IMG/VR virus record: IMGVR_UViG_3300021185_000947
Span: 1-27,994 of that record
Reading direction: 5' to 3' (one strand)
Length of the DNA: 27,994 nucleotides
Source: a virus
The notes under the pieces were generated by a model, which had not been told where the DNA came from, searched no databases, and saw only the letters and a program-made list of their open reading frames with translations. A program made the position numbers and the translations under genes. Positions 1-27,994 of the stretch are shown one piece after another. Each line of letters opens with the position of its first letter. Position 1 is the first letter of the stretch.

Positions 1-39
1 GAAGGATAAAACATAATCAACAAAACTATCTAACTTCAT
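1..39 (-). CDS. Partial early phage gene (N-terminus only)
   Basis: An ATG at 37-39 on the minus strand opens a frame reading MKLDSFVDYVLSF that runs off the left edge. It has a purine-rich ribosome site (GAGAGAATGATT before the ATG) like the one before the gene at 110-472, and lies 30 bases downstream of a consensus promoter at 69-96. Only 13 residues are visible, so no function can be given. The start is well supported by its context; the identity is unknown. Confidence 0.6.
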   Translation of the reverse strand, partial: MKLDSFVDYVLSF

Positions 40-51
40 AATCATTCTCTC

Positions 52-99
52 ATTCAATTTATACACGTATTATAGCACATCTGGCGATAATGTCAACCG
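52..99. repeat. 48-base direct repeat, copy 1 (carries promoter)
   Basis: This 48-base stretch is identical to 491-538. It contains the complete early promoter (-35 to -10) and the start of the leader. The two copies flank the gene at 110-472 in the same orientation. A diverged third copy lies at about 22402-22449 and a fourth at about 21971-22018. Confidence 0.9.
69..96 (-). promoter_or_regulatory. Early sigma70-type promoter, 16-base spacer class
   Basis: On the minus strand TTGACA (91-96) and TATAAT (69-74) are separated by 16 bases, and TGC directly before TATAAT makes an extended -10. It faces left, toward the partial gene at 1-39. Its sequence from -35 into the leader is identical to the promoter at 508-535. 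Confidence 0.9.
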
Positions 100-109
100 G
101 TTTTTGCAA

Positions 110-472
110 TTATTTTGAAATAAATTTGTAAGGTTGATCCCACTTACCGAAGTTGACGTCTGTGTAGTGACTACGGTCATAATAATCAATCATCGAATTA
201 TCATTATTGTAATACTGAGGACCTTTCATCGCTGAAAGAAGTTCAGACAAGAATGATACAAGAGTAGGATTGTCAGCATAGTGACTCTCGTAGTGATATT
301 CATTCACTTGATAATGACTAGCAGGATTAAAAGGAACTTCACCTTCTTTAATGTTCACAACTAGAGTAGAGTGATTACGAACAGCAATAGATGCTTTAAC
401 TTTGTATTTCTTTAGGACTGCCTTGATAGCAGGAGCAAGTGAACTTTTCTTTTCTTGGGATACATAAGCCAT
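110..472 (-). CDS. Conserved phage protein, LPD29-like
   Basis: This 120-residue protein has no signal peptide or membrane segment. Its pattern, a lysine-rich N-terminal helix ending in a KYKVK stretch, a strand around SIAVRNHSTLVV (residues 28-39), and a tail with SHYTDVNFGKWDQPY, resembles stand-alone LPD29 proteins (large polyvalent protein-associated domain 29) common in T4-like phages. The match is from memory and the function of the family is not known to me. The gene sits alone behind the promoter at 508-535 and has GAGAG 9-13 bases before the ATG. Identical 48-base repeats flank it, so it looks like a self-contained early cassette. Confidence 0.8.
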   Translation of the reverse strand: MAYVSQEKKSSLAPAIKAVLKKYKVKASIAVRNHSTLVVNIKEGEVPFNPASHYQVNEYHYESHYADNPTLVSFLSELLSAMKGPQYYNNDNSMIDYYDRSHYTDVNFGKWDQPYKFISK

Positions 473-490
473 ATTATATTCTCTCTTTCA

Positions 491-538
491 ATTCAATTTA
501 TACACGTATTATAGCACATCTGGCGATAATGTCAACCG
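491..538. repeat. 48-base direct repeat, copy 2 (carries promoter)
   Basis: Identical over 48 bases to 52-99 and in the same orientation, on the other side of the gene at 110-472. Recombination between the two copies would delete or duplicate that gene while keeping one promoter. Confidence 0.9.
508..535 (-). promoter_or_regulatory. Early sigma70-type promoter, 16-base spacer class
   Basis: Minus-strand TTGACA (530-535), 16-base spacer and TATAAT (508-513) preceded by TGC. It drives the gene at 110-472. Its -35 box lies only 11 bases from the plus-strand late motif at 547-554, so the two promoters are back to back. Confidence 0.9.
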
Positions 539-546
539 TTTTTTTA

Positions 547-554
547 TATAAATA
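547..554 (+). promoter_or_regulatory. T4-type late promoter TATAAATA
   Basis: The exact T4 late-promoter octamer TATAAATA lies 33 bases before the ATG at 588, in front of two virion-type genes. The octamer alone could occur several times by chance in AT-rich DNA of this length. Its position before a structural gene, with AAGG (577-580) ahead of the start, is what supports it. Confidence 0.65.
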
Positions 555-587
555 TAAAAATAATTCATATTTTTTTAAGGATGTACT

Positions 588-1145
588 GTGACCACAAAAT
601 CTACTTATAAGATCATGCTCGATAAGATGGGCGGAACAGACGTATCAGAATACATAGGATTGGCAGGTGAAGTTTTCTGGGATCCTACAGCAGGACAACT
701 CAAACTTTCTGATGGCAGTACTCCAGGCGGAGCAGTTATTTCAATTTCTGGTGCTGCTTTAGGTGTTAGGGAAACAACCTCACCTGTAACAGCAAGTTCT
801 GTTCCTGACGGTGTTAGAGAAGAAATAGACATTACAGGACACAAAAGTTACAACCTATATTCAATCACAACAGATAAAGCGTGTTGGGTAAGATTGTACG
901 ATTCTGCCGCAAGCAGAACTGCTGATGCAAGCAGAACACAAGGCACAGATCCTGCTCCTAGTGCGGGTGTAGTTGCTGAAGCAATCTTTACAGGCAATGG
1001 CGGAACTGTAAACTTCACACCAGGTGTTATTGGTTACAATTTCGAAGATCCTGTAACATCCAATGTCGCAGTAGCTGTAGTCAATAATCACGGATCAACT
1101 CAAAACATAGACATCTCTTTAACCATCCTACAACTAGAAGGTTAA
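588..1145 (+). CDS. Putative virion fibre or decoration protein
   Basis: 185 residues. The N-terminal third contains EVFWDPTAGQLKLSDGSTPGG (about residues 28-48), the short beta-repeat found in many phage fibre and tail-associated proteins, where the text usually reads as time step, display and sample value of a trimeric fibre. The rest (from about residue 55) is rich in Ser, Thr, Val and Gly and reads like a beta-sandwich, without catalytic motifs. It ends 4 bases before the next gene, a subtilisin-like protein, and shares the late promoter at 547-554, so the two are probably made together late in infection. Role as a virion protein is inferred from composition and position. Confidence 0.7.
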   Translation: MTTKSTYKIMLDKMGGTDVSEYIGLAGEVFWDPTAGQLKLSDGSTPGGAVISISGAALGVRETTSPVTASSVPDGVREEIDITGHKSYNLYSITTDKACWVRLYDSAASRTADASRTQGTDPAPSAGVVAEAIFTGNGGTVNFTPGVIGYNFEDPVTSNVAVAVVNNHGSTQNIDISLTILQLEG

Positions 1146-1149
1146 TGCT

Positions 1150-3012
1150 ATGATTGAAGTCGATGTTGTTTTAGTTGACGGAACAGATCAACAAGAATTC
1201 GTTGAGTCGTATTCACAAAATTCTTCTGTTGATGTTGTCAATCTCCTTGCTCTAATTCCTAACGTCATCATCCTAAATGTTGAAGAATCATATTTAGGCA
1301 CTTTAAGAGAAGATATCAGAGTAGAATCAGCACACGAAACAGAAGAGCCAGTAGAGGTATCATTACCGCCAATCGTAACTCAAACAGGTTCTGTTGTGGC
1401 AGAAAGGTCGCTAGCATCATTAGATAATACCGGACCTGGCGCAAATTACATGCCTATGCAATTATATGTCGATACTGACGTTATGCCTGAAAGTGATGTT
1501 AAGATAGGTAATGATCCTGATGATGGTGCGAACTTGTTAGAAAACGTGACCTATTCATCACGATTTTTCGGAAAACATGTTGATATTGTTACATTAGAAG
1601 CAGGAACTCCTGACAACTTATACGATAGTCACCACACAGGTCCTCATCCCGATTTTGCTGACCCAGATACTGGCGTATCAAGATATACGCCTGTAGATTG
1701 GCCAAACTCTCTCCAAGGGCAAACTAATAATGTTGCGACTAGAAACCAAACATTCTTTAGCAGCCATTCAATAGGCGTTTTAAGTGCAGCGGCAGGAACG
1801 CATTGTGGGTTTGCTAAAAAAGCAAATATATTCGCTGCTTATACTGCAAGTAATGCAACAGCACGGGTTGCAGACATAGTCGAATGGCATAATCAAAAAG
1901 AAATTAATCCTGAAACAGGACTTAAAAATCCTACAATTATGATTGCGGAATATCAATACTCTCATCAAAAGCGTAGATATGCTCCCTTAAATTCAATCGA
2001 ATCATTTACCCATAAAGGCGTAACAACAAATAGACCTGAAGGTGGTTGGGGTAATGACCTTACACCTTTTGTCAATGCCAACTTAATTCCATTTAAAGTA
2101 CAAAATCCTCAAACCAACCAATGGGTATGGACAATACCTTGGGGCAGGGGAAATATCGACACAGGACCTAACACAGCACTAAAAACTGCATTAGAAACTG
2201 CATGGGATGCAGGAATAACATGTATTAATCCTGCTGGTAATGGCGGAGAGGTTTACGTGAAAAGAGATGACCCTGAATATACGGGTACGTCTTTTGTTAT
2301 AGGGCACAATGAGGTATACTTTAGATCTAATATTGATGCGAGTTGGCGTATTACGAACTTTAGCGTATTTGCTGGTGGGACAGGTGGCACAACAATTTAC
2401 CCTTTCCAGTCATATGGTCCTCATGGTTGTTTAAAAGACAAAAGTATTGATGTTGCTGCTGGACAGAATTCACAAACATATCCAATTTTAGACGGGTATT
2501 CAAGTCGTGGTCCCGGAATCGATATTGTCGGATTGGGTTCAGATTCGTATTCTTCAGTACCAGGTAGTACCACCACAAGAACATTTAGTGATGGTGATTG
2601 GGGATATTTTGGCGGAACATCTTGTGCTACGCCGACTGTTGTAGGAAAGTTAGCATGCGAAATGGAAAAGTATTATCACTTTACAGGTAAATGGCCTACA
2701 AACAATCAATCAAAAGAAATCTTAATAAATCAAGGAAAGGATAAAGTGTTTGGTGTTGATCCATTTGATTGGAGTAATACTCCTGCCGCTTCAGGGACAT
2801 ATTATCGACCCACAGAAATGGAAGACTCCACGGCAGTTAATACTGTCGATCAGAACTATTCTATAAATGGCACTATTCAATTGAGCAACTTAGCAGGAAC
2901 AACAACTAAAAGAGCATTCTTTAACGCTAAAGGATTCGATAGAGTTTTAAGTCAAGGAAGACGTCCTCAAGAAGGTGCTGTGTATCCTCGTCCTAAGATA
3001 CGAAGATCGTAA
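1150..3012 (+). CDS. Subtilisin-like (S8) protein with altered catalytic Asp
   Basis: 620 residues. Residues 1-60 resemble an inhibitor I9-type prodomain. The subtilase fold follows: the Asp strand VDIVTLEAG (144-152), the His motif SSHSIGVLSAAAG (204-216, His206), the oxyanion Asn in PAGNGG (Asn364) and the Ser motif GTSCATPTVVG (489-499, Ser491). By alignment to the usual V-x-V-x-V-I-D-T-G the catalytic Asp is Glu150, while His, Asn and Ser are kept. There is no signal peptide. The gene follows a fibre-type gene by 4 bases, so a virion-associated or maturation protease is plausible. It may be active with Glu, or a degenerate structural version. A second protein of this type is at 5316-7349. 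Confidence 0.88.
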   Translation: MIEVDVVLVDGTDQQEFVESYSQNSSVDVVNLLALIPNVIILNVEESYLGTLREDIRVESAHETEEPVEVSLPPIVTQTGSVVAERSLASLDNTGPGANYMPMQLYVDTDVMPESDVKIGNDPDDGANLLENVTYSSRFFGKHVDIVTLEAGTPDNLYDSHHTGPHPDFADPDTGVSRYTPVDWPNSLQGQTNNVATRNQTFFSSHSIGVLSAAAGTHCGFAKKANIFAAYTASNATARVADIVEWHNQKEINPETGLKNPTIMIAEYQYSHQKRRYAPLNSIESFTHKGVTTNRPEGGWGNDLTPFVNANLIPFKVQNPQTNQWVWTIPWGRGNIDTGPNTALKTALETAWDAGITCINPAGNGGEVYVKRDDPEYTGTSFVIGHNEVYFRSNIDASWRITNFSVFAGGTGGTTIYPFQSYGPHGCLKDKSIDVAAGQNSQTYPILDGYSSRGPGIDIVGLGSDSYSSVPGSTTTRTFSDGDWGYFGGTSCATPTVVGKLACEMEKYYHFTGKWPTNNQSKEILINQGKDKVFGVDPFDWSNTPAASGTYYRPTEMEDSTAVNTVDQNYSINGTIQLSNLAGTTTKRAFFNAKGFDRVLSQGRRPQEGAVYPRPKIRRS

Positions 3013-3014
3013 AC

Positions 3015-3022
3015 ACATAAAT
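3015..3022 (+). promoter_or_regulatory. Possible late promoter (CATAAATA)
   Basis: One mismatch from TATAAATA, placed 3 bases after the protease stop and 84 bases before the small gene at 3106. That gene otherwise has no visible promoter of its own. Weak evidence, because the motif is short and the region is AT-rich. Confidence 0.35.
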
Positions 3023-3041
3023 AATTTTATAGATTGATCTG

Positions 3042-3075
3042 CTTTAAAGATCCGCATATGTTCATGCGTTAAAAG
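3042..3075 (+). other. Imperfect inverted repeat in leader
   Basis: CGCAT (3053-3057) and ATGCG (3064-3068) enclose a 6-base loop, and CTTTAA and TTAAAAG pair outside them with an unpaired AGATC bulge on one side. No U-run follows, so it is not a standard terminator. It lies in the leader of the gene at 3106 and could be a structural or regulatory RNA element, or chance. Confidence 0.35.
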
Positions 3076-3105
3076 ACTACTTCAATCCTATTCAAGGAGA
3101 AGTAT

Positions 3106-3270
3106 ATGAACAATACGGCAATGTATCGTGGCGCAAGCCAACAAGTAAAAACCTCAAAAGTGAACAGCGAGTCAGAAAAGACCTACCGGGGTGCTGTTTA
3201 CACAAAACTTCCTAAACAATCAAAAGCGAAAACTGCTCACACTTATCGTGGTGTAGCGTTTACTGCTTAG
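3106..3270 (+). CDS. Small YRG-repeat protein, DUF4278-like
   Basis: A 54-residue basic protein with three copies of a YRG motif: MYRGAS (6-11), TYRGAVY (26-32) and TYRGVAF (47-53), separated by lysine-, serine- and glutamine-rich linkers. This YRG spacing is the signature I associate with DUF4278, a short domain known from cyanobacteria and some of their phages; its function is unknown. AAGGAGA (3094-3100) gives a strong ribosome site 5 bases before the ATG. It is the last gene of the plus-strand block and converges on the winged-helix gene at 3317, with a hairpin between them. Confidence 0.8.
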   Translation: MNNTAMYRGASQQVKTSKVNSESEKTYRGAVYTKLPKQSKAKTAHTYRGVAFTA

Positions 3271-3287
3271 TTTCGTTCAGGTAAAAA

Positions 3288-3312
3288 GAGAGGGGGCATT
3301 GCGCCCCCTTTC
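3288..3312 (-). terminator. Terminator between convergent genes
   Basis: GGGGGC (3292-3297) pairs with GCCCCC (3303-3308) around a 5-base loop, and the stem can extend by A-T, G-T, A-T and G-C pairs to 3288/3312. On the minus strand the stem is followed by CTCTTTTTA, a usable U-run, so it best serves the gene at 3317-3586. On the plus strand only CTTTCG follows, making it a weaker terminator for 3106-3270. It is by far the most GC-rich element in this neighbourhood. Confidence 0.75.
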
Positions 3313-3316
3313 GTCA

Positions 3317-3586
3317 TTATGCGCTTGCTAGCGCACGATAACCGGCGGCTATCACTTTACGACTTGGAGTGCTGAGACGATAAAAAGTCTTGGTACGACC
3401 TTTAGTGTCTGTATGCTCATTCGCATATACTGGAAAACCTTTCATTCTTAAAGAACTAACCATCGCACGAGCGTTACCTACGCTGTAGCGTGATTCGATT
3501 TGCTTACCAGTCAAGCCTTTATCTGCTCCGTTAAGTGCTTCTAAAACTCGGGCTTGTTTTGATTCAGGGTTTACATTCAAATTCAT
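3317..3586 (-). CDS. Winged-helix phage protein
   Basis: 89 residues. Residues 8-53 (SKQARVLEALNGADKGLTGKQIESRYSV and following) fit a small winged helix-turn-helix, with GLTGKQIESRYSVGNARAMVSSLRMKG as helix-turn-helix and FPVYANE...FYRLS as the wing. The C-terminal tail PSRKVIAAGYRALAS is typical of a family widespread in tailed phages. A DNA-binding role is likely, and whether it regulates transcription is unknown. TATGGAGATTTTAGTATG gives a GGAG site before the start. Its terminator lies just downstream at 3288-3312. Confidence 0.8.
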   Translation of the reverse strand: MNLNVNPESKQARVLEALNGADKGLTGKQIESRYSVGNARAMVSSLRMKGFPVYANEHTDTKGRTKTFYRLSTPSRKVIAAGYRALASA

Positions 3587-3615
3587 ACTAAAATCTCCAT
3601 AAATTATAAAAAATG

Positions 3616-3795
3616 TTACTTCTGGTACAACTTTCCTATAAGTTCCCAGTCATAACTGACAACACCGGTTACAGGGTCTTTCTCTTTTCCCATCTCGAAT
3701 CCGGTGACTTCTTCGAGATACTTTACTGCCGCTAACTGCTCGGCAAATTCTTTGTTTTCACGATTGTTATTCAAATTAGGTTTAGCAACCCACAT
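3616..3795 (-). CDS. Small hypothetical protein
   Basis: A 59-residue frame starting MWVAKPNLNN and ending ELIGKLYQK. AAGGA lies 8 bases before the ATG. The product is soluble and charged, with a probable helix over residues 13-33 (REFAEQ, LAAVKYLEEV). I do not recognise a family. It lies between the membrane protein at 3805 and the winged-helix gene, in the same direction, so it is probably co-transcribed. Confidence 0.7.
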   Translation of the reverse strand: MWVAKPNLNNNRENKEFAEQLAAVKYLEEVTGFEMGKEKDPVTGVVSYDWELIGKLYQK

Positions 3796-3804
3796 AATTT
3801 ATCC

Positions 3805-4041
3805 TTATAAAATATTTTGTATTATTCCACTAATTAATAAAATAGTCATTACAACATTCAACAATATTAATGCTGTATCTTTCCAAACGATTGCAACCCA
3901 CGCCCACATGATTGTTCCTGCTGTTCCAAAGAACATATCATAAGCATACCATTCGGGTCCCATACTCCTGAAGATGACCGCAGCCATCACACATATAGTT
4001 GCGACCCATTTGATATACCATACAGGCGGATTAGACGCCAT
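3805..4041 (-). CDS. Small three-helix membrane protein
   Basis: 78 residues from MASNPPVWYIKW. Three hydrophobic segments are visible: VATICVMAAVIF, a Trp-rich stretch around FGTAGTIMWAWVAIVW, and ALILLNVVMTILLISGII. Similar proteins of about 80 residues are common in marine T4-like phages, but I know of no function. The start is the ATG at 4039-4041, 11 bases inside the previous gene. Earlier in-frame ATGs exist but would add a non-hydrophobic leader overlapping further, so I prefer this one. Confidence 0.7.
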   Translation of the reverse strand: MASNPPVWYIKWVATICVMAAVIFRSMGPEWYAYDMFFGTAGTIMWAWVAIVWKDTALILLNVVMTILLISGIIQNIL

Positions 4042-4552
4042 GTTCGTCAGCAACATATCCGCTATCATCACATTCGGTTAGTTTAACTTCACAATGAACT
4101 TGCTGGAAACAATCAACATTCTCCCAACCATTCGCTTCAAGGTTTTCATGATAACCATCATCCCATAACTCGGTGACCATATCGATGATTTCTTCTGTTC
4201 GATCTTCATCAAACACACCTTTAGGATCTTGCAGATACCAATCACCTGAACAGCCATCCCACATTTCTAAGAATTCATGGTTAGGGTAGTCATTAAGTTC
4301 GTGAAAGTCCTCATCAACAGGAGGCGCAAATTGCATATCATCAACGCTATCGTAATCCTCACGCTCTTCGCCACGATTCTTTAACCATTCATTGATTTCT
4401 TCTTCTGTTTCAGGGACATTGATAATCCATGATCCTGATCGGAATACTTCTTCGTGAACCACACGATAAGTATGACCGTCAATTGTTTTTTCGAACACAT
4501 CATACTCAGCAACTGATTTTTTGTATTCTGGTTCCATTAAAAAGTGTTTCAT
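4031..4552 (-). CDS. Acidic conserved phage hypothetical protein
   Basis: 173 residues, strongly acidic, with no membrane segment. A stretch near the middle (MWDGCSGDWYL) and the C-terminal ELWDDGYHENLEANGW and DCFQQVHCEVKL look conserved in marine phages, though I cannot name the family. It overlaps the downstream membrane protein by 11 bases and lies 9 bases after the exonuclease gene, so it belongs to the operon driven by the promoter at 5262-5290. Confidence 0.75.
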   Translation of the reverse strand: MKHFLMEPEYKKSVAEYDVFEKTIDGHTYRVVHEEVFRSGSWIINVPETEEEINEWLKNRGEEREDYDSVDDMQFAPPVDEDFHELNDYPNHEFLEMWDGCSGDWYLQDPKGVFDEDRTEEIIDMVTELWDDGYHENLEANGWENVDCFQQVHCEVKLTECDDSGYVADEHGV

Positions 4553-4561
4553 AATATAATC

Positions 4562-5230
4562 CTAAATTGAGTGATTCTTTCTATACAATTCTCGAACATC
4601 TCCTAACTTCTTAAGATGCTTGAATACGGGTTCAACAAACACTTGCGGTTCGTTGTCATCAACAGCAATGATTATCGCTGTTTGTTTAATCGCAATGCCT
4701 GTTTGCTCAAAGAAAGCAGCAGCATAGAATGCACCTTGCATAAAGTAACTTTCGATCCATTCTTTCTTTTTAGGTTTGCGACTTGTTTTGAAGTCGATGA
4801 TTGTGAGTTCGCCATCAAGTTCAGCGATACAATCTACACGACCAGCGATTTGGAATTTATCGCTGTACAAAGGAACTTCTTGTGCCCAGATGTTATTCAC
4901 CCGGGATTCTAATACTGGTTTGATTGTGTTGAAAGTAAAGATGTTGGCAGGCATGAAACCTTTTGACCAATCCTTTACGTTGTTGAGATAGTTCTCGGCG
5001 AGTTCGTGAACAGCAGTTCCACGAGTAGATGCTTGCGCAGATATCTTGTTAGCAGTTTCTTCGCCAACACGCTTTTTCCACGCTTCGATTCCGCCTTTAG
5101 ACAATTCGCCTAAGACGGTTGTGATAGAAGGATATTTATTTCCTTCGGGGGTCACATAAGTCCTTCCAGAAGATAATGTTTCACAATCTAACTCTGGGAG
5201 GTAGTGATCTGTCTTTACGTGATCAAACAT
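4562..5230 (-). CDS. PD-(D/E)XK exonuclease, MGME1-like
   Basis: 222 residues. RGTAVHELAENYL (70-82), an acidic residue in WAQEVPLYS (Glu118 region), AGRVDCIAELDGELTIIDFKTS (129-150, with Asp133, Asp146 and Lys148) and the later aromatic helix QGAFYAAAFF are the ordered motifs of RecB-like single-strand exonucleases that resemble mitochondrial MGME1. Such phage proteins probably trim single-strand DNA ends during replication or recombination. It is the first gene behind the promoter at 5262-5290 and is followed by two unknown genes. The catalytic core looks complete. Substrate polarity cannot be read from sequence. Confidence 0.88.
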   Translation of the reverse strand: MFDHVKTDHYLPELDCETLSSGRTYVTPEGNKYPSITTVLGELSKGGIEAWKKRVGEETANKISAQASTRGTAVHELAENYLNNVKDWSKGFMPANIFTFNTIKPVLESRVNNIWAQEVPLYSDKFQIAGRVDCIAELDGELTIIDFKTSRKPKKKEWIESYFMQGAFYAAAFFEQTGIAIKQTAIIIAVDDNEPQVFVEPVFKHLKKLGDVRELYRKNHSI

Positions 5231-5261
5231 AGTATATCAAGTTTCCTTATTCAATACGTGT

Positions 5262-5290
5262 ATTATACGTTAAAAGAAACCTTTTGTCAA
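5262..5290 (-). promoter_or_regulatory. Early sigma70-type promoter, 17-base spacer class
   Basis: Minus-strand TTGACA (5285-5290), 17-base spacer, TATAAT (5262-5267), with no TG before the -10. The start TTGACAAAAGG is shared with the promoter at 18088-18116. It drives the exonuclease gene at 4562-5230. Confidence 0.9.
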
Positions 5291-5315
5291 CCGTTTTTGA
5301 AAAATAAATTACAAA

Positions 5316-7349
5316 TCATGACAACTTTTCATTTATTTCAGCAATAGTGTAATTTACTTGCGGATTTCTGACTGCTTCAATATCAGGTGTTCCTATAATC
5401 GCCCCGCCATTATTTTGAGATGCTAAATCAGAGGGTATCGTGAAATTGCTGAACTCAGACTGAGGGTGTGTCACAATATTGCCACTATATCCCATTAAGT
5501 GTGTTCCTTTAGCGAAATATGCAAGATCTCCGTAAGGCGAACTTTCGGTCGGGGATATGGGTTCCTTAAACATTGGAGGATCGATGACTGTTGGTACATT
5601 GTTTGCATCAGAAGTCCCTTCTGTTGTTGCAATATCTCTTATGTACTTTCGCATATCAGAAACAGATGTTGTCGGGTAAGCTTGTAATATCTGAGCAACC
5701 ATTCCTCCGACCTGAGGACATGCAAAGGATGTTCCTGTTGCTATATACGTATAGGACGTTCCTAATGAAGCAAGATTAAGATATACATTTTCACCTGCTG
5801 CACAAGTATCTACTCGATCACCTTTATTAGAAAAAGATGCTATGATTTCTTTATATATGGTTGTTGCAGTTCCTCCTGAATATTGTCGGTCAAAGTCACG
5901 ATAATAATACAGCGTTTCAGTGTTGGTATTATTATAAATATTCGAAGAAAGTGCGCCAACAACTATTGTATCGGGCCCAACATGCCATCCTGGGCGATTA
6001 TAGAAATAAAGTTTATGTAGTTCCTCTGGTGAAGACGTGAGAGGGTCAATATATGCATTGTTATAATCAGGGTTGGTCGGCAAACACAATTTTGCACCAG
6101 CGTTTCCGGCGGCAACAATATGATGCACTCCTGCATCTGTCATATCTTTAACCGGTTCCATATATACAGCATATTCAGCATTATATGTCGCATCGTCTGA
6201 AGCCATGTCAATGAATTCGGCTTGAGCTTCACCAACTTCATCATTAAAACTATAGTCAACCTCAGCACCCTGTTCAAATTCATAAGGTGCATTTGCTTGA
6301 CTCGGCAAATCAATATATCCTGATCTCGGGCAAAGATATTTTCGACCAAATGCACCTGATGATATATCTCCGGTTGATCCGAACGATATTTCTTGTACAG
6401 GAATTTGTGCTCCTCCGCCAGGTGCTAATTTAAAGTATAATCTATTTCTGAAAAGCAATCCTCTTGCTTGATCTGTAGTATCCAATTTTTTACTGAATGA
6501 TGAAATAACAACAGTCGGACGGTCGGCGTCAGCAGTTCCAGCTTTTGCTTCATGAAACAATCTAGCACAATCATAAAAATATTCAAAAGGATCTTTTCCT
6601 GCATTATTCATTTGATTTCTGGGAAACACATAAATTTTTGACCCAGTTGCCCAACCATAAGTATTACTACATGCTATATATGCAACTGCTTCAGAATGTT
6701 GTATACTAGAGTCTGATGCCCCTGATCTTCCGAACAATGTCGAGTTATATTCAACCGTAGGCAAAGCGCTCATTCCTGGTAATGTGTTCCACTGGAATGA
6801 TTCTAATCTAGTCACCCCATTCGTATAAAATTCAGTATCTATACGTTCCAATATTGTCCCTAAAGGCATTATAATATCAACACCCGTACCATCTAGGTCT
6901 GTAGTAGTCGTTCCGTCATTATATGCAGGATGTGTGTAAGTACCTGATTGATCGGTATTTGAATCATCTACAGCAATATTATTTTCCTCTACCCCTCCGC
7001 CGGATTGAGGAGTAACATTGTCTGTAATACCGCCCTGGTGTCTTAATAGACCCCAATTACCTGCGTATGTTGTAGAATATCCGCCAAGCAAATGATGTTT
7101 TCTCATTCTACGATAATTTACTGTTTTTGTTAATGTATCGTCATCTTCTCCTAATGACGATATTGGCGCAGGGGCATTAACAAATTTAACACTATCGTGA
7201 TCTCGCAAGGTTTGCGCTTGGGCATCCGTACATTCTGCGATAAAATATGTTGACCTAAAGGATATCTCGTCAACGACCGAAGTCACCGATGAATACAAGT
7301 CAGATTGGTTTACGCCATCTTGGAGAACAATGTGATAGTTATTTGTCAT
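5316..7349 (-). CDS. Second subtilisin-like (S8) protein with altered Asp
   Basis: 677 residues. Residues 5-60 look like an I9-type prodomain (YHIVLQDGV through DAQAQTLRDHDSVKFVNAP). The subtilase core has the His motif IQHSEAVAYIACS (216-228, His218), the oxyanion Asn in VAAGNAG (Asn416) and the Ser motif GTSFACPQVGG (539-549, Ser541). The Asp strand reads GVDIIMPLGT (156-165), placing Leu163 where Asp belongs; nearby acids are Glu168 and Asp171. The protein is not a recent copy of the one at 1150-3012, since the two share only the motifs. It sits next to an S74 fibre gene and a PAAR gene, behind a likely late promoter. It may be inactive, or use another acid. Confidence 0.87.
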   Translation of the reverse strand: MTNNYHIVLQDGVNQSDLYSSVTSVVDEISFRSTYFIAECTDAQAQTLRDHDSVKFVNAPAPISSLGEDDDTLTKTVNYRRMRKHHLLGGYSTTYAGNWGLLRHQGGITDNVTPQSGGGVEENNIAVDDSNTDQSGTYTHPAYNDGTTTTDLDGTGVDIIMPLGTILERIDTEFYTNGVTRLESFQWNTLPGMSALPTVEYNSTLFGRSGASDSSIQHSEAVAYIACSNTYGWATGSKIYVFPRNQMNNAGKDPFEYFYDCARLFHEAKAGTADADRPTVVISSFSKKLDTTDQARGLLFRNRLYFKLAPGGGAQIPVQEISFGSTGDISSGAFGRKYLCPRSGYIDLPSQANAPYEFEQGAEVDYSFNDEVGEAQAEFIDMASDDATYNAEYAVYMEPVKDMTDAGVHHIVAAGNAGAKLCLPTNPDYNNAYIDPLTSSPEELHKLYFYNRPGWHVGPDTIVVGALSSNIYNNTNTETLYYYRDFDRQYSGGTATTIYKEIIASFSNKGDRVDTCAAGENVYLNLASLGTSYTYIATGTSFACPQVGGMVAQILQAYPTTSVSDMRKYIRDIATTEGTSDANNVPTVIDPPMFKEPISPTESSPYGDLAYFAKGTHLMGYSGNIVTHPQSEFSNFTIPSDLASQNNGGAIIGTPDIEAVRNPQVNYTIAEINEKLS

Positions 7350-7371
7350 GATTAATTCCGTTGTTTTTATG

Positions 7372-7379
7372 TATTTATT
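7372..7379 (-). promoter_or_regulatory. Possible late promoter (AATAAATA)
   Basis: One mismatch from the T4 late octamer on the minus strand, 23 bases upstream of the ATG at 7349 and directly after the end of the fibre gene at 7383-8417. The position fits a virion-type gene, but the motif is imperfect. Confidence 0.45.
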
Positions 7380-7382
7380 AAA

Positions 7383-8417
7383 CTATGCGTTTTCTAGTTC
7401 AGTTATTCGTGCAGTTAATGCTTCTATCTGCGCTTGTTGCTCTTGTATCGCTTTAGTCAATACAGGTATTAAATCAGCAGCAACTGTCTTGTACGGATCT
7501 TCTCCTTCAGGTGATTCATCTGCCCATTCACTTACCATATCTGGGAAAACTTGTTCGAACTCCTGAGCAACGAACCCACGATCATTCGAAATACCACTTC
7601 CCTTACCTTCTTTCCAATCAAACTTTCTGGGTTGTAGCTGCATTATCTTAGATAGTCCGTCATCCAGATCTCTAATATTTTCCTTCAATCTTTCGTCTGA
7701 AAGACTTGCAATGCTAGTAGCTCCGGCGTATATCTGGCCGTTTCTGGTGACATAAAATCTCCATGAGTTGCCCGCTCTTACATACATTGTGCTGAGGTCT
7801 TGATTTCCCAGAGCAGAAATTACTATGCCATTTTTTGCCATATGCACACCTGGCACCTCAACAGAACCATTTGATTTGCCTATCAATACATCACCGCTTT
7901 GTCTGATCGTCATTGCTCTAAAGTCGGAGGAGGCCCCTACAGCTACAGCATCTTCTATAGAATTAGCAGAGGATATTGGAGCAGTAGTGGTGGTGCTAAT
8001 ATCAAAACAATGATTAGATGCATAATGCCTGATTCTATCTGAACCGCCACCCGCACTTTCAGTATCATTCAATTTCATAAATAACAATTCTGAAGTTTCG
8101 CCCCTTGAATCACTTGAGGATCTAGGTTCGGCACCATAAATTCTTTCGCCGATATATGTGTAGCAAAAATCTCCGTTTTGATTATCGTTACTAGTACCTT
8201 TAAATGCAATATAATTACCATATATTGGGTTGTTTGAGTGACTATCGGATAGAGTGCTAGAAATTTTCAATCCGCCGATTTTTGCCTCTCGGGTGGTTGT
8301 GTCACCATTAGTCAACACTCGGTCAAGATCAGTATCTTCATGCAAATCTCGGATATTCTCATCCATCTCATTATAAGTTAATGCACTACCTTTTGTTCCT
8401 CTTTTAACAATCGTCAT
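7383..8417 (-). CDS. Tail fibre with peptidase S74 chaperone domain
   Basis: 344 residues. The C-terminal 110 residues are a peptidase S74 intramolecular chaperone: SDERLKENI (240-248) holds the cleavage serine Ser240 and Lys245, followed by GFVAQEFEQVFP and a coiled coil at the end (AIQEQQAQIEALTARITELENA). The domain helps three chains trimerise and then cuts itself off before Ser240. The N-terminal motif KGSALTYNEMDENIRDL is the usual attachment-type segment of such fibres, with a beta-rich middle. It overlaps the gene at 8414 by 4 bases (ATGA). It is probably a receptor-binding or baseplate fibre. Confidence 0.9.
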   Translation of the reverse strand: MTIVKRGTKGSALTYNEMDENIRDLHEDTDLDRVLTNGDTTTREAKIGGLKISSTLSDSHSNNPIYGNYIAFKGTSNDNQNGDFCYTYIGERIYGAEPRSSSDSRGETSELLFMKLNDTESAGGGSDRIRHYASNHCFDISTTTTAPISSANSIEDAVAVGASSDFRAMTIRQSGDVLIGKSNGSVEVPGVHMAKNGIVISALGNQDLSTMYVRAGNSWRFYVTRNGQIYAGATSIASLSDERLKENIRDLDDGLSKIMQLQPRKFDWKEGKGSGISNDRGFVAQEFEQVFPDMVSEWADESPEGEDPYKTVAADLIPVLTKAIQEQQAQIEALTARITELENA

Positions 8418-8638
8418 GATATTATTCCTGAATTTCCGTAATATATTCCAACATAAGATGTCGTTGTTCCTGGCGTGTCTTCCATGTAATCTGTTGACAC
8501 GTAATTAAATAATTCTTTTTCGGCAGCAGTTAGTTCTTCTGTGAACTGATAACAATCTTCAATTAAATCGTCCTTTTCGTCAGGATCTGTTTCTGCTGCT
8601 ATTTGTGCTAATAAAGATGCGTAATTTGGTTTAGACAT
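8414..8638 (-). CDS. Small protein upstream of fibre gene
   Basis: 74 residues: an acidic helical N-terminal half (ASLLAQIAAETDPDEKDDLIEDCY) and a Gly- and Ser-rich C-terminus. There is no known motif. It lies between the PAAR gene and the S74 fibre gene and overlaps the latter by 4 bases, so a virion or fibre-assembly role is plausible but unproven. Confidence 0.7.
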   Translation of the reverse strand: MSKPNYASLLAQIAAETDPDEKDDLIEDCYQFTEELTAAEKELFNYVSTDYMEDTPGTTTSYVGIYYGNSGIIS

Positions 8639-8935
8639 TTAATTTGCCCACACTTTACTTGAACCTGTTGCTGCTGCATTTCCGGCCCAAGAACCATGAC
8701 CAGAAGTCGCATCGCCTTTTCTATGAACTCCTTTGCCTTCAGCAAATACTTTACTCGACTTTCCAGATACTGGATCGCCACAACCTGTACTTCCTCCGTC
8801 TACAACAACAAGATTACTCTCGGCATACACTTTGCCTTGCGCAGCATTTGTGTAATTTGTTTTGTGAAACGGGTTAGGAGTAGGACTTGCGTGTCCTATG
8901 TGCGAATCAGCACCTTGTCTAACTACTTCTGGCAT
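8639..8935 (-). CDS. PAAR-type spike-tip protein, gp5.4-like
   Basis: 98 residues with PAAR-type repeats: GADSHIGH near the N-terminus, the VYAESNLVVVDGG segment, GCGDPVSGKSSKVFAEG, and VHRKGDATSGHGSW near the C-terminus. Candidate metal ligands are the histidines in HIGH and SGHG and the cysteine in GCGD. PAAR proteins cap the central spike of contractile tails and coordinate a metal at the tip; in T4 this is gp5.4. The stop of PhoH overlaps this start by 1 base. Its place in a structural block supports the call. Confidence 0.85.
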   Translation of the reverse strand: MPEVVRQGADSHIGHASPTPNPFHKTNYTNAAQGKVYAESNLVVVDGGSTGCGDPVSGKSSKVFAEGKGVHRKGDATSGHGSWAGNAAATGSSKVWAN

Positions 8936-9699
8936 TATAACCCCATTCTGTCTCGTTCTATAATGTACGATTTAACAAGATCGCTTCGTACAATATCTTC
9001 TTTTAAAAACTCTATAAACTTAAACTCTTTCATATTGCCAATGATGCTCATGAATGTCGTGAGTCCCGATTCTTCTTTAAATCGAACAGAAGTCAAATCA
9101 TCCTGTTTTACGTCACCAGCAAATATGATTCTACAATTCTCGCCCACCCTTGTCATAACAGTATGCAGTTCTTGATCATTCATATTCTGCATCTCATCAA
9201 CTACAATGATACAATCATCGAATGTTGATCCACGTAGAAATGATGTTGATATAAATTCTACGTTGCCCCGTTGTTTGAGGATCTCGTAAGCGTCACCTCT
9301 TCCGAATAGTTTGTTACAAATATCGTAATAAGGTCCTTCGTAAACCTTTGTCTTATCTTTCGCACTACCTGGCAAGAATCCCATATCTCTTGACGGAACA
9401 ACAGATCTAACAATGTAGATCTTCTTATAGTGCGCATTCTTTTCTAGCAATTCCATGATACTAAAATACAATGCAAGGAATGTCTTTCCTGTGCCTGCGA
9501 TGCCGTGTAACATTAAGTTGTTACCTTCTCTCCATGATTCAAAAGCAATCTTCTGATTCATTGTCATAGGTTTAATATCTTGATCAATGTTAAACCCTGG
9601 TCCAAATGCTACACTGTTATCCTTATCTAATACTCCCTGTTGCTTCAATACTCGTTTTTGTTTTTTTGTTAGTCTTGACGATTGGTTGTTTGCAGGCAT
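8935..9699 (-). CDS. phoH: PhoH-like ATPase
   Basis: 254 residues. Walker A is GIAGTGKT (66-73) and Walker B is IIVVDEMQN (164-172), with PhoH signatures between them: RSVVPSRDMGFLPGSAKDK (98-116) and the stretch FAGDVKQDD near residue 217. PhoH proteins are RNA-related ATPases very common in marine phages; their role in infection is unsettled. It lies directly downstream of a small FmdB-like gene and upstream of the PAAR gene, on a transcript that may start at the late promoter 10017-10024. Confidence 0.93.
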   Translation of the reverse strand: MPANNQSSRLTKKQKRVLKQQGVLDKDNSVAFGPGFNIDQDIKPMTMNQKIAFESWREGNNLMLHGIAGTGKTFLALYFSIMELLEKNAHYKKIYIVRSVVPSRDMGFLPGSAKDKTKVYEGPYYDICNKLFGRGDAYEILKQRGNVEFISTSFLRGSTFDDCIIVVDEMQNMNDQELHTVMTRVGENCRIIFAGDVKQDDLTSVRFKEESGLTTFMSIIGNMKEFKFIEFLKEDIVRSDLVKSYIIERDRMGL

Positions 9700-9707
9700 T
9701 AGTATCC

Positions 9708-9959
9708 TTATCTAGTGTTAATTGACGACTTCTCAGTTCCTTTAGAATTACCCTTCTTTATTGTTTTCAAAAGATCGTTAAAGCTATCAGGCGTCTTAGT
9801 CACGCCTAATTTAATTGGGTCACCTATTGGCGGCGCTTTGCTGATATGTGGCGTCATGTGTGGGTTTTCTTTCAAATATTGCTCTCGTTGAGAAATCGAC
9901 ATAATTCGGTTCTCTTCAATCTCACCCGTTTCAACATTTTTAAAATCATAAATTGGCAT
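9708..9959 (-). CDS. Small FmdB-like phage protein without cysteines
   Basis: 83 residues starting MPIYDFKNVETGEIEEN, the layout of FmdB-type zinc-ribbon proteins, but no cysteine is present, so no zinc site. The middle (SQREQYLKENPHMTP) and a helical KTPDSFNDLLKTIKK near the C-terminus match small proteins seen beside phoH in other T4-like phages, as I remember. The function is unknown. It ends 8 bases before phoH and starts 13 bases downstream of a hairpin. Confidence 0.75.
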   Translation of the reverse strand: MPIYDFKNVETGEIEENRIMSISQREQYLKENPHMTPHISKAPPIGDPIKLGVTKTPDSFNDLLKTIKKGNSKGTEKSSINTR

Positions 9960-9972
9960 TATTTGCTCCTAT

Positions 9973-10000
9973 AAAAAAGGCGACCTTTATGGATCGCCTT
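9973..10000 (-). terminator. Hairpin with U-run
   Basis: On the minus strand AAGGCGA pairs with TCGCCTT (7 base pairs plus a CC/GG pair beside a bulge), followed by TTTTTTA. It sits after the stop of the nucleotidase-like gene (10020) and before the FmdB-like gene, so it can end the transcript of the former. A late-promoter octamer lies just upstream at 10017-10024, so late transcripts would also pass through it. Confidence 0.7.
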
Positions 10001-10016
10001 CATAATCCATCAACAT

Positions 10017-10024
10017 TATTTATA
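10017..10024 (-). promoter_or_regulatory. T4-type late promoter TATAAATA
   Basis: The exact octamer on the minus strand overlaps the stop codon of the nucleotidase-like gene (10020-10022). Downstream, in order, are the FmdB-like gene, phoH, the PAAR gene, a small protein and the S74 fibre. The hairpin at 9973-10000 would fall within the first 40 bases of such a transcript. Motif is exact; use is inferred. Confidence 0.5.
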
Positions 10025-10595
10025 CAATATTATTGTAGATTTCTTTCCAGTTTTTCAATACCGGGATGTTATTGTTAGAATAATCCTTGTTGTGTGTATG
10101 TTCAACAAGAATCGACTTTAAACCTAAATCGTAACCGACCTCGGCATTTTTGATCTTATCTTCAACCCAATAACATTGAGTGTCTTTATACTCAGCAAGT
10201 GCTTCGTCTTTGTCAGCACCCGTATCTAGATAAGTGTATTTTTCGAACACAGAAGGACCAAACATTTCAATTAGGTTCTTTGTTCTTAAATGCTGAGCAT
10301 ATTGATCGTTGCTCAAACTCGTAACACAATGGAAGATATAACCATGTTCTTCGTGCAATTTTTTAACGTATTTGATAGCGTCTCGTAGAGGAGGAAGTTT
10401 ACGAATTGTCGCACTTTCGTTAAACATGCGAATCAGACGCTTTATGTCTTTTTCAGGCATGCCGTACTTCTCTTTCATTTGATAAGGACCATCAACAGCG
10501 ATCTCGTAACCGTGTCTTTTCATCCATTGATCAAACGAATACTCCCAATCGAGTAAAACACCATCACAATCTACTAGAATAACTTTATTTTTCAT
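10020..10595 (-). CDS. HAD phosphatase, 5'-deoxyribonucleotidase-like
   Basis: 191 residues. The first HAD motif DCDGVLLDW (9-17, Asp9 nucleophile and Asp11) and the aspartate-rich late motif in YWVEDKIKNAEVG fit the haloacid dehalogenase superfamily, and the size and early LDWEYSFDQWM stretch fit the NT5C-type 5'(3')-deoxyribonucleotidase branch. It may adjust the deoxynucleotide pool by dephosphorylating nucleotides, but substrate is not readable from sequence. It is the single gene behind the early promoter at 10626-10653 apart from a hairpin after it, and AAGGAA precedes the ATG by 5 bases. Confidence 0.83.
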   Translation of the reverse strand: MKNKVILVDCDGVLLDWEYSFDQWMKRHGYEIAVDGPYQMKEKYGMPEKDIKRLIRMFNESATIRKLPPLRDAIKYVKKLHEEHGYIFHCVTSLSNDQYAQHLRTKNLIEMFGPSVFEKYTYLDTGADKDEALAEYKDTQCYWVEDKIKNAEVGYDLGLKSILVEHTHNKDYSNNNIPVLKNWKEIYNNIV

Positions 10596-10625
10596 ATTTT
10601 TCCTTAATTTCTCATTTCAGTATGT

Positions 10626-10653
10626 ATTATAACACACTGAGCGAAATTGTCAA
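10626..10653 (-). promoter_or_regulatory. Early sigma70-type promoter, 16-base spacer class
   Basis: Minus-strand TTGACA (10648-10653), 16-base spacer, TATAAT (10626-10631) preceded by TGT. The AACCGGTT palindrome overlaps the -35, as at 69-96 and 22419-22446. It drives the nucleotidase-like gene at 10020-10595. Confidence 0.9.
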
Positions 10654-10659
10654 CCGGTT

Positions 10660-10815
10660 TTACCCGAAATATGAATCTTTTTGCCTAGCTTTTTGTTTTC
10701 TTGCTTTTTGAATATCGCTTCGCTTTTTGTCGTATCGCTTAGAGTCAGTTTTCTTAAATTTCTCAGAAGGTTCTGATTCTTCGTACCAATCACGAAATCC
10801 TTTATTCTTTGCCAT
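10660..10815 (-). CDS. Small very basic protein
   Basis: A 51-residue frame reading MAKNKGFRDWYEESEPSEKF and then a lysine- and arginine-rich C-terminal half (DKKRSDIQKARKQKARQK), ending DSYFG. It starts 6 bases after the stop of the gene at 10821 and ends just before the -35 of the next promoter. The charge suggests nucleic-acid contact, with no domain recognised. Similar short basic proteins occur in marine phages, as far as I recall. Confidence 0.75.
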   Translation of the reverse strand: MAKNKGFRDWYEESEPSEKFKKTDSKRYDKKRSDIQKARKQKARQKDSYFG

Positions 10816-10820
10816 AAGTA

Positions 10821-11294
10821 TTACTCTTCCGTTGCTTCAGTTTCTTGATCTTTTTTACCTTTCTTCGATTCTTTTTCAGGAACCAGCCCAGGACACAATC
10901 CGTTAATGACAGATGGAGGTAAACCCTTTAATGGTTTTTGTGCAATCATATTAATCAACAACTCAGCGTCAGTAGGATGCACAGATTCAAGCATTTCAAT
11001 AAACATGTTTTCACGTTTTGCCTGCTTTAAGTTTTCGCCGCCATAACCTTTCACAAAATAGTTCAGCTTTCTCGCTTCACGATACAGTGCACCATACGTG
11101 TCAGGATGCTCTGTTGGAGTATAAGGCGGTGCACTATTAGGGATATTAAACTCCAAACTCTTATCATACATAAGTTTTAAGATATTTCTCAACTCTTTAG
11201 AATTGTTTTGTTTTAAATATGCAATCTTGTCCACCTTCTTTTGAATTTTGATTGCTTCGTTTACAATTTCGCCTAAACCTAATGTCGTACTCAT
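10821..11294 (-). CDS. Conserved T4-like phage hypothetical, near RNase H
   Basis: 157 residues, mostly helical in the first 125, then a charged Lys/Glu tail. SAPPYTPTEHPDTYGALYREARKLNYFVKGYGG is a distinctive central patch. It resembles the family I know as DUF6433 in marine T4-like phages, but I am not sure of the number. The start is 2 bases downstream of the rnh stop, so the pair is co-transcribed, and a replication-linked role is inferred only from this. Confidence 0.7.
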   Translation of the reverse strand: MSTTLGLGEIVNEAIKIQKKVDKIAYLKQNNSKELRNILKLMYDKSLEFNIPNSAPPYTPTEHPDTYGALYREARKLNYFVKGYGGENLKQAKRENMFIEMLESVHPTDAELLINMIAQKPLKGLPPSVINGLCPGLVPEKESKKGKKDQETEATEE

Positions 11295-11295
11295 T

Positions 11296-12147
11296 TTAAA
11301 ATTCCTGTATATTTTCCATTAAATGTCGTAATCTATTTTTGATGAAATAATTAAGTAATTGACTTCTATCATTTACATCATCGCTATTGTATTTATCAAT
11401 TGCTTCATTTTTAATATCTTCGGGAATCATTGACAAATCAATAAGCATTTCATTACGTTTGAAGTTACGTTGCACCTCTTCATTGCGATTTTCAGGTGTT
11501 CTCCATTCAGCAATGCGTTTCTTTGTGACAGGTTTTTGTCTTGTATTGACTACAAAACAGTTGTCAGCAGAAAGCACATTAGGCACACCATCAGATGCAT
11601 CACCCTTAAGGATGTGTTCGTATAGGAACTCATCAGGATTTTCGTGGCGAATCCATCGCTTACGTGTAGGATCATACTGTTTTACGTTTGCATATTTGTG
11701 TAGTTGAACATAGTCCTTATCGCCTGATAGGATCAAGATAGGTTCACCGATATTTAACTCACGACCTTCAAGGTGAACAATCGCACCAATAATGTCATCT
11801 GCCTCAGCAGTTTCGATTTGAATAACTTTGTAGGGAAAGAACTCTTTTAACTCTTCACGAATTTTGTTAAGAGAGTTGAATATTGACGACCAATCCATTT
11901 CTGAATCTTCACGACTTTTCTTTCGTGCCGCTTTGTAGTATGGGAACATTCGCCTACGCCAATAGTTCCTATCATCAGCACAAATAACAAGTTCTCCAAA
12001 CTCTTTGTTAAACTTGTTTCGATTGAATCGTAATGTATTTAAGATCATATGCCTAAGCATACTTTCATCTAGTTTCGCATCAGTGTGATTCCCTATCTGT
12101 GCCATCAGATTTGAAATCATCACCTGATTAAGATCTACTAAGATCAT
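11296..12147 (-). CDS. rnh: RNase H (T4 Rnh type, 5'-3' exonuclease family)
   Basis: 283 residues. The acidic active-site residues appear in order: Asp5 in ILVDLN, CADDRNYWRR (about 57-66), ETAEADDIIGAI (about 113-124) and LSGDKDYVQL (about 138-147), the pattern of FEN-1-like 5' nucleases such as T4 RNase H. It removes RNA primers and 5' flaps from lagging-strand fragments. The fold looks complete, including the helix-rich C-terminus. It is followed by conserved small genes. Confidence 0.93.
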   Translation of the reverse strand: MILVDLNQVMISNLMAQIGNHTDAKLDESMLRHMILNTLRFNRNKFNKEFGELVICADDRNYWRRRMFPYYKAARKKSREDSEMDWSSIFNSLNKIREELKEFFPYKVIQIETAEADDIIGAIVHLEGRELNIGEPILILSGDKDYVQLHKYANVKQYDPTRKRWIRHENPDEFLYEHILKGDASDGVPNVLSADNCFVVNTRQKPVTKKRIAEWRTPENRNEEVQRNFKRNEMLIDLSMIPEDIKNEAIDKYNSDDVNDRSQLLNYFIKNRLRHLMENIQEF

Positions 12148-12187
12148 AACTTACTCCATTATTTTTCATTATCATAAAATTATATAT

Positions 12188-12592
12188 TCATTCTGGAAAT
12201 GGTTCTTTTCGTATGGCATCAAGAATGTTGTCCAGCGCTTCACGAGGATCGTCAATATCAAATACTGTATCAGCAACTGCCTGATACGCATAATCTTGAT
12301 TACTAGCACGATGAAACAATGCTCTAATCGATTCGACAATACTCACAATATCAAAAACAGTATCAGGATTACCTTCAATGTCATAACCCATGACTTCCAT
12401 TGATTCAACGACTTCTTTAGCAATCACATAAGCGAACGACAAACTAAATGTTCCATAATCATTCGTATCATCAATTGTTTGTCGCAAGTAACTAAAATCA
12501 TCAAGATCGTCTATTTGCTTTTCTAGTTTCTCAAACTCAAGTTTTTGTTTAAGTTCAGCAACTGCTTCACGAAAGTCAATTACTTTGCTCAT
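12188..12592 (-). CDS. Conserved phage hypothetical (acidic, helical)
   Basis: 134 residues from MSKVIDFREAV. A longer frame begins 24 bases earlier, but the ATG at 12590-12592 overlaps the upstream stop (12589-12591) in an ATGA junction and has AAGAG 8 bases ahead, so I start there. It is predicted largely helical and acidic, with paired segments TVFDIVSIVESIR and TVFDIDDPREALDNIL. No family recognised. Confidence 0.75.
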   Translation of the reverse strand: MSKVIDFREAVAELKQKLEFEKLEKQIDDLDDFSYLRQTIDDTNDYGTFSLSFAYVIAKEVVESMEVMGYDIEGNPDTVFDIVSIVESIRALFHRASNQDYAYQAVADTVFDIDDPREALDNILDAIRKEPFPE

Positions 12593-13713
12593 TTGTCTAC
12601 TCTTAACAGGATACAATCTGCGTTAATTCTTCCTGTAGGTTTCGACTCTTTAGTTGTCAATGCTTCGAACAATTTATCAAACTGTCGAACGGTCTTTTTC
12701 AATGCAATCGGGATAAACTCTTGAGGTTTACGCAGAGTCTTTGTCCTGCCTTTATCAAAGTCAAATCCTTGTAGCGTTGTGCCTTTGATCTCAAATCCGT
12801 CACGTCTATCAGTAACATACTCAGTTAACGTGCGTGTCTTTGTGTTTAAGACAAGTAAACGTCCAGCGCCTATGATCATTGCAGGATTAATCGAAACAAC
12901 CTTTAGATCACGATCTTCTTTCTGGTATTTCAAGGTTGCGATTTGTTTATCTGCCGTCTTAGGTTTAGGTGCTCGTGTTTTACGTTGTGCCTTACCTGCT
13001 TGAACAATACGGTCAAGATCTGTCAACATATCTAAACAAACTTTGATACGTCTTTTGAGTTCAGTTCGTTTGACATGTTCATGCGCTTCCATTGCCTGTT
13101 CGCACTTCTTGTCATATGCATCAGAGTATTCGAGCAACCAAAACTCTACGATCTGTCTTGCGAAAGGAACGAATGCGGGTTTCAGGTCATGTTTCTTGAA
13201 TCGAGCATATAGATCAATGGTCGACTTTTTGCCTGAAATCCAATCTTCTTCTAGATCATCAAGTTCAACAGCAAGCGTTGCATTGAATTTGTTTTGCATC
13301 AACTGCTTAGGATTCAATCGGACAACAGGTGTCTTGGCTTCGTCAGGGTCACCTTTTCTGTCTTCGATGATCTGATTTCCACGATCAATCAATCCTTCAA
13401 AATACGGACGACACTTATCACGATATTCTGCATACTTACCTTCAAACTCTAATCCGTTGTTCATCCAATGAATCGTAGCAGCATGAAAAGCAAACATGTA
13501 TAGCGTGTATTCTGGATTAGCAAGGATTGACTTAGCGTCATCTTTACTGAAATCTTTTCTCACATAATCTTTTACAAGAGTAACAATCTCTTTTCGTTCA
13601 ACCTCAAAGTGAAAATAATCTTTACACTTGACAAAGGAATCCATTGGCGCACCCTTAATACCTGTAAGTTTGCGTCTGCGTACTGTCTTCTTTTTAGGTT
13701 TTGCAATTGCCAT
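12589..13713 (-). CDS. Large conserved T4-like phage hypothetical
   Basis: 374 residues, basic at the N-terminus (KPKKKTVRRRKLTG). A mostly helical first 245 residues lead to a beta-rich region with VSINPAMIIGAGRLLVLNTKTRTLTEYVTD. Similar proteins occur in marine T4-like phages, I believe, with no assigned function. It is the first gene behind the promoter at 13745-13773, followed by an acidic unknown and then RNase H, so early expression and a DNA-related role are plausible. Confidence 0.8.
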   Translation of the reverse strand: MAIAKPKKKTVRRRKLTGIKGAPMDSFVKCKDYFHFEVERKEIVTLVKDYVRKDFSKDDAKSILANPEYTLYMFAFHAATIHWMNNGLEFEGKYAEYRDKCRPYFEGLIDRGNQIIEDRKGDPDEAKTPVVRLNPKQLMQNKFNATLAVELDDLEEDWISGKKSTIDLYARFKKHDLKPAFVPFARQIVEFWLLEYSDAYDKKCEQAMEAHEHVKRTELKRRIKVCLDMLTDLDRIVQAGKAQRKTRAPKPKTADKQIATLKYQKEDRDLKVVSINPAMIIGAGRLLVLNTKTRTLTEYVTDRRDGFEIKGTTLQGFDFDKGRTKTLRKPQEFIPIALKKTVRQFDKLFEALTTKESKPTGRINADCILLRVDK

Positions 13714-13744
13714 CTATAACTCCGATTCGTTTCGTAATGTGTAC

Positions 13745-13773
13745 ATTGTACATTATCTGAAACACTTTGTCAA
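13745..13773 (-). promoter_or_regulatory. Early sigma70-type promoter, 17-base spacer class
   Basis: Minus-strand TTGACA (13768-13773), 17-base spacer, and TACAAT (13745-13750), one base off consensus. The -35 overlaps the stop of the glycosyltransferase gene. It drives the operon 12188-13713 and possibly RNase H. Confidence 0.85.
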
Positions 13774-14711
13774 CCACCTTTTAAGATTAATCTCATCAAT
13801 TTATTCCAATCTTCCTTGCGAGTGTTCCAATCATACTTATAATCTGCGATAACTTTGGTAGTTTCTGTATTACTTCTGACATAATCAAAATTAAACTCGT
13901 GTATCATAATTGCCTTTTTTAACTCGGCATAAAAAGTATCAACGTGTTGCTGTTTATTATCAATAAAAGGATACATTTGAGATAGTCCTAAACTTGTCTC
14001 TTTTAACGCACCTAAAGCAGAGTGTACACAATAGCATCCAGCAGACAGTGCTTCAATCAAGCAAAGACAAGACGTTTCTTGCCACACAGAAGGATATGCG
14101 AAGATATGACTTTTTTGAAGAACCTCCCTAATCTCATCGTTTGATATTGATTTATGATATGTTATGTTCGGATGCCCGTGCAGCAGTTTGAACAAATCTT
14201 CATAGTCCTTATCTCTTTCACCCCATCCATACAAATCAAAAGATGAATAAACATCTAAATGTAAATTCTTATGCTCTGTAGACAATTGATTAAAAGCTGC
14301 GTAGAGATAATCTAATCCTCGATGAGGTGTCGAAAAGTATACTATGCGTAACTTATCGTCTTTTGGGTCAGGTTTAATGTGAAGTGGGATGGGTTCAATC
14401 GCATTATATAACACTGTTCCTGCACTATAAGGAACACCAAGATACATAAAATATTGTTCTTGTTGCCAATGCGACACAAAAACTAATTTATCAAATTTTC
14501 TCCATCCTTCATTAGCAAGATGCTGAACTTCTGGGTCAGTTGCAAGATCATGAAGAACAAGTATTTTCTTTTTTGTGTCGTCTAGCTCTTTGACACGACT
14601 GTGAATAATTTGAAACTGCTCTAATAATTCTGGATCACAATCATTTTGTATGCGAGCGGCCATGAGTTCTGTTCCTCCCATGGCGCTCTCATATTGTCTT
14701 TTAGTCGACAT
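13770..14711 (-). CDS. Glycosyltransferase, GT4-like (GT-B fold)
   Basis: 313 residues. N-terminal AMGGTELMAARI resembles the start of the sugar-acceptor domain, DKLVFVSHWQQEQY marks the linker, and FAYPSVWQETSCLCLIEALSAGC (about residues 209-231) is the E-x7-E type donor-binding motif (WQE...CLIEAL). Such phage enzymes may modify phage DNA or virion sugars, or change the host surface; the sequence alone does not decide. The start overlaps the gene at 14701 by 11 bases. It is shorter than most full GT4 enzymes. Confidence 0.85.
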   Translation of the reverse strand: MSTKRQYESAMGGTELMAARIQNDCDPELLEQFQIIHSRVKELDDTKKKILVLHDLATDPEVQHLANEGWRKFDKLVFVSHWQQEQYFMYLGVPYSAGTVLYNAIEPIPLHIKPDPKDDKLRIVYFSTPHRGLDYLYAAFNQLSTEHKNLHLDVYSSFDLYGWGERDKDYEDLFKLLHGHPNITYHKSISNDEIREVLQKSHIFAYPSVWQETSCLCLIEALSAGCYCVHSALGALKETSLGLSQMYPFIDNKQQHVDTFYAELKKAIMIHEFNFDYVRSNTETTKVIADYKYDWNTRKEDWNKLMRLILKGG

Positions 14712-14988
14712 ATTTTACGTCTTCAGCACTAATTGTTTTCAGGTTTGCGAGACAAAAAGATCTCCATCCATCTGCTTTGATGTCCCAAACAGGAAGCGCA
14801 GTCGGTTTTTTATCTGATTTTGATTTCGCAACTTTGTTTTCGGTATCATCAGGTGCTTCAGGAATAACTGCAGGATCAAGTGTTGCATTCATTACTCTTG
14901 TGCTGCCGTCCAACTTTTTAAAAGATATTACTGTAGTTCCAGTTTTTAATTTTTCAATCAATTCATCAAGTGTTATTTCTTTAGTCAT
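14701..14988 (-). CDS. Small SH3-barrel-like protein (DUF2693-like)
   Basis: 95 residues from MTKEITLDELIEKL. GGGAG lies 9 bases ahead of this ATG; a 9-residue upstream extension overlaps the glutaredoxin gene and looks less likely. The central TVISFKKLDGSTRVMNATLDPAVIP reads as paired beta strands like the SH3-barrel DUF2693 proteins of bacteria and phages. The C-terminal end is WRSFCLANLKTI. The function is unknown. Confidence 0.7.
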   Translation of the reverse strand: MTKEITLDELIEKLKTGTTVISFKKLDGSTRVMNATLDPAVIPEAPDDTENKVAKSKSDKKPTALPVWDIKADGWRSFCLANLKTISAEDVKYVD

Positions 14989-14989
14989 T

Positions 14990-15247
14990 CTATAATGCTC
15001 CCATTTCCATTTCATGTTTAATCATTTTTGTAAAATTGTCATATCCGCTGACACGTATATTCTTCCAAATCACTTGCGGGACATTCAGTTCTCCCGGAAA
15101 TAAATCTCTAAACTCAGATGTGACAGGTTCTTCCATCACATTTTTATGCATATAAGGAATGCCTAATGATTGACACAACTGCTCACATTTTAAGCAATGA
15201 ATGCAACCTGACATCCCATATATGACTGCTACATCACTTTTTTGCAT
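14990..15247 (-). CDS. Glutaredoxin-like protein, CIHC motif
   Basis: 85 residues with a strand followed by GMSGCIHCLKC, giving Cys15 and Cys18 of CxxC plus Cys21. NVPQVIW holds the cis-proline (Pro57) and VSGYDNF the conserved Gly-Tyr near the end. It fits the thioredoxin fold, glutaredoxin branch, though CIHC is an uncommon centre and the third cysteine is odd. It probably reduces a ribonucleotide reductase or another phage protein. It overlaps the 56-residue gene by 14 bases. Confidence 0.83.
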   Translation of the reverse strand: MQKSDVAVIYGMSGCIHCLKCEQLCQSLGIPYMHKNVMEEPVTSEFRDLFPGELNVPQVIWKNIRVSGYDNFTKMIKHEMEMGAL

Positions 15248-15404
15248 CTTTCTTAGCAGCGCTCTCCGCAGTTACTTTTGCGCAATCATCGACAGCAGAT
15301 GGCTCATCCTTCTTGCCAAAGATTGCATCCCAATTATCCTCAAACTTCTTTTTATCGACAGTCGGACGTTGCTTGCTTCCTTTACCACCGTGTGTTGCAC
15401 TCAT
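15234..15404 (-). CDS. Small conserved phage protein between glutaredoxins
   Basis: A 56-residue frame starting MSATHGGKGSKQRPT, with FEDNWDAIFGKKDE in the middle and a Lys/Ala-rich tail. It overlaps the CGYC glutaredoxin by an ATGA junction and the CIHC protein by 14 bases. Similar short proteins of this pattern occur next to redox genes in T4-like phages, I believe. No function known. Confidence 0.72.
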   Translation of the reverse strand: MSATHGGKGSKQRPTVDKKKFEDNWDAIFGKKDEPSAVDDCAKVTAESAAKKDAKK

Positions 15405-15643
15405 TTTACCGATGCCGCTAGTTCAGTGTAACCGCCAACATAACCCCAGTCATCTCCGTCAACAGTAAAGATTTGTGGGACAGTTCTAAATTCTTTACCT
15501 GCAATTTCCATTAAGCGATCTTGCTCGCCAGGAGCAACTTCGGTCAAACACTTGTAATCATACTCCAAACCTTTTTGCTCAAGGACTGCTTTTGCTTGTC
15601 TGCAATAACCACAGACGGGTGTTCCTATAACTACATATTTCAT
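15401..15643 (-). CDS. Glutaredoxin, CGYC motif
   Basis: 80 residues, a complete minimal glutaredoxin: strand MKYVVIGTPVCGYCRQAK (Cys11 and Cys14), TVPQIF (54-59) with the cis-proline, and GYVGGYTEL near the end. CGYC is a typical dithiol centre. It can donate electrons to ribonucleotide reductase, as T4 NrdC does. The ATGA overlap with the gene at 15234 and its position in a redox cluster support co-expression. NrdA in this same genome has a glutaredoxin domain too. Confidence 0.9.
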   Translation of the reverse strand: MKYVVIGTPVCGYCRQAKAVLEQKGLEYDYKCLTEVAPGEQDRLMEIAGKEFRTVPQIFTVDGDDWGYVGGYTELAASVK

Positions 15644-15646
15644 TTA

Positions 15647-15952
15647 TTAGTTCCTATCTTTCCAAGAGTTAATCATTACTTCTATTAAATCATCAGGAAG
15701 AGTTCCATACTGTGGGTTTTCTTTCCTGACAAATTCATATGCTGTTTTTTCGTCAAGTTCACTAACATCGACAATCATTTCGTCAAGCATACGTTGCGAT
15801 ACAGGATTGACTTCTTCTGCCATTACACACTCTTCTGCCCATCCTAATTGTACAGGTGCATCAGGGTTCAATGCTTGCAATTCATCTTTCGGAATCACAT
15901 ACCTATGCTTGAAATGTACAATTGAATCTACAATCACATATCTTCTACTCAT
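15647..15952 (-). CDS. Conserved phage hypothetical, acidic
   Basis: 101 residues beginning MSRRYVIVDSIVHFKHRYVIP, then an acidic helical C-terminus. No active-site motif is visible. It starts within the last 8 bases of the MazG-like gene and ends 3 bases before the glutaredoxin, in the same operon. I recognise the type from marine phages but not a family name. Confidence 0.72.
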   Translation of the reverse strand: MSRRYVIVDSIVHFKHRYVIPKDELQALNPDAPVQLGWAEECVMAEEVNPVSQRMLDEMIVDVSELDEKTAYEFVRKENPQYGTLPDDLIEVMINSWKDRN

Positions 15953-16226
15953 CGATCAAAGTGCTCCATCTTTTGAGTTTATTTGTTTTGACTATTGCAC
16001 GATCTTTTAGTTCATCCCAATCAGTCAATCCATATTTAACCATAAGATCAATCATACAGTAAACATCACCAAGTTCTTCAACTAACGGCACTTTTTGATT
16101 GGTTTCTACTTGATCAACAGATTCGTACTTGCGCATAATTTTACTGCATCGTTGTGTCAATTCGCCACATTCTTCCATCGTGATTGTCATCAACTGCTGT
16201 AAGTTATTGATGGGATTGTTTTTCAT
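15945..16226 (-). CDS. MazG-like nucleotide pyrophosphohydrolase
   Basis: 93 residues from MKNNPINNLQQL. TMEECGELTQ (16-25, Glu18, Glu19, Glu22) and PLVEELGDVYCMIDLM (47-62, Glu50, Glu51, Asp54) are the ExxE and ExxD metal-binding helices of the all-alpha NTP pyrophosphatase superfamily. The enzyme would hydrolyse nucleotides such as dCTP or (p)ppGpp-like substrates; the exact one is not readable. The ATG forms a TGATG junction with the GroES stop; a GTG one codon earlier is possible but less likely. Confidence 0.87.
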   Translation of the reverse strand: MKNNPINNLQQLMTITMEECGELTQRCSKIMRKYESVDQVETNQKVPLVEELGDVYCMIDLMVKYGLTDWDELKDRAIVKTNKLKRWSTLIDE

Positions 16227-16492
16227 CACACAACCGCTTTGATGAATAACCTATCTATAATCGCCGCTTTTTTCCCGTCAATATTGATGGGCATTGATTT
16301 AGGCCATTCTAAATAAACTTCATCACCTTGTTTGATTTCACCTTCTGCTTGAATCGCAGGACTAACAGCAAGAACTAATCCTGGTTGAACCGCTTTATCA
16401 ATCTTACCTGGGTCGGTTAGGATAATGCCGCCTGCTGTTGTCACATCTTTTTCAATTTCTGTCACGAGAACATTATTACTCAACATTTTCAT
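16226..16492 (-). CDS. groES: GroES-like co-chaperonin
   Basis: 88 residues. MKMLSNNVLVTEIEKDVTTAGGIIL is the classical GroES opening with the mobile-loop region around TTAGGIIL (18-25). VQPGLVLAVSP and QGDEVYLEWPKS complete the beta barrel, and it ends with the conserved FIKAVV. Phage GroES homologues work with host GroEL to fold the major capsid protein, as T4 gp31 does. The ATG at 16490-16492 follows GAGAGG; an upstream start reaches into the neighbouring gene and is less convincing. Confidence 0.9.
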   Translation of the reverse strand: MKMLSNNVLVTEIEKDVTTAGGIILTDPGKIDKAVQPGLVLAVSPAIQAEGEIKQGDEVYLEWPKSMPINIDGKKAAIIDRLFIKAVV

Positions 16493-16496
16493 ACTA

Positions 16497-16895
16497 TTAT
16501 ATTTCCTCTCTGATACTTCTAAACTCAAGTTCTAATCTGAATGCTCGCTTAAATTGCGGAACAATATCAGACACATTTTCTAATACTGCTTCAATATGAT
16601 CAGTTGACATACCAGACAACTTCTTATATGTGAGCGGTTGATCGCCATTAGGACCACGACTACCCCATTCCATTGCTTCACGAACTTTATCGAACGGGTC
16701 ATCATCCCAAACAGTATGATGAATCTCATCGCCATGCGCAGAACATCTTACATAAGATAGTCCGCCATCGATCATATATGTTTTACCATTTTCATCAGTA
16801 TACTCTTGATAATCATGTCTGTGTCTTGATTGTAGAATTGTTCCGTCTGGCGTCTCAAGACAGTTCTTAATTAACTTTGCGCCATTATTTTCCAT
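16497..16895 (-). CDS. Conserved phage hypothetical, His-rich
   Basis: 132 residues. GTILQSRHRHDYQEYTDENGKTYMIDGGLSYVRCS (about 19-53) is a beta-rich core with several histidines, followed by HGDEIHHTVWDDD and a helical C-terminus. This layout is widespread in phages. The His and Cys residues could bind metal but I cannot show it. It ends 4 bases before GroES. Confidence 0.75.
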   Translation of the reverse strand: MENNGAKLIKNCLETPDGTILQSRHRHDYQEYTDENGKTYMIDGGLSYVRCSAHGDEIHHTVWDDDPFDKVREAMEWGSRGPNGDQPLTYKKLSGMSTDHIEAVLENVSDIVPQFKRAFRLELEFRSIREEI

Positions 16896-17463
16896 CAGCT
16901 ATTTCACTCCAATGTAAATCGATTCGTGAGTCACCCTTTTTGTTCCAGTGCCATTCGACACCGCATTCTTCAATGATGGGTAATATTTCTTTCAAGTTCT
17001 TAACGCCTTCCTTGTCGCCGTTGAAACAGAATGTTGAATAAGTTTGTTCATAATAAGTATAATGAGGATAGACACAATACTTACGATTTTTAATGTCTAA
17101 TTCCTTTTGCATTTCTTCTGGCAACACATAACCCATGCCGTTACAAATCTCACAATCATCTTCTGTTTCATTGTCCCATCCTTCACCGCAACAAGGATCG
17201 CACTCTTCACCTTCTTCATAAAGGTCAATTTGACAATCTTGTTCGTGATTGAATAGGACTTTAGCGAGGTCAACATCCTTGTATTCTATCGGGTTCCCGT
17301 CTTTGTCCTCACGAATAAGATAACCATCCTTGTCGTATTGAGCATCAAAGTAATCAGGAACATCCATCCATGCACATGATTGACAACAAGCGTGTCCCCA
17401 TCCGCAATACCAACCCTCTTCTCTTAGGCGGTCAAATAGAATATCAAGTCTGTTCTTTTTCAT
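16885..17463 (-). CDS. Cys-rich hypothetical, DUF6891-like with zinc knuckle
   Basis: 192 residues. The N-terminal WYCGWGHACCQSCAW (18-32) and VLFNHEQDC (about 69-77) resemble DUF6891, and CDPCCGEG...CEICNGMGY (about 88-111) is a DnaJ-type zinc-knuckle pattern. The remainder holds Trp and Tyr pairs. No enzyme is implied. The start forms a TAATG junction with the gene at 17463-17747. The double cysteine-rich layout is uncommon. Confidence 0.72.
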   Translation of the reverse strand: MKKNRLDILFDRLREEGWYCGWGHACCQSCAWMDVPDYFDAQYDKDGYLIREDKDGNPIEYKDVDLAKVLFNHEQDCQIDLYEEGEECDPCCGEGWDNETEDDCEICNGMGYVLPEEMQKELDIKNRKYCVYPHYTYYEQTYSTFCFNGDKEGVKNLKEILPIIEECGVEWHWNKKGDSRIDLHWSEIADGK

Positions 17464-17747
17464 TAGATGATTAAACCACTCGTTGCTTGACGATATGCTT
17501 TAACAATTTCTTCATTAGTTTTTACGGTGAAGATTACGCCGCCAGCACTAAGCAGAAGTTCAGGAGGATTTTCAATTCCTGTCAAACAAATTCCACGAGC
17601 GAAGCCCATTGAACCTTCTTCTTGCCCCGCCACAAGCATTTTGGGATCTTTTAAAGTCACACCTGCTTCCGTTGCAGAAACAAACTTACCAACAAACTCG
17701 CCGCTCAAAGTTGCGACTGATACAACATCATTTTTATCAAAACTCAT
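17463..17747 (-). CDS. Small beta-barrel phage protein
   Basis: 94 residues with VSVATLSGEFVGKFVSATEAGVTLKDPKML (9-38) that reads as Sm-like or small beta-barrel strands, followed by a hydrophobic C-terminal half. No ligand site is visible. The family occurs in marine T4-like phages, as far as I recall. It leads the operon toward the glutaredoxins and GroES, and has TATAGGAAATTGAAATG as a ribosome site. Confidence 0.7.
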   Translation of the reverse strand: MSFDKNDVVSVATLSGEFVGKFVSATEAGVTLKDPKMLVAGQEEGSMGFARGICLTGIENPPELLLSAGGVIFTVKTNEEIVKAYRQATSGLII

Positions 17748-17761
17748 TTCAATTTCCTATT

Positions 17762-17884
17762 TTAAATTAATAATTCTTTCACACATAAAATAACTACTGC
17801 TAACAAACCGGAGGCAACTAAACCAAATAACGAACCCCAAAGGTAAAAGTTAATGTAATCATCGTCTACTATTTTCTTTTTCAT
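17762..17884 (-). CDS. Tiny single-pass membrane protein
   Basis: A 40-residue frame reading MKKKIVDDDYINFYLWGSLF and then a hydrophobic stretch (GLVASGLLAVVILC, about 21-34), followed by VKELLI. The ribosome site AAGGA lies 9 bases ahead of the ATG. A positively charged N-terminus and one membrane helix suggest an inner-membrane protein. It lies between two other short genes and has no family I recognise. Confidence 0.68.
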   Translation of the reverse strand: MKKKIVDDDYINFYLWGSLFGLVASGLLAVVILCVKELLI

Positions 17885-17934
17885 TGCAATAAATCCTTAT
17901 GTTTTTAGGCATAGTGATTTATTTATTCATCTTT

Positions 17935-18051
17935 TTAACGATCTTCGTGTTTTTCGTGAGATAATCCTAAACCCACTGCTTCAAACACCGCAATGACAAA
18001 ACCTAAACTTCCGATTGATATTGCCAAACCATACAATGCATCTACTAGCAT
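17935..18051 (-). CDS. Tiny membrane protein behind early promoter
   Basis: A 38-residue frame: MLVDALYGLAISIGSLGFVI, hydrophobic throughout residues 4-31, then a charged tail (HEKHEDR). A strong ribosome site, CAGGAG, is 6 bases before the ATG, and the early promoter at 18088-18116 is just upstream. It is probably the first gene of that transcript. The function is unknown; the context suggests a host-membrane factor. Confidence 0.7.
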   Translation of the reverse strand: MLVDALYGLAISIGSLGFVIAVFEAVGLGLSHEKHEDR

Positions 18052-18087
18052 AATAATCTCCTGACTCATTTTGATTGATATAGCGTT

Positions 18088-18116
18088 ATTATACAACAAT
18101 CAAAACCTTTTGTCAA
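18088..18116 (-). promoter_or_regulatory. Early sigma70-type promoter, 17-base spacer class
   Basis: Minus-strand TTGACA (18111-18116), 17-base spacer, TATAAT (18088-18093). Its first bases TTGACAAAAGGTTT match the promoter at 5262-5290. It drives the short membrane genes and probably the operon down to the glutaredoxins. Confidence 0.88.
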
Positions 18117-18120
18117 CCAG

Positions 18121-18567
18121 TTAATCCCACAGGTCCTCATAATACTTTCCGAACAACCTAAATCCATTTTTGATTCTGTGATAACTTTCAACTTGATCTC
18201 GTTCAAAGATCATTCTTTCCCTGGGCGAACAAAACACTCTTTCAGTGTCGCCATCCCATTCACCTACTTTATGCTGGAATGCGTAAATCATTTCTGACAT
18301 TACATAATCCCATCGCTCGTGAACTTTATCATCGCCATGTAACCTTTCAGGAACATCGTGTAATTCGACTTTTGCGGAACCGTGTCCTGTTTTAGCGAGT
18401 TGCATCAACGAAGGCAAGATTATTTCTGCTAACGTACAATCCATTGACCATGTATCCCAAGGATCAATTCTAACTTGCGTTTTCTGTTTAGGAACATATC
18501 CAAACCATTGAAAAAGATATCTATGATACCATCTATCTTTAGGAAAATCACCTATATTTACTTTCAT
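18121..18567 (-). CDS. Conserved T4-like phage hypothetical
   Basis: 148 residues with the pattern [25 protein letters not shown] (about 33-57) and [18 protein letters not shown] (about 83-100), which I recognise as a widely conserved phage family of unknown function. It has no signal peptide. It overlaps the GlyA start by 4 bases. A virion or head-assembly role has been suggested by context in such genomes, but this is not shown here. Confidence 0.78.
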
Positions 18568-19703
18568 GCTAAAATTTCCGTTATCCTTATTGCTAGATTA
18601 GTAAACCATTCCTCATCGTGACCACGAGTCGTTTCTGCCGCTGTACCTATACGAATACCGCTTGTTTCAACGAATGATCGTGGGTCGTTCGGAACGCCAT
18701 TCTTGTTGACTGTGATTCCACTATCTTCTAATATGTCTGCCGCTTCACGACCACTATATTGACTATCGCTTAAATCCATCAGAATGATATGTGAATCTGT
18801 CCCGCCTGTTTGAACAGGAAATCCTCTTTCCTCAAACACTTTACACATCGCTTTCGCATTCTTCACAACCTTTGTTGCATACTCGACAAACTCTGGTGTT
18901 GATGCTTCGATAAAGCATTGTGCTTTTGCGGCAATGATATGCATCAAAGGTCCGCCTTGAGTGCCTGGAAATATTGCACTATTGATCTTTCTTGTGTAAT
19001 CTTCGTTGTTCCATAAGATTACTCCGCCTCTAGGACCTCTTAGAGTCTTATGCGTAGTCGATGTAACAACATCAGCATATTGCATAGGACTGTCATACGC
19101 ACAACCAGCAATCAGACCAGAATAGTGTGCCATATCTACGAGTAAATATGCACCAACCTCGTCTGCAATATCTCTAAACTCTGCCCAGTCAATTTGTCGT
19201 GGGTATGCACTTGCACCCGCAACAATCATCTTTGGCTTATGGCGTTCTGCTAACATTCTAACCTGATCGTAGTTGATGTAGCCATTCTCTTCAACACCAT
19301 ACGAAATCGCATCGTAAATCTTACCAGAAATATTTGGTGGACTACCATGACTTAGATGACCGCCACTTGCCAAATCCATTCCAAGAATAGTATCACCTGG
19401 CTTGAGAAATGCTTGATAAACTGCTGTATTTGCGTTTGCGCCGCAGTGAGGTTGCACATTTGCATAGTTTGCGCCAAATAACTCACACAAGGTATCGATT
19501 GCTAACTCTTCAACTCTATCCATGTTATCACAACCATTGTAGTATCGTTTACCAGGATAACCCTCTGCGTATTTGTTTGTGAATACGCTGCCCGCTAACT
19601 CCATGACTGCATCACTGGCAAAGTTTTCGCTCGCAATCAACTCAATTGTTCTTCCCTGTCGATTAGTTTCACTTCTCAAGATGTTACTTATTCTTCTATC
19701 CAT
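18564..19703 (-). CDS. glyA: Serine hydroxymethyltransferase (shortened)
   Basis: 379 residues against about 417 in E. coli GlyA. The core is intact: ELIASENF (21-28), [10 protein letters not shown] (49-58), HGGHLSHGS (the [14 protein letters not shown] stretch, 111-124), VDMAHYSGL and the PLP lysine in [15 protein letters not shown] (Lys219). Compared with E. coli it lacks about 14 residues at the start and about 36 at the end. The reaction turns serine and tetrahydrofolate into glycine and methylene-tetrahydrofolate, which feeds dTMP synthesis. It overlaps the upstream small gene by 16 bases and the downstream one by 4. Confidence 0.94.
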
Positions 19704-19870
19704 TCTTCCTCTTCTTTTATGTCAGGATGCTCTAACCATCGTTCATGCATATAATACCACTCATATGCCTTTTCTTTTGTTTCGAATTGTGGGCTCAATG
19801 CAACATTATTGTCGCTAACCCAAAACCAAACAATCTGTATTTTGTTTTTGTTACATTTTATCAACTTCAT
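19688..19870 (-). CDS. Small hypothetical protein upstream of glyA
   Basis: 60 residues: a beta-rich start ([19 protein letters not shown]) and an acidic, Trp-rich C-terminus ([24 protein letters not shown]). It overlaps glyA by 16 bases and the gene at 19851 by 20, so it is translated in a tightly coupled chain. No known domain is visible. Its acidic C-terminus and aromatic content are the only guides. Confidence 0.68.
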
Positions 19871-20057
19871 GGACAGTACCCAGGTTTACACCTATTGTCT
19901 TGTTTAATCGACTCATAGGGATATTATCCTGTGAGAGTTCTAACGCTTTTTGTTTCATATTCACATTAAAGTTATCACGAAACCAAATATCAACTCTATC
20001 AGCGATGTCAATCGCTTTGCGAAAGATCTTACCTTTCCATTTGTTTAATATTCGCAT
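19851..20057 (-). CDS. Small basic hypothetical protein
   Basis: 68 residues, basic at the N-terminus (ILNKWKGKIFRKAIDIADRVD), then FRDNFNVNMKQKALELSQ and a short tail. It starts in a TAATG junction with the gp4-like gene and overlaps the next gene by 20 bases. Probably a real coupled gene, function unknown. Confidence 0.62.
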   Translation of the reverse strand: MRILNKWKGKIFRKAIDIADRVDIWFRDNFNVNMKQKALELSQDNIPMSRLNKTIGVNLGTVHEVDKM

Positions 20058-20437
20058 TAAAATAGCTCCCTCTCAGTTAGCACAAGAAACTCCATCTCGT
20101 TATCTTGTGCGTACTTTGTAGCGGCACTCCACTTTGCTTTATTCACCTTCATTGTTCGTTGTTGATGCGGTTTTATCTCAACGATTTTTTGGACTTGATT
20201 TCCATATTTATCAATCATATCAACCCAGAAATCAGGATAATATGTTCGATGCTTATCTTCGAATACATATGGAATTTTTATTTCTTCACTTGACCATGAT
20301 AAAATTTGTTCATTGCGGTCGCAATAAACCATGAATAATCTTTCCCAACTACTGCGGTAGATTATTTGTTTTGCATTGCCGTTATATTTGCTGGCATTTT
20401 TTAAAATATACTTGCCTTTGAAATGTGATCTAGACAT
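20057..20437 (-). CDS. Head-completion nuclease, T4 gp4-like
   Basis: 126 residues. The pattern FKGKY, NAKQIIYRSSWERLFMVYCD (21-40) and SWSSEEIKIPYVF (47-59), then TYYPDFWVDM (65-74) and VEIKPHQQ (86-93), gives Asp69, Glu87 and Lys89 of a PD-(D/E)XK fold. It matches T4 gp4 (also called gp50/65 in older work), needed to finish DNA-filled heads before tail joining. It lies downstream of a late-type octamer (20730-20737) with two very short genes in between. Head completion is a late function, which fits. Confidence 0.9.
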   Translation of the reverse strand: MSRSHFKGKYILKNASKYNGNAKQIIYRSSWERLFMVYCDRNEQILSWSSEEIKIPYVFEDKHRTYYPDFWVDMIDKYGNQVQKIVEIKPHQQRTMKVNKAKWSAATKYAQDNEMEFLVLTERELF

Positions 20438-20558
20438 GGGTGACTTCCCTACACTCTTTAAACCTGCGCATCGAGGTTCTTACTCCGTAGTCATCGTCTG
20501 TATTGTCAATTGAGGCGGCGAGACCACATAGCAAGATCGCTCGAAATAAATTACCCAT
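20430..20558 (-). CDS. Tiny protein with hydrophobic N-terminus
   Basis: 42 residues from MGNLFRAILLCGLAASIDNT, with a hydrophobic stretch at 6-16, then a charged, arginine-containing tail. The ATG overlaps the upstream stop in an ATGGGTAA arrangement and its stop overlaps the gp4-like start by 8 bases. A longer frame extends 102 bases upstream but lies inside the neighbouring membrane gene, so I take the coupled start. It could be membrane-inserted or exported. Confidence 0.55.
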   Translation of the reverse strand: MGNLFRAILLCGLAASIDNTDDDYGVRTSMRRFKECREVTHV

Positions 20559-20715
20559 CAGATTTAGATTGTGACTCCTTTTTTGCTTTGACTCGTTCTT
20601 CCCAGGCACGCTGTCGATCTTCAAGCAGCAACCATGCGCCATGTAGGCAAACATATACAAAAAACATAATACTACATGCTACGAATATTTGAAATAAATT
20701 AAGTAAAATTTCCAT
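20551..20715 (-). CDS. Tiny single-pass membrane protein
   Basis: 54 residues from MEILLNLFQIFVACSIMFFV. GAGGA sits 7 bases before the ATG at 20713-20715. Residues 3-30 form one membrane helix, and the rest is strongly charged (DRQRAWEERVKAKKESQSK), suggesting a short anchored protein facing the cytoplasm. It is the first gene after the late octamer at 20730-20737, ahead of the gp4-like gene. Confidence 0.68.
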   Translation of the reverse strand: MEILLNLFQIFVACSIMFFVYVCLHGAWLLLEDRQRAWEERVKAKKESQSKSDG

Positions 20716-20729
20716 CACCAGTTCCTCAT

Positions 20730-20737
20730 TATTTATA
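20730..20737 (-). promoter_or_regulatory. T4-type late promoter TATAAATA
   Basis: The exact octamer on the minus strand ends 15 bases before the ATG at 20715 and overlaps the stop of the gene at 20733. It precedes two short genes and the gp4-like head-completion gene, which would be a late product. The resulting leader would be very short (about 10 bases), so the use remains open. Confidence 0.5.
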
Positions 20738-21092
20738 CGCACCCGATCATAACTTCGATCTGTGGATACATCTTTTCAAAAGTTTCTAACCATTCATTAA
20801 ACTCAGGTGTCAGATCGTCACAGTTAACTGCTACAAGTCGTAATTGCTCACCTGTTTGTTCGTACACTGTTCTGAACTTCATATGATCTTCATCAGTCGC
20901 ATCTATGCACATTGAAGCATACTGCGTACGCATAAAGTCGTCTGAATCGAAATACGACACTAATTTGTTGATTGACCAAGATTTAGGCAACAACACGACT
21001 CTGCCTTTCTGGACATATTCATCTGCTTGATTATGACAAATGACGGGATTCAATTGAACCCCATCTTCTAAGATTTTACTTAAACATTCCAT
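20733..21092 (-). CDS. Hypothetical phage protein
   Basis: 119 residues, acidic, no membrane segment. The start overlaps the end of the gene at 21080 by 13 bases. SWSINKLVSYFDSDDFMRTQYASMCIDATDEDHMKF is a distinctive central patch, and a second is LVAVNCDDLTPEFNEWLETFEKMY. I cannot assign a function. Confidence 0.68.
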   Translation of the reverse strand: MECLSKILEDGVQLNPVICHNQADEYVQKGRVVLLPKSWSINKLVSYFDSDDFMRTQYASMCIDATDEDHMKFRTVYEQTGEQLRLVAVNCDDLTPEFNEWLETFEKMYPQIEVMIGCV

Positions 21093-21286
21093 TCCGACTC
21101 TTCCTCAACGGCGTATAACGCACATTGAATATACTCAGTGTCTTCATCTTGCAAATGTGCCCAATACAAACTAATTTTATCAATTAACTCACACACCTTG
21201 ACGGGATCAGTCAAATGAACTTGTGTCTCCATCATTTGCTGTAAGTCGTCCATCATCGGTGTAACCTTTTGGTATATGCGATTCAT
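21080..21286 (-). CDS. Small helical hypothetical protein
   Basis: 68 residues from MNRIYQKVTPMM. AGGAAA lies 4-9 bases ahead of the ATG. A GTG 15 bases upstream is in frame but would start inside the neighbouring gene. It is predicted largely helical, with a conserved-looking KISLYWAHLQDEDTEYIQCALY. It lies in a run of short coupled genes. Confidence 0.62.
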   Translation of the reverse strand: MNRIYQKVTPMMDDLQQMMETQVHLTDPVKVCELIDKISLYWAHLQDEDTEYIQCALYAVEEESEWNV

Positions 21287-21294
21287 AAGTTTTC

Positions 21295-21441
21295 CTACCA
21301 CTCCGCTTCTTCCAGTGCCATATAGGCAAGTTCTCTTGCATAATCTTCAGCCAAATCTTCCGGCCAACCTTGTGCAATCGCTTTGTTATATTGCACCTCA
21401 AACTCTTTTTCCAACAACCTTTCGTTTGAACAGTTACTCAT
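21295..21441 (-). CDS. Small hypothetical protein
   Basis: A 48-residue frame starting MSNCSNERLLEKEFEVQYNK and ending YMALEEAEW. GGGAGA lies 5 bases before the ATG. The sequence QGWPEDLAEDYARELAY has the amphipathic helix character of other small phage proteins. A different frame through the same bases looks longer but has no coding character. Confidence 0.62.
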   Translation of the reverse strand: MSNCSNERLLEKEFEVQYNKAIAQGWPEDLAEDYARELAYMALEEAEW

Positions 21442-21586
21442 AATCTTCTCCCAGATTCACACTACGCCAAAAATTAGCAGCGGCTTGTTCGTCATTGCTA
21501 AACAGATTTTTGTGTTCAGCAACGAACTCATTAAGTTCCATAGTTTCTGCTGCATCAAATAAAACATCTTTTAACTTTGCCATCAT
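21434..21586 (-). CDS. Small acidic hypothetical protein
   Basis: A 50-residue frame starting MMAKLKDVLFDAAETMELNE and ending in EDYE. The first ATG overlaps the upstream stop in an ATGA junction, with GAAGG ahead; the second ATG is also possible. The middle contains HKNLFSNDEQAAANFWRSV. It is predicted helical, and no family is recognised. Confidence 0.62.
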   Translation of the reverse strand: MMAKLKDVLFDAAETMELNEFVAEHKNLFSNDEQAAANFWRSVNLGEDYE

Positions 21587-21759
21587 TTCACCTTCTTGAA
21601 CTTTCGTCTTGATTTTGAGAATTGCTTTAGAGGATTCTTAAATTGTATTACTTCCGAAGTACCCTGTTTAACATACGCAACACAATGACCAGCAGGGTTG
21701 AGTATATAAGTATGATTAGGCATATCCCAATCAGTCACTTCTTGTAACCAAGTATTCAT
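21583..21759 (-). CDS. Small conserved phage protein, basic C-terminus
   Basis: A 58-residue frame starting MNTWLQEVTDWDMPNHTYIL, with HCVAYVKQGTSEVIQF in the middle and a basic end (SKSRRKFKKVK). The beta-rich centre and basic tail recall small single-domain phage proteins I have seen in T4-like genomes, without a known role. It overlaps neighbours on both sides by ATGA-type junctions. Confidence 0.65.
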   Translation of the reverse strand: MNTWLQEVTDWDMPNHTYILNPAGHCVAYVKQGTSEVIQFKNPLKQFSKSRRKFKKVK

Positions 21760-21956
21760 GCTGATAACTCCTCAGCAATCTCCTCGAACAACTTGTGGTA
21801 TAGATCTGCAGTTTCGTTAACAGGGTTAAGACGCATACAGACATCAGCGTCAACGAAATTCCAATTGATTTCGCCGGCAGTGCCAGCAACGATATTTTGA
21901 GGATCGGCGATTGCCTCCTCCATGTAAGAACGAATAACTCTCTTCAAATCTTCCAT
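21756..21956 (-). CDS. Small acidic hypothetical protein
   Basis: 66 residues from MEDLKRVIRSYMEEAIADP. Several ATG codons lie in a row at 21956-21968; with GGAG just ahead the last of these gives the best spacing. ADPQNIVAGTAGEINWNFVDADVCMRLNP is the central beta-rich segment, followed by a helical acidic end. It lies behind the early promoter at 21988-22015 and leads a run of tiny coupled genes. Confidence 0.65.
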   Translation of the reverse strand: MEDLKRVIRSYMEEAIADPQNIVAGTAGEINWNFVDADVCMRLNPVNETADLYHKLFEEIAEELSA

Positions 21957-21987
21957 CATCATCTCCATCAATTCAATTTATACATGT

Positions 21988-22015
21988 ATTATAACACAAT
22001 AAGCAATAATGTCAA
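21988..22015 (-). promoter_or_regulatory. Early sigma70-type promoter, 16-base spacer class
   Basis: Minus-strand TTGACA (22010-22015), 16-base spacer, TATAAT (21988-21993) preceded by TGT. It drives the genes at 21756 and below, which form a chain of short coupled genes. The leader ATAAATTGAATTGA matches the other copies. Confidence 0.88.
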
Positions 22016-22033
22016 CCATTATTTTCAATTTTT

Positions 22034-22384
22034 TTAGAACAGGTAACGAGGACCTGTCCATTGAACATCAATGTGTTCATCAAAGATGTTTCCTCTTGCT
22101 TTATTAGTCGCTGGAGCAGACCAACCTGCCGCCATAAGGATGTCACCTTTCTTGAACTTAGCGGTATCTTCTTTCACAATGAATCCCCAGACACTTGTTT
22201 GATTGTCTTTGCGGATTACTTTGTCGTAAACACGACCAGAAGAAACGCTTAGTTGAGTTCGAAACGTATCGGCACGATCTTTTGCCCATTGGATGGTTTC
22301 GCAATATTCTGATTTTGCTGAAAAGCGGTAGTAGTCTTTAGAAATAACTTCAAGAAGGTTGTCAATCGCATCAGTATAACTCAT
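22034..22384 (-). CDS. Conserved phage hypothetical protein
   Basis: 116 residues. A helical N-terminal half (LLEVISKDYYRFSAKSEYCETIQWAKDRADTFRTQ) is followed by a beta-rich half with VWGFIVKEDTAKFKKGDILMAAGWSAP and a conserved-looking end VQWTGPRYLF. This layout is frequent in T4-like phages, without a function I know. The early promoter at 22419-22446 and the GAGAGAATATATTATG leader match those in front of the gene at 110-472. Confidence 0.78.
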   Translation of the reverse strand: MSYTDAIDNLLEVISKDYYRFSAKSEYCETIQWAKDRADTFRTQLSVSSGRVYDKVIRKDNQTSVWGFIVKEDTAKFKKGDILMAAGWSAPATNKARGNIFDEHIDVQWTGPRYLF

Positions 22385-22418
22385 AATATATTCTCTCTTT
22401 AATTCAATTTATACACGT

Positions 22419-22446
22419 ATTATAGCATACTGAGCGAGAATGTCAA
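22419..22446 (-). promoter_or_regulatory. Early sigma70-type promoter, 16-base spacer class
   Basis: Minus-strand TTGACA (22441-22446), 16-base spacer, TATAAT (22419-22424) preceded by TGC. It drives the gene at 22034-22384. The leader from the -10 to the ribosome site nearly repeats that at 491-538. Confidence 0.9.
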
Positions 22447-22464
22447 CCGGTTTTTTGAATTATT

Positions 22465-22914
22465 TTATGATCTATTGTGCCAAGGTTCCGATTGTCGCAG
22501 TTCTTCTTTTAAACTCTTAACATGCGATCTGTGGATCTTACAATTCACGATTCCATTATAATACTCGTCTGATAACAGAACTTTGCGTTCTATTTGCTCG
22601 ACGATTTCTAAGTATGACATGACGCCTTTAGTGGCGCATAGGTGAAGTATCTCTCTTTTAAAATTGTCACGTCCATGTGACTCAAGCAGTTCCTTAACTA
22701 GTTCAGAAGAACCGTAGTAAGACATCCAGTCGGATTCTTTTATGACGATCCGTTTGCGTTTCTTACCCTTCAGTGGCGGAAGTTTTGTCTTCGATTTAAA
22801 TTGTTTCTTTCCAACATATTTCTTGTTGTTGGATAGATCAGTGATAACATAGACAAAGCCCATGTTATCGCCAATCATATCGGAGGTGAACTCCTTCTCA
22901 TTATATAACCACAT
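22465..22914 (-). CDS. GIY-YIG-like endonuclease, possibly homing
   Basis: 149 residues. GFVYVITDLSNNKKYVGKKQF (19-39) gives the two strands of a GIY-YIG domain, with V-Y-V replacing G-I-Y and Y-V-G replacing Y-I-G. A basic stretch KGKKRKRIVIKESDW and the helix WMSYYGSSELVKELLESHG follow, with a glutamate in SYLEIVEQIE. T4-like phages carry Seg-type stand-alone GIY-YIG enzymes, so a homing or DNA-processing role is plausible. I cannot confirm the catalytic residues by eye. Confidence 0.75.
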   Translation of the reverse strand: MWLYNEKEFTSDMIGDNMGFVYVITDLSNNKKYVGKKQFKSKTKLPPLKGKKRKRIVIKESDWMSYYGSSELVKELLESHGRDNFKREILHLCATKGVMSYLEIVEQIERKVLLSDEYYNGIVNCKIHRSHVKSLKEELRQSEPWHNRS

Positions 22915-22917
22915 ATA

Positions 22918-23082
22918 TTAATCTTCTGATTTAACTAGTGTCCAAATACCATATGCTAATCCTGCATATGCTCCTATCTTTACGATACCGCCTAGGAATA
23001 GTACGGCTAATGAACCAGCGATGATTACACCAGCGTCCCAAGTTGTTCTTTCAGCGATTCTATTTTTTACCCAATCTATCAC
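22918..23082 (-). CDS. Small membrane protein with GTG start
   Basis: 54 residues: MIDWVKNRIAERTTWDAGVI (residue 1 encoded by GTG), then two hydrophobic stretches (IAGSLAVLFLGGIV and AYAGLAYGIWTLV) and a KSED tail. The start is fixed by the near-complete Shine-Dalgarno match 7 bases upstream. Short proteins of the pattern 'ERTTWDG...AYGIWT' are frequent in marine T4-like phages, as I recall, with no proven function. Likely a small integral membrane protein. Confidence 0.78.
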   Translation of the reverse strand: MIDWVKNRIAERTTWDAGVIIAGSLAVLFLGGIVKIGAYAGLAYGIWTLVKSED

Positions 23083-23084
23083 TT

Positions 23085-23098
23085 GATCACCTCCCTTA
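23085..23098 (-). promoter_or_regulatory. Very strong ribosome binding site
   Basis: On the minus strand TAAGGGAGGTGATC matches the complement of the 16S rRNA 3' end (TAAGGAGGTGATC) except for one extra G, with ten contiguous matching bases (GGAGGTGATC). It sits 2 bases before AA and the GTG start at 23082. It settles the start of that gene. Confidence 0.85.
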
Positions 23099-23119
23099 TA
23101 ATGTTATGAATTACAATAT

Positions 23120-23127
23120 TATTTATA
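23120..23127 (-). promoter_or_regulatory. T4-type late promoter TATAAATA
   Basis: The exact octamer on the minus strand lies about 37 bases upstream of the GTG start at 23082, just downstream of the terminator hairpin at 23146-23175. This arrangement separates the transcript of the gene at 23199 from that of the membrane gene. Confidence 0.5.
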
Positions 23128-23145
23128 AGCATTAATTAGTGACAT

Positions 23146-23175
23146 AAAAAAACGCCAGCACAAAATGCTGACGTT
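23146..23175 (-). terminator. Rho-independent terminator
   Basis: On the minus strand AACGTCAGCA and TGCTGGCGTT form a 10-base-pair stem (one G-T pair) around a 5-base loop, followed by TTTTTTTA. It lies after the stop of the gene at 23199 and ends its transcript. Confidence 0.88.
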
Positions 23176-23198
23176 ATCGGATGCAGTTTTTGTGACAG

Positions 23199-23420
23199 TT
23201 AGGTGTTGTCACCATCGAAGTATTTTACTGCACTCTTATCAAATACTTTGCGATCTTCACGAAGTTTTGCATAGTCGCTTATACAGATCACTAATAAACC
23301 TATTGCAGGAATAGCGAACCATAAGTTTTGAGTTGAGTACGCAATAGCAGCATTCACAACACCTAATACTAGTCCTACTTGGACTACTAAATCACGAGTT
23401 TTAAATATTTCATTTTTCAT
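23199..23420 (-). CDS. Small two-helix membrane protein
   Basis: 73 residues from MKNEIFKTRDLVVQ. Two hydrophobic segments, VVQVGLVLGVVNAAIAY and LWFAIPAIGLLVICIS, are followed by a charged tail. The ATG at 23418-23420 has GGAG 7 bases ahead, inside the neighbouring gene; a longer start overlaps that gene more. A terminator follows 24 bases downstream. The function is unknown. Confidence 0.7.
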   Translation of the reverse strand: MKNEIFKTRDLVVQVGLVLGVVNAAIAYSTQNLWFAIPAIGLLVICISDYAKLREDRKVFDKSAVKYFDGDNT

Positions 23421-23631
23421 TTTTTTCTCCATAATATTGTTCAAAACATTCACGCCTAATTTCATTCTCACGGATTATCCACATTACTTCCCGCATGTCT
23501 TTTTCGACTTCTTTGAACAGTCGTTGGAACTCTGGGTCGTTAATCACATCAAGATACTTTTGTCTTTGTTCGTCTACCTCAGCAAATACTGTTGTTGATA
23601 AGAACACAATACACAGTAATAATTTTCTCAT
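23410..23631 (-). CDS. Exported or lipoprotein-like small protein
   Basis: 73 residues. MRKLLLCIVFLSTTVFA is a typical signal peptide with a likely cleavage site after FA (residue 17), followed by an acidic, helical mature part with EVEKDMREVMWIIRENEIRRECFEQYYG. The gene ends with an overlap of 11 bases into the membrane protein downstream. It is the first gene behind the promoter at 23683-23711. A periplasmic role such as host-envelope interference is possible; this is inference. Confidence 0.75.
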   Translation of the reverse strand: MRKLLLCIVFLSTTVFAEVDEQRQKYLDVINDPEFQRLFKEVEKDMREVMWIIRENEIRRECFEQYYGEKNEK

Positions 23632-23682
23632 AATAATACCTTTAATAATTTAATCAAATAGTGTACAAGCTAGTACTGTGTT

Positions 23683-23711
23683 ATTATACAGTATTTTGAC
23701 CCCTTTGTCAA
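23683..23711 (-). promoter_or_regulatory. Early sigma70-type promoter, 17-base spacer class
   Basis: Minus-strand TTGACA (23706-23711), 17-base spacer, TATAAT (23683-23688). It drives the signal-peptide gene at 23410-23631 and the membrane gene behind it, up to the terminator at 23146-23175. Confidence 0.88.
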
Positions 23712-23715
23712 CCAC

Positions 23716-24138
23716 CTATTTTAAATCGTATGTCAACCATACCCAGTCAGAATTAAATTCAGGAAACAATTTAGTCCAACCTTTGCGCCCGACAATCTCA
23801 GCACCATCAAATCCGTTTTCTATAGCCCATGGGCGTAAAACTTTCCATCCTTCAGGAATCCATTCTTCAACATCTTCTCCGCCACATTGATGAATTAGTA
23901 GTCGTTTTTTTAATTCGTAGTGCATCACAACAACTGTAAATGCTCCCACGATTTGTCGTTCAGATCCTTTATAGGCAAGCCAAAGAGAACAGCCTCCATT
24001 GATTATTTTTTGCACAACACCTTCTACAGTATACAATCCGTATCTGTCAATCGGTTTAGCTAAAAGTTCTCTTATTCGCTTTTCGTTATCAAGAAATGTT
24101 TGTGGTGAAGTCATCATTTCGATACTATATTCACTCAT
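23716..24138 (-). CDS. GNAT-like acetyltransferase-fold protein
   Basis: 140 residues from MSEYSIEMMTSPQTF. CSLWLAYKGSERQIVGAFTVVVMHYELKKRLLIHQCGG (about 50-87) and the tail WAIENGFDGAEIVGRKGWTKLF resemble the core strands and C-terminal strand of GNAT folds in phages, though the acetyl-CoA pocket signature (R/Q-x-x-G-x-G/A) is not clear. GAGGAG lies 7 bases before this ATG. The substrate is unknown, and it could be a fold relative without activity. Confidence 0.65.
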   Translation of the reverse strand: MSEYSIEMMTSPQTFLDNEKRIRELLAKPIDRYGLYTVEGVVQKIINGGCSLWLAYKGSERQIVGAFTVVVMHYELKKRLLIHQCGGEDVEEWIPEGWKVLRPWAIENGFDGAEIVGRKGWTKLFPEFNSDWVWLTYDLK

Positions 24139-24149
24139 TATATGTCTCC

Positions 24150-24362
24150 TCAAATATCATCTTTTTTTGTGCGTTTTATCGTTGTTTCAACATTGTCTTG
24201 CTTGAGAAGTTCCTCAAGTTGTTCAACTGAAACATAATCTAAGTCCCAATGGTTACAAATATCATTACGATACCTTGTATGATTTTTATCAGAAGATTTT
24301 GATTTCTTCCGATTGAAGTAGTCAAGTAACTTCTTACTTACTCCCAACCCTCTTCTTCCCAT
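24150..24362 (-). CDS. Small basic hypothetical protein
   Basis: 70 residues: a basic N-terminal part (KKLLDYFNRKKSKSSDKNHTRYRND) and a second part with CNHWDLDYVSVEQLEELLKQD. The ribosome site before the ATG is weak and it overlaps the zinc-ribbon gene by 25 bases, so translational coupling is likely. No family recognised. Confidence 0.55.
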   Translation of the reverse strand: MGRRGLGVSKKLLDYFNRKKSKSSDKNHTRYRNDICNHWDLDYVSVEQLEELLKQDNVETTIKRTKKDDI

Positions 24363-24493
24363 TGGTCATCCGGACTCTTTTCTGGTTCAACTTCTGCACC
24401 GCAGTTAGGACAGAATGAAACAGGCAAAAGCGAAGGTGTTTCAATTATAAATTCTCCACCGCAACTATCGCAGTATACTTCTTGTCTGTTCAT
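24338..24493 (-). CDS. Small zinc-ribbon protein
   Basis: A 51-residue frame with two CxxC pairs: Cys8 and Cys11 in VYCDSCGG and Cys28 and Cys31 in FCPNCGAE, spaced as in a rubredoxin-like zinc ribbon, then an acidic tail (DDQWEEEGWE). It overlaps the dCMP deaminase stop in an ATGA junction. Such small ribbons are common in T4-like phages; the partner is unknown. Confidence 0.75.
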   Translation of the reverse strand: MNRQEVYCDSCGGEFIIETPSLLPVSFCPNCGAEVEPEKSPDDQWEEEGWE

Positions 24494-24918
24494 ACTTGTT
24501 CTGTCTCCACGTTACACTTTTCTAAGAACTTTATACCATCATCGCTCTTATATGAATCTTTGTAATATACTTTCTTAATACCTGACCCGTATATTTGTTT
24601 TGCACACTCGACACAAGGCGAGCATGTTACATACATTTCTGCGCCTAATCCTGATTCGTTTGATCGTGCTAACTTTGCAATCGCATTCTGTTCAGCATGT
24701 ATCACTTCAGGTTTAGTTACAAGGAATTGTACATCACCGTTGGGCCATTTGACCTCTTCTTCACACACATTTTCCCATCCTGCAGGTGTTCCGTTGTATC
24801 CTATGGAAATGATGCGATTATCTTTTACAATAATCGCACCTACCTTTCTTCTCTCACATGACGACAATTCTGCAAATCTATGTGCTACATCTATATATGC
24901 TTGTTGCCATTTATCCAT
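24490..24918 (-). CDS. dCMP deaminase
   Basis: 142 residues from MDKWQQAYIDV. HAEQNAI (74-80, with the zinc His74 and the acid Glu76) and CSPCVEC (99-105, with Cys102 and Cys105) are the cytidine/deoxycytidylate deaminase zinc motif. The enzyme makes dUMP for dTMP synthesis, linking to the GlyA product in this window. It forms a TAATG junction with nrdB. The ATG at 24918 is preferred over a longer start that would lie in nrdB. Confidence 0.92.
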   Translation of the reverse strand: MDKWQQAYIDVAHRFAELSSCERRKVGAIIVKDNRIISIGYNGTPAGWENVCEEEVKWPNGDVQFLVTKPEVIHAEQNAIAKLARSNESGLGAEMYVTCSPCVECAKQIYGSGIKKVYYKDSYKSDDGIKFLEKCNVETEQV

Positions 24919-25934
24919 TAAGCAGCACAACCCTGTCCATCAAATCCGCACACTTCGCCTTCTGGAGTATTATCACCCCAACCCCATTCACCCTCCATGC
25001 CGTTTACAGAATATTCTGTTACACGTTTTTCAAAGAAGTTATCATGTGAAGCACCATTCAGCACCCAATCCAACCAAGGCATCGGATTTTCTTTCGCATT
25101 AAACTTTGCTTTCATACCGAGTTGCAATAAACGTCTATCAGCGATATGACGAATATACTGCTTCACCTCTTTCTCTGTGATGCCTTCTTGATCATGACCA
25201 TTGAATGCTAACTTGATGAACTTGTCTTCTAACTTAACAGCATTCTTTGCCATCTCGTAGATTTTAGACTTCAATTCATCGTTTACGATACGAGGATGCT
25301 CTTCTACAAACTCACGGAACAACTTAGCGTTGCCTTGTACATGCATGGTTTCGTCACGAATCGACCATTCAACGATTGTACCCATACCTTTCATCTTTCC
25401 GTAGCGTTGGAAGTTCAACAACATCACAAATGATGCGAATAGCGACATGCCTTCATTGAATACTGACTGCGCAAGTGCTAATGCCAATCCAGTTTGTGTG
25501 TTGATGTTACCCTCTTTCATGAAATCAAGTTTCTGTGCCATTTCTTTGTATTCTAGAAATGCATGAAAGTCCTCGTCAGGCAAACCTAATGTATCATTCA
25601 ATAGCGCATAAGCACGTTGATGTACACCTTCACGATTAGCAAATGATGCTAGCATATTTCTTACTTCGTTATTCTTAAACTTAGGAATCAATAGTTCGTG
25701 ATAATTCTCGCCTACCTGTACATCTGATTGTGTGAATAGACGAAGAATCTGTGTTACAAACTCTTTCTCGCTATCACTTAACTTTGTTTTCCAATCCTGT
25801 ACATCTTCAGACAACTCCGCTTCATCTTCGACCCAGTGAATCTCCTCATGCTTTTTGACTAACTCTACCGCCCATGGGTACATGAAAGGTTTGTATGCTT
25901 TACTATATTCTAGTAATCCTGTTTTTTCTGTCAA
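24918..25934 (-). CDS. nrdB: Ribonucleotide reductase class Ia beta subunit
   Basis: 338 residues. The metal and radical residues fit E. coli NrdB spacing exactly: Asp71, Glu102 and His105, the radical Tyr109 (HQRAY), Glu161, Glu195 and His198. The C-terminal segment TEYSVNGMEGEWGW carries a tyrosine for the radical path and is followed by an extension ending CGFDGQGC, which I have not seen in standard NrdB. Together with NrdA it converts ribonucleotides to deoxyribonucleotides. It begins 11 bases downstream of the NrdA stop. Confidence 0.93.
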   Translation of the reverse strand: MTEKTGLLEYSKAYKPFMYPWAVELVKKHEEIHWVEDEAELSEDVQDWKTKLSDSEKEFVTQILRLFTQSDVQVGENYHELLIPKFKNNEVRNMLASFANREGVHQRAYALLNDTLGLPDEDFHAFLEYKEMAQKLDFMKEGNINTQTGLALALAQSVFNEGMSLFASFVMLLNFQRYGKMKGMGTIVEWSIRDETMHVQGNAKLFREFVEEHPRIVNDELKSKIYEMAKNAVKLEDKFIKLAFNGHDQEGITEKEVKQYIRHIADRRLLQLGMKAKFNAKENPMPWLDWVLNGASHDNFFEKRVTEYSVNGMEGEWGWGDNTPEGEVCGFDGQGCAA

Positions 25935-25944
25935 CTTCTATCTC

Positions 25945-27933
25945 CTATCCTTCGCAGGCACGACATTCATCGTCATCGCCTTGCTCAACTGGTTTATTTA
26001 AAAATTCTAATAGTTCGTTGTACCCACCTATGTATTCACCGGCGATGTATACTTGCGGTACAGTTTTAACATCCTTTCGACCTGTAACTTCTGCTGCTGT
26101 TTTGCCAACAGACGCTAGATCAATATCATCAAATGGGATACCTCGCAATCTCAACTCTTCTTTTGCCATTGAACAATAAGGGCAATGTTTCTTCGAGTAA
26201 ATGATGTTACGATTATCACCTTGCAATGCTACTCTCTCAACTTTTTCACTCACGTTTTCGGCACGTTGTTTTGCCTCAGTACGAAGATAATATAATCCTT
26301 TTAATCCTTCTTTCCATGCACGTAAATGCACTTGATTCACGTATGCTTTGTCAGCACCTGCAGGGAAGAATAGGTTGACACTTTGACCCTGACAAATATA
26401 CTTTTGTCTGTCAGCGGCGTGTTGCACAACCCAGTTTTGATCAAGTTCATCTGCTGTCTTAAAGATCGCTTTTTCGCCTTCGTTCAAGAACGGCAAATGT
26501 TGAACTGATCCTTTCTTTGTAATGATAGATGTCCATGTCGTATCATTATCTTGATCTTTTTGTTGTAACAATTCTTTAAGGTATTTGTTCTTCACAAGGA
26601 ATGAACCAGCACGTGTTCTGTGCGTATAGGCATTTGCCTTCAATGGTTCAATCGATGGCGATGTTGCAAGAATAACACCAGATGATGCATTAGGTGCGAT
26701 TGCCATCAAATGCGAATTACGTCTGCCTGAATCAGGACCATCAGGATATGCCCCACGTTCTTGCGCAAGTAATTCTGTTTCAGCAACTGCTTCACTCTTG
26801 ATGTGATTGAACACTACATCATTGATTTCTTTTGCTAACTCTGATTCCCATGCGACACCATGTCTTTGTAGTAAACTATGGAAACCCATAGCACCCAAAC
26901 CAATACTTCTTTCACGAGCAGCGCTGAACTTAGCACGTTCAATTGTGTCAGGTGCGTTGTGAATAAAGTATTCTAATACGTTGTCAAGCATACGAACCAA
27001 ATCACGTACAATAGACGTGTCCTTCCAATCATCGTAATATTCAAGATTCAATGATGATAGACAACATACTGCAGTTCGTTCTGCATCAGTCGGCAAATGA
27101 ATTTCATTACATAGATTCGACCCATTGATTTTCAAACCTTTATCTTTCAAAGGTTGAGGAAGATCAGCGTTCGCTGTATCAATGAAGTTCAAATAAGGTT
27201 CGCCTGTTCTGAATCGTGTTTCGAGAATACGTTCCCACAACTTGCGAGCGTCAACAGTATCCTTTACACGACTATCCTTGGGATCTAAAAGATCATAAGA
27301 ACTTCCTTGTTTAACTGCCTCCATAAAATCATCAGATATATTGATGGCGTTGTGTAGATTTAACGCTTTCCGTTGCACATCACCCGTTGGGATACGCATG
27401 TTAAGGAACTCAATAATATCGGGATGCGATACATCCATATAAGCAGCGTATGAACCTTTGCGTGTTTTACCTTGTCGGTACGCAATCATATCTGCATCAA
27501 CTGTGTGTAAGAAAGGCATAGGACCTGGAGCAATATCGCTCACGGTTCTTACATCACTCCAATGACCCCCAACACCGCCACCATACACAGACAACCATCG
27601 TAATTCTGCGGAGTGACTGATTAAACCCTCTAGTGTATCTGGAACATAAGTTAAGAAACACGAAATGGGCATTCCTTTGCCTTGTTTCGATCCATTCGGT
27701 GCGTTCGACAATACAGGTGAAGCAAACATAAACCATTTGTTTGATACATAATTGTATAGTCGTTGCGCTAAATCTTCGTCAAGTTCTCCGTCATATTTTG
27801 ACCATGCTGTTGCCGCTCGTCTGTATGCCTCCTGCGGCGATGTCTCATATTCTGTTAAGTAAAAATCCTTTAGCATTCCTAATGCATACGATGCAAGCAA
27901 AGAGTCTTTGCTCTTGTCAATTCTTATTGTCAT
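25945..27933 (-). CDS. nrdA: Ribonucleotide reductase alpha subunit with internal glutaredoxin domain
   Basis: 662 residues. Catalytic core: Cys92 (SCFLTYVPD), GSNLCNEI (Asn273, Cys275, Glu277), the partner cysteine in VCCLSSLNL (Cys290/Cys291) and YYLRTEA (Tyr548, Tyr549). After the barrel comes a whole glutaredoxin domain: NIIYSKKHCPYCSMAK (576-591, Cys584 and Cys587), TVPQVYI (624-630) and YIGGYNELLEF. The normal C-terminal CxxC tail follows (ECRACEG, Cys657 and Cys660). The glutaredoxin thus sits between catalytic barrel and redox tail. The N-terminal ATP-cone of E. coli NrdA is missing, so dATP activity control is likely absent. Confidence 0.94.
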   Translation of the reverse strand: MTIRIDKSKDSLLASYALGMLKDFYLTEYETSPQEAYRRAATAWSKYDGELDEDLAQRLYNYVSNKWFMFASPVLSNAPNGSKQGKGMPISCFLTYVPDTLEGLISHSAELRWLSVYGGGVGGHWSDVRTVSDIAPGPMPFLHTVDADMIAYRQGKTRKGSYAAYMDVSHPDIIEFLNMRIPTGDVQRKALNLHNAINISDDFMEAVKQGSSYDLLDPKDSRVKDTVDARKLWERILETRFRTGEPYLNFIDTANADLPQPLKDKGLKINGSNLCNEIHLPTDAERTAVCCLSSLNLEYYDDWKDTSIVRDLVRMLDNVLEYFIHNAPDTIERAKFSAARERSIGLGAMGFHSLLQRHGVAWESELAKEINDVVFNHIKSEAVAETELLAQERGAYPDGPDSGRRNSHLMAIAPNASSGVILATSPSIEPLKANAYTHRTRAGSFLVKNKYLKELLQQKDQDNDTTWTSIITKKGSVQHLPFLNEGEKAIFKTADELDQNWVVQHAADRQKYICQGQSVNLFFPAGADKAYVNQVHLRAWKEGLKGLYYLRTEAKQRAENVSEKVERVALQGDNRNIIYSKKHCPYCSMAKEELRLRGIPFDDIDLASVGKTAAEVTGRKDVKTVPQVYIAGEYIGGYNELLEFLNKPVEQGDDDECRACEG

Positions 27934-27994
27934 ATAAATCTATCCATTCTTGATTAACACGCCTAAACGAATGTTGGCAGTGTATGTATATACT
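27917..27994 (-). CDS. Partial gene, C-terminal end only
   Basis: A frame enters from the right edge reading SIYIHCQHSFRRVNQEWIDL and YDNKN, with stop TGA at 27917-27919, overlapping the nrdA start by 17 bases. The junction style matches other coupled genes here. The C-x-H pattern is suggestive of a metal site but the rest is missing. It could also be a chance frame. Confidence 0.45.
   Translation of the reverse strand, partial: SIYIHCQHSFRRVNQEWIDLYDNKN

Follow-up and report, generated by a model that had tools for sequence, protein, structure and literature searches.

The window analysed here, a stretch of 27,994 nucleotides that covers positions 1 to 27,994 of IMG/VR virus record IMGVR_UViG_3300021185_000947, carries two open reading frames for S8 subtilases on opposite strands, P1 and P2 (Table 1), as the original prediction had proposed. 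Both score above the Pfam cut-off of 21.8 bits for PF00082 (28.4 bits for P1, 47.0 bits for P2), and the tail fiber family phrog_15006 matches most of P1 (residues 176-615, E=2.3e-114). The predicted fibre and PAAR genes are also present, the former encoding an S74 chaperone domain and the latter matching phrog_281 with a PAAR Pfam score below the cut-off. Foldseek assigns the AlphaFold2 models of P1 and P2 to subtilisins with a probability of 1.00, the best matches of both being unprocessed pro-subtilisins, and both N-termini follow a b-a-b-b-a-b order (P1: strands 2-8, 27-31, 39-44 and 58-63, helices 14-22 and 46-54; P2: strands 2-9, 24-27, 35-41 and 54-58, helices 15-21 and 42-49, with pLDDT 84-92). 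The suggestion of an I9-like prodomain hence stands as regards fold, but Pfam calls no inhibitor I9 domain in either protein. The PF00082 match, for its part, spans only the Asn/Ser part of both proteins, so that the Asp region is left without HMM annotation. P1 and P2 share with subtilisin (S8A) the fold, the His, the oxyanion Asn, the Ser and an N-terminal prodomain-like domain; they differ in long inserts, in the replacement of Ser125 in P1 and in the residue that ends the first core strand, where the catalytic Asp32 gives way to Glu150 in P1 and Leu163 in P2.

Table 1. Features of the P1 and P2 loci, with positions in the window.
Feature	Position	Strand	Basis
Fibre-like partner of P1, 185 aa, last ~125 aa a conserved domain	588..1145	+	phrog_9627/15343
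P1, 620 aa, S8 subtilase with Glu at Asp32 position	1150..3012	+	PF00082, phrog_15006
P1 prodomain-like region, residues 2-63	1153..1338	+	AlphaFold2, Foldseek
P1 Glu150 codon, Asp32 position	1597..1599	+	
P1 His206 codon, His64 position	1765..1767	+	
P1 Glu267 codon, Ser125 position	1948..1950	+	
P1 Asn364 codon, oxyanion Asn155 position	2239..2241	+	
P1 Ser491 codon, Ser221 position	2620..2622	+	
P2, 677 aa, S8 subtilase with Leu at Asp32 position	5316..7349	-	PF00082, P2 clade
P2 C-terminal NYTIAEINEKLS motif	5319..5354	-	
P2 Ser541 codon	5727..5729	-	
P2 Asn416 codon, oxyanion Asn	6102..6104	-	
P2 Glu220 codon, His+2	6690..6692	-	
P2 His218 codon	6696..6698	-	
P2 Leu163 codon, Asp32 position	6861..6863	-	
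P2 prodomain-like region, residues 2-58	7176..7346	-	AlphaFold2
Tail-fibre protein bearing an S74 intramolecular chaperone, immediately upstream of P2	7383..8417	-	PF13884, 65.7 bits
PAAR-like tail tip protein	8639..8935	-	phrog_281, 1.9e-9; PF05488, 17.1 bits, below cut-off

The assignment of these two residues to the Asp site, made by eye in the original prediction, is upheld by profile alignment and by structure prediction. In hhalign comparisons, VDIVTLE150 of the P1 clade falls on the VDVVIVD motif of Asp-type relatives (E=2.9e-31), as does VDIIMPL163 of the P2 clade (E=6.7e-61), and in the AlphaFold2 models Glu150 and Leu163 end the matching strands (145-151 and 158-163), with the His on the next helix and the Ser at the start of a later one. 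Scans for close relatives with the single P1 or P2 sequences returned nothing, and alignment-based queries were needed to collect homologues. Across 98 aligned proteins, the acid position holds Asp in 60, Glu in 18 (three lineages) and Leu, Ile, Val, Thr, Ala or Gly in 20, and the predicted His, Asn and Ser (His206/Asn364/Ser491 and His218/Asn416/Ser541) are unchanged throughout; these counts leave out L143, in which the acid region failed to align, and L062, in which the contig stops short of the Ser. Glu occupies the Asp32 position in each of the 49 P1-clade loci that can be read there (close kin of the cultured cyanophage S-CAM1 among them), in the 55%-identical sibling L186 and in two further lineages beyond the P1 clade, the S-CAM1 protein itself also having it, and one of the six aliphatic or small residues is found in each of the 20 non-redundant members of the P2 clade. 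Because it is conserved in relatives, the loss of Asp is real and not a product of misalignment or sequencing error, the latter being ruled out because numerous independent contigs agree with one another and with the S-CAM1 isolates. It is very improbable that the true catalytic Asp lies elsewhere under an alignment shifted by a segment. One MAFFT alignment did set Asp128/129 of P2 under the Asp column, but hhalign and the family alignments place Leu163 there, Asp128/129 lie in an insert missing from close relatives and predicted to be disordered (pLDDT below 50), and the P1 motif aligns with its relatives free of gaps. Two other candidates put forward for the acid of P2 do not hold either: Glu168 varies among relatives, and Asp171 lies past the acid strand, where the HPEF motif has its His, and is absent from the clade's list of positions at least 85% acidic, with DNAGY, DNSEY and GNTEY found there in L174, L175 and L181.

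Together, P1 and P2 appear from these alignments to be members of a large family of S8 subtilases, encoded in the fibre/tail blocks of marine phages, in which the acid position has changed; a search for P2-clade relatives in bacterial and archaeal genomes found none. In the P2 clade, invariance is limited to 53 of 564 well-filled columns, the catalytic His, Asn and Ser among them, and two His, two Asn and three Ser codons are in use at these sites, indicating synonymous change at kept residues. In the P1 clade, the Ser is retained through a switch between TCT (P1 Ser491 and the sibling L186) and AGT (the 9 other members checked). The nucleophile side of the family (His, oxyanion Asn and Ser) is, as far as sequence comparison can tell, held by selection. 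That the swaps are common to dozens of related marine phages, with the other catalytic residues kept, suggests altered rather than simply dead enzymes.

The closest described counterpart of P1 is SXBG_00005 of S-CAM1 (YP_007672920.1), a full-length relative (39.6% identity over 98%) with Glu at the Asp site, the same upstream partner gene and the same length as phrog_15006. This protein is 131 residues longer than P1, with a large insert past the acid strand, and its annotation is tail fiber protein and not protease. The subtilases of Asp-type cyanophages (S-H38, S-CREM1, S-WAM2, S-H9-1, ACG-2014e/i and P-SSM2) share the family, the neighbourhood and the prodomain-like N-terminus of P1, but they keep the Asp and the Ser125 and His67 equivalents, at ~20-27% identity. 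The conserved domain of the P1 partner was found by hmmsearch immediately 5' of the S8 gene in 48 of 48 P1-clade loci with room for it and in 19 others, and it precedes the S8 gene of S-CAM1-type phages and of several others of cyanophage type, including all the Asp-type phages named above except P-SSM2, the upstream protein of which was excluded from the domain model. In the Asp-type phage S-H38, the partner protein bears a T4 gp9/10 N-terminal domain, which ties the gene pair to the baseplate. The notion that P1 and P2 form one joint system is not sustained, since they fall in separate clades with different gene partners. The 114-kb contig of the sibling L186 carries P1 as its single S8 gene and no P2, and the two genes therefore look like modules independent of each other; the Glu-type gene of a 197-kb S-CAM1-type record is also its sole S8 gene. 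A role in host-surface degradation or maturation is possible for both proteins.

Beyond the acid, both clades show further changes around the active site. In P1, the Asn123 position is Ile, Met222 is replaced by Cys and the Gly127 equivalent by Gln, and the Ser125 position is Glu in 11 of 11 P1-clade members versus Ser in 60 of 60 Asp-type proteins; in the P2 clade, the Asn123 position is Val, Ile or Phe and Ser125 is often lost (Ala in 13 of 20). The replacement of the Ser125, Gly127 and Asn123 equivalents suggests an altered or closed cleft and is a counterpoint to activity. On the other hand, engineered D32A and D32G subtilisins, which like P2 keep Ser, His and Asn and lack the acid, are conditional, anion-rescued enzymes and not simply dead (PMC7935941), but their small residue leaves space for the anion, which Leu or Ile in the P2 clade would fill. 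The reading that we favour, with a probability of roughly 0.47, takes P1 to be a Glu-His-Ser variant, and P2 a Ser-His-oxyanion variant that lacks the acid, with low or single-turnover activity and an association with the fibre or tail in both cases. Glu150 would take the place of Asp32 in a P1 site remodelled around it through the Ser125, Asn123 and Met222 substitutions, and P1 would cut at a slow rate or a single time, the most plausible target being its own prodomain or the fibre-like product of the upstream gene, and would remain bound to the fibre or baseplate. P2 would act at very low or single-turnover levels or, alternatively, use the same half-site as the framework of a binding module. 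Attachment to the virion, residual catalysis and the substrate are putative for both proteins, the virion location being one that we infer from gene order and family names.

Less probable, yet a serious contender, is the proposal that P1 and P2 are pseudo-proteases, whose subtilase and prodomain fold would serve the tail for structure or receptor binding and catalyse nothing. The lost or altered acid and the replaced Ser125 and Gly127 of the cleft fit this proposal, as do the Foldseek matches of P2 to structures of PCSK9, a protease that acts mainly as a binder. The natural subtilase pseudo-proteases CspA and CspC offer a precedent, for they have the subtilase and prodomain fold but a triad that is incomplete; they act as regulators, and the CspC prodomain stays unprocessed (PMC6636752). 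They have, however, lost two catalytic residues (PMC6636752), whereas only the acid position is changed in P1 and P2. Furthermore, the 20 diverged members of the P2 clade and 11 of the P1 clade all retain His, Asn and Ser although the codons change synonymously, and no structural need is evident for the His to persist while its neighbours change (HGTH to HAEA). On the opposite side, the Gly-Thr-Ser and Ala-Gly-Asn motifs could be retained for structure. It is less likely than not that these are working fibre-tip subtilases of marine phages, with Ser-His-Glu in the P1 clade and, in the P2 clade, Ser-His with the acid missing or supplied by Glu220.

The latter residue, two positions after His218, raises the question of whether the acid of the P2 clade has moved rather than disappeared, as an analogy with the sedolisins (serine-carboxyl peptidases, S53) might indicate. 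In these enzymes, which combine the subtilase fold with a changed triad, the acid is able to move and sits on the base helix (PMC11593635), and AlphaFold2 places His218 and Glu220 on one P2 helix (214-227). Glu is found at His+2 in 19 of 20 P2-clade members and in none of the 60 Asp-type proteins, which have Thr, Ser and others there; because the P2 clade has one origin, this correlation with acid loss may reflect a single event, and the remaining member (L172) has Lys. Sedolisins, moreover, use i+4, and i+2 on an alpha helix normally points away, making a substitution of Asp32 by Glu220 improbable. Neither protein is a sedolisin: these have Glu for His and Asp for the oxyanion Asn, whereas P1 and P2 retain His and Asn and have no Asp at His+4, which is Val in the P1 clade and Val or Cys in the P2 clade.

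A literature search returned nothing relevant on phage subtilases or on Asp-to-Glu subtilases. The existence of a natural Glu clade that includes a cultured phage, alongside an acid-less clade with invariant His, Asn and Ser, gives a natural setting in which to test what Asp32 does, and it points to a protease-like module, widespread yet unstudied, in the tail-fibre blocks of marine phages, currently annotated as tail fiber or hypothetical. Lastly, the C-terminal NYTIAEINEKLS motif of P2 also occurs in many clade members and in some unrelated neighbouring virion proteins.

The original prediction of two subtilisin-like genes in the window, a virus record of 27,994 bases from a T4-like marine phage whose ribonucleotide reductase shares 75% identity with the enzyme of phage C48C1 (Kyanoviridae) and 65% with those of Methylophilales phages, holds for both P1 and P2, which exceed the PF00082 cut-off. 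The absence of the catalytic Asp is likewise confirmed by profile alignment, in which, with each protein aligned through its clade, GKHVDIVTLE150 of P1 and GTGVDIIMPL163 of P2 match GKNVDVVIVD of relatives with the canonical residue (Asp types). AlphaFold2 models (mean pLDDT 75.0 for P1 and 68.5 for P2) place Glu150 and Leu163 at the end of the matching strand, His206 and His218 in the helix that follows, and Ser491 and Ser541 where a later helix begins, with a prodomain-like N-terminus (b-a-b-b-a-b) in both proteins; unprocessed pro-subtilisins are their best Foldseek matches.

Features of the window and of other phage loci of the family (L-numbers)
Feature	Locus	Positions	Strand	Remark
P1	window	1150-3012	plus	ORF of 620 aa
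P2	window	5316-7349	minus	ORF of 677 aa
Partner	window	588-1145	plus	fibre-like
P2 C-terminal motif	window	5319-5354		NYT.AEINTKL-like
Same end motif	L066	4001-6001; 6001-7749		
Same end motif	L068	450-1250		
Same end motif	L151	911-2032		
S8 gene, Glu	L138	5401-7176		VDVVSPE
P2-type genes	L068	1250-3106; 5189-6925		Gly in one, Ile in other
P2-clade gene	L159	7989-9728		AAAN, not AAGN; GTSYSSP at Ser

Relatives of P1 include a full-length protein of the cultured cyanophage S-CAM1 (39.6%) and about 50 in IMG/VR; the acid site is Glu in 49 of the 49 in which the region is readable, and also in a sibling protein of 55% identity in the 114-kb contig L186. The P2 clade was found by way of alignments, and three of its loci were inspected more closely; in L067 and L068 there are genes of podovirus type, for example for an internal virion protein, or for a T7-like fibre and terminase, and a search of bacterial and archaeal genomes found no P2-clade relatives. 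Two P2-type genes in one phage occur in L068, L167, L169 and L170.

Across the family (100 non-redundant proteins, two set aside), His, Asn and Ser are invariant in 98/98, and the acid site is Asp in 60, Glu in 18 and another residue in 20. Glu marks three lineages: P1/S-CAM1 (11), L138, and the first genes of six tandem pairs (L070, L071, L072, L074, L077, L176), each adjoining an Asp-type second gene. In the tree, the P1 (100), tandem Glu (100) and P2 (99) clades each form one group, and since they lie together, opposite the Asp types and L138 (99), the tree makes possible a single Asp-to-Glu change followed by loss of Glu, with a separate change in L138, the P1 branch being long and a long-branch artefact conceivable. 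The L138 Glu sits among the Asp types in this tree and seems to have arisen independently.

The surroundings of the site are remodelled (subtilisin numbering). In the P1 clade Ser125 is Glu (11/11), Asn123 Ile, Gly127 Gln, His67 Gly and Met222 Cys; in the P2 clade Asn123 is Val, Ile or Phe, Ser125 Ala (13/20), His67 mostly Ala and Met222 Phe or Tyr. The Thr-Ser and Ala-Gly-Asn segments, forming the nucleophile/oxyanion half, are retained. His, Asn and Ser are among the 53 invariant columns of 564 well-filled ones in the P2 clade, under varied codons (His CAT 11, CAC 9; Asn AAT 16, AAC 4; Ser TCA 9, TCT 7, TCC 4); in the P1 clade this Ser is encoded by TCT in the window and in L186, and by AGT in the nine other members checked. 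Conservation of Ser and Asn may be partly structural; that of His hints more strongly that the chemistry is retained, since the residues around it change (HGTH to HAEA).

We favour reduced or single-turnover catalysis, in which Glu150 would act as the acid in P1 and P2 would use a Ser-His dyad; subtilisins engineered to lack Asp32 are enzymes of conditional activity (PMC7935941). The main rival is a non-catalytic scaffold, yet in the subtilase pseudo-proteases that are known two residues of the triad are lost (PMC6636752), whereas only the acid is changed here. The P2 acid may instead have migrated to Glu220 (Glu at His+2 in 19/20), but its geometry, at i+2 from His218, is unfavourable.

The original interpretation is supported in part: the catalytic Asp is replaced, but a joint P1-P2 system is not supported. 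The ~125-aa C-terminal domain of the partner, for which Pfam has no name and which is present in 46 phage records, most of them from cyanophages, lies directly upstream of the S8 gene in each of the 48 P1-clade loci that leave room for it. The tally adds 19 other S8 genes with the domain directly upstream, two of these being S-CAM1 records and hence P1-clade members. In S-H38 the partner upstream of the S8 gene has a T4 gp9/10 N-terminus, which links the pair to baseplate or fibres. P2 is preceded by an S74-chaperone fibre gene, not by such a partner, and L186 keeps P1, its partner and the two genes that follow downstream, with one S8 gene in 114 kb; this makes P1 and P2 look like modules independent of each other, although this contig may be incomplete. 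The short motif at the end of P2 and of many relatives also closes fibre-like proteins that are encoded nearby but unrelated, and may be a common tag for attachment or for coiled-coil formation.
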